The position numbers and the translations under genes are program-made. Under the pieces are notes generated by a model. The model was given only the letters and a program-made list of their open reading frames with translations, did no database searches and had not been told where the DNA came from. From positions 3,534,001 through 3,598,000 of the forward strand of contig CP114179.1 in NCBI GenBank assembly GCA_039555135.1: 64,000 nucleotides of DNA, read 5' to 3'. Shown one piece after another: positions 1-64,000 of this stretch (position 1 is its first letter; each line of letters starts with the position of its first letter). Source of the DNA: Phycisphaeraceae bacterium D3-23. Lineage in GTDB: Bacteria > Planctomycetota > Phycisphaerae > Phycisphaerales > Phycisphaeraceae.

Positions 1-3000
1 TGGCGAGTAGGAGGTCGAGGTCATCGACGCCGACGAAGCCGTCGTGGGTGGGGTCGCCCTGGGTGCCGAAGTTGATGAAGGACCGTCGGCCCAGTGTGTC
101 GGTGGTGATGAAGAGGTCTTCGGTGGCGACGCCGTTGAGCGTGAACGCGTCGAACCCACCGAGTGTGATGTCGGCATCCGCGAAGAGTAAGGCGTCGCCG
201 CGCTCGGGGGTGTAGCCGTCGAGTGCGATGAGGTCGAGCGTTCCGCCGAGGGTGAAGTCGGCGACGTCGAGGACGGGTGCGTCGCCCGGGGTGTAGGGGC
301 CGGCCCATTCGATCTGGAGCGTGCTGCCTTCGAAGAGGGTGAGGTCGCCCGCAGTGGTGGTGATGTCGGAGTCGGCGATGCGGATGACACCGTCGTTGGC
401 CCATTGCCCGTGGAATGCGATCGCGGTGTCTTGCCAGGCCTCGATGAGTCCGGCGTTGATCCCGAGGTTGTCGGTGTCGAGGTGGACGACCGCGCCGGGG
501 TTCTCGGCGCGGATGGTGCCGTGATTGGTAGTCTGCACGCGGTCGGTGCCGACGTAGGCGTTTGCGCCCAGCGCTCGCAGGGTCATGCCCTGGCTGAGGA
601 TGAAGGCCTCGGCATTGGAGAGGGTGAGCAGGCGGGCGTCGCCGGTGCCTTCGAATCGGACCTCCGCGTTGCCCGACGGGGTCGAGAGATGACGGAACAA
701 GGCGTTGGCCCCGAGGGGCCCGGCGTTGATCCGGATGAGCTGCCCGTCGAGGGGGGCATCGTGGTTCAGTGATGCGTAGCCACCGTCGTCGATGAGCAGT
801 TCCCCGATGAAGGGCGCATACAGATTCCCGCCCCCGAAGTAGACGCGGAGTGGGACGCCGTTACTGGCATCAACCAGTCCGTTGCGGACATCCCCGTTTT
901 CGCGGAGCGTGAGCTGCCCCCGCGCCGATGCCGTGTCCCAGGTCTGCCCCAGGAGGTCGAGGTCGCCGCCGTCGACCTGGAGCTGGCCGCCCTGTGTCGC
1001 GGTGTATCCGGGCAGGTCGTCGATGGTGAAGTTGCCCCTGGCGCGGAGTGCGCCGCCGTCGATCAGGATGCTGCCGGTGTTGGTGAGCAGTGCCGGGGAG
1101 AGGATGATCGTGCCCTGGTTGTTCGCTTCGAGGGTGCCGGTGTTGTTGAGTGTGACGTCGAGCCGCAGGGTTTGGCCCGGGCCTTGGGCGCGGATTGTTC
1201 CGGCGTTGTGGAGCGTGCCGCTGTGGACCCTGCCCGACCCGTCGCCGGTACGGAGGGTGACGCCGGGGCCGAGGGTGAGTTCGCCGGAGTTGCCAAGCGA
1301 GATCTGCGCCTGCGCGTCGGGGGTATCGAACACGATTTCGCCGTTGCCCAGGACGCTCTGGACCTGTGCGAACCGTGCCTCGGTGCTGCCGCTGGGCTTG
1401 AAGTGGATCAAGGCATTGTTGACGAGCGTGGTGTCGCCCTCGAACCGGATGAGGTCGGCATCGACGGTGTCGATCCGGCCGTCGAGGGTGAGCTGGCTGA
1501 ACACGGCGTCCTCGGTGACGATGAGTCGGCCGCCGTTGACGGTGGTCACCGCGCCGGTCAACCGGGCTTCGGGGGAGACGGATGCAAACCCGCCGAGGAC
1601 CCAGTTGCTGTTGTCGCTTCCGTCGATGGTGAGGGGGCTTGCGGTGGCGTCGAGGTCGCCGACGATGCGGACCTGTGCGTTGTTGACGCTGAGCCCGGTG
1701 AGCTGTGCGGTATCGAACTGTCCGCCCAGCCGGAGGGTGGCCTGGTCGATGTGGATGGTGCCGGTGTTGGACCAGTTGCCGTCGAGGTAGATCGCGCCGA
1801 AGGTGTTGGCTTCGAGGTGTCCGGTGTTGTTGAGGTCGTTGGGCTGGAGGATGCCGGCGTTGGTTGCGAGCAGCGTGCCGTGGCTGGTCATCACGCCGAG
1901 GTCCTGGTAGATGCGGTAGCCGTTCTGCGCCTCGATGGTGCCGTGGTTCACGACATCGGTGACGTAGATGAGGCCGTCGTCGCTGACGGCGCGGACGGTG
2001 AAGTCGGCGCCGATCTCGATGGGCCCGCCGTCGTAGCCGTTGAGACGGGCGCCGGTGCCGCTGGTCGAGGCCCCGTCGGACTCGAACCGCAGCTCGCCGG
2101 CCCCGTCGAGCCGGGCGGCGAAGAGGTGGGCCTGGCTGCCCGAGCCGTCGGTCCGGCGGAGGATGATGGCGTGGCCCTCGGTGACCTCGAAGCCGAACTC
2201 CGCCTGCGCGCGGTCCTCGCGTTCGAGGAGCATGTCGACGTCGAGGATGATGTCGGTGAAGTGTGCGCCGTCGGCCGAGACGGTGGAGCCCGCGGGGCCG
2301 GTGAACGTGCCGTTGGTGATGTGTTTGAAGCGGTCTCCGAAAGCCCACGCGGACCCGGCGAGGTCGAACACGCTGCCGGCCAGGTCGAGGTGGTTGGTGA
2401 TGTAGTTGACGGTGGTGCCGGCGAAGGTGAAGTCGCCCAGATCGGACAGCTGGTCGTTTTGGAGCGAGAGGCCGATCGTCGCGCCCGGCTCGACGAAGAT
2501 GGTGCCGGTGTTGATCAGGTTGCTCATCCCGAACGTCGCGCCGGCTGCGACGTAGACGTCGCCTCGGTTGTCGAAGTTCGAGATGGAGAGCTGTGCGCCG
2601 CTCTCGACTTCGATCATGCCCGTGCCGGTGTTTACCGTGGTGGAGCCGGACATGCCAAGGGAGGTGCCGACATTCTGGACGCGGATCGTCCCGCGGTTGG
2701 CCAGCCAGCTATTGCCGATCATGCGGTTGCTCATCCCGCCGACCACATCGACGACGGTGTCGCGGGCGATGACGAGTTGTTGGGCGGCATCGATGTCGGC
2801 ATTGTTGAGCACGAGTCGCCCGCTGCCGTCAATAAAGTCGGTGTGCAGCTCGGCCCTTGATCCGCCGGCGCCGAGGTAGAAGGTGCCGCCGTTGAGCACA
2901 AGGTCGTTGGGCGCGAAGATGCGCTGGCCGGACGCGACGTGGAGGTCGATCTGGTCGAAGGTCAGGCCGTCGAAGGTGTGGTCGGCGCTGCCCAGGCCCA

Positions 3001-3415
3001 ACGTCCCGCCCGACGAGGTGATCGTCATGTTGCCCAGTGTGCCGCCGTCGAGCTGGTAGTGCCCGGCGCGGAGGTCGAGCGTCCCGCCGTTGAGACCGAG
3101 CTGGCCCGCGGTGTGGTAGACGGTGGCGTCGGCGCTGTCGAGCGTGAGATTGTCAATCTCGATGTTGAAGTCGAGCGTGACCGTGTAGGGCGCGCCCGCC
3201 GCGTTGATCCAGGCGTGGTAGCGGTCCAGCGGGTTGGGGAACCCGTTGAACGGCACGGCCGGATCGACCGACCAGTTGCTCGCGGTGGTCCAGCTCCCGT
3301 CGGCGGCATTGGACCAAAACGCGTCGATCTGCGCAGCGGCGGGGAGGACGGGCAAGACCCCCACCGCGCCGCTTGCGAGCAAGCGCTGGAGTAATGAATA
3401 AGGTCGGTTTGTCAT
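1..3415 (-). CDS. Large secreted beta-strand-repeat protein with dockerin-like end (partial, runs off left edge)
   Basis: The frame is open on the minus strand from an ATG at 3415 to the window edge, about 1138 codons with no stop. The N-terminus has a basic start, a hydrophobic stretch and an Ala-rich cleavage region (LPVLPAAAQ), so it is exported. The body is a long series of short Gly/Asn/Asp/Thr-rich strands (LNGGTFYLGAGG, LTLDSADATVYH), the pattern of autotransporter-like passenger or beta-helix proteins. The last readable residues (GDPTHDGFVGVDDLDLLLA) are a dockerin-like calcium loop. By analogy with its neighbours, a PEP-CTERM tail probably follows outside the window. It is divergent from the gene at 3604, and the 188-bp gap should hold both promoters. 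Arg-rich frames on the other strand are antisense shadows. Exact function is unknown; surface adhesion or matrix structure is an inference. Confidence 0.85.
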   Translation of the reverse strand, partial: MTNRPYSLLQRLLASGAVGVLPVLPAAAQIDAFWSNAADGSWTTASNWSVDPAVPFNGFPNPLDRYHAWINAAGAPYTVTLDFNIEIDNLTLDSADATVYHTAGQLGLNGGTLDLRAGHYQLDGGTLGNMTITSSGGTLGLGSADHTFDGLTFDQIDLHVASGQRIFAPNDLVLNGGTFYLGAGGSRAELHTDFIDGSGRLVLNNADIDAAQQLVIARDTVVDVVGGMSNRMIGNSWLANRGTIRVQNVGTSLGMSGSTTVNTGTGMIEVESGAQLSISNFDNRGDVYVAAGATFGMSNLINTGTIFVEPGATIGLSLQNDQLSDLGDFTFAGTTVNYITNHLDLAGSVFDLAGSAWAFGDRFKHITNGTFTGPAGSTVSADGAHFTDIILDVDMLLEREDRAQAEFGFEVTEGHAIILRRTDGSGSQAHLFAARLDGAGELRFESDGASTSGTGARLNGYDGGPIEIGADFTVRAVSDDGLIYVTDVVNHGTIEAQNGYRIYQDLGVMTSHGTLLATNAGILQPNDLNNTGHLEANTFGAIYLDGNWSNTGTIHIDQATLRLGGQFDTAQLTGLSVNNAQVRIVGDLDATASPLTIDGSDNSNWVLGGFASVSPEARLTGAVTTVNGGRLIVTEDAVFSQLTLDGRIDTVDADLIRFEGDTTLVNNALIHFKPSGSTEARFAQVQSVLGNGEIVFDTPDAQAQISLGNSGELTLGPGVTLRTGDGSGRVHSGTLHNAGTIRAQGPGQTLRLDVTLNNTGTLEANNQGTIILSPALLTNTGSILIDGGALRARGNFTIDDLPGYTATQGGQLQVDGGDLDLLGQTWDTASARGQLTLRENGDVRNGLVDASNGVPLRVYFGGGNLYAPFIGELLIDDGGYASLNHDAPLDGQLIRINAGPLGANALFRHLSTPSGNAEVRFEGTGDARLLTLSNAEAFILSQGMTLRALGANAYVGTDRVQTTNHGTIRAENPGAVVHLDTDNLGINAGLIEAWQDTAIAFHGQWANDGVIRIADSDITTTAGDLTLFEGSTLQIEWAGPYTPGDAPVLDVADFTLGGTLDLIALDGYTPERGDALLFADADITLGGFDAFTLNGVATEDLFITTDTLGRRSFINFGTQGDPTHDGFVGVDDLDLLLA

Positions 3416-3603
3416 CGTTGCTTCTTCCCCGGCGGCCGCGTCGTGATTCGAAAACAGATCGAATGCTTCGCCGCAATCTTACCGGATGGCTGGCGCTTTG
3501 GGTAGGTTTTATCCCCGTATTTTATGCGGTTTTACAGTGAAAACAGTCGTCGGTCCGGTGCATTGCTGATAGACTCTGTGCGCCTTGTGAATCATCTGTA
3601 AAA

Positions 3604-5430
3604 ATGGGTATGAAAGCAGCGGACGGCATGGTTACGAAGAAGTGTTTTGCGGCCTTGATTGCGTCGAGCTTGCTGGGCGGGGCGTGTTATGGCGGGCAGC
3701 CCACGGGGGTGACGTCGCAGGTCATCATCGGGTCGGGCCCGCCGCCGGGGTTCGGCGGCAATGTGTCGCTGGACCGGATGTCCGCCGCCATCAATGCGTC
3801 GGGCGATCTCGTGTTCGGCGGCCTGCTCCGAGGCGCCGGCATCACGGGCGACAACGACGACTCGCTCTGGGTGTATCAAGACGCGACCGGCCCGCAGATG
3901 CTTGCGCGGGCGGGCAGCCCGGCGTCGGGCTTCGACTTCTTTACCACCTATGAGACGCTCGGGAGCGTGTCGATTGACGACACCGGGCGGGTCTTCTTTT
4001 TTGCGTCCGTCCAAGGCCCGGGTATCGAGCAGCCCAACGACACCGCCTACTGGTCGGGCACGCCGACTCAGCTCGACCGCGTCCTTATCCCCAGCGACAC
4101 GATCCTTGGGACGGACCCGGCCGTGCCTTATGGCCACCTCAGCCGGATCGATGCGTACGGCGCTTCGGGTGATCTCGCCTTTGAACATTCGTTCGAGACC
4201 AACGACCCCGACGACCCGTTCGCCTCAGGCATCATCCTCGGCCAGCCCGACGACCTGTCGCTCTACATCGCCGACAACGGGCAGGGCAGCGCGAACAACC
4301 TGCAATTCCGGTTTGTCGATACACCGATCGTCAATCGCCACGGCCAGATCGCGTTCCACAGCGGAGTGCCCGGCGGCATCCTGGGCATCTACTCGACCGC
4401 GACGGGGGTGCCCAGCGAGGTCGTCCGCTTTACGCAGCAGGCCCCGGGCTTTGCCGAGGGTGTGACCTTCGAAGCGCTGGCCTTGAAGGAGCTGCGCCAC
4501 GGCGGGTCGGTCGGTTTCATCGCCCGGGTCGAAGGGCCCGGCATCCATGCCAACAACGATTTTTCGTACTGGGTCGCGCCGCCCGGACAAACGCCCGAGC
4601 TGATGATCCGCGAGTGGGACTTCCTCCCATCACGCGACGGGGAGACCCGGCTGCGCACGCTGGAGACCGCGACGTTCAACGACAACGGGGTCGTTGTGTT
4701 CAAGGGCGACCTGAACATCGGCGATACGCGCGCCAATGCCGGGGTCTGGTACGGCACGCCTGGCGACTACGAGCTGGTGCTGCAGGAGGGCTACACCGAC
4801 GCCGCGTTGGGCGGGCTGGAGGTCAACAGAATCAGCGGCATGCAGCTGAACAACCGCGACCTGCTCGTGTTTGAGGCCGGGCTCAGGGAGATCGGACAGG
4901 CCGACGGCGGCGACACCTCGCTCTGGGCCTATCGGGACGGGGTCGTTGCGGCGATCGTGCTGCCCGGCGACATGGTCGACGTCGCGACGCCAGGCCAGAC
5001 ACCCGACCTGCGTGTGGTGGACGGCGTCTCGGCCCTGGGCAACACACTGGAGGATGGCCGGGGCCACTCGCTCAACGACCGTGACCAGCTCGCGGCGGTG
5101 CTGACCTTCACCGACAACACCCAGGCGCTCATCCGCTACGACCTCACCGGCTTCTTTGTCGCGGGCGATCCGGGCGACCTGACGGGTGACGGGTTCGTCG
5201 GCGTCGAAGACCTCGACGTGTTGCTCGCCAATTGGGGCAGCACGACCTTTGCCGGCTCGTGGCGCGACGGGGACGCCGACGGCGACGGCGTCGTGGGCCA
5301 AGGCGACCTCGACGTCATCATCGCCAACTGGAGTACGGGCACCCCGCCCGGCGGGAATGTCCCCGAGCCGGCCAGCGGCCTGGCGTTCCTTGCGCTCATC
5401 GGGCTGGTCGCCCGTCGGCGTCATCACTGA
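3604..5430 (+). CDS. NxxGxxxF-repeat secreted protein with dockerin repeats and PEP-CTERM tail
   Basis: 608 aa. The hydrophobic signal region is around residues 10-30 (AALIASSLLGGACYGG). ATG codons at 3604, 3610 and 3628 are all possible and none has a clear ribosome binding site. The body carries recurring N/D-x-x-G-x-x-x-F units (INASGDLVFGGLL, VNRHGQIAFHSGV, FNDNGVVVFKGDL), the signature of the choice-of-anchor NxxGxxxF tandem-repeat proteins common in planctomycetes. From about residue 525 there are two dockerin-like calcium loops (GDLTGDGFVGVEDLDVLLAN and DADGDGVVGQGDLDVIIANW). The end is VPEPASGLAFLALIGLVARR plus a basic tail, a PEP-CTERM signal for exosortase-type anchoring. Family assignment is good; biological role unknown. 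Confidence 0.85.
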   Translation: MGMKAADGMVTKKCFAALIASSLLGGACYGGQPTGVTSQVIIGSGPPPGFGGNVSLDRMSAAINASGDLVFGGLLRGAGITGDNDDSLWVYQDATGPQMLARAGSPASGFDFFTTYETLGSVSIDDTGRVFFFASVQGPGIEQPNDTAYWSGTPTQLDRVLIPSDTILGTDPAVPYGHLSRIDAYGASGDLAFEHSFETNDPDDPFASGIILGQPDDLSLYIADNGQGSANNLQFRFVDTPIVNRHGQIAFHSGVPGGILGIYSTATGVPSEVVRFTQQAPGFAEGVTFEALALKELRHGGSVGFIARVEGPGIHANNDFSYWVAPPGQTPELMIREWDFLPSRDGETRLRTLETATFNDNGVVVFKGDLNIGDTRANAGVWYGTPGDYELVLQEGYTDAALGGLEVNRISGMQLNNRDLLVFEAGLREIGQADGGDTSLWAYRDGVVAAIVLPGDMVDVATPGQTPDLRVVDGVSALGNTLEDGRGHSLNDRDQLAAVLTFTDNTQALIRYDLTGFFVAGDPGDLTGDGFVGVEDLDVLLANWGSTTFAGSWRDGDADGDGVVGQGDLDVIIANWSTGTPPGGNVPEPASGLAFLALIGLVARRRHH

Positions 5431-5486
5431 TTTTAGCTCGCAGGCGGCCTGCGTCACCCACTGATCCACACACTTCCGAGGGAACG

Positions 5487-8400
5487 ATGCCCACCCGAAT
5501 CACCCCCACGTGCCGACGTTTCGCGACCCGCCGACTGCTTGTGCTGGCCCTGGGGACGCCGCTCTCTTTCGCGGGCCCGGCGCAGGCCGAGGTGACGGCG
5601 ACGGGCTCGGTCAGCCCCAACCCCTTGTTCCTGACGGCGCAGGACGACCTGTTCGTGGGGACCACCAACGGCGGGTACGGGGAGCTGACGATCACCGACG
5701 GCAGTTTCGTCGTCTCGCGCAACGGCTCGATCAATGGGCAGGGCTCGCGCGTGACGGTCACCGGGCCCGGGTCGGCCTGGCTGATGTTCGGCGACCTCCG
5801 GGTCGGGAATTCACTGGTCAGCATGCTTAGCATCCTCGACGGCGGGACCGTCACGAATCAGAGCGTGACGATGGGCGCCTCCAACCCCGCCAATTTCGGG
5901 ACGGTGCAAGTCGAGGGGGCCGGGTCAACTTGGACCAACCACGGCAACCTCCACCTCGGCGGCACCAACCTAACCGGCTTTTCGGACGGCTATGTCAGCA
6001 TCACGAACGGTGGTGTCGTGAACGTCGATGGCTACACCTTCAGCAGCCCGCACCCTGGGAACACCAGCAACCTGCATTTCGCCGACGGCATCCTCAACAC
6101 GCACCACGGCCTCGTGCCCCTGCATGCGATGAGCGGTGTCGGCACGATCAACGCCGACTACTGGCTGCTCAGCGGAGACTACACACTGTCGAGCGCCGCG
6201 GACCTGCCCGTCGTGTGGACGATCGATGAGCATGTCAGCCACGACATCGATGTCAACCTCGCGTGGTCCACGCCGTTGGATCAGCTAGATTTCTTCGGCA
6301 TCGACCACGGCACAATGTCGCTGCAAAATGGGTTGCAGGTCACCAGCCGTGACGGCTTTATCAACTACTCCGGCGGCGCAGGCGCCGGTGTCATGACGGT
6401 CGATGGGCCGGGGACGACCTGGACGGTCGGACGCGAGTTCTACCTCGCCGACCGCGGCGCAGGCGCGCTGAACATCACCGGCGGCGGGGCGGTGGTGTTC
6501 AGCGGTGACGAGACCCAGAGCTTCCACCACTTCCGGGTGGGGTACAACACCGGTGGCATCGGCCACATCGTTGTGGATGGCATCGGATCGGTGTTGGATT
6601 CGTCCGCCAGCGGGAAGCAGATCACGCTGGGCGACGCGGGCGAGGGCCACCTGACGATCCGCAACGGCGCGACGGCCGACCTGCACGGCGTCGATCTACG
6701 CGAGGGGACGATCCTGATCGAGGGGGCCGGGACCTCGGTCGCCTCAACCTCCTTCAATGTGCATGCCTACGGCAATATCATGCCCCAGGGGACGACACAC
6801 TTCACGCTGATGGGCGGGGCGGCCTTGCAGAGCGACACCGGCCATCTATCGGGATCGAGTGACGTGATTGCTTATGGCGTGGTGGACGGGCCGGGTACGG
6901 TCTGGTCGGTCAACGACACGCTGCGCATTGGCAGCAGCAATGTCGGGGTCCTGGATGTGACCGGCGGGGCGGAGCTGCGGACCGGCGGCGTGACCATCGG
7001 CTGGAACACCCACGGCGGTGGCCAGAGCCGGCTCAACATCGCCGGAGCAGGCACGCGCTGGACCAACCTCGGCGACGCGACCTTGGGCGACGAGGGCTTT
7101 GCTCTGGTCTCGGTCTCCGACGGGGCGACCGCCACGATCACGGGCACGCTCGCCTTCGATGTCGATCTGGGCTCGTCGGGCTACGAGAGCTATATCGAAC
7201 TCGACCACGGCACGCTGAACCTCGGCGGCGGGTTTATCACCGCAAGTGATATCCGAGGCACCGGCACGGTCAACACCGACACATGGCTGCTCGAAGGCAC
7301 CCACACCCTCACCGGCTTCGCCGACCTACCCACGACGATGCAGGTCAGCCACTTGCCCGACCAAAACCTCACAGTCAATGCGGCATGGGACGTCGGCGCG
7401 ACCGTCCACTTCAGCGACTTCGGCGTGGACGGCGGGGACGTCACCCTGGCCGGCGGATTCAACCTGCGCACCGCGAACGGTTATGTCGGCTACACCGAAG
7501 GGGCCAGCGGGTCCCTGGTCCTCACAGGCGTCGGCACACGTTGGCGCATGTCGAGCATCAGGATCGGGGAGTACGGCGAAGGGGTGGTCCGGGTTGAGGA
7601 TGGCGCGGTGCTTGAACTGAACGGCTCCCTCGTACTCGGGGACGAGGCCGGTTCAAGCGGGCACCTCGTCGTCACCGGCATGGACAGCGCGGTGGCCGTG
7701 ACGCCGAACCAGCACCTCTCGGTGGTGATCGGGCAGTCCGGCACGGGCTCGGCCCGAGTCGAGCAGGGCGCAACAGTAGTCAGCGATACGGTCCAACTCG
7801 GCGTGCGCGAAGGCGGGCGCGGCGAACTCACGCTGACCGGCGCAGGGACGACCTGGACCAGCGGGCAGTCGCTGAACCTTCTAGGCCCGGGCCCCATGGG
7901 ATCGGCCGTCGTCCACATCACCGACGGGGCGCAGGCTTTTTTCACATACGCTTCGCTCGGGCATGACACTTCGCCCTCCGGCGTGCTCAACATCGACGGC
8001 GTTGGGTCGGCCCTCACGCTGACCCATTCCCTCTCGGCGGGTGACTCGGGCAGCGCCCGGCTCAACATCACCGACGGCGGTACGCTGTCGTCGGTCGGGC
8101 AGACACGCTTCCACGGCGACATCCTCATCGACGCGGTCGGCTCGGGCTGGACGCTCGACGGCGCGTTCTACCTGGGCGAACGCATCGAGTCCGACCTGAC
8201 GCTGACCGGCGGCGCAACACTTACGACCGGCGATGCGTTCCTCGGCTACAACCGCTCGGCCTTGGCGCTGCCGGCCCAGAGCTCGGTCCTCATCGACGGG
8301 GCCGGCACGGCATGGACGATCGACGGCGCGCTTCAGGTCGGGGGTGGCGGCGCATTCGACGGCCAGTTTGCGGGTCTTGCCGACCTGACGATCGCCAACG

Positions 8401-10694
8401 AGGCGGCCGTCACCGTGGCCGGGTCTTTGACCGTCGATCGCAACAACGCCGGCAGCAGCATCCACCTCGACAACGGCACGCTCAACACGGGCAGCGCTCT
8501 GGTCTTCAACAACCAGCTCACCGGCACCGGCACGATCAACGCCGACTACTGGCTGATCAACGGCGACCATACGATCAATTCCTTCGCGTCGCTGCCCAGC
8601 CAGATGACGCTCGACGCGCTGCCCGGGCAAGACATCACCGTCAACCTCGCGTGGTCCGACCCGGCCCAGACCTTCGACTTCTTCGGGGTCGATGAGGGTA
8701 CGGTGCTGATCGGCGCGGCGCTGCCGATCCACAGCACCGACGGCTACGTTGCTTACAACGACGGCTCGGTGGGCTCGCTTACTTTCCAAGGGGCCGGCGC
8801 GTCGTGGCTCGTCGATGAAGACCTCTTCGTCGGGCATGGGGGCGCGGGCACGCTGCGGATCGAATCGGGCGCACAGCTCCAGACCTTCCACACCTACGTC
8901 GGCGAAGCCACTGTGGACCCGGGGCGTCTCGAAGTCTCCGGCGCGGGCTCGTCCGCGCAGGCGGAGCGCATGATTATTGGCAGCCGCGGCGTCGGCATGC
9001 TTGCGATCGACGACGGCGCGGAGGTGCTGGTCCAGTCGACAACCGGCGCGAGCAACGGGCAGCTGATGGTGGGCGATCAGGCCGGTTCCCAGGGCGTGGT
9101 CGATGTGTCCGGCGTCGGCACACGCCTCGAAGTGCTTTCGGCGCGGCCGACGATCGGCAACCGTGGCGCGGGGTCGTTGTCGGTCCGGGACGGCGCGGCC
9201 CTGCTCACTACGAGCGACACCTACGTGGGCCGGTACTACAACGGCGCCGGGCAGATCACCATCGACAACGCGACGTGGGACACCGAGTCCCTGTTCCTCG
9301 GCCACGACGGCACCGCCCATGTCGCGTTTTTGAACGGCGCGACGGTCACCAGCCGCTCGGTCCGGCTGGGGTCTGAAAACGAGACCTACGTCGATGGCGT
9401 CGAGTACGTCAGCCGCGGCGAGGTGCTCGTTGACGGCCCGGGCACCCTGTGGAATGTCGAGTTCGACATCCAGGTCGGGCTGCGCGGCGACGGGGTGTTG
9501 GACATTACCCACGGCGCGAGGGTCGGCAGCCGGGGCGGCGTGATCGGTTTTTCGAGTGAGCGGATGGGTGCCGTGACCGTGTCGGGCGCGGGCTCGGCGT
9601 GGAACATGTCCGGCAGCCTGGTGCAGCGTCCCCAGCCCATCGGCACGCTGGTCGTCGAGGACGGCGGCCTCGTTCAGAGCGAGACGATGGAGCTCAGTGG
9701 CGTGACGACGGTGCGCGGGGCGGGGGCGAGACTCGTCGCCGACATCGCGATGGACATCCAGTTTCTCGGCGTGCTGCGCGTCGAAGACGGCGGGCGGGTC
9801 GAGACGCAGGGCGATCTCACATTCCACAGCGGCTCGCGTTTGCACTACGTGCTGGATCATGCCAACAGCGCATCGGTCGTGGTCGATGGCGGGCTGTCGC
9901 TGATCGCTGCGGGTCTGACCCTCGAAACAACGCAAGACCTTACGTACGGTTTGGGCGACACGTTTACGCTCATCGAGGTGGCCAAGACCAGCAGCGGCAC
10001 GTTCAACGACGCGTTGGAGAGTACGACACTCGACAGCCGCAACGGCTTCGACCTGCTGCTGACCTACACCGGCGGCGACGGCAACGATGTCGGGCTGACC
10101 ACGGCCGTCAGCGGCGATATCAACGGCGACGACCTCGCAGACGGTGCGGATGTCGCCGTCATCCTCAACGGCTGGCAGCAGCAGGTCACGGTTGGGCTAC
10201 GCTCCGAGGGCGACCTCCACATCAGCGGCATCCTGAACGGGAGCGACCTCTCGCTGATGGCCCAGGCCCAACTCGACACGGGCGAACAGCTCGATGTCGT
10301 CGACATCGAGGGCACCGACCCCGCCGCATACAACTTCATCACCGAAGGCCAGACCCTGTTCACCCACGACGGCGTCGATGTGCTGCTCACCTACTTCGCC
10401 GGCGACGGTAACGACGTCGCGCTCATCGGCGCGCTGGCAGGCGACATCGACGGCGACGGGTTCGTCGGCGCCGCAGACCTCGATATCCTCCTCGCCAACT
10501 GGGGCCAGGTCGTCACGCCCAACGCCCGGGCCGATGGCGACCTGACGGGCGATGGGTTCGTCGACCGGCTCGACCTCCAACGCGTCGTCGCGTACTGGGG
10601 CGGCGGCTCGACGCCCGGCCCCAATATCCCCGAGCCTGGCACGTGCTTACTCCTGGCCGCCGGCCTCATCGGCCTGTCGAAACGTCGACGCTGA
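5487..10694 (+). CDS. Giant T5SS/PEP-CTERM-associated-repeat surface protein, 1735 aa
   Basis: The ATG at 5487 is chosen because it follows a GAGGGA ribosome binding site and opens a signal peptide (RRLLVLALGTPLSFAGPAQA). The frame is open upstream to 5232, but that part overlaps the preceding gene. The body is made of repeats of the form V-x-G-x-G-S/T-x-W-x-x-x-x-x-L-x-V-G-x-x-G-x-G-x-L-x-I-x-x-G-G, which match the T5SS/PEP-CTERM-associated repeat. A longer unit of about 100 aa (GTINADYW ... VNLAW ... FFG) recurs at roughly residues 217, 590 and 1011. The C-terminus has dockerin-like loops (DIDGDGFVGAADLDILLANW and another after it) and the tail IPEPGTCLLLAAGLIGLSKR. It converges on the next gene with only 9 bp between stops. 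Probably a beta-helical surface or matrix protein. Confidence 0.88.
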   Translation: MPTRITPTCRRFATRRLLVLALGTPLSFAGPAQAEVTATGSVSPNPLFLTAQDDLFVGTTNGGYGELTITDGSFVVSRNGSINGQGSRVTVTGPGSAWLMFGDLRVGNSLVSMLSILDGGTVTNQSVTMGASNPANFGTVQVEGAGSTWTNHGNLHLGGTNLTGFSDGYVSITNGGVVNVDGYTFSSPHPGNTSNLHFADGILNTHHGLVPLHAMSGVGTINADYWLLSGDYTLSSAADLPVVWTIDEHVSHDIDVNLAWSTPLDQLDFFGIDHGTMSLQNGLQVTSRDGFINYSGGAGAGVMTVDGPGTTWTVGREFYLADRGAGALNITGGGAVVFSGDETQSFHHFRVGYNTGGIGHIVVDGIGSVLDSSASGKQITLGDAGEGHLTIRNGATADLHGVDLREGTILIEGAGTSVASTSFNVHAYGNIMPQGTTHFTLMGGAALQSDTGHLSGSSDVIAYGVVDGPGTVWSVNDTLRIGSSNVGVLDVTGGAELRTGGVTIGWNTHGGGQSRLNIAGAGTRWTNLGDATLGDEGFALVSVSDGATATITGTLAFDVDLGSSGYESYIELDHGTLNLGGGFITASDIRGTGTVNTDTWLLEGTHTLTGFADLPTTMQVSHLPDQNLTVNAAWDVGATVHFSDFGVDGGDVTLAGGFNLRTANGYVGYTEGASGSLVLTGVGTRWRMSSIRIGEYGEGVVRVEDGAVLELNGSLVLGDEAGSSGHLVVTGMDSAVAVTPNQHLSVVIGQSGTGSARVEQGATVVSDTVQLGVREGGRGELTLTGAGTTWTSGQSLNLLGPGPMGSAVVHITDGAQAFFTYASLGHDTSPSGVLNIDGVGSALTLTHSLSAGDSGSARLNITDGGTLSSVGQTRFHGDILIDAVGSGWTLDGAFYLGERIESDLTLTGGATLTTGDAFLGYNRSALALPAQSSVLIDGAGTAWTIDGALQVGGGGAFDGQFAGLADLTIANEAAVTVAGSLTVDRNNAGSSIHLDNGTLNTGSALVFNNQLTGTGTINADYWLINGDHTINSFASLPSQMTLDALPGQDITVNLAWSDPAQTFDFFGVDEGTVLIGAALPIHSTDGYVAYNDGSVGSLTFQGAGASWLVDEDLFVGHGGAGTLRIESGAQLQTFHTYVGEATVDPGRLEVSGAGSSAQAERMIIGSRGVGMLAIDDGAEVLVQSTTGASNGQLMVGDQAGSQGVVDVSGVGTRLEVLSARPTIGNRGAGSLSVRDGAALLTTSDTYVGRYYNGAGQITIDNATWDTESLFLGHDGTAHVAFLNGATVTSRSVRLGSENETYVDGVEYVSRGEVLVDGPGTLWNVEFDIQVGLRGDGVLDITHGARVGSRGGVIGFSSERMGAVTVSGAGSAWNMSGSLVQRPQPIGTLVVEDGGLVQSETMELSGVTTVRGAGARLVADIAMDIQFLGVLRVEDGGRVETQGDLTFHSGSRLHYVLDHANSASVVVDGGLSLIAAGLTLETTQDLTYGLGDTFTLIEVAKTSSGTFNDALESTTLDSRNGFDLLLTYTGGDGNDVGLTTAVSGDINGDDLADGADVAVILNGWQQQVTVGLRSEGDLHISGILNGSDLSLMAQAQLDTGEQLDVVDIEGTDPAAYNFITEGQTLFTHDGVDVLLTYFAGDGNDVALIGALAGDIDGDGFVGAADLDILLANWGQVVTPNARADGDLTGDGFVDRLDLQRVVAYWGGGSTPGPNIPEPGTCLLLAAGLIGLSKRRR

Positions 10695-10703
10695 CCGGCC
10701 GCC

Positions 10704-13700
10704 TCAGTTCAGCAACAGGTGCCACCACGCGCGGAGCTTGCCGAGTGCGCCGGCCTGTCCGCCCAGGGTTTTGATGACGCGGTTGTAGGTGCTGCGTGCG
10801 CCGGGCTCTTTTGGGTAGGCGGGGTAGCGGGTGCGTGCTTTGCGGGCCAGGGCCCAGGCGCGCTGGAGGTGGCCGGGGGCGGGGGTTCTTGCGGTGGCGG
10901 CGGCGCGGGCGAGGTCGTGCTCGAACCGGGTCGCGGCGGATTCATTTTCGACGACGGCCTGGTCGAGCAGCCGGTGCGCTTTGGCGGGGTCGCCCTGTAC
11001 AGCCTCGCAGTGTGCGAGGTTGATGAGGTGCATGGCAAACGCGTGGTCGGGCGGGAGCTCGAGGCTATAGGCCGTGACCTGTGCGGCTTCGTCGAGCTGT
11101 TCGAGGTTGAGGTGCGCGCAGGCGAGGTTGGTGAGCATCCAGGGCTTGAGGTTTCCGCGTTCGCGCCAGCCGTTGAAGTGCTCGAGGACTTTGCGGTTCA
11201 TGTTGTTGTTGGCCAGCGCGTAGGCGGTCTCGCCCCAGGTGTGCTCGCTGTTGTGGATGCGCTCGCGGTTGTTGTGGATGAAGCGGGTGAGGCGTTTGCC
11301 TTGCTTCGTGTCGTTGGCCCAGCGGGTCATGAGCTCGCTGGCGGCGCGGTCCCACATCGCGGGCTTGTGCTGCAGCCCGTCGATCTTGCGGATCGCCTGC
11401 TTCCAGTTCTTGTTGTTGAGTTCTTCGGCGACGTACTGCGACATCACGGCCGGGTTCGTGTCGGGGTCGTCGAGCGCTTGCTGCAGGACCTGAGCGGCGA
11501 CACCCGCGTCTCGGCCGTGCTGGAACGCGGTGTCGAGCCGGCTCAGGTTGTCGGTGGGGACTTTGCACAGGTCGGTGAGTGCCTGCCGGCAGTCTTCCTT
11601 GGCGCCGCGCTTGGCGTGGATCATCGCGGCCTTGGTCAGCCATTGCTCATCGCGGAGGTAGCCCCTGGCACTGGCGAGGATGTTCACGGCCTTGTCGTAC
11701 GCTTTATCTTCGACGTAGAGATCGATCAGCTTGACGGTGCAGTAGTTGTTGGCGGGGTCGAGCTGCGCGACGCGCTCGAAGTCTTCGATCGCGCGGGCCC
11801 TGAGCATGTCCTTGCGGGGCTGGTCGGGGTTGCCCTTGTCCAGCTCGGTGATGGCGGCGTAAGCGCGGTAGTTGAGGAACATCGGGTTGTTGGGCTCGAT
11901 CTCGACGAGCTGGTTCGCGGCGACGGTCAGCCCGCGGGTGTCGCCGTTGTCGCCGCACCAGTTGCAGATTTGTTCGAGGCCCCAGGTGTAGTTGGGGTGT
12001 TCTTTGACCAGCCGCTGCATCTGCTCGATGGCGGTGTCGAGCCGGCCGCGCTCGGCCTCGACCCAGGCGGCCCGGCCGCGCAGGTTGTAGGGCACGTCCC
12101 CCGCGAGCGCGGGCGGGTCGCAGGCGGCGATCGCGTCCTCGTGGCGGTGGGCGTGGCAGAGGAGCTTGGCCTTGAGGTCGTGGGCCTCGATGAGCCGGGG
12201 CGAGAGCGCGAGGCACCGATCGACCGCGTCGAGCCGGGCCAGGAGGTGGTCGCTGCCGACGAGGTGGTAGGCGACGGTGAGCCAGGCGTTGGCTTCGCCG
12301 GGCCGCTGCTCGGGGACGTTGTTGACGAGGATGCGGACCTCGTCTTCGCGCTGCAGGGTCTTGGCATAGAAACGCAGCTGGTTCCACAGCGCGTCGCGGT
12401 AGGGGTCGACCTCGATCGATTTGGCGGCGAGGTCGAAAGCCCGCTGGCGCGCGTCGGTCGCCCAGTAGAGGTCGGCGAGCTGCCCGGCGGCGGCGACGTC
12501 GTGGGGGTCGCGTTCGCAGGACTGTTCGAGCAGGCGCACGGCCTTGCCTGCTTGGCCATCAAACTCGTAGACCTCGGCGAGCTCGCGCGTGGCGTAGCGG
12601 TTGTCGGGGGAGATCGCGATCGCGCGTTCGAGGCAGGCGATCTGCGCCGGGCGATCGCCGCGGACGCGCTCGATGTCGGCCAGGCGATTCCACAGCCCGG
12701 GGGTGAGCGGGAAGCGTTGGACGGCCTGCTTGGCGGTGTCGCGCGCGGTGTCGAGGTCGCCCACACGGAGCAGATGATCGATCAGAGGCGACCAGGCCTG
12801 CCAGAGCGTTTCGCGGCCGTCGAGGATCGCGCGGAGGTCCTGCTCGATCTGCTTGTCGTCGAGCGCGCGGCGGGCGGCCTTGGCGTAGGTGCGGATCGAT
12901 TCGCCAAACACGGTCTGTGTCTGGATCTGTTCGAGCGCAAAGGCGAGGGCTTCTCGTCGCGTCTCGCGGTCGGGCGCGAGGTCGACGAGTTCATCCATCG
13001 CGTAGCCGTAGTCGACCTCGCGTTCGATGGCCTTCCGGTACTCGGCGGCGGCGTCTTCGTTTCGGCCCTGGAGCCTGGCGATTCGGCCGCGGAGCGCGAG
13101 CGTCTCGGCGGCGCGGGGGTTGATGGCGTAGGCGACGTCGCTCTGCTTCGCGGCTTCGTCGAGACCGCCGGGCTGCTTGAGGAGTGTGAAGGCGATCTCG
13201 CGGCGGGCCCACGCGTCGTTGGGGTGCTTGTCGATGATCTGCTGGAGGGCCTTTTCGCTTTCCTGGATGTCGCGTCGTCGCGCTTCTTTGTAGAGGGCGT
13301 GGAGCAGGCCGATGTGGTGCGGGAAGCGTTCGACACGCTCACGGAGGTAGGCGAGCCCGGCGGTGGGGCCTTCGAGCCGGTTCTTGAGCCCGGCGACTTG
13401 CTGGTGGGCGGAGACGTCGAGGGGGCCGAGCCTGGCGACGACGAGCCAGTGTTCGAGGGACCGCGCGTTGTCGCCGTGGTCGCGTGCGAGGTGCGCGGCG
13501 CAGCGGTGCCAGGCGGCGTCGTGCGCCCTGCCCTTGGCGCGTTGGAGGGATTCCATGGCGTCGTCGTATCGTCCGACGACGGCCAGCTCGTTGGCGCGGT
13601 AGATCATGAGGTCCGCGTCGTCGGGGCGTAGCTCGGTGGCCTGTTCGAGGACGTCGAGCCCGTCGTGGACACGGCCCAGCAGGCGGTAGGCCTCGAAGAG

Positions 13701-15713
13701 TGTTTTGGCAGGGCCGATCGATTTTTCGCCGAAGCGTTTGAGTCGGCGGTGGAGGAGTTCGAGGGTTTCGGTTTCTTTACCGAGCACGCGCTGGGCGCGG
13801 AAGAAGGCGATGGCGTAGGCCTCGCGCCGGTTTTCGAGGCAGGCGGCAAAGCGGTAGAGCTCGGTGGCTTCTTCCTGCTGCTGCCTGGACCAGAGGTAGC
13901 CGGCCAGGCTGTAGTAGTTTGCGGCGCTGCGCGACCCGCGGCGCAGCGCTTTGCGGAGGAGGAAGCCGGCGCGGCTGTCCTCGCGTGCGTCGCGTCGGAG
14001 CAGGTCGGCGTAGGTTTCGAGGAAGACGGGGTGGCATTCTTTTTTGGCGCGGAAGGTGTCGAGTAGCTGGGCGGCGTCGTCGATCCGGCCCTGCTCACGG
14101 AGGCAGTTGTATTGCCGGAAGGCCATGGCCGGGCACTTGGGGTAGCGGTGTGCGAGCTCGTCGACGAGGCGTGCGCGGGCGGCGGTGTCGCCGTCGTAGT
14201 CGGCGAGCGAGAGCCGGGCGGCGAGGGCGAGGGTGTGGCCGGGGTACTGCGTTTCGATCTGCTCGAGGGCTTCGAGCCCGCGTTCGCGCTGATGGTCGAC
14301 GAGGGCGCAGCGGAGTTCGTGTGTGAGGTCCCAGACTTCGGCGTCGGGGAGGTCGATGCCGTCGAGGCGGTGTGCCTGGTCGTCGGGGACGAGGAGCATG
14401 CCGCGCGGGCCGTAGGGCCCGTAGCGTTCTTCGAGTGAGTCGCCGATGACTTCGCTGACGGCGGGGTAGAACGGGTCGCGCAGGAGCAGGACGCCGCGCG
14501 CATTGTCGTAGCCGATGACGGCCTGGAGGTGGGCGTTGGTGGGCTCGACGGTGGAGTAGGTGAAGGGGATGTCGCGGTCGATCAGCGCGGCGGCGGCGTC
14601 GGGGGTGATGGTGAACTCGCGGACGGTGTAGCCCTGTTCGCTGGCCCAGGTGCGTTGGGCGTGGTAGGGCGTGCCGTCGTAGCAGATCGCGTCGGTGATT
14701 TCGAGGTGCTCGGCTTCCCGGCCGAAGAAGCGCGCGAGCATGGTCAGGGTCGCCGGGGCGCAGGTCATGTGGTGCTGGCGGACGAAGGGGACGTCGAGCT
14801 GCCGGCGTTCGCCCTGTGTGTTGTTTGATTCGAGCCGGGCCTGGACCTTCTTGTGGAACTCGGTCTTGTGGCGGTCGTCGATGCGTTTGAGGAGTTTGAG
14901 CCCTTCGTCGTGGTCGCCGAGCTGGCAGGCGATATCGCTTCGGACTTGATTGAGCCAGGAGTCGCCCTTGACCTGGTCGAGCAGGGGGTAGTGCTCGGCC
15001 GCTTTTTCGTAGGTGTTGCGTGCGGCTTCGAGTTCCTGGCGGTCGCGGAGGAGGCCTGCGAGGTGGATATAGAGCCCGCCGCTTTCGAGCCGGCCACACG
15101 CGTCCTGGAGCAGGTCGACCGCGGCGTCGGGCTGGGCGTTGAGTTCGAGCAGGTGAGCGGCGGACTGGACGACCGGGCGGTACCAGGGGTGTTGTTCGCG
15201 GCAGCGCTGGATGACGTCGAGGGCTTCTTCGTAGCGGTCCTCCATCTCAAGGATGGCGCAGTGCTGGACGGCGAGCCAGCGGCGGGTCGGGGCCATGCCC
15301 AGCGCGGCCTTGATGTCGCGGTCGGCGGACTCGAAGTCGCGGAGCAGGGCGTAGCTGTACGCGCGGAGGGAGAGCCACTCGGCCTGCTCGTTTTCGTCAT
15401 CGCTGCAGCGTTCGCCGAGCTTGGCCATGAGCTTGAGCGTGGGGTAGGGCCCGAAGCGTCGGAGGTAGCCCGTGGCGTGGAAGAATTTGGCGCGTGGGTG
15501 GTCGGGGTGTTCGCGATGGGCGCGCCAGTAGAGCGCGTAGCCCAGCCGGGCCGAGCCGAGGTTGCCCGCGAGCCGGCCCGCGAGGATGCGTGCTTCTGCG
15601 CCGCGCCAGTCCTTGAGCGGGGCGATCGCCTGCGCGGCGGCGTGGCCCTGGAGGTAGCGCGCGTGGTCGTAGTGTTCCTGGATCGGGGCCAGGTCGGATT
15701 CGGTGAGCTGCAT
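10704..15713 (-). CDS. TPR repeat protein with internal C39-like cysteine peptidase domain, 1669 aa
   Basis: The start ATG at 15713 is preceded by AGGA at good spacing (CCGAGGACTCACCGATG). There is no signal peptide or membrane segment, so a cytoplasmic location is expected. Residues about 305-445 form a papain-like C39 domain: DVPFVRQHHMTCAPATLTML places the nucleophile at Cys318, TNAHLQAVIGYD gives His395 and LLLRDPF gives Asp413, a complete catalytic triad. Everything else, before and especially after, is helical TPR-type repeats (A-x-x-L-x-x-A-I-x-x-x-P-x-x). C39 enzymes usually trim double-glycine leader peptides inside ABC exporters, but here there is no transporter domain or nearby leader-peptide gene. 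The substrate is therefore unknown. The TPRs probably scaffold a partner. Confidence 0.85.
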   Translation of the reverse strand: MQLTESDLAPIQEHYDHARYLQGHAAAQAIAPLKDWRGAEARILAGRLAGNLGSARLGYALYWRAHREHPDHPRAKFFHATGYLRRFGPYPTLKLMAKLGERCSDDENEQAEWLSLRAYSYALLRDFESADRDIKAALGMAPTRRWLAVQHCAILEMEDRYEEALDVIQRCREQHPWYRPVVQSAAHLLELNAQPDAAVDLLQDACGRLESGGLYIHLAGLLRDRQELEAARNTYEKAAEHYPLLDQVKGDSWLNQVRSDIACQLGDHDEGLKLLKRIDDRHKTEFHKKVQARLESNNTQGERRQLDVPFVRQHHMTCAPATLTMLARFFGREAEHLEITDAICYDGTPYHAQRTWASEQGYTVREFTITPDAAAALIDRDIPFTYSTVEPTNAHLQAVIGYDNARGVLLLRDPFYPAVSEVIGDSLEERYGPYGPRGMLLVPDDQAHRLDGIDLPDAEVWDLTHELRCALVDHQRERGLEALEQIETQYPGHTLALAARLSLADYDGDTAARARLVDELAHRYPKCPAMAFRQYNCLREQGRIDDAAQLLDTFRAKKECHPVFLETYADLLRRDAREDSRAGFLLRKALRRGSRSAANYYSLAGYLWSRQQQEEATELYRFAACLENRREAYAIAFFRAQRVLGKETETLELLHRRLKRFGEKSIGPAKTLFEAYRLLGRVHDGLDVLEQATELRPDDADLMIYRANELAVVGRYDDAMESLQRAKGRAHDAAWHRCAAHLARDHGDNARSLEHWLVVARLGPLDVSAHQQVAGLKNRLEGPTAGLAYLRERVERFPHHIGLLHALYKEARRRDIQESEKALQQIIDKHPNDAWARREIAFTLLKQPGGLDEAAKQSDVAYAINPRAAETLALRGRIARLQGRNEDAAAEYRKAIEREVDYGYAMDELVDLAPDRETRREALAFALEQIQTQTVFGESIRTYAKAARRALDDKQIEQDLRAILDGRETLWQAWSPLIDHLLRVGDLDTARDTAKQAVQRFPLTPGLWNRLADIERVRGDRPAQIACLERAIAISPDNRYATRELAEVYEFDGQAGKAVRLLEQSCERDPHDVAAAGQLADLYWATDARQRAFDLAAKSIEVDPYRDALWNQLRFYAKTLQREDEVRILVNNVPEQRPGEANAWLTVAYHLVGSDHLLARLDAVDRCLALSPRLIEAHDLKAKLLCHAHRHEDAIAACDPPALAGDVPYNLRGRAAWVEAERGRLDTAIEQMQRLVKEHPNYTWGLEQICNWCGDNGDTRGLTVAANQLVEIEPNNPMFLNYRAYAAITELDKGNPDQPRKDMLRARAIEDFERVAQLDPANNYCTVKLIDLYVEDKAYDKAVNILASARGYLRDEQWLTKAAMIHAKRGAKEDCRQALTDLCKVPTDNLSRLDTAFQHGRDAGVAAQVLQQALDDPDTNPAVMSQYVAEELNNKNWKQAIRKIDGLQHKPAMWDRAASELMTRWANDTKQGKRLTRFIHNNRERIHNSEHTWGETAYALANNNMNRKVLEHFNGWRERGNLKPWMLTNLACAHLNLEQLDEAAQVTAYSLELPPDHAFAMHLINLAHCEAVQGDPAKAHRLLDQAVVENESAATRFEHDLARAAATARTPAPGHLQRAWALARKARTRYPAYPKEPGARSTYNRVIKTLGGQAGALGKLRAWWHLLLN

Positions 15714-15846
15714 CGGTGAGTCCTCGGAAAAGTCGGAGATACTTTATCGTTTTTGGCGGGGGTGTTGGGGGGAACTGGTGGGTCGGCGTAGGGATTGGAG
15801 GATTGTGTGGGGGCACTTGATGACCCGGAATTAGTGTAAAAGAACA

Positions 15847-15867
15847 CCCACGGATGGAATCCGTGGG
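15847..15867. repeat. Short palindrome, family C copy 1
   Basis: CCCACGGAT-gga-ATCCGTGGG, a perfect 9-bp stem with a 3-nt loop. It lies about 40 bp past the stop of the minus-strand gene at 15906-16358. Near-identical palindromes occur at 23452 and 33541. It could act as a weak terminator or RNA end, but no T-run follows. Confidence 0.75.
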
Positions 15868-15905
15868 CTTGGGTTGGTGTATTGCTGGTGTGGTGCGCTT
15901 GGGGC

Positions 15906-16358
15906 TTAGACCCAGACGCTCATGAAGATGGCGTCTTCGGTGTTTTTGCCGACGAGTTTTCCGACGGTCGTGGTGACCTGTTTGACCTCGTACTCGGGGT
16001 GGGCGTCGAGCCATTCGTTGACCTGTTCGTCGAGGTATTCGATGGCTTCGATGCGGAGCTTGGCGACGAAGGTCTTGACGTGGATCGCGCCCTGGCCGGT
16101 GGTGTTGGGGACGCGGTTCCAGTGGTCTTCGTGGGCTTTGCGCTGGGCGAACTGGCGGATCTTGCTGGAGGCGGCTTCGGCACCGGCGTCGTCGTTATCG
16201 ACAAGCCCCTTGACTTCGAGCGGCGCGAGTTCGTCGAGGTCTTCGACGGGCTTGACCACTTCGAGTTCGTCGGCGTCGAGCTCGTCGAGCTCGTCCTTGG
16301 GGATGGGGATGGCGTTGTCGAGGAGGTCGTTATCGTCGGCGTGTTCGGGCGGGGCCAT
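15906..16358 (-). CDS. Conserved acidic protein of unknown function, 150 aa
   Basis: The start at 16358 is decided by a perfect AGGAGG ribosome binding site 8 nt upstream; a longer in-frame start at 16436 has none. The first 50 residues are very acidic and low complexity (DELDELDADELEVVKPVEDL). They are followed by a more globular half with ANSSK/RQFAQRKAHEDHW-like and VKTFVAKLRIEAIEYLDEQV segments. There is no signal peptide. I do not recognise the family. The C-terminal half (EVKQVTTTVGKLVGKNTEDA) looks like a small alpha-beta fold. A palindromic hairpin downstream may end the transcript. Confidence 0.7.
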   Translation of the reverse strand: MAPPEHADDNDLLDNAIPIPKDELDELDADELEVVKPVEDLDELAPLEVKGLVDNDDAGAEAASSKIRQFAQRKAHEDHWNRVPNTTGQGAIHVKTFVAKLRIEAIEYLDEQVNEWLDAHPEYEVKQVTTTVGKLVGKNTEDAIFMSVWV

Positions 16359-16463
16359 GCGGGCCTCCTGTGAGAAGAGGGGAATCGAGCGCGGGAGAGG
16401 GCCGGCCGACCGGCGTGGTATGCGAGTGTACCGCAAGGCGGGCGGGTGCCCAAGGGTTGATTG

Positions 16464-16859
16464 TTATGGAAGCGCGACCTTGGCCGTCAGTTGCCCGTCG
16501 GGTGTGGGGCAGAGGGACAGGGTGAGGGGCTGGCCGGCGATCGTAAGCGTGATGGTTTTCTCGGTATCGGTCCAGTGCGTCAGTTCGGCGGCCCCGTCGG
16601 CGACGCGTCGGACGCTGCCGCGGCCCCCGGCGACAGGGCCTTGGTAGGTGAGGTAGCGGCGGCGGTGAGGCGGAAGCGGGGTGAGCGTGAGCGTGCCGAG
16701 CGCCGCCCATTGGTTCGGGGGCGGGTCGATGCGGCAGGTCCAGAGCGCGGGGTCGTCGTCGTGTGTGGCGTCGGGCTGCGCAGGGTCCTCGATCAGCAGG
16801 TCGTGGTGGACGCCCGGGTCGGTGGTGTGTTCGAGGATGGCGAAACGCTTGGTGGTCAT
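16464..16859 (-). CDS. LigD 3'-phosphoesterase-like small protein
   Basis: 131 aa from the ATG at 16859 (MTTKRFAILEHTTDPGVHHD); an upstream in-frame start at 16928 adds only a Pro/Arg-rich stretch. The pattern FAILEH...HHDLLIEDP...LWTCRIDPP...RRRYLTYQGPVAGGRGSVRR resembles the stand-alone planctomycete relatives of the N-terminal phosphoesterase domain of DNA ligase D, where an H-x-x-D/H pair and the GPVSGGRGSV segment are typical. The family links to end-cleaning in nonhomologous end joining, but no ku or ligase gene is nearby, so a repair role is only inferred. Catalytic residues have not been checked against a structure. Confidence 0.6.
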   Translation of the reverse strand: MTTKRFAILEHTTDPGVHHDLLIEDPAQPDATHDDDPALWTCRIDPPPNQWAALGTLTLTPLPPHRRRYLTYQGPVAGGRGSVRRVADGAAELTHWTDTEKTITLTIAGQPLTLSLCPTPDGQLTAKVALP

Positions 16860-17032
16860 CAGCAGGTCATCCGGCGGTCCGGGGCGTTGATGCGGGTTTG
16901 TGGGGCGTGACGGGCGGGGCCGGCGCACGGGTTTGTCAACGGCGATGGGCGATCATATCCTCCTTGGTTGGCCGAGTTGGGTGGACGCCGATGGTCGGCG
17001 TCTGTCGGCATCGAAGTTTTTGAGACACGAAC

Positions 17033-17758
17033 ATGACCCGAGCGATGACGACGAGGTTGGCGGTGCTGGTAGCGGTCGCGATGCTGTCGGTGGGGTGCGG
17101 CTACAACGCTGCTCATCAGAAGGGCTTGGCCGAGAAAGAGATGGAGCGCGGCGACTACATCAGCGCGCGCAACCGCCTGGTGGAGGTGACCCAGCACGCG
17201 CGGTCCGACTGGGAGAGCCACTACTACCTCGGGCTTTGCCACCTTGAATTGAACGAGCCCGTGCAGGCACAGACCCAGCTGGGCCAGGCGTATGCCGTGC
17301 AGGACCGCCACCCGGAGTGGACACCCAAGATCCTCGATGCGATGGCGCAGTCGCTCTACGACCAGGACCGGCCCGACGAGCTGTACGCCTTCCTGCGGGC
17401 ACAGATCGACCGATACGGCACGTGGCGTGACTACGCCCGGCAGGCGCGCTTCCTCGCGAAGTCGGGGGATGTGGACGGCGCGGCGCTCGCGTACCGCAAG
17501 GCGGCGTACTTCAGCAAGAACCGCGACGCGGACATCTACCTTGAGATCGCGGCCTTTTATGAAGCGCTGGGCGACCCGGGCCGGGCGGTGCAGGCGCTGA
17601 AGTGGGCGTACTGGATCAACCCGCAGCACACGCAGATCCCGACGCACCTGCGCCGGCTGGGTGTCGTGCCGGGCCCGACGACGCGCGACGAGCCGCCCAC
17701 GCTGACGTTCCCGGGGGACCGGTTGTTTGATGTGTTGCTGCCGGGGGATAATCAGTAG
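17033..17758 (+). CDS. TPR lipoprotein
   Basis: 241 aa. The N-terminus MTRAMTTRLAVLVAVAMLSV followed by GCGYN looks like a lipoprotein signal with Cys22 as the lipidated residue; the lipobox (SVGC) is acceptable rather than ideal. Residues about 30-220 hold helical TPR-type repeats (EKEMERGDYISARNRLVEVT, ESHYYLGLCHLELNEPVQAQ, VDGAALAYRKAAYFSKNRDA). Proteins of this kind act as periplasmic or outer-membrane assembly scaffolds; the partner is unknown. It lies upstream of trkA, separated by 181 bp that contain an inverted pair of family D repeats, so co-transcription is uncertain. Confidence 0.75.
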   Translation: MTRAMTTRLAVLVAVAMLSVGCGYNAAHQKGLAEKEMERGDYISARNRLVEVTQHARSDWESHYYLGLCHLELNEPVQAQTQLGQAYAVQDRHPEWTPKILDAMAQSLYDQDRPDELYAFLRAQIDRYGTWRDYARQARFLAKSGDVDGAALAYRKAAYFSKNRDADIYLEIAAFYEALGDPGRAVQALKWAYWINPQHTQIPTHLRRLGVVPGPTTRDEPPTLTFPGDRLFDVLLPGDNQ

Positions 17759-17930
17759 TGGCTAGGCGCTAGGGCCTGGGGCCTGGGTTGGCGCTCTGGA
17801 CCTTGAAGTTTTTATTTTTTGTCTTGCCGCGTCATGCCAAGAGTTTCGTCATCATCAATCACCGATGAACTGCTTGTACGCCTCGCGATCCAACCTAAGC
17901 CCTAGGCCCTAGCGCCTAACCCCTACCTAG
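17756..17930. repeat. Inverted pair of family D repeats flanking about 97 bp
   Basis: The left arm (17756-17792) and right arm (17890-17930) are inverted copies of a motif containing AGGCCCTAGCGCCTA. They enclose an AT-richer segment (17793-17889). A third copy lies at 22791-22827, just before nuoI. The pair could fold into a long hairpin between the TPR lipoprotein and trkA. Confidence 0.65.
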
Positions 17931-17939
17931 AATCTCACT

Positions 17940-19319
17940 ATGAATATCGTCATCAGTGGCGCGGGGGAAGTCGGCCGACACACCGCGGAGGTGCTTGCGC
18001 CGGCGGGGCACAGCATCACGATCATCGACCAGTCGGCGTCCAAGCTGGCGGAGGTCGACGAGCTGATGGATGTCGGCTCGCTGGTGGGCAACTGTGCCGA
18101 GGCGCAGGTGCAGCTCTTGGCGGGGGTCGACAAGGCCGACCTGTTCGTGGCGGCGACGAACAACGACGAGGTGAACCTGCTGTCGTGCTCGGTCGCCAAG
18201 GGGCTGGGGTGCGTGACGGCGATCTCGCGTGTGCACCACTCGGGCTTCTTCGAGGAACGCGGTCTCAACTACGCCAAGCACCTGGGGATCGACCACCTGG
18301 TGTGCCCGGAATACACGACGGCGCAGGCGATCGCGGCGGCGCTGCGGAGCCCGGGCGCGATCGCGGTCGAGAACTTTGCGCGTGGCAAGGTCGAGATGCA
18401 GCGGCTGGAAGTGAGTCAATCGAGCAAGGCGGTGGGGGTAGCGCTGCGCGAGCTTCGGCCGCCGGGCACGTCGCTGATCGCGTGCGTGACGCGGGGCGGC
18501 GAGGCGTTTATGCCCGCGGCCGACACGGTGCTGGCGGCGGGCGACGAGGTGACGGTGCTGGGCGAGGCCAAGGGGTTTGACCAGACCAGCAAGTACTACA
18601 ACGCCGAGCAAGGCGGGCGGCGCAAGATCATGATCATGGGCGGCTCGACGCAGAGCGTCTGGCTTTGCCGGGAGCTCAAACGGCTGAACCTGTCGGTGCG
18701 GATGCTGATCTCGGACGAGGCGCGGGCCAAGGAGCTCGCGCCCAAGCTCGAGTGGGTCACGACGATCAACGCGGACGTCATCAACTCGGACGTCCTGCAG
18801 GAAGAGCGGGTCGACCTGGCGCATGCGTTTATCTCGGCGACGGACGACGAGGAGACGAACATCCTCGCGGCGGCGCTGGCGAAGACGCGCGGCGCGACCG
18901 TGTCGATGTGCGTCATGCAGCGGCCGACGTACCTGCACCTGATCGAGCACGTGGGCGTGGACCGCGCGTTCAGCCCGCGCGCGACCGCGGTCGCGGAGAT
19001 CCTCCGGCTGCTCGACCACCGCGACCTGCGCCACCTGGGTACGCTGAGTGAGGGCATCGCCGAGCTCTACGAGGTCCACGTGACGGCCAAGGCGTCGCAG
19101 CTGATCGGCAAGCCATTGTCGGAGATCAAGTTCCCCGCCCACTGCCTGGTCGCGGCGATCAGCCGGGGCGAGCGGGTGTACATCCCCGGCGCGGGCGACG
19201 TGATTGAGCAGGGCGATACCGCGGTGCTGATCGGGCCTTCGGAGATCGAGAAGGAGCTGGCCAAGCTGTTCGGGACGAAGCTGAGCAAGCGGGCCCCGGC
19301 GGGGGTGGCGACGGTGTGA
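17940..19319 (+). CDS. trkA: Trk potassium uptake regulator TrkA
   Basis: 459 aa, the usual length of a full bipartite TrkA. It has two RCK_N/RCK_C pairs. The first begins at residue 1 with the nucleotide-binding motif ISGAGEVGRHTAEVL and the acidic ribose-binding residue in IIDQS; its RCK_C lies at about 140-220. The second RCK_N starts at about residue 229 (KIMIMGGSTQSVWLCREL, a degenerate glycine motif) and ends with an RCK_C (LYEVHVTAKASQLIGKPLSE). The protein binds NAD(H)/ATP on the inner face of the TrkH channel and gates K+ uptake. trkH follows on the same strand after 146 bp containing two hairpins. Confidence 0.93.
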   Translation: MNIVISGAGEVGRHTAEVLAPAGHSITIIDQSASKLAEVDELMDVGSLVGNCAEAQVQLLAGVDKADLFVAATNNDEVNLLSCSVAKGLGCVTAISRVHHSGFFEERGLNYAKHLGIDHLVCPEYTTAQAIAAALRSPGAIAVENFARGKVEMQRLEVSQSSKAVGVALRELRPPGTSLIACVTRGGEAFMPAADTVLAAGDEVTVLGEAKGFDQTSKYYNAEQGGRRKIMIMGGSTQSVWLCRELKRLNLSVRMLISDEARAKELAPKLEWVTTINADVINSDVLQEERVDLAHAFISATDDEETNILAAALAKTRGATVSMCVMQRPTYLHLIEHVGVDRAFSPRATAVAEILRLLDHRDLRHLGTLSEGIAELYEVHVTAKASQLIGKPLSEIKFPAHCLVAAISRGERVYIPGAGDVIEQGDTAVLIGPSEIEKELAKLFGTKLSKRAPAGVATV

Positions 19320-19330
19320 TGCGGCGGGAC

Positions 19331-19379
19331 GCCCACGCTCCGCGAGCGTGGGCTTCGGGGCAGTTGTGTGGCACCCGGG
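19331..19379. repeat. Hairpin plus partial family A repeat after trkA
   Basis: GCCCACGCTC-cgc-GAGCGTGGGC is a perfect 10-bp stem ending at 19353. It is followed directly by CAGTTGTGTGGCACCC, which is one end of the family A palindrome found complete at 32994, 37.7 kb, 57.6 kb and 61.1 kb. The GTGGGCTTCGG junction is also seen at the family C copy near 44.2 kb. Confidence 0.6.
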
Positions 19380-19427
19380 CGGGTAGTGCAGTTAGCGACG
19401 GCGATTTGATACAATCTTGGGGTTGAG

Positions 19428-19456
19428 AAGGGCGGTGCATCAGGCACCGCCTTTGT
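19428..19456 (+). terminator. Hairpin with T-rich tail between trkA and trkH
   Basis: AAGGCGGTGC-atca-GGCACCGCCTT followed by TGTTGTTT. The stem is perfect over the GGCGGTGC core. It sits only about 10 bp before the chosen trkH start and about 13 bp after a TACAAT box (19410-19415). It may end trkA transcription or serve as a leader hairpin or attenuator for trkH. Confidence 0.6.
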
Positions 19457-19465
19457 TGTTTCCCG

Positions 19466-21049
19466 ATGGAGCCGGCGTTTGCGTCGGTCGCGATGAACTA
19501 CCGGTTTGTGCTGCGACAACTCGGTCTGCTGCTGGCGGTGATGTCGCTGGCGATGGCGGCGGCGCTGGGATACGAGGCGCTGGCGTTCTTGGCGGGCAAT
19601 GGCGGGCCGGCCGAGGTCCTGGCGTCGCGGTCGCTGGGGATCGCGGTGGTCATCGGCCTGGTGCTGGGCGGCGTGTGCTGGCTGATCGGCAAGGGGGAAA
19701 AAGAGGCGACCCTCGGGCGGCGCGAGGCGCTGCTGCTTGTGGCGACCAGCTGGCTGCTGGGTGCGGCGATCGCGGCGCTTCCCTTCTTCCTCTGGGCACG
19801 CGCCAACGGCGGGGGCCCGGACCACATCTTCCGCTCCTTCTCCGCCTGCTATTTCGAGGCCATGTCCGGGCTCACCACCACCGGCGCGACCATCCTGGGC
19901 AGCGAAAACCAACGCATCGGCGACCTGCCCAAGGGGCTCCTGCTCTGGCGATCGCTCACCCACTGGCTCGGCGGGCTGGGCATCGTGGTCCTCTTCGTTG
20001 CGGTGCTGCCGTCGACCGGCACGGGCAGTAAAAAACTCTTCGCGGTCGAGTCCACCGCCGACCAGGGCGGCGTCCGGCCGCGCGTGCGCGAGACGGCCCG
20101 CGTGCTCTGGCTGATCTACCTCGGGCTCACCGTCGCCTGCATCGCGATGATGCGCGCGACCGGCGCGGTTAACTGGTTCGAGGCCGTCAACCACGCCTTC
20201 TCCGTCATGTCGACCGGCGGGCTGAGCACCCACGACGCGAGCATCGGCGGGTACAACTCGGTCGCGCTGGACCTCGTGACCACGCTCTTTATGTTCCTGG
20301 CGGGCGTGAACTTCGTGCTCTTCTTCCACGCCGCGCAGGGCCGGTGGTCCGTCGCGTGGAAGGATGTCGAGCTACGTGTCTACCTGCTGCTCAAGGTCGT
20401 CGTGTCGGTGATCATCGCGATGAACATCTTTGGGATGAAGATCACGACCACCACGGGCAATGTGGTCGAGGCGACGGTCTTCCAGTCCCTGCGATACGCG
20501 TCGTTCCAGACGATGTCGATGCAGACGGGGACAGGCTTTGGCACGGCCGACTACGACCTCTGGCCCGAGTTGAGTCTGGGGCTCTTGCTCGGGCTGATGC
20601 TCGTCGGCGGCTGCGCGGGGTCCACGGCCGGGGGGCTCAAGGTGATCCGCTTCTGGATCATCATCAAGGTCATGTACCAGGCCCTCGAGCGGGCGTTTCG
20701 GCCCAATGTCGTCCGGCCGCTGAAGGTCGGCAAGAGCGTGATCGACGACGAACTCAAGCTCTCGTCGCTGATCTACCTGGTGCTGCTCTCGCTGCTGACG
20801 GGGCTGGGCTGCTTCGCGGTGCTGCTGATCGAACCCAGCTCGAAGTGCGATTTCCAGACGGCGTTTACCGCGTCGATGTCGACGCTCTGCAACGTCGGCC
20901 CGGGTCAACACGGCGTGGGCCCGACCCAGAACTACGGCTGGATGCACCCCGCGTCGATGTGGGTGCTCAGCTTGCTGATGGCGCTGGGCCGGCTCGAGGT
21001 CTTCGCGCTGTTGGTGCTGCTCGCGCCTCGGTTCTGGCGGGGCGACTAG
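19466..21049 (+). CDS. trkH: Trk potassium uptake channel TrkH
   Basis: 527 aa integral membrane protein with ten or more hydrophobic segments. All four pore-loop signatures of the SKT superfamily are visible: GLTTTGATILG, MSTGGLSTHD, MQTGTGFGTADY and STLCNVGPG. There is also a GGCAGSTAGGLKVIR segment typical of TrkH/KtrB. It forms the K+-conducting pore and pairs with the TrkA ring encoded upstream. No clear ribosome binding site precedes the ATG at 19466; an in-frame ATG at 19493 (MNYRFVLRQLG) would give a more usual N-terminus. The C-terminus (GRLEVFALLVLLAPRFWRGD) is typical, so the gene is complete. Confidence 0.93.
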   Translation: MEPAFASVAMNYRFVLRQLGLLLAVMSLAMAAALGYEALAFLAGNGGPAEVLASRSLGIAVVIGLVLGGVCWLIGKGEKEATLGRREALLLVATSWLLGAAIAALPFFLWARANGGGPDHIFRSFSACYFEAMSGLTTTGATILGSENQRIGDLPKGLLLWRSLTHWLGGLGIVVLFVAVLPSTGTGSKKLFAVESTADQGGVRPRVRETARVLWLIYLGLTVACIAMMRATGAVNWFEAVNHAFSVMSTGGLSTHDASIGGYNSVALDLVTTLFMFLAGVNFVLFFHAAQGRWSVAWKDVELRVYLLLKVVVSVIIAMNIFGMKITTTTGNVVEATVFQSLRYASFQTMSMQTGTGFGTADYDLWPELSLGLLLGLMLVGGCAGSTAGGLKVIRFWIIIKVMYQALERAFRPNVVRPLKVGKSVIDDELKLSSLIYLVLLSLLTGLGCFAVLLIEPSSKCDFQTAFTASMSTLCNVGPGQHGVGPTQNYGWMHPASMWVLSLLMALGRLEVFALLVLLAPRFWRGD

Positions 21050-21100
21050 GCCTATTCTGGGCCGATTGTAGGATTTATCGCTTTTTTTCGGACGATTGCC

Positions 21101-21129
21101 TTGCCCGGCTACTGGATATCCCCTATCCT
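21101..21129 (+). promoter_or_regulatory. Sigma-70-like promoter candidate for the lysyl oxidase gene
   Basis: TTGCCC and TATCCT separated by 17 bp, about 90 bp before the start codon at 21220. The following leader ends in a GGAG ribosome binding site. Confidence 0.4.
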
Positions 21130-21219
21130 TGCAGCATCATGGGGAAGCGGGCGGCTTATTGTGAGCTGCGCTCTTATTTTGTTCGTTGTACCCTTCCTTA
21201 TCCCTGGAGTGGCTGATCT

Positions 21220-22590
21220 ATGTCTAAGTCGTTGTCTCAGAAGAAACTAGCCGGCCTCGCGCTCGGCACCGGCGTCCTGCTTTCGGGCCTGATGGCGGGT
21301 GAAGCCCAGGCCCAGTTCGAGGGGTTCCTGCTCCCGGACATGATGCCCTGGATCTCGGACCAGAATAACTACAGCCACGGCTGGCGCCTCAACTTCTCCG
21401 AGACCGAGTTCAGCGCGACGACCACGCCGCTCAACACCGGCCCGGGCCACCTCGAGATGCACGACGACCTGGACCAGGACGGCACAGGCGGCAACGACAT
21501 CGACATCTACCAGCGGCTCTACCGCGAAGATGGCACGCACGAGGACTTCCTCGCCGGCAACTTCATCAACCACCCCAACCACGGCCACTTCCACTTCGAG
21601 GGCTACGCCCAGATGTCGCTCCGCGAAGTCACCGCGGGCAACGGCATCGGCGATGTCGTGGCGCTGGGTGAGAAGACCAGCTTCTGCATGATCGACCTCG
21701 ACAGCTTCGGCGGGACGTCCAACTACTTCGGCTGCGGTCGGGGCACCCAGGGCATCTCCTCGATGTACGCCGACGTCTATAGCTCGGGCCTCGACGGCCA
21801 GCAGATCGACGTCTCCGGGCTCGAACGCTCGGGCGGCAACTTCACCGGCGGGCTCAACGGCACCGGCGTCTACTGGTTCGAGATCTCCATCGACCCCGAC
21901 AACCGGATGATCGAGTCCGACAACAACAACAACGTCGCCCACCTGCTCATCGACCTCAACGGCCAAGAAGGTGCCGTACTCGACGACCACTCCAACTCCA
22001 AGGTCAACGCCACCGTCCTCAACAGCGGCGACTACCGCTTCGGCGAGATCGGCCAGGACGGCGACGAAGACATGTTCCGCATGCAGGTCGTCGAAGGCGC
22101 GCTCTATCGCACCTCCATGGTCGAGCTCCAGATGCACCGCGGCGACTTCACCGTCCACGACACCAACGGCAACGAGGTCTTCTACGAAGACATGAGCGCT
22201 GTCGGGCAGGACTTTGCCCAGTACGAGTTCCGCGCCAACGGCACGGGCGAGTACGATATGGAAGTCGGCGAAAACCACAGCAACTTCGGCAACCGTGACG
22301 GCAGCTACATGGTCCACTTCGAGCTGATCCGCATCGCCGGCGACGCCAACGGCGACGACATCGTCAACGCCGCCGACCTCGACATGCTCCTCGCCACCTG
22401 GGGCCAGACCGTCGCCGCGAACACCGCGGGCGATGTCAACGGCGACGGCACGGTCGACGGCGCCGACCAGGCGCTCATCGAAGCCAACTTCGGCTCGACC
22501 CTCGCCGACTACGCCACCAGCGTCCCCGAGCCCGGCTCGCTCGCGCTGCTCGGCCTCGGCGGCATCGCGCTGCTCCGACGCCGACGCTAA
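21220..22590 (+). CDS. Lysyl oxidase family protein with dockerin repeats and PEP-CTERM tail
   Basis: 456 aa with a GGAG site upstream. The signal peptide is about residues 1-32 (LALGTGVLLSGLMAGEAQAQ). Residues about 45-250 match the copper amine oxidase family of lysyl oxidases. The copper-site histidine cluster HPNHGHFHFEGY holds His118, His121, His123 and His125. Then come EKTSFCMIDLD with Lys152 and MYADVYSSGLDGQQIDVS with Tyr183 and Tyr187. By motif alignment Lys152 and Tyr187 match the pair that forms the lysyl-tyrosylquinone cofactor in animal enzymes. DNRMIESDNNNN matches the PESDYTNN segment. The rest has a beta domain, two dockerin-like loops (DANGDDIVNAADLDMLLATW and another) and a PEP-CTERM tail. 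It may oxidise lysine in surface proteins. Confidence 0.85.
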   Translation: MSKSLSQKKLAGLALGTGVLLSGLMAGEAQAQFEGFLLPDMMPWISDQNNYSHGWRLNFSETEFSATTTPLNTGPGHLEMHDDLDQDGTGGNDIDIYQRLYREDGTHEDFLAGNFINHPNHGHFHFEGYAQMSLREVTAGNGIGDVVALGEKTSFCMIDLDSFGGTSNYFGCGRGTQGISSMYADVYSSGLDGQQIDVSGLERSGGNFTGGLNGTGVYWFEISIDPDNRMIESDNNNNVAHLLIDLNGQEGAVLDDHSNSKVNATVLNSGDYRFGEIGQDGDEDMFRMQVVEGALYRTSMVELQMHRGDFTVHDTNGNEVFYEDMSAVGQDFAQYEFRANGTGEYDMEVGENHSNFGNRDGSYMVHFELIRIAGDANGDDIVNAADLDMLLATWGQTVAANTAGDVNGDGTVDGADQALIEANFGSTLADYATSVPEPGSLALLGLGGIALLRRRR

Positions 22591-22668
22591 GGGCCGACTC
22601 CCAGACGACCCCACGCCGACGCTGAGTCCGCGAACCGTCTGGTACTCGACACCCCACATCCAAAAGAC

Positions 22669-22698
22669 AAGGCCGGCCCCACCGCCGGCCTTGTTTTT
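22669..22698 (+). terminator. Rho-independent terminator
   Basis: AAGGCCGGC-cccacc-GCCGGCCTT followed by GTTTTT, about 80 bp after the lysyl oxidase family gene. Confidence 0.85.
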
Positions 22699-22790
22699 GC
22701 GCGCCTTGTTTCACCGCGGGTGCGGCCCCCACGTTTGACCCCGCACCCATATCCCCGACAATACTATCGACCCACCGATTTGGTTAGACT

Positions 22791-22827
22791 CCCAACCTAG
22801 GCCCTAGGCCCTAACTCCTGGCTACTA
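22791..22827 (+). repeat. Family D repeat, copy 3
   Basis: The segment with CCTAGGCCCTAGGCCCTAA matches the two arms at 17756-17930 over about 37 bp. It ends 5 bp before the nuoI start codon, replacing any recognisable ribosome binding site. Confidence 0.65.
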
Positions 22828-22831
22828 CAGC

Positions 22832-23386
22832 ATGATCCCCGACACCGACACCCTCAACGTCGACCTCCCCCCGCTCAACGCGGCCGAGGCGTTCTACCTG
22901 CCCGAGGTGTTCAAGGGGCTGGGCACGACGCTCAAGCACATGGCCGGCAGCATCGGCAAGTTCGCCGGCGGCGGGCGTCGGCTCAAGACACTGGAGTACC
23001 CCGAAGAGCGCCGCGAAGACTTCCCCGTCGAGGAGGGAGGCCAGTACATCCCCAACTTCCGCGGCGTGCATCGGCTCAACCGCGATGAGGACGGCCGGGT
23101 CCGCTGCGTCGCCTGCTTCATGTGCGCGACCGCCTGCCCCGCCAACTGCATCCACATCACGGGCGCCGAGTCGCCCTGGGACGACCGCGAGAAGTACCCC
23201 ATCAAGTTCGACCTCGACGAGCTGCGCTGCATCTACTGCGGCATGTGTGAGGAGGCCTGCCCGGTCGACGCGATCGAGCTGACCCAGCTCTACGACGTCG
23301 TCGGGATGTCCCGCCAGGAGATGATCTTCGACAAGGAGAAGCTCCTGAGCATCTACGACGCGACCATCGATAAAAAACCGATGTAG
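22832..23386 (+). CDS. nuoI: NADH-quinone oxidoreductase subunit I (NuoI), orphan
   Basis: 184 aa with the two canonical 4Fe-4S ferredoxin motifs: CVACFMCATACPANC (near residues 91-105) and CIYCGMCEEACPVDA (near 132-146). The N-terminal LPEVFKGLGTTLKHMAGSIG and the segment EYPEERREDFPVEEGGQYIP are typical of NuoI, which carries clusters N6a and N6b in the peripheral arm of complex I. No other nuo gene lies in the window. The preceding gene is a lysyl oxidase homologue and the next is a lipocalin-like repeat protein. Complex I genes normally sit in one operon, so this is either a dispersed subunit or an extra copy. No ribosome binding site is evident. Confidence 0.92.
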   Translation: MIPDTDTLNVDLPPLNAAEAFYLPEVFKGLGTTLKHMAGSIGKFAGGGRRLKTLEYPEERREDFPVEEGGQYIPNFRGVHRLNRDEDGRVRCVACFMCATACPANCIHITGAESPWDDREKYPIKFDLDELRCIYCGMCEEACPVDAIELTQLYDVVGMSRQEMIFDKEKLLSIYDATIDKKPM

Positions 23387-23409
23387 GCCGAGTAAAAACG
23401 ACAAAACGC

Positions 23410-23436
23410 TTGACGCCGGGGACCACGAGTTATACT
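23410..23436 (+). promoter_or_regulatory. Promoter candidate for the lipocalin-like cluster
   Basis: TTGACG and TATACT with a 15-bp spacer, about 100 bp before the start at 23534. The spacer is shorter than usual, which lowers confidence. The family C palindrome lies between this site and the gene. Confidence 0.45.
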
Positions 23437-23451
23437 GGTATCGCATCGAAG

Positions 23452-23472
23452 CCCACAGATTCCATCTGTGGG
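23452..23472. repeat. Short palindrome, family C copy 2, in the leader of the lipocalin-like cluster
   Basis: CCCACAGAT-tcc-ATCTGTGGG, a perfect 9-bp stem and the exact reverse complement of the copy at 33541. It would form a hairpin in the 5' leader of the gene at 23534. Confidence 0.75.
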
Positions 23473-23533
23473 TGTCCGTTTCGTCTCTGTCCATCGACAC
23501 CCCTCGCCCTCGCCCATCCCGAAGGAGGCCTCC

Positions 23534-25693
23534 ATGCCACGCATACGCTTGTCACTATTCGCGCTGGTCGCGCTGCTCTGTACTGCGCCGCTCTATGCCC
23601 AGGCCGACGACCCGATCGTCGGCACGTGGACAGGCATCGAGATGGACGGCGAAGAAATGCCCGAGGGCGAGTTCAACATCACCTTCAACGCCGACGGTAC
23701 GGGCGAGTTCATCGAGCGCGACGGTGATGCCGACCCGTTCCGGTACGCGCACGACCCCGAGGTGAAGAAGATCTGCACGGTCTACATGGAGGGTGAAGAC
23801 CCGTTCGATTTCGAAGTCGCGTTCGACGGCGACACGATGACGTTCACGCCGCTGGACGACGAAGGCCCGCCGCCGCTGAAGCTGCGCCGCGTCGAGGGCG
23901 GCGAAGACACCTGGGAAGACATGCCCGCCGACGATCTGGCCGACAACCCGATGGTCGGCGTATGGGCGGGCGTGACGATGGGCGGTGAAGAGATCCCCGA
24001 AGGCGCATTCACGCTGACGGTCAACGCGGACGGCACGGGCGATGTCCGTGAGGGTGCCGACGACCAGACCCCCGAGCCCTACACCTACACCTACGACGCC
24101 GACACGGGCGTGTTTGTCGTCACCCCCGAGGTCGGCGACCCGTTCACGTTCACGATGACGTTTGATGGCGACCTCGCCACGATGTCTGCCGGCGACGAGG
24201 GCGGCCCGCCGCCGATCGTGCTGCGGCGCATCCGGGAGGGGGGCGGTGGCGACGGCGCGATGCCCGAGCTGGCAGACATGAGCGACTCGCCGCTGGTCGG
24301 CCGATGGACGCTGGTGTCGTTCAACGGCGAAGCGATGCCCGATGATACGGTCTACGTCTTTGAAAACCACGCCGACGGCACCGGCACCTCCACGATCAAC
24401 GGCGAGCCCGGCGACCCCTACACCTGGCAGCACGACTTCGAGACCGGCGTCGCGACGTTCACGCACCCCGACCAGGAGCCCGCGGCGTTTACCTTCGAGA
24501 TCGAGGACGGCGTCGCGACCTATGTCTCCACGGACGGGACGATGACCATCATTGAGCGACGCCTCGGCGACGATGAGCAGCCCAACGGCGTACCCGAGCC
24601 CGAGCCCGAGCCGGTCGACATGAGCGACTCGCCGCTCGTCGGGCTCTGGATGCTCATCAAGTTCAACGACCAGGACGTGCCCGAGGACCTCGTCGTCTAC
24701 GAGCACCGGCCCGACGGCACGGGCACCGTCATCGAAGAGGGCGTGCGCGGCGACGAGTTCCGCTGGAACCACGATGTCGAGAACGCCACGATCGTTGTCG
24801 ACGACGCCGAGGGCCAGCGCTTCGAGTTCACGCTCGTGATGCAGGACGACCTGGTGTTCTATGTCTCGACGGACGAGTCGATGCGGATCGTCCACCGCCG
24901 CGCGGGGGACCTCGCCGCGGCCGGCGACGAGATCGTCGGCACGTGGGCGGGCATCAAGATGGGCAACCAGGACCTCGAGCCCGGCGAGTTCGGGCTGACC
25001 TTCCACGCCGACGGCACGGGCGAGCTCAACGACGGCGACGAGGAGAACGAGCCCTTCACCTACGCCTACAACTCCGCGACCAAGCTCTACACGCTCCAGG
25101 TCGAGGAGGAAGAGTCGATCGCCTTCGCCGCGGCGTTCGATGATGAGGAGCTGACGATCACCCCCGTCGATGAGAACGGCCCGCCGCCGCTCGTGCTGCG
25201 TCGCGTCGTCGATGCGGACGACAACGACGATGAAAACGCGATGGACGCGGACGGCGTCACCGGCACGTGGTACGCGCAGAAGATGACCGACGAGGGCTGG
25301 ATCGACCCCAAGGACGAGTTCCGGCTTGAGTTCCGCGACGACGGCACGGTCCACGCCTTTGAGAATGGCGAGGTCCAGGATGAGGGGCTGAGTTACACCG
25401 TCGATGAAGACCGCAGCGTGATCGTGCTGTCGATCCCCGGCGAAGGCGAGATGATGGACCTGCACTACGAGCAGTTCGACGACGTCATGATCCTGACCTT
25501 CTCGCCGCCCGGCGGGTTCAACGAAGGCGAGATGGAGATCATCCTCTGCCGCCGGCCCGAGGGCACCGAAGCACACCAGCGCGAGCGCGCACGCGAAGGT
25601 GCCGGCGAGGACGGCGGCGTCGATGGCGTCGGCGCGGCGGTGGAAGACGCCGCCGAGGCCGTGGAAGAGGCGGTGGAGGGGGCCCGCGAGTAA
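23534..25693 (+). CDS. Secreted protein with six tandem lipocalin-like VGTW repeats
   Basis: 719 aa. The ATG at 23534 has a strong AAGGAGG site 8 nt upstream; the frame is open to 23468 but that part is not needed. The signal peptide is residues 1-24 (LSLFALVALLCTAPLYAQA). The mature protein is six consecutive modules of about 100 aa, each starting with V-G-x-W (near residues 29, 141, 255, 369, 468 and 575). Each continues with a short beta-rich region, A-D-G-T-G, a (P)-x-x-Y-x-Y/W-x-x-D segment and usually ending G-P-P-P-x-x-L-R-R. The layout is that of lipocalin-like domains. The modules are very acidic, joined by Asp/Glu linkers. The sixth module (GTWYAQKMTDEGW) is closer to the next gene's module than to its own siblings. 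Ligand and role unknown. Confidence 0.82.
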   Translation: MPRIRLSLFALVALLCTAPLYAQADDPIVGTWTGIEMDGEEMPEGEFNITFNADGTGEFIERDGDADPFRYAHDPEVKKICTVYMEGEDPFDFEVAFDGDTMTFTPLDDEGPPPLKLRRVEGGEDTWEDMPADDLADNPMVGVWAGVTMGGEEIPEGAFTLTVNADGTGDVREGADDQTPEPYTYTYDADTGVFVVTPEVGDPFTFTMTFDGDLATMSAGDEGGPPPIVLRRIREGGGGDGAMPELADMSDSPLVGRWTLVSFNGEAMPDDTVYVFENHADGTGTSTINGEPGDPYTWQHDFETGVATFTHPDQEPAAFTFEIEDGVATYVSTDGTMTIIERRLGDDEQPNGVPEPEPEPVDMSDSPLVGLWMLIKFNDQDVPEDLVVYEHRPDGTGTVIEEGVRGDEFRWNHDVENATIVVDDAEGQRFEFTLVMQDDLVFYVSTDESMRIVHRRAGDLAAAGDEIVGTWAGIKMGNQDLEPGEFGLTFHADGTGELNDGDEENEPFTYAYNSATKLYTLQVEEEESIAFAAAFDDEELTITPVDENGPPPLVLRRVVDADDNDDENAMDADGVTGTWYAQKMTDEGWIDPKDEFRLEFRDDGTVHAFENGEVQDEGLSYTVDEDRSVIVLSIPGEGEMMDLHYEQFDDVMILTFSPPGGFNEGEMEIILCRRPEGTEAHQRERAREGAGEDGGVDGVGAAVEDAAEAVEEAVEGARE

Positions 25694-25771
25694 CTGATAC
25701 CCCCGTGGGGCCGACAGGCATGTCTGCCCCGCGTCGATTTTTGTCACACAACCCCCTTCCGGAGACTCAAG

Positions 25772-26941
25772 ATGCACCGCCTCAACCTTTGTGCCTGGCC
25801 CACCATCGCCGCGGCAGTCTTTGTCGCATGCCCGCTTTCCGCGCAGCCCGCGCAAGAGGTCGAGCCCGCCGAGGCCGTAACGCCCGCCGACGAACAGCGC
25901 GAGGGGGTGGTCGGTACCTGGTACGCGCAGAAGCTGCAGGGCGAGTGGGTCGCGGCCGAGGCGGAGTTTCGCCTGGAGTTCCGCGACGATGGCACGGCAC
26001 ACTTCTTCGAGAACGGCCGTGCCGAGGAAGAGGGCGTGGCTTACGTGATCGATGCCGAGCGCAGCATGATCACGATTTCCGAACCCGAGATGCAGATGGT
26101 GATCGAGTTCGAGTTCATCCAGTTCGACGACGTCATGATCCTGACGATGCTGCCGATCGAAGGCATGGAGCAGGCGTTCGCGGGGCAGGATATGGACATC
26201 GTCCTGTCGCGCCGGCCCGAGGGCAACGAAGACCACCAACGCGAGCGCGCAGCGCTGGTAGAGGGCACCGGCCGCGGGGCAATGGGGGGCAACGGCCCGC
26301 CGATGGAAGAAGACATCACGCCCGAAGAGCTGGCGTTGTGGAACCTCGAAGACCTCGCGATGTATGCATACGAATGGCGGTTCGAGGAAGGCACCTTCCC
26401 TGCTCGGCTCAGCGAGTTGCTTGCCTACGATCTGGATGCGGCGTGCTTCCTGCAGCCCGGTCAATCGGACGTGCTGCCCGAGAATTTCGGCGAGCTGTCC
26501 GAGGCGGATCGCGCCGCATGGATCGATGCTCACACCGGCTACGGCTACATCGGCTCGGACGCGGCGACGCTGGCGGACAAGAAGGAGCAGTGGGACATGG
26601 TGCTCATTTTCGAGCTCCCGCTGTACGAAGGCGCCGAGTCGGTCAATGTCGTTTACGTCGAGGGCAGCACCCGGACACTGGAGTACGACGAGGCCGATGC
26701 GTTGATCGCGGCGCAGACCGGACGCGACCTGATGGCGTGGATGGAGCACATGGGCCGTGAGCAGCTGCCGCCGCGCGAAACGGCAGAGGACGCGGCGGAG
26801 CGTGCGGGCGATTCCGCAGACGAGGCGGGCGGCCACGACCACGACGAGGGTGATGCCGCACCGATGCGGGACGGCGGTCATTTTCACGCGGACGGCACCT
26901 ACCACGACAACGACCATGACCATGACGAAGCGCACGAGTGA
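25772..26941 (+). CDS. Secreted lipocalin-like protein with ELPLY-type module and His-rich tail
   Basis: 389 aa; GGAG site 9 nt before the ATG; signal peptide with Ala-rich end (VFVACPLSAQPAQ). Residues about 48-150 are one lipocalin-like module (VVGTWYAQKLQGEWVAAEAE, RDDGTAHFFENG, FDDVMILT), nearly the twin of module six in the previous gene, including a shared RRPEGxExHQRERA ending. A second domain of about 160 aa follows, with HTGYGYIGSD, FELPLYEGAESVNVVYVEGS and EADALIAAQTGRDLMAWMEH. This second domain recurs in the next gene. The last 40 residues are His/Asp-rich (GGHDHDEGD, HFHADGTYHDNDHDHDEAHE) and look able to bind metal ions. It starts 78 bp after the preceding stop. Function unknown. 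Confidence 0.78.
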   Translation: MHRLNLCAWPTIAAAVFVACPLSAQPAQEVEPAEAVTPADEQREGVVGTWYAQKLQGEWVAAEAEFRLEFRDDGTAHFFENGRAEEEGVAYVIDAERSMITISEPEMQMVIEFEFIQFDDVMILTMLPIEGMEQAFAGQDMDIVLSRRPEGNEDHQRERAALVEGTGRGAMGGNGPPMEEDITPEELALWNLEDLAMYAYEWRFEEGTFPARLSELLAYDLDAACFLQPGQSDVLPENFGELSEADRAAWIDAHTGYGYIGSDAATLADKKEQWDMVLIFELPLYEGAESVNVVYVEGSTRTLEYDEADALIAAQTGRDLMAWMEHMGREQLPPRETAEDAAERAGDSADEAGGHDHDEGDAAPMRDGGHFHADGTYHDNDHDHDEAHE

Positions 26942-27015
26942 ATTGTTGCGGGCGAATGAGGGGTGGCGTGACGATGCGTATGCTTGCTGCTACTTGAGAC
27001 AAGACGGGGCTGGCG

Positions 27016-29034
27016 ATGATTGGGATTGATCGCGCGTTCGTGACTCGGCAATCTGTACGCTGCTTTTTACGGCTGATGCTGATCGTTGTCGCGTTTGGCG
27101 TGTCGCCGTGCGCGTCTGCGCAGCCGGTGGGGGCCGTGCCGACGGTCGATGAGCTGGTCGGCGTGTGGTACGTCCAGGCCTGGGCGGGCGCGTATCTCAA
27201 CGAGGACGAGACCTACCTGCTCTGCATCGCGGCGGGTGACCGCGGCGAGCTCGTTGTTGGCTATGGCACGGACCCGGAGGAAGGCGCGATCGTCGCCGTG
27301 AATGCCCCGTGGGACGCCGAGGCGGGCGTCTTTACGATGCAGCACGACGTGGCGGGCTTCGGCGCGGTCGGTGCGGTCCATGTGGCCTGCCGGCTGCGCG
27401 AGGGTGTGTTGTTTCTCGCGGCCGAGTACGAAGACGACGCGAGCACGCCGGGCGAATGCCGGCTGACGCGCGCGCCGCTCGACAACGGCTCGACGCGTCG
27501 CGGCCGACAAGCATCCAACGCGACGATGGGCGACCTTCGCAGTGCGGCGTATCACGCGCGGTACCTGTACGAGTCGGCGCTGCTGTACGCGCTGGACCAT
27601 GACGACACGGTGCCGACGGGCCTGGGCGTGATGCTTCATGAACAGGACGAGGAAGACCAGGCGGAACGGGCCCGCGAACGGCGTCGCCCCGGCGGGCTGG
27701 GCGGCGGCTTGGGCGGTCGCGGCGGCGGGCTGGGGGGGCGGCCATTGGGCGCGCCTGAAGAAGAAGCCGGGCCGTTGGAGGTCGAGCGGCCCGATGCGTA
27801 CGACGCGGCGACGGCGCACTGGCTGATGCGCAAGCGGCCGCGCGGGTTTCGGACTTGGGGTGTCGAGCGCCGGATCGAGTGGGTGGATGAGAACGCGGAT
27901 TTTGTGCTGCTGATCGCGGGCCAGGCGTTAGGGGAGGACTACCCTCGGCTGCGGGGCGATGACCCGGTGCAGCGCCGCCGAACCCGCAGCCGCAGCCGAG
28001 ACGTGCCGGGCGGTCGCGGGCTGGGTCGGCCCGGTGGTCGGCCGGCCCCGGGCGGTCTGAACCTGCCCCCGGAGCGCGGGCCCGGCGGGCATCTGCCCCA
28101 GGATCGTGAGCAGGAAGAGCGCGAGGCCGAGGAAAGGGCCCGGCGTCTTGAGGCGCGGCAGGCGGCGTGGGCCCAGCGGGTTGTGCTGTTCGAGCTGCCG
28201 CGGACGCGTCGCCAGCGGACAGTGTCGCTGTGCTTCGGGGACGGCCGGGTCGCTCGGGTGCCTTTGCGTGAGGCCGATGCGCTGCTGCGTGAGCAGACGG
28301 GGACGGACCTGGCCGGCTGGATGGATCACCTGGAGCGTGAAGTCGTGCCGGATAGCGCGCTGGAGCCGAGGCCGGCGACGGACGCAGCAGAACCGGCGCA
28401 GCCCGATCGGCCCGATCGGCCCGGCCGCGTGGGTGGCGTGCCGGTGCCGCGCGAGCATCCGCCGCACGTGGTCGATGTTGACCACCCGGCCAACGGCGAC
28501 GGGCGCGCCGCGCAGGCGCAGCGCGCCTACTCGCAGTTGCGGCTGGAGCGTCTGATCGGGAACCTGCCGCACTACCTCCAGGACAACAAGGACCGACCGC
28601 CGAATACGCTTGGCGAACTGACGACGTATCTCTCGGGCCCGATGGACCCGCCGCTGTGTTTCTTGCCGTGGCAGACGCCCGGCGACGAGCAGCAGTGGGA
28701 CGATGTGGATGACGCGGACCGCCCCGCGTGGGTCGATGAGCGCACGGGCTACGGCTACGTCGGCGCGGCGCGGATCACGGATGTGCTGGACCGCCCGCAG
28801 GACTTCACCGGGCGCGAGGTCGCGTTTTTTGAGCTGCCGCTCTATGCCGGGGTTGAGACGGTCGGCCTCGGGATGCTGGGTGGGCGGACGACGCGGCTGG
28901 CGTATGATGAGGCGGATGCGCTGCTGCTTGAGCAGACGGGGCTCGCCTTGATGGACTGGATGGATGTGTACGGGTACGAACAACAGCCTGCCCAAGCGGC
29001 TGGGCCAACACAACAGGAAGACAACGATGATTAG
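27016..29034 (+). CDS. Secreted paralogue with VGVW module and two ELPLY-type modules
   Basis: 672 aa. Signal peptide at about residues 20-36 (LMLIVVAFGVSPCASAQ). Residues about 45-155 form a divergent lipocalin-like module (LVGVWYVQAWAGAYLNEDET). Two copies of the module seen in the previous gene follow. One ends VVLFELPRTRRQRTVSLCFG...ADALLREQTGTDLAGWMDHL. The second has RPPNTLGELTTYLSG, ERTGYGYVGA and FFELPLYAGVETVGLG...ADALLLEQTGLALMDWMD. Between them are low-complexity Arg/Gly/Pro stretches. The pattern of a G-x-G/DG turn after a short strand and a following helix recalls the C-terminal half of planctomycete pseudopilins, but no N-terminal pilin helix is present. It overlaps the next gene by 8 bp (ATGATTAG), implying translational coupling. 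Confidence 0.75.
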   Translation: MIGIDRAFVTRQSVRCFLRLMLIVVAFGVSPCASAQPVGAVPTVDELVGVWYVQAWAGAYLNEDETYLLCIAAGDRGELVVGYGTDPEEGAIVAVNAPWDAEAGVFTMQHDVAGFGAVGAVHVACRLREGVLFLAAEYEDDASTPGECRLTRAPLDNGSTRRGRQASNATMGDLRSAAYHARYLYESALLYALDHDDTVPTGLGVMLHEQDEEDQAERARERRRPGGLGGGLGGRGGGLGGRPLGAPEEEAGPLEVERPDAYDAATAHWLMRKRPRGFRTWGVERRIEWVDENADFVLLIAGQALGEDYPRLRGDDPVQRRRTRSRSRDVPGGRGLGRPGGRPAPGGLNLPPERGPGGHLPQDREQEEREAEERARRLEARQAAWAQRVVLFELPRTRRQRTVSLCFGDGRVARVPLREADALLREQTGTDLAGWMDHLEREVVPDSALEPRPATDAAEPAQPDRPDRPGRVGGVPVPREHPPHVVDVDHPANGDGRAAQAQRAYSQLRLERLIGNLPHYLQDNKDRPPNTLGELTTYLSGPMDPPLCFLPWQTPGDEQQWDDVDDADRPAWVDERTGYGYVGAARITDVLDRPQDFTGREVAFFELPLYAGVETVGLGMLGGRTTRLAYDEADALLLEQTGLALMDWMDVYGYEQQPAQAAGPTQQEDNDD

Positions 29035-29515
29035 CTTGCGATGGATGGTGTTGCTGGTAGCGATGGGCCTGGTTGTGGGCTGCGGCGAGACGGACACGCC
29101 GACGCAGGATGCGGACACAACGGATGCGGACGGTTCGGGCGATGCGCGCGACGGTGGCGACGGCGATGTGGGTGCCGCCGACGATGGCGGCGCCGACGAC
29201 GCGCCGGACCTCGGCAGCGTTTTGGTCGGCACATGGGACGCGGTGGAGGACCAGAACGGCGCGTTGCGTTCCGGCATGCTGGTGTTCACCTACCACGCGG
29301 ACGGCACGGGCACTGTCGTCGAGGAGGGCGGCCCGCCAAAGACCTATCGGTGGACCTACGACGCGGATGCGGGCACGCTGCATGTCGAGACGGAGAACGA
29401 GGACCTGCTGTTCGACGCGACGTTCGCGGGCGGACGGCTGACACTGGTGATGGAGATGGAGGGCGGTGACGCGATGCGGCTGGTGATGGAGCGGATGGAT
29501 GCGGCCGGTGAGTAG
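29027..29515 (+). CDS. Lipocalin-like lipoprotein, single VGTW module
   Basis: 162 aa. The ATG at 29027 overlaps the upstream stop and has an AGGAAG site 7 nt before it. MISLRWMVLLVAMGLVVGCG is a lipoprotein signal with Cys19 as the likely anchor. An Asp/Gly-rich linker (DADTTDADGSGDARDGGDGD) leads to one lipocalin-like module (VLVGTWDAVEDQNG, YHADGTGTVVEEGG, YRWTYDADAGTLHVE, LVMERMDA). This is most like modules three and four of the gene at 23534. It is part of the same five-gene run and overlaps the next gene by 17 bp. Confidence 0.75.
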   Translation: MISLRWMVLLVAMGLVVGCGETDTPTQDADTTDADGSGDARDGGDGDVGAADDGGADDAPDLGSVLVGTWDAVEDQNGALRSGMLVFTYHADGTGTVVEEGGPPKTYRWTYDADAGTLHVETENEDLLFDATFAGGRLTLVMEMEGGDAMRLVMERMDAAGE

Positions 29516-29870
29516 TTTTCTCTTGCGCGTTGGGCTCATGCTGTTGCTGGTGTCGCTCTTGGGCTGTGGCCAGTCGCCGCAGGCGGAGCTCACAGGCGTA
29601 TGGTCGGTCACGCAGCGCTTTGGCCAGCCGATGCCAGAGGGCGTGACGGAGATGCGGACGTTCCACAAGGACGGCACTTTGACGATCGCGCGCTCCGACA
29701 TGGACGAGCCCCACACGGTCGGCTGGTCGGTCGTCGGCGAGTGGACGATCCGCATCGACCCCGGCGACGATTCGGACGCGCCGGCCAACGACTACACCTA
29801 CCGCGTCGACGGCGAGACGCTGACGATCGCGGGCGAGCAGGGGGATACGGTGCTGGTGCGGGTGGACTAG
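29499..29870 (+). CDS. Small lipoprotein ending the VGTW cluster
   Basis: 123 aa. The ATG at 29499 lies inside the end of the preceding gene; a GTG at 29508 is an alternative. The signal LRVGLMLLLVSLLGCGQ has a good lipobox (LLGC). The mature part keeps the module outline: LTGVWSVTQRFGQPMPEGVT, FHKDGTLTIARS, then a beta-rich end (YTYRVDGETLTIAGEQGDTV). The G-E-W-T and D-G-E-T-L-T-I pattern is that of lipocalin-like lipoproteins. It is the most divergent member of the run. A long family B palindrome begins 15 bp after the stop and probably marks the operon end. Confidence 0.72.
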   Translation: MRPVSSFLLRVGLMLLLVSLLGCGQSPQAELTGVWSVTQRFGQPMPEGVTEMRTFHKDGTLTIARSDMDEPHTVGWSVVGEWTIRIDPGDDSDAPANDYTYRVDGETLTIAGEQGDTVLVRVD

Positions 29871-29884
29871 CCGTCGGCGCGGCG

Positions 29885-29972
29885 CATGTTTCGCCACCCG
29901 CCCAACGGGCGGCGCGTCGCGACACGGTCAACGCACCCCACGCGCCGCCCGCTGGGCGGGCGGCGAAACATG
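29885..29972. repeat. Long palindrome, family B copy 1
   Basis: Arms beginning CATGTTTCGCC and ending GGCGAAACATG enclose the core GCCCAACGGGCGGCGCGT and its near reverse complement. The loop is about 22 bp. Copies with the same core occur at 46129-46197 and 52670-52743. It lies between the VGTW cluster and the oxidoreductase gene. Confidence 0.8.
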
Positions 29973-30013
29973 TTCCGTGCGATTCTTCCTCTCACCTTTT
30001 CAGGACCCTCACG

Positions 30014-32068
30014 ATGCCCCTGCTCCGATTTGTCGCGCTGCTGATGCTGGCCTTCTTCCTGCTCGGCGTCGGCGGCTGCGCTTCGACGTCCGGGGTGGGC
30101 GCGAACGATCCCGACCTACCACCGGCTGGCCGCTACGACGTCGTCGTCTACGGCGGGACGTCGGCGGGCGTTATCGCGGCGGTGCAGGCCAAGCGCGACG
30201 GGCTGAGCGTCGTGATCGTTGGGCCCGATGTCCACCTGGGCGGCTTGTCGTCGGGTGGGCTAGGCGCAACCGATAGCGGGGACAAGTCGGTCATCGGCGG
30301 ATTGTCGCTGGACTTCTACGAACGCCTGGGCGCACACTACGGCCGCGATGACGCGGCGTGGACGTTCGAGCCGCATGTCGCGGAGCAGGTGTTTGAACAG
30401 TACGTCGCCGAGCACGATATCCCGGTGTTCCGCGACCGCTGGCTTGACCGCGAAGGCGGTGTCGCGATGGACGGCCAGCGCATCGTGTCGGTGACGATGC
30501 TCGACGGCTCGACGTTCCACGGCAGCGTTTTTATCGACGCGACCTACGAGGGGGACCTGATGGCCGCGGCCGGCGTGAGCTACACCGTCGGCCGCGAGCC
30601 GAACGACACGTACGGCGAGACACTCAACGGCGTCGCGATCCACGAAGATCGGTATCACCAGTTCGCCGCGCCGGTGGACCCGTATGTCGTGCCGGGCGAC
30701 CCGTCGAGTGGCTTGTTGCCCGGTGTGAGCGCGGACCCGCCGGGGACCGACGGGCAGGGCGACCGCCGGATTCAGGCATACTGTTTCCGCATGTGCCTGA
30801 CGCAGGTCGCGGAGAACCGCGTGCCGTTCCCCATGCCCGCCGGCTACGACCCGGCACGTTACGAGCTGCTCTTGCGAACGGTTCTGGCCGGCGCGAACCG
30901 CCACGGCGCGGGCTTCTTTTCGACGCACCCGATGCCGAACGGCAAGACCGACTCGAACAACGCCGGGCCTTTTTCGACCGACCACATCGGCGCGAACTAC
31001 GAGTACCCCGAGGCGGGTTACGCCCGGCGCGCCGAGATCATCGAAGACCACCGGCGCTACCAGCAGGGGCTGATGTACTTCCTCTCCAACGACGCGCGTG
31101 TCCCGGCCGAGCTGCGCGAGACGGTGGGGCGGTGGGGGCTGTGCAAGGACGAGTTTGTCGACAGCGGCCACTGGCCCCACCAGCTCTACATCCGCGAGGC
31201 CCGGCGGATGGTCGGCGACTTCGTCGTCACCGAGGGCCACGTGCGGCGCGACATGGAGACGCCCCGGCCGATCGGGATGGGGTCGTACAACATGGACTCG
31301 CACCACGTGCAGCGGTACGTCACCGCCGAGGGCCATGTGCGCAACGAGGGCGATGTGCAGGTCTCGCCCGGCGGGGCGTACCCGATCGACTACGGCGCGA
31401 TCGTCCCGAAGCGCGGGGAGTGTGAGAACCTGCTGGTGCCGGTGTGCGTGAGCGCGTCGCACATCGCGTTTGGCTCGATCCGGATGGAGCCGGTGTTCAT
31501 GGTGCTGGGCCAGTCCGCGGCGCAGGCGGCGAAGATTGCGATCGCGGAGGGCGTCGCGGTGCAGGATGTGGACGCCGCGCGGCTTGAAGCGGCGATGCTT
31601 GAGGCCGGGCAGGTGCTGCGTGCGCCGTCGCGGGGGCTGGACCCCAAGACGCTGGCGGGTGTAGTCGTGGATGATGAGGATGCCCGGTTTGTCGGTGAAT
31701 GGACGCATAGCCAGTCGACCCCGGGTTTCGTCCACAACGGCTACCGGCACGATGGCGATGCGCGTGACGGCGAAGCGTCAGCGCGATTCCATACAAACGC
31801 ACTCTCGCCGGGTAGGTACGAGGTGCGACTGGCGTATACGCCCAATGCAAACCGGTCGCGCACGACGCGCGTGACGGTGCATCATGGCGGGGGCGAGTCG
31901 GTGGTGACGGTCGATCAGCGTGCCGCGCCGCCGATCGACGGTGCGTTTGTGTCGCTTGGGGTGTTTGCGTTCGAGGACGGCACGCCCGCGACGGTGGTCG
32001 TCACGAACGCAGGCGCGGACGGCTACGTCATCGCCGACGCGGTGCAGTGGCTGCCGGCGGGGCGTTAG
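30014..32068 (+). CDS. FAD-dependent oxidoreductase lipoprotein with C-terminal carbohydrate-binding-like domain
   Basis: 684 aa. The ATG at 30014 opens a lipoprotein signal (LRFVALLMLAFFLLGVGGCA); the longer open frame upstream overlaps the repeat and the previous gene. Residues about 41-65 form a Rossmann FAD motif (YDVVVYGGTSAGVIAAVQAK) followed by GGLSSGGLGATD, as in the FAD_oxidored family found in planctomycetes and often annotated with xanthan lyase or glycan metabolism. The FAD-binding end motif is near residues 485-510. Residues about 555-684 form a beta domain (FVGEWTHSQSTPGFVHNGYR, RYEVRLAYTPNANR, VIADAVQWLPAGR) that matches the golvesin/xanthan-lyase-type C-terminal domain. Probably extracytoplasmic sugar oxidation; substrate unknown. 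Confidence 0.82.
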   Translation: MPLLRFVALLMLAFFLLGVGGCASTSGVGANDPDLPPAGRYDVVVYGGTSAGVIAAVQAKRDGLSVVIVGPDVHLGGLSSGGLGATDSGDKSVIGGLSLDFYERLGAHYGRDDAAWTFEPHVAEQVFEQYVAEHDIPVFRDRWLDREGGVAMDGQRIVSVTMLDGSTFHGSVFIDATYEGDLMAAAGVSYTVGREPNDTYGETLNGVAIHEDRYHQFAAPVDPYVVPGDPSSGLLPGVSADPPGTDGQGDRRIQAYCFRMCLTQVAENRVPFPMPAGYDPARYELLLRTVLAGANRHGAGFFSTHPMPNGKTDSNNAGPFSTDHIGANYEYPEAGYARRAEIIEDHRRYQQGLMYFLSNDARVPAELRETVGRWGLCKDEFVDSGHWPHQLYIREARRMVGDFVVTEGHVRRDMETPRPIGMGSYNMDSHHVQRYVTAEGHVRNEGDVQVSPGGAYPIDYGAIVPKRGECENLLVPVCVSASHIAFGSIRMEPVFMVLGQSAAQAAKIAIAEGVAVQDVDAARLEAAMLEAGQVLRAPSRGLDPKTLAGVVVDDEDARFVGEWTHSQSTPGFVHNGYRHDGDARDGEASARFHTNALSPGRYEVRLAYTPNANRSRTTRVTVHHGGGESVVTVDQRAAPPIDGAFVSLGVFAFEDGTPATVVVTNAGADGYVIADAVQWLPAGR

Positions 32069-32087
32069 GCCTTGACTGAAAAAGTGC

Positions 32088-32176
32088 GGCGGGCGTCTCG
32101 CCCGCCATCACGGCGCAGCCGTGACACCATGAGCTTCGGGCTGCGCCCGAACGGCGGGTGAGACGCCCGCCCCACC
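32088..32176. repeat. Long palindrome, family E copy 1
   Basis: Arms with GGCGGGCGTCTCGCCCGCC and its partner ending GGGTGAGACGCCCGCC surround an inner hairpin (CACGGCGCAGCCGTG). A related element is at 44071-44165. The remaining stretch up to 32551 holds no gene I can support; it contains only the leader of the next gene. Confidence 0.65.
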
Positions 32177-32551
32177 GAAGACGCAGCTTGTATACGTTCT
32201 CATAATGTCAAATCTGGGTGGCGCGTTTTCTGAGATCACGGTCGTATGACACCGCATCGACGACATATGCGGTGCGCGGTGTTTTTCTACGGGCGTTTCG
32301 TGCATCGCCGGCTTCAGCGGGCGATTCCGATCTCCGATCGGTTGTCGGGGCGGGGCGGGTCCGAGAAGGCCCGGCCGCGTCCTAGAATCCCCCGCGCCGC
32401 GTGTTGCTGTGCGGGGGGCGGGCCCGGTAAGCGGCCGTCGGCGGTTTTCGTTTTGGGAATCGCGGCGCGGCATAAGATGAGGTCGGCTTCGCAGCCCGTC
32501 TCGTTTCACGCCGGCTCCGGCAAACCTCTTTTCCTCTTTTGGAGTCTTCTC

Positions 32552-32896
32552 ATGCAGATGAACATCCGAACCCTCAACCTTGACGCCAGCCCCGCGCTGG
32601 ACGACCACGCCACCGAGCGGCTTGAAGCGGCGCTTGCGCACTTCGCCGGCCGGGTCGGCGCGGTCGATGTCCGGCTTGAAGATATCCACGGCCACCGCCA
32701 CGGCCAGGAGATGCGTTGCACGCTGCGGGTCCACCTCGAAGGCGCGGGGGTCGTGATGATCGAGCAGGTCGACCCCGACATCTACCACGCGATCGACACC
32801 GCGGCGCACCGGCTCAAGCGCGTCGTCCGCCGAAAGATTAATCGGTCGCGCACATTCAGCCATCAACGCCACACCGACCAGCGCCGCGCGGCCTAG
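32552..32896 (+). CDS. HPF/RaiA-family ribosome-associated protein
   Basis: 114 aa from the ATG at 32552, which follows GGAG at 7-8 nt; the frame is open much further upstream but that part has no protein character. MNIRTLNLDASPALDDHATE and LAHFAGRVGAVDVRLEDIHG match the opening beta-alpha-beta unit of hibernation-promoting factors. VDPDIYHAIDTAAHRLKRVV matches the second helix and precedes a basic C-terminus (KRVVRRKINRSRTFSHQRH). It is the short form without the dimerising C-terminal domain. Expected role: binding the 30S subunit to stabilise idle ribosomes, though the basic tail and weak identity leave room for a divergent function. A bidirectional terminator follows. Confidence 0.75.
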   Translation: MQMNIRTLNLDASPALDDHATERLEAALAHFAGRVGAVDVRLEDIHGHRHGQEMRCTLRVHLEGAGVVMIEQVDPDIYHAIDTAAHRLKRVVRRKINRSRTFSHQRHTDQRRAA

Positions 32897-32939
32897 CGCG
32901 TTACGCCGTGACCCTGGACATCCTGCTCCTCTAAACACG

Positions 32940-32970
32940 AAGGGCGTCGCCGAAGATGGCGACGCCCTTT
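32940..32970. terminator. Bidirectional terminator-type hairpin
   Basis: AAGGGCGTCGCC-gaagat-GGCGACGCCCTTT, a perfect 12-bp stem with A and T flanks. It lies between the HPF-like gene and the oppositely oriented sigma-like gene. Confidence 0.8.
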
Positions 32971-32993
32971 GGCGTTGAGGGGGTAGCGCGGTG

Positions 32994-33039
32994 GGTGCCA
33001 CACAACTGCCCTGCTCGGAGGGCTGCTGTGTGGCACCCA
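32994..33039. repeat. Family A palindrome, single-unit copy 1
   Basis: Arms GGGTGCCACACA and TGTGTGGCACCC are exact complements and enclose ACTGCCC...GGGCTGC. It sits 22 bp beyond the stop of the minus-strand gene at 33062. The same unit occurs doubled at 37.7, 57.6 and 61.1 kb. Confidence 0.8.
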
Positions 33040-33061
33040 TCGGGTGATGGTCGGCGCAGGT

Positions 33062-33316
33062 TCAAGCGTATGCGGCGGGGCGGGTGCCCGGGGCGCCGGC
33101 GGTGTTGGCGTGGGTGTGTGCGAAGTCGAGCATGCCGCCCAGCCGGGTGCGGAAAAAGCCCAGGCGGTTATCGACCTTGGCGGCGGAGAGCCCGAGGAGC
33201 GAGCCGATCTCGAGGGTGGTGAGGCCGTCGGCGTAGTAGAGCAAGAGGATGTAGCGGTCGTCGCGTTCCAGCGTCTGGAGGTACTGCCGGATCCGTGTCG
33301 CGTCCTTGCTCGCCAT
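33062..33316 (-). CDS. Sigma-70 region-4-only HTH protein, 84 aa
   Basis: The ATG at 33316 follows GGAG at 8 nt. The protein MASKDATRIRQYLQTLERDD continues RYILLLYYADGLTTLEIGSL and LGLSAAKVDNRLGFFRTRLG. This is a sigma region 4 helix-turn-helix (DGLTTLEIGSLLGLSAAKVD) preceded by the usual leucine-rich helix. There is no region 2, so it cannot act as a complete sigma factor. Upstream in-frame sequence to 33544 is open but has no coding character or ribosome binding site. It could be an anti-sigma-like competitor, a DNA-binding regulator or a split sigma subunit. Confidence 0.72.
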   Translation of the reverse strand: MASKDATRIRQYLQTLERDDRYILLLYYADGLTTLEIGSLLGLSAAKVDNRLGFFRTRLGGMLDFAHTHANTAGAPGTRPAAYA

Positions 33317-33540
33317 GGTGTCGCTCCGAGGGTGAAGTGTTGAGTCGCGGCGATGTTGAGTCGTGACACCGTTTCGTGAATCCGGATCGCCGGGGGGCGC
33401 TTGGGCATCCATGCCGTGCGCGCGCGAAATCTTGATGCATGGGTTATCGGGGCGGGCGCGCGCGCGTCTTGATCTTTTCTTGAATTTTTTTGAAGCGGTG
33501 TTTCGCTGGGTGTCACACGCCTGGGCGCGCGAAAGAAAAC

Positions 33541-33561
33541 CCACAGATGGAATCTGTGGGC
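33541..33561. repeat. Short palindrome, family C copy 3
   Basis: CCCACAGAT-gga-ATCTGTGGG, about 30 bp after the stop of the minus-strand flavodoxin gene. It is the exact reverse complement of the copy at 23452. Confidence 0.75.
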
Positions 33562-33589
33562 TTCTAGTGTTTCAGTTGAGCGGGGGTGT

Positions 33590-34114
33590 TCAGCTCGCGG
33601 CGTTGACGCCCAGCTCGCTGCGTACCTGTTCGCACCAGTCGACCACGCGCTGCTCGGTCAGCTCGGGCTGGCAGTCGTCGTCCAGGCACAGCCCGCAGAA
33701 CCTGCCGTCGATGACGCCCTTGCTGGCCTCGAACTCGTGGGTGTCGGTGTCGGTGAAGCCGAGCTTCCCGACCGCGCCGCGTTCGAGCATCTTGAGGTAG
33801 ACGATGCCGATGGCGTCCTGGTAGGTGTCGGGGTAGCCGGCCTGGTCGCCCGTGCCGAAGAACAGGATCTTCTTGCCGGTGAGATCGACTTCGTCGAGGC
33901 GGTCGTAGATGTCCTGCCAGTCGTACTGGAGTTCGCCGACGTCCCAGGTGGGGATGCCGCAGAACAGGACGTCGTAGTTTTCGAGATCGGCGGGCTCGAT
34001 CTGGGAGACGTCTTCGTAGACCTCGAAGAAGTCTTCGCCCAGCTCGTCGCGGATTTGCTCGGCGACGGCTTCGGTTTTGCCGGTGCAGGTGCCGTAGAAG
34101 AGTGCGATCTTCAT
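33590..34114 (-). CDS. Flavodoxin, long-chain type
   Basis: 174 aa from the ATG at 34114 (MKIALFYGTCTGKTEAVAEQ); the open frame upstream to 34204 is not needed. The FMN phosphate loop is TCTGKTE (usual form T-x-T-G-x-T/N). The 60s loop is IPTWDVGELQYDWQ, with the flavin-stacking Trp. The 90s loop is FGTGDQAGYPDTYQD, with the stacking Tyr. Length and the extra segment near FTDTDTHEFEASKGVIDG, followed by FCGLCLDDDCQPELT, show the long-chain class. It carries electrons between reductases and low-potential acceptors, a ferredoxin substitute under iron limitation. No partner gene is adjacent. Confidence 0.92.
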   Translation of the reverse strand: MKIALFYGTCTGKTEAVAEQIRDELGEDFFEVYEDVSQIEPADLENYDVLFCGIPTWDVGELQYDWQDIYDRLDEVDLTGKKILFFGTGDQAGYPDTYQDAIGIVYLKMLERGAVGKLGFTDTDTHEFEASKGVIDGRFCGLCLDDDCQPELTEQRVVDWCEQVRSELGVNAAS

Positions 34115-34381
34115 GGTGTGTTCTCGTGTCGTTCCGGCTTGGCCGGGGTGGGGCGTTGGGGTCCGTGCAGCGACACACTGTAGCCCGCCGGGGCGCGCGG
34201 TCAAGCCCGGGCGGCGGGTGTTTCGCTGCTGTGGGGATAGGGGCGTTGGTCGGGCTGGCGCGGATGTAGTGGCGGGGCCGGGGGGATTCGGGGCAAAGCC
34301 ATTGGTTTTCGCGTGGGGCGGGGCTAAACTCTAAGGCCGGGGTGTCTTGCTTTGTTCGTGCCCCGGGGATGAGAGGACCGC

Positions 34382-35503
34382 TTGATGACCATGCCGACCC
34401 GACCCCGCCTTGCCGTGCATCGGCCTGGCCTGCGTGCTGTTTTGCCGACCACCGCCGCGGCGCTCGCGGCGTGCTTGTGCGTTGGCCACGCCGGCGCGGT
34501 GGTCGTCGCGGGCGACCCGGGCCAGAACGCGCCGGACCAGACCGCCGCACCCGCCGGCTTCGAAGACGCGTGGGGCCGCATCGGCTCGCTCGGCGGGGGC
34601 TCGGGCGTCTACCTCGGCAACGGCTACGTCCTCTCCGCCCGGCACGTCGGCGGCGGGAACAACTTCATCGTCGACGGCGTCAACCACGCACGCATCTTCG
34701 GCTCGTCCGTCACGCTTACCAACCCGACCGGGCTCGGCCTTTCCGCCGAGGCCGACCTCTGGATCAACCGCTACACGGTCCGCGACACCTCGCCGCTGCA
34801 CGGGCTGGGCGTCATCGACATCCGCGACACCCCGCTCGAAACCGCGGGCGGCGGCGGCGTCCTCATCGGCGAAGGGCTCGGGCAAACCACGCTGTCGTCT
34901 ATCAATGTCGGCGGCAGCCGGACCGGGTATGCCTGGGGCGGCAGCGAAGTGCGGCGGTGGGGCGACATCGGCATCACCGGCGCGGCCGAGGAAATCGAAG
35001 CGAGCGGGCGCGACGTCGTCGGTGCCGTGTCGTTCAGTTTCCAGGAAGTCGCGGGCCGGGGCGCCGCCGCCGCGGGCGACTCGGGCGGCGGGCTTTTTTA
35101 TGAGCAAGACGGCACGGTCGTCCTGGCCGGCATCATCCACGCGGTCACGCTTTTCAACGACCAGCAAGACGACACAAGCGCTTTTGGCAACCGCACACTG
35201 TTCTCCGACCTGTCCGTCTACCTCGACCAGATCCACGTCGTCGAAGGCGACCTCACGGGCGACGGCTTCGTCGGCGTCGAGGACCTGGACCTGATCCTCG
35301 CCAACTGGGGAGCGACCGTGACGCGGGGCGACTGGACCCAGGGAGACGCGACCGGCGACGGGCAGGTGGATCAGGCCGATTTAGATGCCGTACTGCCCCA
35401 TTTTGGTTCGGGCACGCCGTCAAACGCCGTCCCCGAACCCGCGACGGGGGCCTTTTTTCTGGTGCTGGGGGCCTGTTTTTCGATGCGTAGACGGCGGGGC
35501 TGA
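34382..35503 (+). CDS. Trypsin-like serine protease with dockerin repeats and PEP-CTERM tail
   Basis: 373 aa. Signal region at about residues 18-40 (AVLPTTAAALAACLCVGHAG). A chymotrypsin-fold catalytic triad is visible: His88 in YVLSARHVGG, Asp125 in SAEADLWINR and Ser234 in AAGDSGGGLFY. Residues about 300-350 carry two dockerin-like loops (GDLTGDGFVGVEDLDLILAN and GDATGDGQVDQADLDAVLPH). The C-terminus VPEPATGAFFLVLGACFSMR plus RRRG is a PEP-CTERM tail. The protein is therefore an exported protease that may be sorted to the cell surface or outer matrix. The loss of the usual disulfide pattern around the active site fits bacterial members of the family. Confidence 0.88.
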   Translation: MMTMPTRPRLAVHRPGLRAVLPTTAAALAACLCVGHAGAVVVAGDPGQNAPDQTAAPAGFEDAWGRIGSLGGGSGVYLGNGYVLSARHVGGGNNFIVDGVNHARIFGSSVTLTNPTGLGLSAEADLWINRYTVRDTSPLHGLGVIDIRDTPLETAGGGGVLIGEGLGQTTLSSINVGGSRTGYAWGGSEVRRWGDIGITGAAEEIEASGRDVVGAVSFSFQEVAGRGAAAAGDSGGGLFYEQDGTVVLAGIIHAVTLFNDQQDDTSAFGNRTLFSDLSVYLDQIHVVEGDLTGDGFVGVEDLDLILANWGATVTRGDWTQGDATGDGQVDQADLDAVLPHFGSGTPSNAVPEPATGAFFLVLGACFSMRRRRG

Positions 35504-35530
35504 TTTTTACTTTTTTCGGACCCTCTAGGG

Positions 35531-35558
35531 TTGACACCTATCAATGTTGTGGTAGGAT
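35531..35558 (+). promoter_or_regulatory. Sigma-70-like promoter
   Basis: A consensus TTGACA and a TAGGAT box 16 bp apart, about 60 bp before the start of the PEP-CTERM gene at 35618, whose leader carries an AGGAGAGGA site. Confidence 0.6.
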
Positions 35559-35617
35559 TCGACTCATCTGCAGGGGTGTTTTCTACAGTTTTCACAAGGT
35601 ACAGGAGAGGATCCTCG

Positions 35618-36829
35618 ATGAACCGATTTGCAATGAACGCCCTTGTTGGCGCCGCTCTGGCTGGTCTCGCTGCTGCTCCCGCATCGGCGGACCTGAACTA
35701 CTACTGGGACATCACCGCCCTTGGCATCGGTGGCCCAGCCGGGACGGTGTCGAATGACCTCTCGATTATCACCGACAACTCCGGCTTCACCGCCGTGCTC
35801 CTCGCGGAGCTGACCAACGGGTCGTTCTACAACCCCAATGCGTCGAACGTCCCACCCGCCGGTGCCTCGGCTGACTCGTACTTCGGCGGTGGCTTCAACA
35901 CCGGCGACTCGAACACGACGCCTTCGCCCATCATGGTCGGCAAGGCTGTGGACCTCGGCGGCGAACCGCTGGCCGAAGGCATCAGCGCCACCGTCATCAA
36001 TGAAACCTGGATCCCTGACTTCGACCGGCTGACGACCTCGGGCACCCCATTCCCGACCGGCACCGTCGCGGCACCCGCCTTCGGCGGCCGCTTCAGCGCC
36101 AGCAGCGACGCGGCCGGCACCTACCAGATCCGCCTCAACAACGAGAACGGCGACCTGGTCCAGGTCCTCACGGGCACCATCACCGATGGCCGATTCAGCC
36201 AGCGCCTCTCGGGCGACGTCAACCTCGACGGCGATGTCGATATCTTCCAGGGCGGCGGCCAAGGCGACATCCAGATCGTCCTCGCCAACCTCGGCACCGG
36301 CGACTCGCTGATCACCGGCGACGCCAACGGCGACGACGACGTCGACATCTTCCAGGGCGGCGGCCAAGGCGACATCCAGATCGTCCTCGCCAACCTCGGC
36401 AACACCGCCGCTTCCGGCGCACGCGGCACCGAAGCCCGCGCGACCTACGACGCCACGACGGGCGACCTGACCTTCAGCATCTTCGGCCAGGTCCAGCTCA
36501 TCGGTGTCGAGTCCATCGGCAACGTCCGGCCCGGCGAAGCCGCCGGCTCGCTCACGCTCTTTGGCGGTGCCGTCAACGCCGACGCCACCCAGTTCGACGA
36601 GAACTCGATCGCCTACTTCTTCGGTGCGAACCAGTTCTTCGATACAGGTGAATTCGAAATCGGTACCGTCTTGGCCACCGGCCTGACCGAATCCGACATC
36701 GTCTTCGAGTACGCCGGTGCCGACGGCCAGTCCGTCTCTGGCCAGGTCATCGTCGTCCCCGAGCCCGGCTCGCTCGCACTGCTCGGCCTCGGTGGCCTCG
36801 CACTGCTCCGCCGCCGCCGAGCTGCCTAA
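35618..36829 (+). CDS. PEP-CTERM protein with duplicated dockerin-like loops
   Basis: 403 aa. The ATG at 35618 follows AGGAGAGGA. Signal peptide MNRFAMNALVGAALAGLAAA with an Ala-rich cleavage site. Residues about 20-195 form a unique beta-rich part. Residues about 200-265 contain two almost identical loops (DGDVDIFQGGGQGDIQIVLA and DDDVDIFQGGGQGDIQIVLA), a recent internal DNA duplication. From about residue 280 (YDATTGDLTFSIFGQVQLIG) to the PEP-CTERM tail (VPEPGSLALLGLGGLALLRR) the sequence is nearly the same as the next gene. Dockerin-like loops bind calcium and may dock to cohesin-like partners; none is visible here. Function unknown. Confidence 0.85.
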   Translation: MNRFAMNALVGAALAGLAAAPASADLNYYWDITALGIGGPAGTVSNDLSIITDNSGFTAVLLAELTNGSFYNPNASNVPPAGASADSYFGGGFNTGDSNTTPSPIMVGKAVDLGGEPLAEGISATVINETWIPDFDRLTTSGTPFPTGTVAAPAFGGRFSASSDAAGTYQIRLNNENGDLVQVLTGTITDGRFSQRLSGDVNLDGDVDIFQGGGQGDIQIVLANLGTGDSLITGDANGDDDVDIFQGGGQGDIQIVLANLGNTAASGARGTEARATYDATTGDLTFSIFGQVQLIGVESIGNVRPGEAAGSLTLFGGAVNADATQFDENSIAYFFGANQFFDTGEFEIGTVLATGLTESDIVFEYAGADGQSVSGQVIVVPEPGSLALLGLGGLALLRRRRAA

Positions 36830-36935
36830 ATCTGAACTTTGTTCTGGCATCTGTGGAAAATAGCGGGTACACTTACCCTGCAACATGTGCCTGTTACCCG
36901 CCTCACACCTTCCTGTTGGAAGAGAGAGAAAATTC

Positions 36936-37397
36936 ATGATCATCCGTACCCTACTCGTCGCACTGCCCGCCTGTGCCATCGCCGCCGCCGCTTCGGCCGG
37001 TGACGCCGCGGTGGCCACCTATGACGCCACCACCGGCGACCTGATCTTTGATATCAACGGCCAGGTCCAGCTCATCGGTGTCGAGTCCATCGGCAACGTC
37101 CGGCCCGGCGAAGCCGCCGGCTCGCTCACGCTCTTTGGCGGTGCCGTCAACGCCGACGCGACCCAGTTCGACGAGAACTCGATCGCCTACTTCTTCGGTG
37201 CGAACCAGTTCTTCGATACCGGCCGCTTCGAAATCGGCCCCGTCCTGGCCACCGGCCTGGGCGAGTCGGACATCACCTTCGAGTACGCCGGTGCCGACGG
37301 CCAGTCCGTCGCCGGCCAGGTCATCGTCGTCCCCGAGCCCGGCTCGCTCGCACTGCTCGGCCTCGGTGGCCTCGCACTGCTCCGTCGCCGCCGCTAA
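36936..37397 (+). CDS. Short PEP-CTERM protein, near-duplicate of the end of its neighbour
   Basis: 153 aa. The start at 36936 follows a purine-rich GGAAGAGAGAG stretch. The signal peptide MIIRTLLVALPACAIAAAAS precedes the domain YDATTGDLIFDINGQVQLIG ... FFGANQFFDT ... VPEPGSLALLGLGGLALLRR. From 37020 to the end it matches 36448-36826 in the upstream gene almost base for base, with a few changes near FDTGRFEIGPV. It therefore represents the bare anchor domain with a new signal peptide, lacking the unique and dockerin-like parts. A strong terminator follows. Confidence 0.85.
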   Translation: MIIRTLLVALPACAIAAAASAGDAAVATYDATTGDLIFDINGQVQLIGVESIGNVRPGEAAGSLTLFGGAVNADATQFDENSIAYFFGANQFFDTGRFEIGPVLATGLGESDITFEYAGADGQSVAGQVIVVPEPGSLALLGLGGLALLRRRR

Positions 37398-37433
37398 AGG
37401 CCGACACGCAGACGCGATCCTCTAGACCTCTTG

Positions 37434-37461
37434 AAGCCCGGCCAAACGGCCGGGCTTTTTT
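37434..37461 (+). terminator. Rho-independent terminator
   Basis: AAGCCCGGCC-aaa-CGGCCGGGCTT followed by a run of T, 37 bp after the stop of the short PEP-CTERM gene. Confidence 0.9.
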
Positions 37462-37663
37462 GTGCGCCGCCGGCACGAGAATGCGATAGCTCACTCGCCG
37501 CACGGCAGACCCCCTCGGTGCAGCACGCGTTTGGCCGGCTAGCGACATTGCTAACCCGATTGGGTCTGCGCGGGTTGCTCGTGCGATTCACCCGCCGTCC
37601 GACCCTGTCCGCCGGCGACAGTGGGGCGGGTGGAATCGCGTAGCTTGTCCTCTGCACAACTGA

Positions 37664-37835
37664 TACGCATCCCAGTTGATCCGCGCGCGTTTCTGCCGGG
37701 GCGCCACACCACTGCCCGTAGGGCTGCTGTGTGCGACAACCCGATGCCATTGATCGTCCCGGCACACAGCAGGCCTGCGGACAGGCCAGTTGTGTGGCAC
37801 CCCGAATCGCGAGTTCTTTCGGGGATGCGTATGGG
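37664..37835 (+). repeat. Family A double-palindrome element, copy 2
   Basis: About 170 bp that match the reverse complement of 57535-57705, from ACGCATC...GATCCGCGCGCG on the left to GGGGATG on the right. It contains two palindromic units back to back (CACACCACTGCCCGTAGGGC and GGCACACAGCAGGCCTGCGG). It lies in a 550-bp gap with no gene. The rest of the gap (37462-37663 and 37836-38008) holds only a promoter candidate and AT-rich sequence near 37875. Confidence 0.85.
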
Positions 37836-37861
37836 TCTTGACACAATCTGGCAAAGGGCTC

Positions 37862-37890
37862 TTGCACTGGCGCACTATAACGTTAGTATA
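37862..37890 (+). promoter_or_regulatory. Promoter candidate for the nitroreductase-ligase pair
   Basis: TTGCAC and TAGTAT separated by 17 bp in an AT-rich patch, about 120 bp before the gene at 38009. Confidence 0.4.
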
Positions 37891-38008
37891 CACTTACTAT
37901 TGTCGCCTGCTTGTGTGATGCCATGCGGACACGGCCCGCCCCGGCATCGAGGGGCGTCACCGGACACGCCGTCACACCGTCACACCGTCACACCGACACG
38001 AGGCCAAG

Positions 38009-38998
38009 ATGCAGACTCCGACACACTGGCAGACGATCCTGGCCGGGGCGACGCGAGCCCCTTCCCCGCACAACACGCAGCCGTGGCGGGTGCGGGTGCT
38101 CGATGACCGCCGGGCGGAGCTGTACCTCGACGCCGCCAGACTGATCGTCGCAGATAAGACGGGATGTTTTCAGGTCTCGGCCGCGGGCATCTTCATCGAA
38201 GCGGTCCGCCTCCTCGCAGCCAACATCGGCTATCGGCTCGAGGTTGAGCTCCACGAGATCGAGCTGACCTCGGCGATGGTCCCGATCGCGCAGATGGCGC
38301 TGGAAGAGGACCCACAGATCGAGCCCACCGGTATTGATGCGCCGCGGCTTGCCCAGCGTCGAACCGCTCGGCTTGCGCACACCGGCCGACTGATGTCGGA
38401 TCGTGAGGCAGAGCCCTTCCATGGTCTCGCCGAAGCGTTCGGCCAGCACTTCGGATACAGCACCGAGAACGCGCTCATCGAACGCACGCTCGCCCGGAAC
38501 ACCGAGGCGATCTTTGAAGACATGGACACCCGGACGTACCGAGAGGAGTTCGTCGGTTGGCTGCGCAATAAACGCCAGGCCGCCGTGAAGCGGGACGGGA
38601 TGGAGCTCGGTTCGATGCGGATGGGCGTGATGGAGTACCAGCTGCTCCGGGCTGCGCCGTGGCTGCTCAAGACACCGGGCATCCGCGGTCCTCTGTCCAG
38701 GCGGTACCGCAGGACCCTGGGGCAGACCGACCACATCGGCTGGCTGTCGGGTCCGTTCTGGGAGTACCCACAGGCCATCGAAGCCGGCCGCTTCCTGCTG
38801 CGCTTCTGGCTGGCGCTGAGTGAGTTGGGGATGGGCATGCACCCGCTGGGCAACCTTGTCACGAACGCGCGTGCAAAGGCGTGGTTGGACCGGGAGCTTG
38901 TGGGCGGGCCCGGCGCCTGGCTGGTGTTCCGATTTGGGCAGACGCCGACGCCGCCCAAGAGTGGTCGTCTGCCACTGAGTGAGGTGCTGCTTGACTGA
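38009..38998 (+). CDS. Nitroreductase-family (Acg-like) FMN protein
   Basis: 329 aa, no signal peptide. The opening ILAGATRAPSPHNTQPWRVR is the FMN-binding signature of the nitroreductase superfamily, in the form seen in Acg-like members (APSxHNTQPW). Further conserved parts are FIEAVRLLAANIGYRLEVEL, GWLSGPFWEYPQAIEAGRFL and LGMGMHPLGNLVTNARAKAW near the C-terminus, which corresponds to the second half of the flavin site. Such proteins reduce nitro compounds or quinones, oxidise ring precursors, or simply hold FMN. The next gene overlaps by 20 bp on the same strand and encodes an adenylate-forming ligase, so the pair is likely one operon. Confidence 0.8.
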   Translation: MQTPTHWQTILAGATRAPSPHNTQPWRVRVLDDRRAELYLDAARLIVADKTGCFQVSAAGIFIEAVRLLAANIGYRLEVELHEIELTSAMVPIAQMALEEDPQIEPTGIDAPRLAQRRTARLAHTGRLMSDREAEPFHGLAEAFGQHFGYSTENALIERTLARNTEAIFEDMDTRTYREEFVGWLRNKRQAAVKRDGMELGSMRMGVMEYQLLRAAPWLLKTPGIRGPLSRRYRRTLGQTDHIGWLSGPFWEYPQAIEAGRFLLRFWLALSELGMGMHPLGNLVTNARAKAWLDRELVGGPGAWLVFRFGQTPTPPKSGRLPLSEVLLD

Positions 38999-40490
38999 GA
39001 CGATACGTTGTTTGTGGATCGGGTTTGCCGTAGGCGTGCTGGGGCTGCTGCGCCGGTGCATCGAGGCCGAGCCGCGCCTGCTCCGCCTGACGCGCCGCGC
39101 CTGGATGCAGCCGGTGCTGCGTTGGTCGTGCCGAATGAAAGCGCTGCGCGTCCACCTGGATGCGGCCAGGCGCTGCCCGGCCTACCGCGCGTTTCTCGAG
39201 GCGCAAGGTTGCGAGCCGGCCACGCGGTGGGCCGACTTCAAGGACATCCCGGCCACCGACAAGGAGAACTACGTCAAGCGGTACGCGATCGAAGCGAGGT
39301 GCTACGGCGGCGAGATCCCCAGGGCCGGCGTCGTCATCGATGAGTCCTCCGGGTCCAGCGGCCGGCCCAACAACTGGGTCCGTGGGCGCGCGGAGCTGGC
39401 GTCGGTCCGCAGGCTGATCCAGTTCGCCTACCGCCAGGCCTACGGCGACAGGCCGATGATCGTGCTCAACTGCTTCGCGCTGGGCGCATGGGCCACGGGC
39501 ATGAACGTCACGATGTCCCTGGCGGACATCGCGATGATCAAGTCGATCGGGCCCGACAAAGACCGCGTCGACAACACGCTGCGCGAGTTCGGCGATGGCT
39601 ACCGCTACCTGATCGCGGGGTATCCGCCGTTCCTGAAAAACTACGCCGACACCGCGGGTGTCGACCTCCCGTCCTACGACATCCACCTGGTGCTCGGCGG
39701 CGAGGGGATGTCCGAAGGTCTGCGTGACCACCTGCTCGGTTCGTTTACGACGGTACGCTCCTCGTTCGGCGCGTCGGACCTGGAGATCAACATCGGCGTC
39801 GAGACGGCTAAGACGATCGCGCTGCGTCGGCGCTGCGTCCGGGATGTCGGGCTCTGCCGGGCGCTGTTTGGCCGACCCACACCGCCGATGATCTTCCAGT
39901 ACAACCCCGCGGACTACTACATCGAGGCCAGCCGGGAGGGCGAGCTGATTTTCACCGTCGCCCGTCGGGCCAACATCGCCCCGAAGGTCCGCTACAACCT
40001 GCGGGATGAAGGGGGCGTCATCGCGATGGACCGGCTGAACACGGTGCTCGCAGAGCAGGGCGTCGCGGCGGGCGAGATCGGGCGCGATGAAAGCGCGCTG
40101 CCGCTGCTCTACGTGTTCGGACGCAGCGACATGACCGTTGCGTTCTACGGGGCGAACCTGTACCCGGGGGATATCGAGGCGGCCATCAATCGGGAGCCCG
40201 AGTTGACCGCGGCGTGTAACGGGTTTCAGATGCGCGTCGAGGAGGACCGCGTTTCGCTTCGGCCAACCCTGGTCATCACGCTCGAGCGCAGCGAGTCCGG
40301 TGCATCGCCGATGCCAGACCCCGGCAGGTTGCGTGAGATGTTCCTGACGCGGCTGGTGGAAGTCAACCAGGACTTCCGGGAAGTGCGCAAGATGTTTGAT
40401 GCGGACCAGTTGGCTGTCGAAATCGAAGACTACGGTGCCGGCCCGTTCTCAGACCGCGACATCCGGGTCAAGAGCCGGTATTTGGGGTAG
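38979..40490 (+). CDS. PaaK-like adenylate-forming ligase
   Basis: 503 aa. The ATG at 38979 overlaps the preceding gene by 20 bp; a downstream alternative start is possible. The P-loop-like motif IDESSGSSGRPNNWVRG replaces the usual SSGTTGKP of phenylacetate-CoA ligases, and FGASDLEINIG corresponds to the A5 region. LLYVFGRSDMTVAFYGANLY is the conserved hinge motif (GRxDD/GRSD) of the PaaK/F390-synthetase group. A short hydrophobic segment at residues 9-25 (IRCLWIGFAVGVLGLLRR) suggests membrane contact, which is unusual. It should activate a carboxylate as an adenylate, with or without CoA transfer. Substrate unknown. Confidence 0.78.
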   Translation: MRCCLTETIRCLWIGFAVGVLGLLRRCIEAEPRLLRLTRRAWMQPVLRWSCRMKALRVHLDAARRCPAYRAFLEAQGCEPATRWADFKDIPATDKENYVKRYAIEARCYGGEIPRAGVVIDESSGSSGRPNNWVRGRAELASVRRLIQFAYRQAYGDRPMIVLNCFALGAWATGMNVTMSLADIAMIKSIGPDKDRVDNTLREFGDGYRYLIAGYPPFLKNYADTAGVDLPSYDIHLVLGGEGMSEGLRDHLLGSFTTVRSSFGASDLEINIGVETAKTIALRRRCVRDVGLCRALFGRPTPPMIFQYNPADYYIEASREGELIFTVARRANIAPKVRYNLRDEGGVIAMDRLNTVLAEQGVAAGEIGRDESALPLLYVFGRSDMTVAFYGANLYPGDIEAAINREPELTAACNGFQMRVEEDRVSLRPTLVITLERSESGASPMPDPGRLREMFLTRLVEVNQDFREVRKMFDADQLAVEIEDYGAGPFSDRDIRVKSRYLG

Positions 40491-40610
40491 TGGGGTGGCG
40501 CTGCGCGCTCGGCTTTGTGGCCTATCGGCTTAGCGGCGGGGGGATCGATGCGTAGTGAGGTGTTGAGAATGGTATGTGTTGAAGAACTCGATCCGGGGCA
40601 ACTCTTGGGA

Positions 40611-41591
40611 CTATCGCTCGCCGAGCAATCTCGTTGGCACAAATGCGCGGGCATGCCCCGAAGCTGGCCGAAAGATCATGTGCTGCGCGGTGATACCCAT
40701 CTGGACCCGATCGTCTGTCAGGCAGTCGAGCAGGGGGGTGTCACTGGCCGCTTCTTTAGGGGACAGTGATCTCGCAAGCGCTTCGAGCGCCGTGTATCGT
40801 GCGCATGCCGTCTGTGCGAGCATGCTCTTCGTGTCTCCGGTCGTCTGGTCAAGGATGCGATAGTCGTTGGTCACAAGCAGGGGGAAGTCGTCTTCTGCCC
40901 AGCGCAGGGCATGGCGCGTGGGCGTGCGCTCGATGACGACGCGGTGGTGGTTTTCAGTTCCGACGAGCATGAACAGAACGCCGGTAGTCAGTTTTGTGTG
41001 GCTGAGTTGATCCAGGGCCGCATCAAAGTTGGCCGCGTCTTGCAGTACCCGGCGGAGGTGGAGGAGTACCGGGTATCCGGTCATGGCGAGTCCTTCGGGG
41101 GCGGCGACGGCATTGATGGTGGCGGCGAATCCGCGGTGGGACATCCCGCTGACCGCTCCGATCGATCCCGGCCAGCCGGCGGTGACCAATGCGGGGCTGT
41201 TGTTGTTTCGATAGTCGAGCAGGTAGGTCGCGCGGGCGAGCAGGTCTTCGGGCCACCAGTCCATGTTGCGAGCCAAGGCCGGTCCGTTGGTTGTCGCGAG
41301 GGCCATCGTCGAGCAGCCGAACATGGAGATGGCCAGGTCGTAGGCGATATTGGCGAGGATGATGTCGCGCCAGGTCCGCTCAACGAGGCGCGCATACCTG
41401 ACGGCCTCCTTGTGGAATCGGTTGGCGGTGCGGAGGCGGACCAAGTCGGCAAGCTGGTGTGTTTCGCCAGGGAACTCGCTGAGCACCGCATCGAGCAGGC
41501 GGCGGCCTTGCGAGATTGCCGCATTGGGCAGGGTGTTTGGCCCGGACTTGAGGTCGATCGGGATGGTCGGACAGGGGGTCCACGGGGGCAT
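40611..41591 (-). CDS. C45-type Ntn hydrolase (acyltransferase/ceramidase-like)
   Basis: 326 aa. The ATG at 41591 follows AAGGTGA at good spacing; an open frame upstream to 41723 crosses the 16S terminator and is rejected. The segment SMFGCSTMALATTNGPALAR plus NMDWW has the nucleophile-type Cys in a G-C-S/T context followed by the Arg-Asn-x-Asp motif typical of the choloylglycine hydrolase, C45 and acid ceramidase-like families. VLFMLVGTENHHRVVIERTP and LVTNDYRILD are later conserved strands. Unlike self-processing members, the Cys is internal here, so a propeptide of roughly 85 residues would be removed. It converges with the ligase gene and was not seen to share an operon. Substrate unknown. 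Confidence 0.72.
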   Translation of the reverse strand: MPPWTPCPTIPIDLKSGPNTLPNAAISQGRRLLDAVLSEFPGETHQLADLVRLRTANRFHKEAVRYARLVERTWRDIILANIAYDLAISMFGCSTMALATTNGPALARNMDWWPEDLLARATYLLDYRNNNSPALVTAGWPGSIGAVSGMSHRGFAATINAVAAPEGLAMTGYPVLLHLRRVLQDAANFDAALDQLSHTKLTTGVLFMLVGTENHHRVVIERTPTRHALRWAEDDFPLLVTNDYRILDQTTGDTKSMLAQTACARYTALEALARSLSPKEAASDTPLLDCLTDDRVQMGITAQHMIFRPASGHARAFVPTRLLGER

Positions 41592-41657
41592 GATGTCACC
41601 TTGAAGATCGTAGGGACGTGTCAGGTTAGCATGAGGGCGAGAGCCGATGCGCGCACG

Positions 41658-41695
41658 AAAAAGCCCGCCTCGCGATTTCTCGCTTGGCGGGCTTG
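41658..41695 (-). terminator. Terminator of the 16S rRNA unit
   Basis: Read on the minus strand: AAGCCCGCC, loop, GGCGGGCTT, then TTT. It lies downstream of the 16S 3' end and of the processing stem, and no 23S or tRNA precedes it. Confidence 0.85.
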
Positions 41696-41718
41696 TCGGG
41701 ACCTGGTTACAGATCTCA

Positions 41719-43751
<2,033 letters not shown>

Positions 43752-43827
43752 AAAGATCGGCAAAAACTCGTTAGGACACGGCATGGCCGGCCCGTTTTCC
43801 CTCACGTCTCCGTGAGGCGAGCGAAGC

Positions 43828-43855
43828 ATTCTAGTGATCGGCGTGCGGCTGTCAA
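43828..43855 (-). promoter_or_regulatory. Strong rRNA promoter
   Basis: On the minus strand: consensus TTGACA (43855-43850) and TAGAAT (43833-43828) with a 16-bp spacer, about 80 bp before the processing stem. A short CTCACG...CGTGAG palindrome follows the expected start. Confidence 0.75.
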
Positions 43856-44070
43856 GCTGGCTGCCTGGCGTGTGGAAAAGTGTCGGCCACTCTTCACGAC
43901 GCCACCCGAAGGGCCAGGGCGGGTCGCCCGGCTGGGCCGAGTATTAGAACACAGCCCGGCAAGCTTGTCAACCCGCCAGTATCGGCTGATTTGGAGGTTT
44001 TGGTGGATTTTTTCGGGGGCTGGGGGCAGGCACCCACCGAGGGGATCTGGTCGTGGTTCACTCTGACAGC

Positions 44071-44165
44071 TGGGGCGGGCTTCCAGCCCGCCGTCAGGAT
44101 GCAGGCCTGAGTACACACGTGTTTCACGGCTACGCCGTGATGGCGGGCAAGATGCCCGCCCCACC
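44071..44165. repeat. Long palindrome, family E copy 2
   Basis: Outer arms GGGGCGGGCTTCCAGCCCGC and ...GGCGGGCAAGATGCCCGCCCC with an inner hairpin TTTCACGGC-tac-GCCGTGA. It resembles the element at 32088-32176. The gap 43856-44261 holds no gene I can support. Confidence 0.65.
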
Positions 44166-44182
44166 TCGCTCGAAGTGAACCA

Positions 44183-44205
44183 CGACGGGGAATCTGTGGG
44201 CTTCG
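44183..44205. repeat. Degenerate family C copy
   Basis: GACGGGGAATCTGTGGGCTTCGG keeps the right arm and the GGGCTTCGG flank of the family C palindrome, but the left arm is eroded. Confidence 0.45.
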
Positions 44206-44261
44206 GGGTGGGGCGGCTATAGTTGATGGGGCGGATTCTTCACGACTTTTGGAGACGGCGG

Positions 44262-44660
44262 ATGCGATGGGTTTGCGGTGCTGCGGTGTTGTTGATGATG
44301 GTGCTGGCCTTGCCGGGGTGTTCGGATGCGCGGGGGGTGTCGGCGGGGGACTATGAGCATGTGTACACGGTGCGGGCGCGGGTGATGCAGTTGCCCGATG
44401 GTTCGCCGGGCGGGGCGTTTATGGCGTACCACGAGGAGATCTCAGACTACCAGGCGGCGAACGGGTCGGTCGGGATGCAGTCGATGCTGATGCCGTTCAC
44501 GATCGTGGACGACTCGGTGCTTGATGGGGTCGCGGTGGGGGACGTGGTGGCGATTACGTTTGGCGAGTCGTTTGAGCCGGCGGTGAAGCAGGGGGTGATT
44601 TCGATCGAGAAGCTGCCGAGCGACACGGTGCTGGCGTTTGACGCGGTGGCGGAAGAGTGA
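44262..44660 (+). CDS. CusF-like copper-binding-type lipoprotein
   Basis: 132 aa. The ATG at 44262 is chosen over 44223 because GGAG lies 7 nt upstream. MRWVCGAAVLLMMVLALPGC is a lipoprotein signal with a good lipobox (LPGC). The mature part YTVRARVMQLPDG ... YHEEISDYQA ... VGMQSMLMPFTIVDDSVLDG and VAVGDVVAITFG follows the pattern of CusF-like and Sco-associated copper carriers (His, then Met-x-x-Met-x-Met, then PF-x-V-x-D and GD-x-V). The Met cluster and His could bind Cu(I). The next gene starts inside its stop codon (GTGA overlap), so the two are co-translated. Confidence 0.68.
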   Translation: MRWVCGAAVLLMMVLALPGCSDARGVSAGDYEHVYTVRARVMQLPDGSPGGAFMAYHEEISDYQAANGSVGMQSMLMPFTIVDDSVLDGVAVGDVVAITFGESFEPAVKQGVISIEKLPSDTVLAFDAVAEE

Positions 44661-46099
44661 GGCGAGCTCGGCCGCGAGCGCGGGGTTGGTTCGGCGGCGC
44701 TGCGGCGAGTTGCGGCGTCATGCTGTTGTCCGCGACGGTCGCGCCGGCGCAGGGGCCGGCGGAGGAGGGGGCCGGTGTTGAGCCCGCTGCGGGGCCCAGC
44801 GCGGAGGCGGTGGAGTCGCTGGTGTACATCAATGCGCTGCGCGCGGACCCGGCGCGGGAGGCGTTCGCGATCGCGGGGTTGAGTCGGCGGGCGTTTGATA
44901 TCCCGGCGTATGTCGCGATGGATCTGTTCGTGGACGAGCTGCTTGCGGCACAGCCCGCGCCGCCGCTGGTGTTTGATGTGCGGCTGGTCGACGCGGCGAC
45001 GAAGCACAGTGAGTACATGATCGAGCACGGCCAGGGGCATGTAGAAGACCCGGCCCGCGCGGGCTTCACCGGCGAGCGTCACCCGCAGCGGATCGCGGCG
45101 GCGGGGTACGACGCGTGGATGTCGTGCGAGAATGTGTTTGTTGCGGCGCTCAACGCGCACCAGGGGCACGTGGGTTTTGTGATCGACTGGGGCTGGGAGG
45201 ACCATCCCGGCGGGATGCAGCCGGGGCGTGGGCACCGGGCGAACCTGCTCAATGCGGGGCTGACGCAGGTCGGGATCGCGGCGGTGCCCTGGCACGAGGA
45301 GGCGTTTGGCCGGGACCTGTGGAGCGTAACGCATGCGCTGGCGACGCCGCGCGAGCGTCGGCGCTGCGTGGGTGGCGTGGTGTATGCGGACGCGAACGGC
45401 AACGGCCGATTCGATGCGGGCGAGGGGCGCGGCGGCGTCGAACTGGTCGGCGACGACGGCAGCGTGGCGACGTCGTGGGACAGCGGCGCGTACACGCTCG
45501 TGCTGATCGGCAACGACGCGACGCGGGTCACCGCCACGGGCCCCGACGGCCTGCTGTGCATGCGCTTCGAGGTGGCTGCGGGCGTTGAAAATGTGCAGCG
45601 CGATTGGATTGTGCCGGTGCGTGTCGATCGCGACGCGGTGGCCCGCGCGGTCGAGGCGTGCGACGCGGCCGCTGCGGGCAATGAAGACTTGCAGCGGCGG
45701 GCGCGGGCTGCGCTTTGGGCTACTGCCGAGCAGTACGCGGTGCCCGAGGATTTGGCCGCGCGGGTGGAGGCGTTGACGCAGGGGTTGGGTGACGAGGTTG
45801 CGGCGAGCCGTCGGCGTGTGCTCGATGCGCTGCTAGACAGCGGCGACGATGCGGACGCGGTGCGCGGGGTGATCGACGCCGAGCGGCGGGCGTTCGCGCG
45901 GACAGCACTGGCGGACTGGTACGTGCAGGCGGAGGCGGTGCGTCGCGTGTGGGTCGCGGCGGCGCGTCTGTCGGCCGACCTCGAGCCGGAGGCGGACCCC
46001 GCGCGGCGTCGGCGAGCGCTGCGTTCGCTGTATCGGCAGTTGGAGCGTGTGACGGATGCAGAACTGCGCCGCGCGATTGCGCCGGTGCTGCGGCCTTGA
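44657..46099 (+). CDS. CAP (SCP/PR-1) domain secreted protein
   Basis: 480 aa with a GTG start overlapping the previous stop. Twin-Arg-like basic start (MRRARPRARGWFGG) and hydrophobic region AASCGVMLLSATVAPAQ suggest export. Residues about 48-215 form a CAP domain: LVYINALRADP, ATKHSEYMIEHGQGHVED, YDAWMSCENVF and PGRGHRANLLNAGLTQVGIA, including the conserved His and Glu positions of the CAP cavity. Residues about 235-300 (CVGGVVYADANGNGRFDAGE) look like an SdrD B-type or carboxypeptidase-regulatory-like fold. The last 170 residues are Ala/Arg-rich helical. Bacterial CAP proteins are often secreted with unknown activity. Confidence 0.8.
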   Translation: MRRARPRARGWFGGAAASCGVMLLSATVAPAQGPAEEGAGVEPAAGPSAEAVESLVYINALRADPAREAFAIAGLSRRAFDIPAYVAMDLFVDELLAAQPAPPLVFDVRLVDAATKHSEYMIEHGQGHVEDPARAGFTGERHPQRIAAAGYDAWMSCENVFVAALNAHQGHVGFVIDWGWEDHPGGMQPGRGHRANLLNAGLTQVGIAAVPWHEEAFGRDLWSVTHALATPRERRRCVGGVVYADANGNGRFDAGEGRGGVELVGDDGSVATSWDSGAYTLVLIGNDATRVTATGPDGLLCMRFEVAAGVENVQRDWIVPVRVDRDAVARAVEACDAAAAGNEDLQRRARAALWATAEQYAVPEDLAARVEALTQGLGDEVAASRRRVLDALLDSGDDADAVRGVIDAERRAFARTALADWYVQAEAVRRVWVAAARLSADLEPEADPARRRRALRSLYRQLERVTDAELRRAIAPVLRP

Positions 46100-46128
46100 A
46101 TCAACACATGTTGAATACACACGCCGTC

Positions 46129-46197
46129 TAGCCGTCGCCCAACGGGCGGCGCGTTTCTGCAAGCCACACGGACGCGCCGCCCGTTGGGCGACGGCTA
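46129..46197. repeat. Perfect long palindrome, family B copy 2
   Basis: Two exact 26-bp complementary arms (TAGCCGTCGCCCAACGGG... and its reverse complement ending ...GGGCGACGGCTA) separated by 17 bp. It lies between convergent genes ending at 46099 and 46221 and could terminate both. Confidence 0.88.
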
Positions 46198-46220
46198 AAC
46201 AATGCACGTGTTTGTTGGGG

Positions 46221-46733
46221 TCACGACAACTTCAGCGCCATATGGTGCTCGTCGAACGACTGTCCATCGATGCGCAGCGCATCGGGCTCGGTGCCCCACA
46301 CGACAAAGCCCAGCGATTCGTAGAGCCGCTGCGCGCCGGGCGCGGAGGCGCTCACGCTGAGCTGTACGGCCGCGATACCTTGCGCCGCTTGAGCGAACGT
46401 GATCGCTTCGGCCATCAGTCTTCGGCCGACGCCTCGCCGGCGAAACGCGGGTGCGACATACATGCCCCAGACCGAGGCCTTGTGGTTTTCTTTGAGCTTC
46501 GTGTGCAGTCCCACGCCGACCGAGCCGACGAGGCCGGCCGTGTCATCGAACGCGCCGAACGCGGCGTGCTGTGCGCTTGCCTGCAATCGCTCACGCACCT
46601 GGACGATGTCCGACCCGCGGTCGTCGGTGGGCGACGAGCCGAAGGATGCGGGCGAATCGAGCAGCATGGCCTTGCGCAGCGCGACGCTCGCCTCGGCGTC
46701 GGCGACCCCGAGTTTGCGGTAGTGGATGGTCAT
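46221..46733 (-). CDS. GNAT-family N-acetyltransferase
   Basis: 170 aa. The acetyl-CoA pyrophosphate loop is visible in VWGMYVAPAFRRRGVGRRLM (R-x-x-G-x-G pattern), preceded by the beta-4 strand SVWGMYVAP. ITFAQAAQGIAAVQLSVSAS and APGAQRLYESLGFVVWGTEP are the usual beta-5/alpha-4 and Y-x-x-x-G-F motifs. The product transfers acetyl groups to an amine; substrate cannot be told. No operon partner; its stop faces the family B palindrome. Confidence 0.88.
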   Translation of the reverse strand: MTIHYRKLGVADAEASVALRKAMLLDSPASFGSSPTDDRGSDIVQVRERLQASAQHAAFGAFDDTAGLVGSVGVGLHTKLKENHKASVWGMYVAPAFRRRGVGRRLMAEAITFAQAAQGIAAVQLSVSASAPGAQRLYESLGFVVWGTEPDALRIDGQSFDEHHMALKLS

Positions 46734-46823
46734 CCCACGATCATAGCCCGGGCCTGAATCGCCTTCGAATCACGAAAACCTGTTTTCCCTTCGCGTTTGC
46801 GGGCGGTTTCGATACACTGGGCA

Positions 46824-46850
46824 TGCGGGCCACTGGGTGGTGGCCCGCAC
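46824..46850 (+). other. Leader hairpin after a GATACACT box
   Basis: GCGGGCCAC-tgg(gt)-GTGGCCCGC followed by ACCTTT, about 67 bp before the PEP-CTERM start at 46917. The box GATACACT about 10 bp upstream resembles GATACAAT before the trkH hairpin at 19428, suggesting a shared promoter-plus-leader-hairpin arrangement. Confidence 0.45.
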
Positions 46851-46916
46851 CTTTCCTGCCTCGTGTCACGTCTCTTGGGATCCTTGGGCCCCGCACTCTG
46901 TCTGGAGAAAAGATAC

Positions 46917-47768
46917 ATGCCTGTTTTCTGCCCGTCTCGTGTTTGCGTTGCCGCGTGCTTGTTGTCTTGCGTGTTTGTGCCGGCCGCAGGGGCCGCGGAG
47001 TTCGAGGTCTTTGCGGACCAGGTCGGCGGGTTCTATGGGCCTTACCTGCCCACCGATTTTTCCGACCCGATGGACACCCCGCCGATCCCGATGCCCGACA
47101 ACATGGAGACGTTCCAGAACTATTTTATGGGGCGCACCTCGTCCATCACCGGCTTTACCTCGCCCGAGCGTCGTGTCTTTTTTATCTACGACCTGACGGG
47201 GACGCCGCTGCCTGCCGGTGAAGTGGTGACGGGAGTTTCGATCGACCTCGACCTGCTGTTCGGCGGGACGAGCGCGCTGGCAAACTTCTCGGGCGGGTTT
47301 GAATTGATCGCGTTTTCTTCGTCGACCTACAGCGATGATGAGATCCTCGACTTCGAAAGCGCGATGCTCGACCCGGTCGATATCTGGGCGACGTTCGGGA
47401 CCGCAGACCCGTACGGCGAGTATGTGCTCGATGGGCCGATGTCCCCGATGCCGACGATGCCCGGCATCCAGACGATCGACTTGCCCGGCGCGATCCCCGA
47501 TGTCGAGGCCGCCATGGGTTCGTCGCTCTTTATCGTCACCGCCCGGCTGGTCACGTATGACCCCGGGCCCATTGAGGTGCCCGGCGTGCCCGACGCGATC
47601 GACCCCTACGAGTACGTCTTCGGCGGGACTGATGTCGTCGCGGGGGGCGGCTCCACGACTCCGCCGCCGCCCCTGGCCATCACAACCTCGCTCGTGCCAG
47701 AGCCCGGGTCGCTCGCGGTCTTGTCGCTTGGCGGGCTTGCGCTGCTGCGGCGACGGCGCCGCGATTGA
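46917..47768 (+). CDS. PEP-CTERM protein of unknown function
   Basis: 283 aa. The ATG at 46917 has GGAG about 10 nt upstream; the in-frame sequence from 46797 lacks coding character. Signal peptide VCVAACLLSCVFVPAAGAAE. The mature part is beta-rich and acidic, with a Pro/Met-rich region (PMDTPPIPMPDNMET) and repeated GG-T/S turns. No dockerin loop is present. C-terminus LVPEPGSLAVLSLGGLALLR plus RRRRRD is a clear PEP-CTERM sorting tail. Expected to be exported and processed by an exosortase encoded elsewhere. Confidence 0.82.
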   Translation: MPVFCPSRVCVAACLLSCVFVPAAGAAEFEVFADQVGGFYGPYLPTDFSDPMDTPPIPMPDNMETFQNYFMGRTSSITGFTSPERRVFFIYDLTGTPLPAGEVVTGVSIDLDLLFGGTSALANFSGGFELIAFSSSTYSDDEILDFESAMLDPVDIWATFGTADPYGEYVLDGPMSPMPTMPGIQTIDLPGAIPDVEAAMGSSLFIVTARLVTYDPGPIEVPGVPDAIDPYEYVFGGTDVVAGGGSTTPPPPLAITTSLVPEPGSLAVLSLGGLALLRRRRRD

Positions 47769-47921
47769 CCGTGCGACTCCGAGTTCACACGATGCCCTGT
47801 GGGGCCGGCGCCCAGTAGGCGGCGCGCTGGTTCATGAGAGGTGTAACGCGCCGCCCGACCAGCGATGGCTGGGCGGATCGGTGTGTCGTATCGATTCGAC
47901 CCTTACGAAAACCGTGCTGCA

Positions 47922-48125
47922 TCAATCGGTCTTGCCCGGCTGTTTGAAGGTGAGCAGGATGCTGTTGGTGCCTGTGACGTTTTGTTCGATAGGCGTGATG
48001 GAGACGAGCTCCCAGCCCAGTTCGCCGTAGGACTTGAGGATCGCGTTGAGCTCGGGCTGGTCGATGCGCCCACGCGAGAAGAACGTCGAGGTGTCGATGA
48101 TGCGGGTGCTGTAGTGCCAGATCAT
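47922..48125 (-). CDS. DUF4177 protein, 67 aa
   Basis: MIWHYSTRIIDTSTFFSRGR, then DQPELNAILKSYGELGWELV and SITPIEQNVTGTNSILLTFK. The pattern (aromatic start, L-N-x-x-G-x-x-G-W-E-L-V, then a final strand ending in F-K) is that of the DUF4177 family, a small beta-alpha-alpha-beta protein of unknown role. Complete and isolated; no ribosome binding site is obvious in its GC-rich leader. Confidence 0.85.
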   Translation of the reverse strand: MIWHYSTRIIDTSTFFSRGRIDQPELNAILKSYGELGWELVSITPIEQNVTGTNSILLTFKQPGKTD

Positions 48126-48463
48126 GGTGGGGGTCCGGACGCGAGGGGTAGGGAGTCGGCCTACAGTTTACGCCTCGGCGCGCGGCGGCGGTAGTGGGGC
48201 ACGGCAAAAGAAAATACGGAAAAATGCCGGGCGGGTTGCTGCTGGCGCGCGCACGGTCGGCTTTCGGTTCACTATAGGAGGAGCAGTTTTTTTGGGCTGT
48301 CGCGCATCAACAGGCAATGCGCGTGCGGGCCCCAGCTTGGCTGGGATTTGGTTGCAGAGCCGCCGGCGCGCGCAGTATTGGATTTAGAGCCCCAAAAATC
48401 TGAGTTTTCAAAAATCCGTGTGATGTAGGCGTTCTGAGTCACCCCGCAGAGCGTCGCTGAGGG
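48126..48463. other. Intergenic stretch without a recognisable gene
   Basis: About 340 bp between the DUF4177 start and the LpxR-like stop. It holds an AT-rich patch near 48385-48415 and a GCGCGCGC-rich part. I see no gene, repeat or clear terminator in it. Confidence 0.5.
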
Positions 48464-49690
48464 CTAGAAGTTTTTGTTGAGCGAAAATGTCATCGTGCCG
48501 TAGGAGCGGGACGGGTCGGCGGCGTTGGAGCCGGGTGGGGCGTCGAAGTCGTCGGTGAGGAAGGTGAGTCCCCATGTGAAGTTGAGGGTGTAGGGCCCGT
48601 CGTGGTAGGAGATGGAGAGGCCGACCTGCGCCTCGCCGACGAAGGGTTCTTTGTCGATGGAGGGGCTGGGGTTTCGGGTGTTCGAGCCATCGAGGAAGGT
48701 GTTGTGCTCGACGTAGCGCCCGCCGATGCGGCCCCAGGCGTACCAGGCCCAGCCCTGTGCGTCGGACGGTCCCCCGGTGGCGGAGGTGAGGTCGTTGATG
48801 CGGCCTGCGCCGAAATCGTCGGGCAGGCGGAACCCGACGCGGGCCGAGACGGCGGCCTCGGCGTAGCGGTGGACGCTGCCCAGCGCGAGTCCGGCCTGCG
48901 GGATGATCTGCGACTCGACATCGCCCAGCAGCGGCAGGGTGAACTCGCCGGTATCGAAACGCCACTTGCGTCGGTAGTAGAACTGGTAGGCGAACTCATC
49001 CTTGAGTTGGTTGTCCCAGCCGCGCGGGCGGCGGCCTTCGAAGGTGTCGTGGACGTACTTCTGGATATCTTCTGCCAGAGACGAGTCGCCGACGACGCCG
49101 AGATTGAGTTCGAAGTGGTCGAGGACGGCGGCGTCGTCGCGGCCTTGGTAGTCGGCCTGTCGCTCCCAGAACACGCCGCCGTAGAGGTAGCCGGCGTAGG
49201 GCCGGTCGCCAGGGATTGGGGCGGCGGTGCTGATCGAGCGCGGGGTGAAGATCTGCTGCCCCAGGACGTAGCCCGTGGCGGTCCGGGTATGGTCGTGCGC
49301 GTCTTCGAACGACTTGGCGAAAGGCATGTAGGACACGATCTGCTCGGCCCAGATCGGCTGGTGGTCGAGCGTGATGGCGAAGCCATTGGTATAGCCGCGG
49401 TCGTAGCTGTCGGTCGGGTCGATGAACGCGCCGTCATTTTCCCAGTACACACGAAGTGTCATGGGCTGGGTCGCGATCTCGGGCAACGCGGCGAGCAGGG
49501 CGCAGTCGGGTTCGGGGACGGTTTGGATTACGGGGCGCATGGGGGGCGTTTGATCCGCACCCGCCTGCGTTTCGGTTTCGGGCTGGCCGAGGGCGGGCGT
49601 CGCGCTCGCCAGGGCGATCGCCAGGCGGAGTGCCAAGGTGGCGGCGGCGTTACGGGTCCGGAATGTGGCGTGGCGCGGGGTGGTCTTCAT
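48464..49690 (-). CDS. LpxR-like outer membrane lipid A deacylase (DUF2219)
   Basis: 408 aa. N-terminal signal (ALRLAIALASATPALGQP), a linker, then a beta-barrel domain from about residue 78. Signatures of the LpxR family are visible: YWENDGAFIDPTDSYDRGYT with the Asn-Asp pair near the barrel start, NGFAITLDHQ, then GDRPYAGYLYGG and GWDNQLKDEFAYQFYY. The protein ends with an aromatic residue (NKNF), as outer membrane barrels do. LpxR removes the 3'-acyloxyacyl chain of lipid A in enterobacteria, so its presence suggests an LPS-type outer membrane. The gene upstream on the same strand, 87 bp away, is AcpH-like. Confidence 0.78.
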   Translation of the reverse strand: MKTTPRHATFRTRNAAATLALRLAIALASATPALGQPETETQAGADQTPPMRPVIQTVPEPDCALLAALPEIATQPMTLRVYWENDGAFIDPTDSYDRGYTNGFAITLDHQPIWAEQIVSYMPFAKSFEDAHDHTRTATGYVLGQQIFTPRSISTAAPIPGDRPYAGYLYGGVFWERQADYQGRDDAAVLDHFELNLGVVGDSSLAEDIQKYVHDTFEGRRPRGWDNQLKDEFAYQFYYRRKWRFDTGEFTLPLLGDVESQIIPQAGLALGSVHRYAEAAVSARVGFRLPDDFGAGRINDLTSATGGPSDAQGWAWYAWGRIGGRYVEHNTFLDGSNTRNPSPSIDKEPFVGEAQVGLSISYHDGPYTLNFTWGLTFLTDDFDAPPGSNAADPSRSYGTMTFSLNKNF

Positions 49691-49777
49691 TAGGATGTGC
49701 TTTGGGGAAAGGCAGGAGAGGCGTGGAAGGGCGTCGTCGGAGGGGCAGCGTAGGCGTGGCCGGGGGAGCGGTCCATT

Positions 49778-50404
49778 CTACGCGGCGGGTGTCTTCGGGA
49801 GGCCTCGTGTTGCGCGTCGGCGCTGGACGTGTTGTTGCAGGTCGGGCCAGAGGTCGTCGAACGCCTCGGTCAGCCACGCGGGCGGGCCGGTGTTGAGCAG
49901 GTCGGCGGTAGGGGCGAGGTCGACTTCGATCTTGAGGCGGTTGGCAAAGCGTTTCGACATGCGCTCGAGTGTGAGCCGCATGCCCTGGGGCGTGGCGTAG
50001 GTGTTGAGCCAGTGATGGCGGAGCATCAGGCCGATGGCTTCGTGCATGGGATCGGGCATGAGGTCGTGATGGTTCGTGAGCGTTTGGCCGACGCGCGTGG
50101 TGTAGTCGGGCATGGGCTCGGCTCGGCCGTGCCTGCCCCAGGCGGCTGCGAGGGCGTGGTCGAAAAAAACGTCGGCGACGATGCCCGCGAACCGATCGAC
50201 GGTCGGGCGCAGTCGGTCGCGTACGGCGAGAAACGCGCGGTGCTGGTCGGTGGCGTGGTCGATGGACTGGTGCTCGCGTGCCGCCTCGAGCACGCCGGGC
50301 GCGAGGTCGACGGGCAGCGGCCCACGGATGAGGTCGGGGGCTAAGGCCCCGGCCATCCCCTCGGGCGTGTCCGGTGCAAGAACCAGATGGGCCAAGAAGT
50401 TCAC
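49778..50404 (-). CDS. acpH: ACP phosphodiesterase family protein (AcpH-like)
   Basis: 208 aa. MNFLAHLVLAPDTPEGMAGA, DLIRGPLP, REHQSIDHATDQHRAFLAVR and RFAGIVADVFFDHALAAAWG match the acyl-carrier-protein phosphodiesterase family, including the conserved Asp/His positions of the HD-like metal site (HQSIDHATDQH and DVFFDH). AcpH cleaves the 4'-phosphopantetheine arm from holo-ACP. It may share a transcript with the LpxR-like gene downstream, an association of ACP turnover with lipid A remodelling that is suggestive only. It is divergent from recQ. Confidence 0.82.
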   Translation of the reverse strand: MNFLAHLVLAPDTPEGMAGALAPDLIRGPLPVDLAPGVLEAAREHQSIDHATDQHRAFLAVRDRLRPTVDRFAGIVADVFFDHALAAAWGRHGRAEPMPDYTTRVGQTLTNHHDLMPDPMHEAIGLMLRHHWLNTYATPQGMRLTLERMSKRFANRLKIEVDLAPTADLLNTGPPAWLTEAFDDLWPDLQQHVQRRRATRGLPKTPAA

Positions 50405-50457
50405 GCGGCCAGTGTCGCCGTTCGCACCGTGCGCCGCAAGCCGGGCACCGTCTGTCT

Positions 50458-50486
50458 TTGGCTGGATTGCCCGTGGTCTTTACAAT
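50458..50486 (+). promoter_or_regulatory. Promoter candidate for recQ
   Basis: TTGGCT and TACAAT separated by 17 bp, about 50 bp before the recQ start. Confidence 0.5.
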
Positions 50487-50537
50487 GCTGACGGCGTTGC
50501 TCTCACGCCCCAAACCTTTCTATCTTCCGGGATTCTG

Positions 50538-52487
50538 ATGCCACCTTCACCGACCGAGCTTCTGAAAACACACTTCGGGTACGACACGTTTCAGCCGGGC
50601 CAGTCGGAGGTGATCGAGCATCTGTTGGCGGGGCGGTCGGCGGCGGCGGTGTTCCCGACGGGCGGGGGCAAGTCGCTGTGCTACCAGCTTCCGGCGGTCG
50701 CGCTGCCGGGGGTGACGCTGGTGGTGTCGCCTCTGATCGCGCTGATGAAAGACCAGATCGATGCGCTGGCCAAGCGCGGTATCCCGGCGATCCGGCTGGA
50801 CTCGACGCTCGATGCGGACGGCTACCGCGACGCGATGGACCGCATCCGCGGTGGCGACCTGCGCCTGCTCTACGTCGCGCCCGAGCGGTTCAGCAACGAG
50901 CGGTTTCGCCAGCTCTTGACGACGCTGAAGGTGTCGCTGTTTGCGGTGGATGAGGCGCACTGTATTTCGGAGTGGGGGCATAACTTTCGGCCGGACTACC
51001 TGAAGCTCGCGGGGTTTGCGAAGCATGCGGGGGCCGAGCGTGTGCTGGCGCTCACGGCGACGGCGACGCCGAAGGTGCTCGACGACATCTGCGACGTCTT
51101 CGAGATCGCGCCCGAGTGTGCGGTGCGGACCGGGTCGTATCGGCCGAACCTGACGCTGCTGCTGACGCCGATCGAAGAGCGGCTGCGCGACGCGGCGCTG
51201 CTTGAGCGGCTCGGTGGGCGCGAGCGCGGGCCGACGATCGTGTATGTGACGCTGCAGCGCACGGCCGAGGAGGTCGCCAAACGCCTGCGCGACGCGGGCT
51301 ACCCGGCGGCGGCGTACCACGCGGGGATGGACGCCGAGCGGCGCACGCAGATCCAGGACCGCTTCATCGCGTCGGGCGATGGCGTCGTGGTCGCGACGAT
51401 CGCGTTCGGCATGGGGATCGACAAGGCCAACATCCGCTACGTCTACCACTACAACCTGCCCAAGAGTTTGGAGAACTATTCGCAGGAGGTCGGCCGAGCG
51501 GGGCGCGACGGCGAGCCGGGCGTGTGCGAGACGCTCGCGTGCGGCGAAGACCTGTGTACGCTGGAGAATTTTGTCTTTGGCGACACGCCGACGCCCGATG
51601 CGGTGGCGTCGTTTGTCCGCGCGATCTTTGCGCATGGGGACGAGTTTGATGTGAGTCTGTACGAGCTGTCGGCCGAGCACGACATCCGGCCGCTGGTCGC
51701 GCGGACGCTGCTGACGTATCTGGAATTGCTGCACTTTATCGAGGGCGGCACGCCATTTTATGCGAACTACAAGTTCAAGCCGTTGATGCCGTCGGCCCAG
51801 ATCCTCGCGTCGTTCGAGGGCGAGCGCCGGCAGTTTGTCGCGGACATCCTCGCGCGGTCGCGTAAGGCGAAGACGCTGTTCGATGTGGATGTCGATCGGG
51901 TGGCGAATGAGTTACAGACGTCTCGCATGCGGGTGATCGCCGCGCTGGACTACCTCGGCGAGAAACAGATGCTCGAGGTCCGGGCGGCGGGGGTGCGCCA
52001 CCGCTACCGGGTGTTGATGCGGCCCGACGACCTCGATGGGCTGGTCGATGAGATGGTCGAACGCACCCAGCGGCGTGAGCGCGACGAACTCGCACGGCTG
52101 GGGCAGATCGTCGAACTCATCGAGCACGACGGCTGCCAGACCGCGATGCTCGCGCAGCACTTCGGCGAAACGCGCGGGGATTGCGGGCATTGCTCGTGGT
52201 GCATGAACGGCAAGCAACCGGCGAAAGTGCCGGGGCGGCGGCGCGTGGGCGGCGAAGCCGGTGGGGCGGGTGGCGCGGCCGTCGATCAGGGCGTGGTGGA
52301 CCAGGCCCTGTCGCTTCGCGCGGAACACCCGACCGCGCTGGCGAGCCCGCGCCAGATCGCCCGGCTGCTTTGCGGCGTGTCGTGCCCATCCTTGAGCAAG
52401 GCGAAGCTCACCAAACACGCCCTGTTTGGCCGGCTCGACCGCGTGCCGTTTGACGCGGTGATGCAGGCGTGCGGCGACGAAGGTTGA
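50538..52487 (+). CDS. recQ: ATP-dependent DNA helicase RecQ
   Basis: 649 aa from the ATG at 50538 (MPPSPTELLKTHFGYDTFQP); the frame is open upstream but overlaps acpH. Helicase motifs are in order: FQPGQSEVI (motif 0), FPTGGGKSLCYQLPA (I), SPLIALMKDQ (Ia), VDEAHCISEWGHNFRPDYLK (II plus the RecQ aromatic loop), LTATATP (III), IVYVTLQRTAEEVA (IV), ATIAFGMGIDKANIRYVYHY (V), QEVGRAGRDGEPG (VI). The zinc-binding domain has four Cys (CQTAMLAQHFGE...GDCGHCSWC). No HRDC domain is evident; instead there is a winged-helix region and a short C-terminal tail. Unwinds DNA in recombination repair. Confidence 0.93.
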   Translation: MPPSPTELLKTHFGYDTFQPGQSEVIEHLLAGRSAAAVFPTGGGKSLCYQLPAVALPGVTLVVSPLIALMKDQIDALAKRGIPAIRLDSTLDADGYRDAMDRIRGGDLRLLYVAPERFSNERFRQLLTTLKVSLFAVDEAHCISEWGHNFRPDYLKLAGFAKHAGAERVLALTATATPKVLDDICDVFEIAPECAVRTGSYRPNLTLLLTPIEERLRDAALLERLGGRERGPTIVYVTLQRTAEEVAKRLRDAGYPAAAYHAGMDAERRTQIQDRFIASGDGVVVATIAFGMGIDKANIRYVYHYNLPKSLENYSQEVGRAGRDGEPGVCETLACGEDLCTLENFVFGDTPTPDAVASFVRAIFAHGDEFDVSLYELSAEHDIRPLVARTLLTYLELLHFIEGGTPFYANYKFKPLMPSAQILASFEGERRQFVADILARSRKAKTLFDVDVDRVANELQTSRMRVIAALDYLGEKQMLEVRAAGVRHRYRVLMRPDDLDGLVDEMVERTQRRERDELARLGQIVELIEHDGCQTAMLAQHFGETRGDCGHCSWCMNGKQPAKVPGRRRVGGEAGGAGGAAVDQGVVDQALSLRAEHPTALASPRQIARLLCGVSCPSLSKAKLTKHALFGRLDRVPFDAVMQACGDEG

Positions 52488-52519
52488 TACGCATCCCGAC
52501 AGGAATCTGTGCTTCGAAC

Positions 52520-52607
52520 GTGCCACGGTCGATCTGCTTTAGCGGTCGGCCGTGCGTCGCGCGGAAGGCAGGGCCGACCGCTCCGAGTCGCGGATCGATT
52601 GTGGCAC
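52520..52607. repeat. Long imperfect palindrome after recQ
   Basis: Ends GTGCCAC and GTGGCAC, with inner complementary parts GCGGTCGGCC and GGCCGACCGC. It is within the 450-bp gap 52488-52938, which also holds the family B copy at 52670. The remainder of the gap has no gene I can support. Confidence 0.65.
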
Positions 52608-52669
52608 CGGCTTGCGCCTCCGACCTTGCGCGCATCCGATTTATCCACGGATGCGTACGGACGCGCTTG

Positions 52670-52743
52670 TTTAGCCGACCGCCCAACGGGCGGCGCGTGC
52701 GATACGTTTAGCCGACGCCGCGCCCGTTGGGCGGGGGGCTAAA
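52670..52743. repeat. Long palindrome, family B copy 3
   Basis: Arms starting TTTAGCCGACCGCCCAACGG and ending GGGCGGGGGGCTAAA share the GCCCAACGGGCGGCGCG core with copies at 29885 and 46129. A few mismatches in the stem. Confidence 0.8.
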
Positions 52744-52938
52744 CGTGCGGGGTCAAACGTGTTGGGTTGCGTGGCCACGTGTTGAGTTGCATCGTCGGGC
52801 CTGCCCGATTTTCAGAGTCTTGATCGGCCAGCACTTCTCGGCCGCATTCACGCGCCCGACCCAAACCCCGGGCCTGCCCCCGGTGGGCAGGCCGAAGGGG
52901 CGGGCCGCTGCCACGGCTGGAGTTTTGATGTTGTAGGC

Positions 52939-53601
52939 CTACGCCGCGAGGGCGGGGAGGGTTGGCTGTTGGGGCTGGGGTTGCGGGGCGGCGGGGCCGG
53001 ACATCCGGGCCATCTCGATGAGGTCGGCGGTCTGGGGCTCGGCGTGGTCGCGCTGCTCCTCGAGGGCGGTGAGCAAGGCGTGGCGTCGGCAGCGGGCGGC
53101 GAAGGCGTGGTCGTCGAGCAGGAGGTAGGCGATAAAGGCGGAGACGAGCAGCCGATCGCCCGCGGAGCGGTCGACGGGGCCGGCGAAGAGGCCGTCGGGG
53201 CCCTGCATCTGTTCGAGGGCGTCGATGCCGAGCTGGTGGGCCTGGGTGATCGCGGGGAGGTGGTCGCCCATCAGGGGGCCGTGGTCGCGGATCAGGCGTC
53301 CCAGCCCGGCGCAGACGGCGGCGGTGAGGACGGGGCATGGGGCGGCTTCGTCGTCCAGGACGCCCAGTCCGGGATGGATGGCGTGGATGAGTTGGTCGGT
53401 GAGTTCCCGGCTCAGCGCGGTGGGGCCGTAGGTCAGCTCGACGAGGCGTCGGAGCCCGAGCCCGGCCGCGCCGTGGGCGGAGCGGCCCAGACGGACGCGG
53501 AGGGGCAGGGGCATGATGAGCCCGTTGCGGCAGAGCTCGCGGAGCAGGCGGTCGTGGTCGCGTTGCTGGAGGGTTTTATCGATGAGTTGGATGCTGAGCA
53601 T
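52939..53601 (-). CDS. Conserved hypothetical protein, 220 aa
   Basis: MLSIQLIDKTLQQRDHDRLL followed by RELCRNGLIMPLPLRVRLGR, a Leu/Ala-rich mostly helical protein without signal peptide or membrane segment. Features include RDHGPLMGDHLPAITQAHQL and FAARCRRHALLTALEEQRDH, and a Pro/Gln-rich end (APQPQPQQPTLPALAA). I do not recognise the family. Coding is supported by an uninterrupted frame, sensible amino-acid composition and codon use like its neighbours. Confidence 0.65.
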   Translation of the reverse strand: MLSIQLIDKTLQQRDHDRLLRELCRNGLIMPLPLRVRLGRSAHGAAGLGLRRLVELTYGPTALSRELTDQLIHAIHPGLGVLDDEAAPCPVLTAAVCAGLGRLIRDHGPLMGDHLPAITQAHQLGIDALEQMQGPDGLFAGPVDRSAGDRLLVSAFIAYLLLDDHAFAARCRRHALLTALEEQRDHAEPQTADLIEMARMSGPAAPQPQPQQPTLPALAA

Positions 53602-54179
53602 GGCCGGGGCTCCGTTTGATAGGGCGGTGTACGCACCTAACTTTACCCGATCTTAGTCTCGTGTCAAGGCGGATGATCTAATTTTGTTTGGGTCACTGTT
53701 CGGGCTTGTGCGGCGTTGGTGAACACATGCAACTGCGCGGTCCGCAGACGGGTTGAGCGGGTCCAGGCACAGCGATAACCCCCGCATGGGCCCGATGTGG
53801 AAAACATGTCGTTTGTTGTTGTGGGGTGGCGGTTCACGTCGGCGGGGCGCAGAAAAAAACCCCCGTCACAGGGCTCCGAACCTGTGAGCGGAGGCGCGCC
53901 ACGGCCAAGATTTGAGCGGTCCCGAAGGCCCGTGCCCCTATCCTATCGGCATCTTCGAGCCCGTGTCAATGCGGGCGTCCCTAGTTTCTGATTTTACTAT
54001 AAATAACGCAATAATAGCGTTTTACAGAATGTGTGAATCTGTACGAGTGGTTGAAAGCGTCCGGCGGGCCCGGCTCGGGCGTCGCGGGGCGGGGGTGGGG
54101 CGATCCGGGGCTTCGCGGACGCAGCCCTCGGCGTGGGGTCGCTTTGAGCGGGGCAGTCGCACACGCGCGTCTCGCTTGG
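53602..54179. other. Intergenic region with a terminator-like hairpin
   Basis: No gene seen. On the minus strand, CACAGG-ttcggagc-CCTGTG (53886-53867) is followed by ACGGGGGTTTTTTT, a good terminator shape that could end the DinB transcript. The part around 53990-54035 is unusually AT-rich. Confidence 0.5.
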
Positions 54180-54698
54180 CTATCCGCGCGAGTCGGGTGT
54201 GGACCAGCCGCCGGTGTGGTCGTGCTCCCACTCGAGCGCGTCGCCTTCGGGGACGTTTGCGATGCCGAGCTTGCGCATCATGTAGAGGGCTTGGGCGCGG
54301 TGGTGCATGCCGTGCGTGGCGAGGTGGAGGATCGCGCCGCCGAACGGTTTCAAGACGGGCGGGTCGTCGAGGTGGTCGAGGAAGGTGTCGTCGAGTCGGC
54401 CGTCGTCCTGGATGCGCCGCGCGAGGGTGTAGAGCGCGGCGGCGGCGCGGTCGTAGTGCTCGATCATCAGCGCGATCGGCGCGTCGGCGGTGAGCCGGGG
54501 CTGCTCGGGCTCAACACCCTGCATCAACGCCGTCCAGCCCACCGCGTTGCCGACGACATGGTGCCAGAGCTTGCGGAGTGTGCCCGGCCCGAGCGCGAAG
54601 TCGCGGTCGAGCTGTTCGTCCGACAACGGCAGGCAGAGTTCCATCAGCCGTCGCGTCGTCCACGCGTCGTGTTGGAGGAGGCGGTCGAGGAGGTCCAT
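54180..54698 (-). CDS. DinB-family protein
   Basis: 172 aa. Helical bundle protein beginning MDLLDRLLQHDAWTTRRLME. The three metal-binding His expected in DinB/YfiT proteins are visible: RKLWHHVVGNA (near residue 47) and HLATHGMHHRAQALYMMRKL (near residues 126-134). This fold binds a divalent metal and often serves as a thiol-dependent S-transferase. The cellular role cannot be inferred. It is followed by nothing on its strand for 580 bp and preceded by the ATP-grasp gene 49 bp away. Confidence 0.88.
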   Translation of the reverse strand: MDLLDRLLQHDAWTTRRLMELCLPLSDEQLDRDFALGPGTLRKLWHHVVGNAVGWTALMQGVEPEQPRLTADAPIALMIEHYDRAAAALYTLARRIQDDGRLDDTFLDHLDDPPVLKPFGGAILHLATHGMHHRAQALYMMRKLGIANVPEGDALEWEHDHTGGWSTPDSRG

Positions 54699-54747
54699 GG
54701 GGTACCTGTCGTCGTCGAGGTGTCACGAAACGCGGTAATGCCTTTGA

Positions 54748-55491
54748 CTATGCTCGCTTGATCGATGATGCAACGTGTTCCAAGACCGACAGGACGCGAA
54801 CTGGGTCGCAGCCATAGATACCCGCGCCCCACGCGGCGTTTTGTTCGATGACAGCCCACCCACGGTCTCGGATCGTCCCAACATCCAGCACGGCGGTTTT
54901 TCCAATAGACACGTTGGGGTCAGCAATGACCTGCTTTATATACTCGGTGGCTTGCGCCAACTCGGATGGGGTGGCCGCAAAGTTGTGTTCACGTTGCAAC
55001 TCGCCGTCACGTAAGTAAATCGAGATGGCTTGTGGCTTGCCGTCGAGCACAAAACAGCGGAACTCAGTTTCCCAATGCACGATGTCACTCACCAGTACGG
55101 GTGTGTCGTCATCGAAGTCGTCAGGAAGGTCGTTGCCAGTGGCATAGACCTTGGCTGGGAAACTTTTGTCGTTGGGCGGCTTGACGAAGGCGGGGCGAGT
55201 GAGCTTTCTCGCTTCGTCAAGTGTGGTCAAAGTGATCTTGCGCTTTCGCAGCGGCTCGGGCAGATTGGGTAGCCAGTCGATGGGTGGTTCGACGAGTGCC
55301 AAGCCGAGGTCTTCCGCGAGGGTAGGCCCAAACAAAGCTTCAACGTACAAGACCGGCTGCCCGACAGATCGCAGTGATTCGGGTATCCGCCAAGTCTGCA
55401 GCCGCTCAACATCCCAGCCCAACTGTGAAGCCGCCCGCCAGAGGGCCTGTGAGTCTTCGGTGTATCGTGGTGTGAGGATGAGAGTTGGCAT
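54748..55491 (-). CDS. ATP-grasp domain protein (DUF4343-like)
   Basis: 247 aa from the ATG at 55491 (MPTLILTPRYTEDSQALWRA); an extra ATG at 55515 is possible. ATP-grasp signs are LTRPAFVKPPNDKSFPAKVY, with the substrate and ATP Lys, then DIVHWETEFRCFVLDGKPQA and AVLDVGTIRDRGWAVIEQNA, where the final Glu and Asn would bind Mg-ATP. The order matches stand-alone ATP-grasp ligases such as the DUF4343 group. These join an acid to an amine or thiol with ATP; the substrate is unknown. Likely co-transcribed with the DinB gene downstream. Confidence 0.78.
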   Translation of the reverse strand: MPTLILTPRYTEDSQALWRAASQLGWDVERLQTWRIPESLRSVGQPVLYVEALFGPTLAEDLGLALVEPPIDWLPNLPEPLRKRKITLTTLDEARKLTRPAFVKPPNDKSFPAKVYATGNDLPDDFDDDTPVLVSDIVHWETEFRCFVLDGKPQAISIYLRDGELQREHNFAATPSELAQATEYIKQVIADPNVSIGKTAVLDVGTIRDRGWAVIEQNAAWGAGIYGCDPVRVLSVLEHVASSIKRA

Positions 55492-55565
55492 GTGTCTGAT
55501 TCTCTGCGGATGCATGCCTGGGTCAAATGCCTCGCGTTGGTTTGAATAGAGTTTAGAGAATTACT

Positions 55566-56990
55566 TTACTCCGGCTTCTTCGGATCAAACAGCAGTTCCT
55601 CAACCACCAGCCGTGGCCTCGCGTGTTCGGTGATCTCGGCGTCCATGGCGGCCGCCAGGGCGCGGAGCTCGGCGACGCGGTTGGCGTTGTTGTTGGCGAG
55701 GTTGTATTGCTCGCTGGGGTCGTGGTCGAGGTGGAAGAGCTGGCCGTTTTCGAGGAGGAGTTTCCACGGGCCGCGGCGGATGCCGGCGAGTTCGCCGTGG
55801 GAGGTGTAGTAGAGGAAGGCGTCGGTAGGGCTGGTCGCGTTGGGGTCACCCGTGAGCAGGGGGGTGACGTCGTGGCCGTCGATGCGGCGGTCGCTTAGCG
55901 TCGCGCCGGTCATCGCGGCGATGGTGGGCAGGAGGTCCATGGTGGTCACGACCTCCCGGCACACGCTTCCGGGGGGGATGGTGCCGGGCAGGGCGATGAT
56001 GGCGGGGACGCGTTGGCCGCCTTCCCAGTTGGAGCCCTTGCCGCCGCGCAGGAGACCGGCCGAGCCGCCGTCGAGTTTGAACGGCAGCCAGGGGCCGTTG
56101 TCGCTGGTGAAGAAAATGAGCGTGTTGTCGGTCAGCCCGTGTTCTTCGAGGGTGGCGACGATCTGGCCGACGCTCCAGTCGATCTCTTCGATGACGTCGC
56201 CATAGAGCCCGCGCGGGCTGGTGCCTTCGAAGTCTTCGGAGGCGTACAAGGGTATGTGCGGCATCGAGTGGGGCAGGTAGACGAAGAACGGCTCGTCCTT
56301 GTTCTCCTCAATAAACGCAACTGCTTCCTGCGTGCAATCGCGTGTGAGGTAACGCTGGTCGGGCTCCCATTCGAGGACCTCGTTGTTGCGCATCAGCGGG
56401 AGCAGGAACTGGTAGTTGTGCCCGGGTCGGCGGTGCACGGCCGACATGTCGTTGGAGTAGGGCACGCCGTAGTAGGTGTCGAAGCCCTGGTCGGTGGGCA
56501 TGAGTCCGGGTCGGTGTCCGAGGTGCCACTTGCCGAAGCAGCCGGTGGCGTAGCCGTGCTGGCGGAGCATGTCGGCGATGGTGGTTTCGTCGGTGTCCAG
56601 GCCGTAGGCGGTCATGGGGAAGACGACATGCTGGTGCATGCCGACGCGTTTGGGGTAGCAGCCGGTGAGGAGCGCGGCGCGTGAGGGCGAGCAGACGGGG
56701 GAGGCGACGTAGCACTGGGTGAGCTTCATGCCGTCGGCGGCGAGCGCATCGAGGTGGGGGGTGTGGATGGTGGGGTGGCCGAAGCAGGAGAGGTCGCCGT
56801 AGCCCTGGTCGTCGGTGAAGATGATGACGATGTTGGGGGGCGGGGCATCCTGCGTTTGGGCGATGTCGTTGCTGGGTTGCAGCGAGACGGGGAGTGTCGT
56901 ATCGGCCGGCCTCGGCCCACCGCTGCAGGCGGCGAGTGCGGGGAGCAGCAAGGCGGACAGGAGCGCGAACAGGTGGGTGATCGTTTTCAT
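55566..56990 (-). CDS. Sulfatase (arylsulfatase-type lipoprotein)
   Basis: 474 aa. Lipoprotein signal ending in LAACS (Cys22). The metal-binding pair is Asp60-Asp61 in IIFTDDQGYGDLS. The formylglycine motif is VCSPSRAALLTG with Cys100 in the C-x-P-x-R context, so it needs a maturation enzyme. GKWHLG (third signature), MPHIPLYAS and TSDNGPW are further active-site segments. This is a family S1 sulfatase acting on sulfated sugars. Planctomycetes usually carry many such genes for algal polysaccharides. No anaerobic sulfatase-maturing enzyme or glycoside hydrolase is adjacent. Start chosen as the only ATG with the signal peptide. Confidence 0.93.
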   Translation of the reverse strand: MKTITHLFALLSALLLPALAACSGGPRPADTTLPVSLQPSNDIAQTQDAPPPNIVIIFTDDQGYGDLSCFGHPTIHTPHLDALAADGMKLTQCYVASPVCSPSRAALLTGCYPKRVGMHQHVVFPMTAYGLDTDETTIADMLRQHGYATGCFGKWHLGHRPGLMPTDQGFDTYYGVPYSNDMSAVHRRPGHNYQFLLPLMRNNEVLEWEPDQRYLTRDCTQEAVAFIEENKDEPFFVYLPHSMPHIPLYASEDFEGTSPRGLYGDVIEEIDWSVGQIVATLEEHGLTDNTLIFFTSDNGPWLPFKLDGGSAGLLRGGKGSNWEGGQRVPAIIALPGTIPPGSVCREVVTTMDLLPTIAAMTGATLSDRRIDGHDVTPLLTGDPNATSPTDAFLYYTSHGELAGIRRGPWKLLLENGQLFHLDHDPSEQYNLANNNANRVAELRALAAAMDAEITEHARPRLVVEELLFDPKKPE

Positions 56991-57046
56991 GTCGATACCA
57001 TAGCGTGTGAGTGAATGGACTAATCGGCGGCGTCTGGAGCGACACG

Positions 57047-57478
57047 ATGGACAAGGCGGAAGCGGGCAGCAGCGATACCGGGCCGGACGCAGAAGGCCTG
57101 GGCTTCGAGGTCGCGGGGCTGGCGTATGTGACGCTCTACATCGAGGACTACGAGAAGGCGGTCGCGTTTTACACCGATGTCTTCGGCGAGCCGGAATGCA
57201 AACAAGAGAGCTTCATGGGCTGGGCGATGGGGGACACCTGGCTGACGGTGTTCCCGTCCAAGACGGGCAACGCCCCGGGCAAAAACCCTCGGAACATGGA
57301 GTTCGGCGTGCGTGTGAAGGCCCCGGGGCAGGTGGATGTTTTGCACGCCCGTCTCGTTGAACTTGGCGCGAAGAACGCATGGTCGCCCGAGGATACGGAG
57401 ATGTATGACAAGATGCGGTTTTCTTGTGTGGACGACCCGTTCGGGGTGCGGATCGATGTGTACTGCCCGCTGGTGTAG
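57047..57478 (+). CDS. VOC (glyoxalase/bleomycin-resistance) family protein
   Basis: 143 aa from the ATG at 57047, which has GGAG 8 nt upstream; 57011 is an in-frame alternative. One vicinal-oxygen-chelate fold: LAYVTLYIEDYEKAVAFYTD, VFGEPEC, MEFGVRVKAPGQVDVLHARL and DDPFGVRIDVYCPLV. Members bind a metal or small hydrophobic ligand and catalyse isomerisation, dioxygenation or resistance. It is divergent from the sulfatase gene. A family A element starts 16 bp after the stop. Confidence 0.85.
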   Translation: MDKAEAGSSDTGPDAEGLGFEVAGLAYVTLYIEDYEKAVAFYTDVFGEPECKQESFMGWAMGDTWLTVFPSKTGNAPGKNPRNMEFGVRVKAPGQVDVLHARLVELGAKNAWSPEDTEMYDKMRFSCVDDPFGVRIDVYCPLV

Positions 57479-57493
57479 GGAAGGGCAGGGTCG

Positions 57494-57730
57494 GAGCACG
57501 AAGCGTGAGCGAGTGATGATGCCCTTTTTGAGCCGGTCATACACATCCCCGAATGAACACGCGTTCCGGGGTGCCACACAACTGGCCTGTCCGCAGGCCT
57601 GCTGTGTGCCGGGACAAAAAATGGCATCGGGTTGTCGCACACAGCAGCCCTACGGGCAGTGGTGTGGCACCCCGGAAGATACGCGCGCGGATCGACTGCG
57701 ATGCGTGTTACTCGCTCTCGCTTCGTGCTC
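57494..57730. mobile_element. 237-bp MITE-like element with 21-bp inverted ends (family A copy 3)
   Basis: The ends GAGCACGAAGCGTGAGCGAG and the complementary ACTCGCTCTCGCTTCGTGCT form 21-bp terminal inverted repeats with a single mismatch. Inside are two palindromic units (GTGCCACACAACTGGCCTGT... and ...GGCAGTGGTGTGGCAC). The central 165 bp is the reverse complement of 37664-37835 with few changes. No coding sequence and no clear target-site duplication. It looks like a non-autonomous element or a large REP composite. The rest of the gap to 57885 holds nothing else I can name. Confidence 0.7.
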
Positions 57731-57885
57731 TGGAGAGATACAAAAAAACCGGGACGCGCTCTCAAGAAATGAGTGAGCGTCCCGGCCGTGCGTGGTGGGG
57801 TTGTGTGGGGCGATTTGCCCGGATGAGTCCCGGAAGCTGCGAGTGAGACGGTGGGTGGGCTGTGGGTATTACAGCACAGGCATTC

Positions 57886-58257
57886 TTAGATATCGTCGTC
57901 TTCTGCGTCGGGTTGCACCGACTTTTCTTTTTCTTCGCTTGGGTCTTCGATCGGCCCTTCTTCGAGCCCCGCAGCCAGTAGGTCGCTGCCCGCGTCGTCG
58001 TCGGCCTGCTGCTGGGCCAAGGCCTCTTCAAAGCTGTAAGGCCCGGTCTCGGCCCCGCCATCCAGGACGAGGTCGCTCTCGCTGAACGCCTCACCCTGGT
58101 CCAATATTGCCATCAAGCGGTTTTCCAGCCGGTTTTGGGCCCCATAGGGCGGCTGGAGGGTGGCGTAAAGCCGGTCCAGGTCGCGTTCCAAGGCCTCGGC
58201 CTCGATCAGCTCCTTGCGTAGGCCTTTGGCCAGCTTGGTTTTGGGGTCGTCTTTCAT
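57886..58257 (-). CDS. Acidic hypothetical protein, 123 aa
   Basis: MKDDPKTKLAKGLRKELIEA continues with EALERDLDRLYATLQPPYGA, a likely coiled coil at residues 5-35. It is followed by an acidic low-complexity end (PIEDPSEEKEKSVQPDAEDD). No signal peptide or known motif. AGGGAA precedes the ATG by about 10 nt. It follows the ECF-type sigma gene on the same strand, after a hairpin. Confidence 0.6.
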   Translation of the reverse strand: MKDDPKTKLAKGLRKELIEAEALERDLDRLYATLQPPYGAQNRLENRLMAILDQGEAFSESDLVLDGGAETGPYSFEEALAQQQADDDAGSDLLAAGLEEGPIEDPSEEKEKSVQPDAEDDDI

Positions 58258-58355
58258 GATTCAATTCCCTGATTGGGCGGCGTCATTTGCCGTCCTCGGG
58301 AGAGACGAGGGGGCCGGGGGGGTGTTACAGGCGGGAAGAAAAAAGTGAAGAAAGT

Positions 58356-58393
58356 AGGGTGGGTTGCGCTCGCGGACTCACTCCACCCACCTT
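58356..58393. terminator. Hairpin after the sigma factor gene
   Basis: AGGGTGGGT and ACCCACCT arms with a 20-nt loop, about 15 bp past the sigma factor stop on the minus strand. No T-run, so it may be a processing hairpin rather than a terminator. Confidence 0.45.
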
Positions 58394-58407
58394 AGGCGCG
58401 GACGAAG

Positions 58408-59181
58408 CTAGTCATCCATCCCCAGCGCCTGGCGGACCGTCGGGCTGGCGCGGAGTTTTTCGTAGGCGCGGAACAGCCGGACCCGGGCGTTATTGGGCGT
58501 GATATCCAGACGCTCGGAGAGCTCGGCGATGTCGAGCCCTTCGACGTGGCGGAGCGTGATCACTGCGGCCTGGGACTCGGGCAACTCGGCGACGGCCGCG
58601 AAGACGATGGACCGCTGGTCGTCGTCCATCTGGAAGGTCGCGTCGGCTTCGTCTGCGGCGACCTGGATCTCCTCGGCGTCGGCGGAGCCGGGCCCGCCCG
58701 CCGTGCGTTTACGCTTTCGGACGACGTCGAGCGAGGCGTTTCGCACGATCATGGCGAGCCAGGAGACGATCGCGCGGGGGTCGTTGAGGTGGTCGAGTCG
58801 TTTGAGGCCGTTCATGACGGCGGTCTGCACGGCGTCCTCGGCGTCTGCGGCGTTGCGGACGATGGGGTAGGCCGTGGCGTAGAGGAACCGGTAGTAGTCG
58901 CCCACGATGCGGGCGTACCAGTTTTCCGGGGTCTCGTCGGGCTTGGGGAGGTTGTCCATGTGCGAGCGGGGCCGGGGCGGCACGGGCTTCTTGCGAGGCC
59001 CATCGGTGTCGTCCGAATCGTGGTACTCGGCTTCATCGCCGAAGAACGTGTCGGCCTCATTGTAAGGCACGCTGGACCACCGCTTACGGGCGAGGGAGCC
59101 CTCGGTGATCGGCTCGTTGCCGTCGTTTTCGTCCTCGGGGAAGTTCCGGTAGTGCTCGATACGGTAGGTAGGGGTGGCCAC
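58408..59181 (-). CDS. ECF-type sigma-70 factor
   Basis: 257 aa. The GTG at 59181 is chosen because GGAAAGGA lies about 9 nt upstream; the frame is open to 59595 but that part overlaps the oppositely coded toxin-antitoxin region. A 90-residue acidic extension comes first. Region 2 follows: YYRFLYATAYPIVRNAADAE, DAVQTAVMNGLKRL and SWLAMIVRNASLDVVRKRKR. Region 4 is AVITLRHVEGLDIAELSERL with DITPNNARVRLFRAYEKLRA, an HTH. There is no region 3, as in ECF sigmas. No anti-sigma gene is next to it. Planctomycetes have many such sigma factors with unknown triggers. Confidence 0.87.
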   Translation of the reverse strand: MATPTYRIEHYRNFPEDENDGNEPITEGSLARKRWSSVPYNEADTFFGDEAEYHDSDDTDGPRKKPVPPRPRSHMDNLPKPDETPENWYARIVGDYYRFLYATAYPIVRNAADAEDAVQTAVMNGLKRLDHLNDPRAIVSWLAMIVRNASLDVVRKRKRTAGGPGSADAEEIQVAADEADATFQMDDDQRSIVFAAVAELPESQAAVITLRHVEGLDIAELSERLDITPNNARVRLFRAYEKLRASPTVRQALGMDD

Positions 59182-59391
59182 GACGCACGGGTCCTTTCCC
59201 GGCGGTCGCGTGCCCATTTTGGGCGATTGGCTACCTGCCGGAGGTAAAGGACGGGCCCCGGACGGGCGCGTTACAGGGTTTGGGAAGTTTTTTGTCGTTG
59301 GCAGGTCGGGCAGGATATCTTTGGCTAGAGGGCGTTCGTTACGATAAACTTCAATGGCAAGGGTATGAAGGGCACGATTGAGGACTCCCGC

Positions 59392-59646
59392 ATGGACCAC
59401 ATCACGATCCCGATCCGAGACGGTTTGGATGCGCAGCAGAAAGCCGACATCATTGAATGGCTGACCGAACTGGCCAGCCAGGTCACCGACGACGCGCACG
59501 CGATTGATGACGACCCAGCGATCCATACGCAAGCGGTCCGGCGAGCTAAGCGTGGGATGGCGGAAGTTGTGGCGGGGCGTGGCGTGGATGGCCACGAGGT
59601 CATGCGGCGGATCGCCGAGAAGAACGGGTTTACATTACCCCGATGA
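59392..59646 (+). CDS. Antitoxin partner of RelE/ParE toxin
   Basis: 84 aa from the ATG at 59392 (GAGG 8 nt upstream); an earlier ATG at 59365 has poor spacing. MDHITIPIRDGLDAQQKADI, AIDDDPAIHTQAVRRAKRGM and DGHEVMRRIAEKNGFTLPR. The short, partly acidic protein overlaps the toxin start by 4 bp (ATGA), the classic antitoxin-first layout. I do not recognise its DNA-binding fold. Confidence 0.6.
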   Translation: MDHITIPIRDGLDAQQKADIIEWLTELASQVTDDAHAIDDDPAIHTQAVRRAKRGMAEVVAGRGVDGHEVMRRIAEKNGFTLPR

Positions 59647-59948
59647 CCTACCGTCTGATTTTTGCGCCATCCTTTGAAGAGGACGTTCAAGAGAAGATTG
59701 ACTGGCTGCGTGGCCAGGGTGCTGCGGAGCGCGTCATTGAGGCGTGGTTCGTGAAGCTCTACCGGCAGCTGGAGAGTCTTACAGATTTGCCCAGAAGCTA
59801 CCCGGTCGATGCGACATACACGGCAGAGGTCGGGCGCGAGTCACGGAAGATCAGCTTCAAGGACCACCTCGTGCTCTACCAGGTGGATGAAACGCTGCGC
59901 GAGGTCAGCGTGATCGCGTTCGTGCATGGGGCGACGCGGCATACATAA
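59643..59948 (+). CDS. RelE/ParE-family toxin
   Basis: 101 aa. MTYRLIFAPSFEEDVQEKID, then AAERVIEAWFVKLYRQLESL, followed by EVGRESRKISFKDHLVLYQV and SVIAFVHGATRHT. This is the RelE/ParE layout: a basic first strand, two helices with conserved Leu, then a strand with R/Y-x-L/V-x-Y and the C-terminal V-x-x-F-x-H-x-x-R. Most members cleave mRNA in the ribosome or poison gyrase. The gene overlaps its antitoxin by 4 bp, implying coupled translation. Confidence 0.85.
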   Translation: MTYRLIFAPSFEEDVQEKIDWLRGQGAAERVIEAWFVKLYRQLESLTDLPRSYPVDATYTAEVGRESRKISFKDHLVLYQVDETLREVSVIAFVHGATRHT

Positions 59949-59958
59949 GAATACGAAT

Positions 59959-60225
59959 TCACTCCAAAAAGCTCCAATACCTTCGATCGACATCTAAATA
60001 GGATGCCACTTCACGTAAGTCGGCCCGTTGTTCGTCGCTGAGCTCAAACCACGGGTCTTCTTCACACAGGTTGTCGCAGATGATCTCGATTAGCACTTCA
60101 TACTCGTGTGCATTAAAAAGAGAGCGTTCAGCGGTTTCGCCTCCGAGTCGCTCGCCCTTTCTCTGGCGGTCGATCACATCGACAATCGGTCCGAGCTTTC
60201 CTTCGATTTCTTCTCTGTTTAGCAT
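59959..60225 (-). CDS. Small hypothetical protein, possibly MafI-like
   Basis: 88 aa. MLNREEIEGKLGPIVDVIDR, NAHEYEVLIEIICDNLCEED and PWFELSDEQRADLREVASYL. The layout (central acidic Leu/Ile helix with YEVLIEIICDNL, then a D-R helix) recalls MafI-type immunity proteins, but no toxin partner is present. It converges with the RelE/ParE toxin with 10 bp between stops. Family call is weak. Confidence 0.5.
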   Translation of the reverse strand: MLNREEIEGKLGPIVDVIDRQRKGERLGGETAERSLFNAHEYEVLIEIICDNLCEEDPWFELSDEQRADLREVASYLDVDRRYWSFLE

Positions 60226-60272
60226 TTGGTTTTACCTCGCATTGGTAGCTCGCTGCGCGTCACGCTTCGATT

Positions 60273-61091
60273 TTACCCCGGCGTGTGTTCCGCATCCTCC
60301 ATCCACGGCAGCCACCAGCCGTCGGCTTGCCGGGTCGCGTAGGCGTGGAGCAGTGTCTTGAGCTGATAGGGGGTGAGTGCCGGGTCGAGTTCGAGCCAGC
60401 GGGCGAGCAGGCCCGTGACCAGGGGGGTGGCGTAGCTGGAGCCGGTGACGCGGCGGGTCGTGCCGTTATGCCAGGCGACGGTGTTGCCCACGCCCGATGC
60501 TTCAAACTCAACGAGGTCATTATTCCGGGGGCGGAGCTCGGCGGTGCGGAGCTGGGCGTAGGTCACGCCGACGGTCGAGGCGAAGCTGGTGGGGTAGTCG
60601 CGGCCGTCCTGCTGGTAGCCCTTGGCGCAGACACAGCACACGTTGCGTGCGTAGAGGTCGTCGACGGCCTGGCCGATGCGCAGCGCGAGCGCCAGGCGAA
60701 GCGTGGACAGCGACATGTTGACCACGCCGACATCCTGCGTGCTCAGCCAGCGGAGCGCCTCGACGAGCGCTTCGGACGAGCCCTCGCGTGAGGCGCTCAG
60801 CACACGGATACTCAGGAGCTCACTTCCGGGGGCGATGCGTCGGATTTGACCGGCGGCGGCGGTACCGTGGCCGCAGACATCCATCGGCTCGGTAGGGCGG
60901 ACCTCGGCCCGGTCCCCGGAAGTTTTGTTTTCGCTATCCAGCGCGCTTTGGGTTTCAACGACATACGACGCCGCGAGCTTCCCGCCCAGCCACGGGTGGT
61001 CGTGCTCAATGCCGGTATCGACGACCGCGACGCGCACGCCCGTGCCGTCGGCCCCGCCCATCGCATCAAGCATCCCACGCACGTCGAGCAC
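60273..61091 (-). CDS. S8 subtilase without prodomain, unusual oxyanion site
   Basis: 272 aa and nothing but the catalytic fold: Asp25 in VRVAVVDTGIEHDHP, His75 in VCGHGTAAAGQI, and Ser219 in TGSSYATPLVTG. No signal peptide or prodomain, so cytoplasmic. At the oxyanion position, where subtilisins have A-A-G-N, the sequence reads VCAKGYQ, so the usual Asn is absent. Cys-rich strand NVCCVCAKG is also odd. The enzyme may be slow, specialised or inactive. The gene is followed on the same strand by nothing for 47 bp and preceded by a GAF pseudogene and a cyclase, a possible signalling set. Confidence 0.83.
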   Translation of the reverse strand: MLDVRGMLDAMGGADGTGVRVAVVDTGIEHDHPWLGGKLAASYVVETQSALDSENKTSGDRAEVRPTEPMDVCGHGTAAAGQIRRIAPGSELLSIRVLSASREGSSEALVEALRWLSTQDVGVVNMSLSTLRLALALRIGQAVDDLYARNVCCVCAKGYQQDGRDYPTSFASTVGVTYAQLRTAELRPRNNDLVEFEASGVGNTVAWHNGTTRRVTGSSYATPLVTGLLARWLELDPALTPYQLKTLLHAYATRQADGWWLPWMEDAEHTPG

Positions 61092-61125
61092 TAGCGCTGG
61101 CCTTCCCGAAGGAGTAACTCATCTT

Positions 61126-61230
61126 GGGTGTCACACAACTGCCCCGTCTGCGGGGCTGCTGTGTGCCGTGTTGGAGCAAGGGAGTTCGCCATCCGCACAC
61201 AGCAGGCCTGCGGCCAGTTGTGTGGCACCC
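61126..61230. repeat. Family A double-palindrome, copy 4
   Basis: GGGTGTCACACAACTGCCCC...GGGCTGCTGTGTG and CACACAGCAGGCCTGCGGCC...GTTGTGTGGCACCC form two palindromic units back to back, between the subtilase start and the broken GAF gene. It lacks the outer 21-bp ends of the 57.5 kb copy. Confidence 0.8.
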
Positions 61231-61251
61231 GGACTTTTTGCATGACTCGCA

Positions 61252-61721
61252 TCATTGCCCCCCCGCGAGTTCGCTCAAGCGTTGTGTGATCGCCCGCGCC
61301 GCGTCGAGGTAGCTGCAGGTCGGCGTCCGTAAAGCCGTCGGCGTTCGCGCTGTTCACCGCGGTGAGGACGCCGTACTCCCGTTCACTGTCCGACAGCGGC
61401 ACCGCCATCTGGCTGGTCGTCGTGATGCCCACTTTCGCGTCCACGCTCGTGTCGTGTTGCGGGTCGTCCTGCAGCCTGTTCGTGATCGTCGGCTGCTGGA
61501 ACGACACCACAAGCCCCACCACCCCCGCGCGTCACCGGCTGCTCCGTACCCACGAGTTTCGCCGCCGCAGGCGAAGCGCACAGCGCAAACCGCAGCGTCT
61601 TGCCCGCCTGATCCAGCAGCAGCACCGACCCCTCGGCCGCGCCGACCCCGCGCACCGCCTCGCCCAACGCACGGGTGAGTGTCGGGTCGTCATGGGCCGC
61701 GTTGTGCAGGGCTTGGGTCAT
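61252..61721 (-). pseudogene. GAF-domain protein gene with two frameshifts
   Basis: The likely start at 61721 gives MTQALHNAAHDDPTLTRALG, then SVLLLDQAGKTLRFALCASP and LVGTEQPVTRG. Near 61525-61540, in a G-rich run, the frame shifts and continues VVGLVVSFQQPTITNRLQDD, DAKVGITTTSQMAVPLSDSE and GVLTAVNSANADGFTDADLQ. Near 61310 a single extra base shifts it again to YLDAARAITQRLSELAGGQ and a stop at 61252. Joined together these form one GAF sensory domain with its linker helix. The breaks could be real or sequence errors; the G-run makes the first suspicious. Confidence 0.65.
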
Positions 61722-61746
61722 GCGGGAAGGACGTTGTGGATGATGG

Positions 61747-61815
61747 CCGATTTCGGATTTCGGATGGCGGATTGTCCGAGTCTGAAATCCGCCATCCGCC
61801 ATCGCAAATCCGAAA
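61747..61815. repeat. Imperfect palindrome between the cyclase and GAF genes
   Basis: GATTTCGGATTTCGGATGGC pairs with GCCATCCGCCATCGCAAATC further right. The central part is about 12 bp. It overlaps the last base or so of the cyclase gene and could form a terminating hairpin. Confidence 0.65.
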
Positions 61816-62481
61816 TCACCTCTCCCTGATTTTTTCATGTTCCTCGGGCAGCAAGCGATACACCTCCACCGGCTCGGGGTACTGGTTGCGGTCCTGGATC
61901 ACCTCGTCGGGCTCGCGGATGTCCTTGCCGCCCGCGAGCAGCAGGCGTTTGTAGCAGTTGCGCGTCAGCGCCATCCCGAAGCGTCGGCAGGTCTGGCCCG
62001 TGATGACTCGGCTGGCGACGACGATCGCGTCGGAGATGTTGACGCCTGCCGCCGCGCCGCTGGACTGGGGCGCGTGGTTCTGGATCCCCAAGCCGTGCAT
62101 CGGCATGCGCCAGACCTTGCCGACGTGCATGCCTGTGCGGAGCGAGACGTTGGCACGGAAGCCGAGGTTGTGCAGCAGCGAGCGGACATCGTTATCAAAC
62201 CGGCCCTGGACGGTGAGCGCGAAGTCGTAGATCGCGCGGGCGGGCTTCTTGCCGTGCGCGAGCGCGAGGAACCCGTCGCCTGAGAAGCCCTCGACGACGA
62301 CATCGGGGTGCTCGGCCGCGGCGTCGTTGAACAGCCGATACATCGCGAGCCCCAGCCGGTGCAGACGTTCTTCATCGTCGACGCACTGGTAGACGAGCTG
62401 GGTATAGCCCGACAGGTCGGCAAAGAGGATGCCGGTGTCGCCCAGGGCGGCGAGGGTGGGGGGCTGCTGTGGCGTCGGCAT
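61816..62481 (-). CDS. Class III adenylate/guanylate cyclase domain protein
   Basis: 221 aa. Metal-binding Asp residues are at 22 (LFADLSGYTQL) and 69 (EGFSGDGFLAL). ANVSLRTGMHVGKVW contains a strand with conserved Arg and Gly. GVNISDAIVVASRVITGQTC and RRFGMALTRNCYKRLLLAGG belong to the later part, typical of the cyclase fold used as a stand-alone domain. It should make cAMP or cGMP, or be a divergent sensor domain. The neighbours (GAF remnant, subtilase) fit a small-ligand signalling locus, though linkage is only positional. Start at 62481; no clear ribosome binding site. Confidence 0.82.
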   Translation of the reverse strand: MPTPQQPPTLAALGDTGILFADLSGYTQLVYQCVDDEERLHRLGLAMYRLFNDAAAEHPDVVVEGFSGDGFLALAHGKKPARAIYDFALTVQGRFDNDVRSLLHNLGFRANVSLRTGMHVGKVWRMPMHGLGIQNHAPQSSGAAAGVNISDAIVVASRVITGQTCRRFGMALTRNCYKRLLLAGGKDIREPDEVIQDRNQYPEPVEVYRLLPEEHEKIRER

Positions 62482-62507
62482 CGCGCGGGGGTCCGTGATG
62501 GGAACGG

Positions 62508-63107
62508 TCAGGCGTCGGGGTGGTCAATGAGGTGCTGTAGCCGGTCAGAGAGCGGCGCGGGGAACTTGCCGGGCCAGGTGTCGTCGATCAGCCCGACCTC
62601 GAGCAGGTCGAGCAGGTGGACGCGGTCCTTGAGGCGATGGCTGTTGAGCTTCATGCGGACGAGGGATTCGAGTTCGAGGACACGCAGATCACCCACCGAC
62701 ACTGAATCATCGTCGTTGGGCGAAGGGTTGGGCTCGGGGTCGTCGTCGCGCACCATCTCGCCCGCGAAGACAAGGTGGACCGCGTCACGCGGGCTGGATT
62801 GTTCATTGTCCAAGAACATCGTGAGTCCGGCCGACTGGCGGAACACAAACCCGGCCGCGTCCATCGCGTCCTTGATCGCATCCAGATCGGCACGCCGAAC
62901 GAGCAGGTCCACATCGCGCGTGTTGCGGACCGCCGCCTCATCGGCCTGGGCGACCCACACCCGCACCGCGAGCCCGCCGACGACGGCGTAGGGCACCCCG
63001 GCCCGGTCCAGGGCCGCCGCCGCCCGCCCCAAACGCGCCTGCACCTTGTCCACCGCCCGCTCCATCCTGGCCCAAAGCCGATCGCCCGTGTACTGGATCA
63101 AAGTCAT
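62508..63107 (-). CDS. Nucleotidyltransferase-fold protein
   Basis: 199 aa. The ATG at 63107 has AGGAAGGA 8 nt upstream. The catalytic signature of the Pol-beta superfamily is visible: YAVVGGLAVRVWV (GG-x-A motif) and RNTRDVDLLVRRADL with Asp-x-Asp. Later parts (LVRMKLNSHRLKDRVHLLDL) contain a conserved K/R-x-x-D. The family ranges from AbiE-like toxins to stand-alone nucleotidyltransferases. It is not accompanied by a HEPN or AbiEi partner here, so role is open. Confidence 0.8.
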   Translation of the reverse strand: MTLIQYTGDRLWARMERAVDKVQARLGRAAAALDRAGVPYAVVGGLAVRVWVAQADEAAVRNTRDVDLLVRRADLDAIKDAMDAAGFVFRQSAGLTMFLDNEQSSPRDAVHLVFAGEMVRDDDPEPNPSPNDDDSVSVGDLRVLELESLVRMKLNSHRLKDRVHLLDLLEVGLIDDTWPGKFPAPLSDRLQHLIDHPDA

Positions 63108-63212
63108 CGCCGGTCCTTCCTGCAATCCTAGTCTACTTCACCTAAACCCCGGCTCCAACTCGGTCTAGGGCCGGTGAGCCGTTTTTACGGGTAGAATCCA
63201 CCGCTCAAGCCC

Positions 63213-64000
63213 ATGGCCCACGAACCCGCCTACGAGTTCCGACGCGAGTACCTGCTCCGGCTGCCCCTGCCCCTGGCGCAGCTCTACTCCCGCGCCCATA
63301 ACGCCAAGGACAACCGATCCCGCCACGACAACTGCTACTACATCTTCGAGTCGCTCATCAAGCTCGCCACCTGCCCGCTCATCGGGTCGTACATCGACGA
63401 CCTGAACCGAGGCCGGCCCCACGTCGAGTCCATCGACCGCACCCTCTCCTACCTCGCGCTGCCCTCGCTGGGGCAGTGGGTCGCCATGCTCCGCGAGCTG
63501 TCCCGGCACTACGGCAGCAGCGCCGAGCTCAAGGGCCACCCGCTACGAAACGTCTGGCGCCGGCTCAACCGCAAGCACACCCGCGCCGACTCGCCCGCCA
63601 TCGTCGCGCTCTACCGGCGCATCAAGCACGGGCCCGACGGCAACCTCTCGGCCGACACCACCTGCACCCTGCTCGACCTCTTCGACAAGATCGTCCGCTA
63701 CCGCAACGACGTCGTCGGGCACGGCGGGCCGCGCTTCGAGGACTTCTTCGACAACGAGATGGGCCCGCTGATGTTCCCGGCCGTGAACGAGGTGCTGGCC
63801 GAGGGCACGTTCGATGCGCTGGGTGCGCCGGGCACCCGGCTGGTTTACCTGACCGAGATGCGGATGGTGGGGGAGGGCAAGTTCGAGGTGTCGCTGCGTG
63901 AGCTGGTCGGGCTGCAGGGCGAGCGCAGCGCGCCGATGGTGTTTGACGAGGACATGGCCAAGGCGCTCGCGCCGCGTTACGGCGCGTTCCCGGGGCTGGC
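63213..64000 (+). CDS. N-terminal part of a large planctomycete regulatory protein (partial, runs off right edge)
   Basis: The open frame from the ATG at 63213 runs about 262 codons to the window end without a stop. MAHEPAYEFRREYLLRLPLP, LAQLYSRAHNAKDNRSRHDN and CYYIFESLIKLATC open it. KIVRYRNDVVGHGGPRF and LVYLTEMRMVGEGKFEVSLR follow. This arrangement resembles a conserved N-terminal domain seen in front of planctomycete serine/threonine kinases and large ATPases. The following domain, if any, is outside the window. No signal peptide. Start codon has no strong ribosome binding site but is the first ATG of the coding part. Confidence 0.6.
   Translation, partial: MAHEPAYEFRREYLLRLPLPLAQLYSRAHNAKDNRSRHDNCYYIFESLIKLATCPLIGSYIDDLNRGRPHVESIDRTLSYLALPSLGQWVAMLRELSRHYGSSAELKGHPLRNVWRRLNRKHTRADSPAIVALYRRIKHGPDGNLSADTTCTLLDLFDKIVRYRNDVVGHGGPRFEDFFDNEMGPLMFPAVNEVLAEGTFDALGAPGTRLVYLTEMRMVGEGKFEVSLRELVGLQGERSAPMVFDEDMAKALAPRYGAFPGL

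Follow-up and report, generated by a model that had tools for sequence, protein, structure and literature searches.

Lipocalin-like barrels of the DUF5640 (PF18692) and Lipocalin_4 (PF13648) type, the potempins, the modular type IV pilins and a group of DUF3352-like proteins of Phycisphaerae are the known proteins with which the locus reported here can be compared. Potempins are small lipoproteins described as inhibiting a co-encoded protease (PMC7296668), and modular type IV pilins, in which a functional module is grafted onto a pilin, are widespread (PMC8179133). The present locus appears to pair two parts of known kinds, a lipocalin-like barrel and a pilin-like domain devoid of its hydrophobic stem, and three genomes, all belonging to a single genus, show this putative pairing. 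Literature on the combination of the two was not found in the partial library that was searched, which is weak evidence, and none was found for DUF5640, for H-X9-DG with planctomycete, or for tandem bacterial lipocalins.

The host genome, that of a planctomycete, is a single contig of 4.62 Mb, and within the window (the whole 64,000-nucleotide stretch of DNA that was analysed) the cluster consists of five consecutive ORFs that fill positions 23534-29870, all on the plus strand. Gene 1 (23534-25693) encodes a signal peptide followed by six tandem lipocalin-like modules and has no pilin-like tail, gene 2 (25772-26941) encodes a signal peptide, one module, a pilin-like tail and a His/Asp-rich end, and gene 3 (27016-29034), absent from the nearest relative, encodes a signal peptide, an unsupported module remnant and two pilin-like domains. 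Genes 4 (29027-29515) and 5 (29499-29870) encode lipoproteins with one module each (29210-29506 and 29580-29867, respectively), and both have an orthologue in the nearest relative. The start of gene 4 most likely lies at 29027 rather than 28964, because the lipobox VVGC is then placed at residues 16-19. Genes 1 and 2 are separated by 78 bp and genes 2 and 3 by 74 bp, and with the start of gene 4 taken as 29027 genes 3 and 4 overlap by 8 bp and genes 4 and 5 by 17 bp, as the first-pass annotation had noticed when it described the last three genes as overlapping or nearly so. Its further statement that every product carries a signal peptide or a lipobox agrees with the single N-terminal hydrophobic segment detected in each of the five proteins, but a lipobox was found in genes 4 (VVGC) and 5 (LLGC) only, the N-termini of genes 1-3 resembling ordinary signal peptides.

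Regarding coding potential, GC3 is 0.81-0.90 in the cluster genes and differences between the window and the nearest relative are commonest at codon position 3 (0.32, 0.29 and 0.42 at positions 1, 2 and 3 of gene 1), which together argue that the plus-strand genes are truly coding. An antisense ORF of 1,126 aa (23555-26935) was dismissed as a by-product of high GC, the codon pattern residing in the plus-strand genes. Promoter and terminator scans gave no more matches than expected by chance, inverted repeats yielded nothing notable, and a plasmid search was negative.

The six tandem modules of gene 1 are 96-106 residues long and lie at 23606-23902, 23942-24241, 24284-24574, 24626-24913, 24923-25216 and 25247-25564 (modules 1 to 6); single copies are present in gene 2 (25898-26224), gene 4 and gene 5. 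Two independent Pfam models matched gene 1 above their cut-offs and far beyond chance (DUF5640, 1.3e-21; Lipocalin_4, 8.3e-10), which upholds the six copies first read from the letters, and both likewise matched the four-module protein of the nearest relative above cut-off. Genes 2, 4 and 5 taken alone scored 17-21 bits with DUF5640, under its cut-off of 28.5 bits, and are assigned to the module family because of the shared module alignment. In that alignment of 15 modules from the window and the nearest relative, the copies have in common an early G-x-W and a central D-G, and nearly all of them an Arg close to the end (G6 and W8 are invariant, R95 nearly so), a pattern known from lipocalins. 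E-values of these modules against the module profile are circular, since the profile was built from them, except for gene 3, in which no significant module match was found (best at aa 45-112, positions 27148-27351, with E 0.17 for 10,000 sequences and 10 bits; 3.4 bits with a profile of the gene-2 type), so that this segment is a possible degenerate remnant. The proposal of a five-gene cluster built from one module held for genes 1, 4 and 5 and failed for genes 2 and 3, much of which is a pilin-like domain that the first-pass annotation had overlooked; gene 2 does carry one module. Matches to Pfam FlgD_ig and DAP_B and to NCBIfam FlgD and CglD were partial and under cut-off and were rejected.

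The module is predicted to be a small lipocalin-like barrel of the DUF5640/Lipocalin_4 type. Modelled with the module alignment, module 1 gave eight strands (pLDDT 90.6) arranged as an antiparallel barrel that opens with GxW and has a basic residue in its final strand, and the strands of the module tend towards an alternation of hydrophobic and polar residues. The solved structure nearest to this model is potempin E of Tannerella forsythia (8ehc/8ehd; Z 13.1 over 88 residues, 2.2 A), followed by several Bacteroides lipocalin-like proteins at Z about 11. The gene-2 module, modelled separately, was again predicted to be a barrel (pLDDT 77-89) with potempin E as first match. The two separately modelled modules thus have the same kind of barrel and the same best match, as anticipated if the modules share one fold, and the Pfam matches, the eight-stranded model and the structural matches agree in making that fold lipocalin-like, the type of fold originally suggested for it. 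A sequence search of solved structures with gene 1 gave no matches; with the module profile the best matches were Rhs/Tre-type toxins over the repeat-like DGTG strands, a likeness judged to reflect similar strand-turn-strand repeats, while retinol-binding proteins were matched marginally (E 0.05-0.1), the barrels being in register at their start. Compared with other DUF5640/Lipocalin_4 proteins, which have the same small barrel, the present family differs in having six tandem copies in one protein and, in gene 2, a pilin-like tail joined to the module. Related modules also occur in other settings: two in a DUF5640-type protein outside the cluster in the host genome (L005, C1:3048089-3048661), two after pre-peptidase-like repeats in another such protein of the nearest relative (L125, G002 C20), and others at the C-terminus of a Ser/Thr kinase-like protein (L107, genome G419) and inside a tricorn-like protease (L109, genome G044).

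Genes 2 and 3 share a second, C-terminal domain, present in one copy in gene 2 (26333-26764, aa 188-331) and two in gene 3, which resembles by sequence the head of type IV prepilins. The second copy in gene 3 (28531-28995, aa 506-660) is continuous, and the first (27544-28341) is split by two Gly/Arg-rich insertions into three collinear pieces (27544-27645, 27808-27930 and 28162-28341; aa 177-210, 265-305 and 383-442), of which only the last is significant alone (1e-15). The tail profile that placed these copies itself contains gene 2, the second copy of gene 3 and the nearest relative. A Gly/Arg-rich tandem repeat lies within the inserted sequence at 27683-27751. A search of the host genome with PF07963 gave 71 prepilin-type N-terminal motifs above cut-off, many of them in proteins of 250-350 aa with a C-terminal DGH/DGS motif, and 30 prepilin-type proteins of the host genome were aligned and compared, profile against profile, with the tail family. 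The full tail family matched the prepilin profile with 99.2% probability (pair E 1.4e-19, 50 columns), and a tail profile begun at the start of the gene 2 tail still did so over 29 columns (96.8%). After the helix, the DGHV strand of the tail aligns with the DGH strand that prepilins have close to their C-terminus, and this part scored 29.7 against 19.3 for the best of 60 column-shuffled controls. A prepilin HMM matched the tail of the nearest relative (E 1.3e-4 for 10,000 sequences; 0 of 1,900 shuffled decoys matched) and gave no direct match to the gene 2 tail of the window, so that the link runs via the tail family; the gene 2 model is poor in the tail region (pLDDT 37-82), so that the pilin-type head is a candidate fold for it.

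The cluster proteins lack the features that define pilins: neither a class III leader or prepilin peptidase site nor a hydrophobic alpha-1 stem was detected in any of them, the N-terminal signal being their only hydrophobic stretch. The same tail ends other proteins of this planctomycete family, many of them of about 750 aa with a DUF3352-like N-terminal part (weak Pfam match), in which lipocalin-like modules were not seen. Most of these DUF3352-like proteins keep a stem remnant (LLPALGAAR), the tail often being preceded by an LLPALGAARxxAR-like segment that is nearly identical to the end of the hydrophobic helix of host-genome prepilins. A leaderless, stem-less pilin-like domain ending several unrelated exported proteins would represent a testable reuse of pilin parts outside filaments. 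The last part of the tail, VFADGHVETLTQREAARLIEQQTG, also ends a sigma-factor-like protein of about 413 aa in the host genome (L169, C1:302114-302263).

Among the relatives found, the MAG 'Phycisphaerae bacterium isolate 4_bin.8' (JAUHZU010000001.1; G002), hereafter the sister, is the nearest; it was the only match of an alignment-based contig scan, a contig scan across genomes with gene 2 having given no match. Between the same neighbours the sister encodes a protein of 690 aa in which four modules are joined to the tail, followed by orthologues of genes 4 and 5, and lacks gene 3. Another member of the genus (G001, completeness 100) has a 306-aa lipoprotein between the ferredoxin-like and hibernation-factor genes; profiles built without its sequence recognise one module (E 8.9e-5) as well as the tail (E 1.6e-15) in this protein, which has 23% identity to gene 2 over 312 aligned columns. 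This lipoprotein was missed by the genome-wide searches and found by synteny only, so that counts such as 5 of 392 genomes should be read as minima; the sample of the genus comprised five genomes, two of which are under 90% complete. Neither module nor tail was found within at most about 10 kb downstream of the ferredoxin-like gene in 34 further genomes of the family, several of which have short contigs there. Absence of the cluster from related genomes would have counted against the original proposal, but reduced forms of it occur in these two.

A module tree is consistent with the view that the cluster grew by repeated duplication, as had been suggested. In it, module 1, gene 4 and gene 5 each pair one-to-one with their sister counterparts, modules 3 and 4 group together (100/98), module 5 is of the module 1/2 type, and module 6 and the gene-2 module form a pair (81/74) that has sister module 4 as its neighbour (100/100). 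The first-pass annotation had taken the likeness of the last pair as a sign of recent module exchange between genes 1 and 2. The two are indeed alike, with 55% identity and an RRPEGxExHQRERA ending in both, but sister module 4 is equally close (56% to module 6 and 49% to gene 2) and has the RRPEGxExHQR ending in common with them, so that a recent exchange is not supported. The better reading is that the terminal unit was duplicated at about the time when the lineages of the window and G002 separated, which explains the likeness and makes recent exchange unnecessary; gene 1 then ends without a tail and gene 2 retains it. The three genomes form a possible stepwise series of one (G001), four (G002) and six plus one modules (window), and may thereby preserve a record of how a tandem-barrel cluster grew and split. 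Its direction, with one module first, is an inference, and the series could include loss, for example in G001.

Taken jointly, these observations are best explained, in our tentative judgement and at somewhat less than an even chance, by an expanding genus-level family that arose from a founding lipoprotein of barrel plus tail and that combines binding barrels with a docking domain. The family probably began as one lipoprotein that had a single lipocalin-like barrel followed by a pilin-like domain lacking prepilin leader and stem; the barrels and the terminal unit would then have been duplicated, and the tail lost from gene 1, to give the present genes in an order that we infer. Signal peptides and lipoboxes suggest that the proteins are located in the periplasm or on the outer membrane, where the barrels would bind something in the envelope, several per chain perhaps giving avidity, and where the pilin-like domain, presumably unable to polymerise, would act in docking or packing. 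Barrels that bind in the envelope, joined to a pilin-like domain for docking, are thus our best guess, docking and ligand binding both being guesses from architecture. The His/Asp-rich end of gene 2 (26828-26938), read in translation, and that of the sister protein (SAEGHGDHDHD) could bind divalent metals.

Modular pilins offer a parallel, in that a functional module is combined there with a pilin-type module. Here the pilin-like part comes last, without class III leader and without hydrophobic stem, and with the order reversed and the parts for polymerisation missing the cluster proteins fall outside the modular pilin class; they may still work like its members, through docking. A more specific form of this idea, a reversed modular pilin with barrels first and a stem-less pilin head last that uses a type IV pilus or pseudopilus as its docking site and either decorates the filament or is exported with it, is improbable as it stands. 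Partners for the pilin-like domain would be plentiful, given some 70 prepilin-type proteins in the host genome, and, if the idea is true, docking would become a general device in these planctomycetes, since DUF3352-like proteins have the same tail.

Other functions were weighed against binding barrels with a docking domain. The proteins could be mainly structural or adhesive, with arrays of acidic barrels serving as spacers or matrix parts without a specific small ligand; this is unlikely but the alternative to be taken most seriously, given the strong acidity of the gene 1 product (pI 4.05, 23.5% Asp+Glu), the differing repeat number between close relatives and the fast divergence from the sister (gene 1 is 53% identical, the flanking ferredoxin-like protein 92%). 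Acidic proteins are, however, common in the genome region around the cluster, and the single-module genes 4 and 5 remain one-to-one with the sister (71% identity for gene 5), and this points to a defined task. A rather doubtful reading is that of an envelope system serving a small hydrophobic ligand, haem or metal, in which the pilin-like domain would be incidental. The lipocalin-like fold, the marginal retinol-binding protein likeness and the His/Asp-rich ends of gene 2 and the sister protein are in its favour, but the reading is based on fold, the His-rich end is missing from genes 1, 4 and 5, and the scanned neighbours include, apart from a TrkA/TrkH potassium pair, no recognised gene for haem, transport or metal uptake. 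The least probable of the readings considered makes the modules potempin-like peptidase inhibitors that block secreted proteases, gene 1 being a six-headed one. Potempin E is the nearest solved structure for both modelled modules and, like potempins, genes 4 and 5 encode small exported lipoproteins; the module inside a tricorn-like protease of another planctomycete also fits. Against this, a shared fold is not a shared function, several lipocalin-like proteins score nearly as high, the identity to potempin E is 17%, the modules here form tandem arrays, and no co-encoded peptidase was recognised among the scanned neighbours, unlike in the pot-KLIKK pairs.

The family scan of the neighbours covered 17940-23386 and 30017-32896 and recognised TrkA, TrkH, a lysyl oxidase-like PEP-CTERM protein, a ferredoxin-like protein, an FAD oxidoreductase and a hibernation factor; no peptidase family was recognised in these intervals, and the scanned neighbours give no lead to the function of the cluster. 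The lysyl oxidase-like protein (21220-22590) has dockerin and PEP-CTERM matches and is conserved in G002. The FAD-dependent oxidoreductase (30017-32068) has a golvesin-type C-terminal domain and is matched in every one of the five genus members sampled; its gene adjoins the cluster in the window and in G002, and in G001 and G003 it lies on a different contig from the ferredoxin-like gene.
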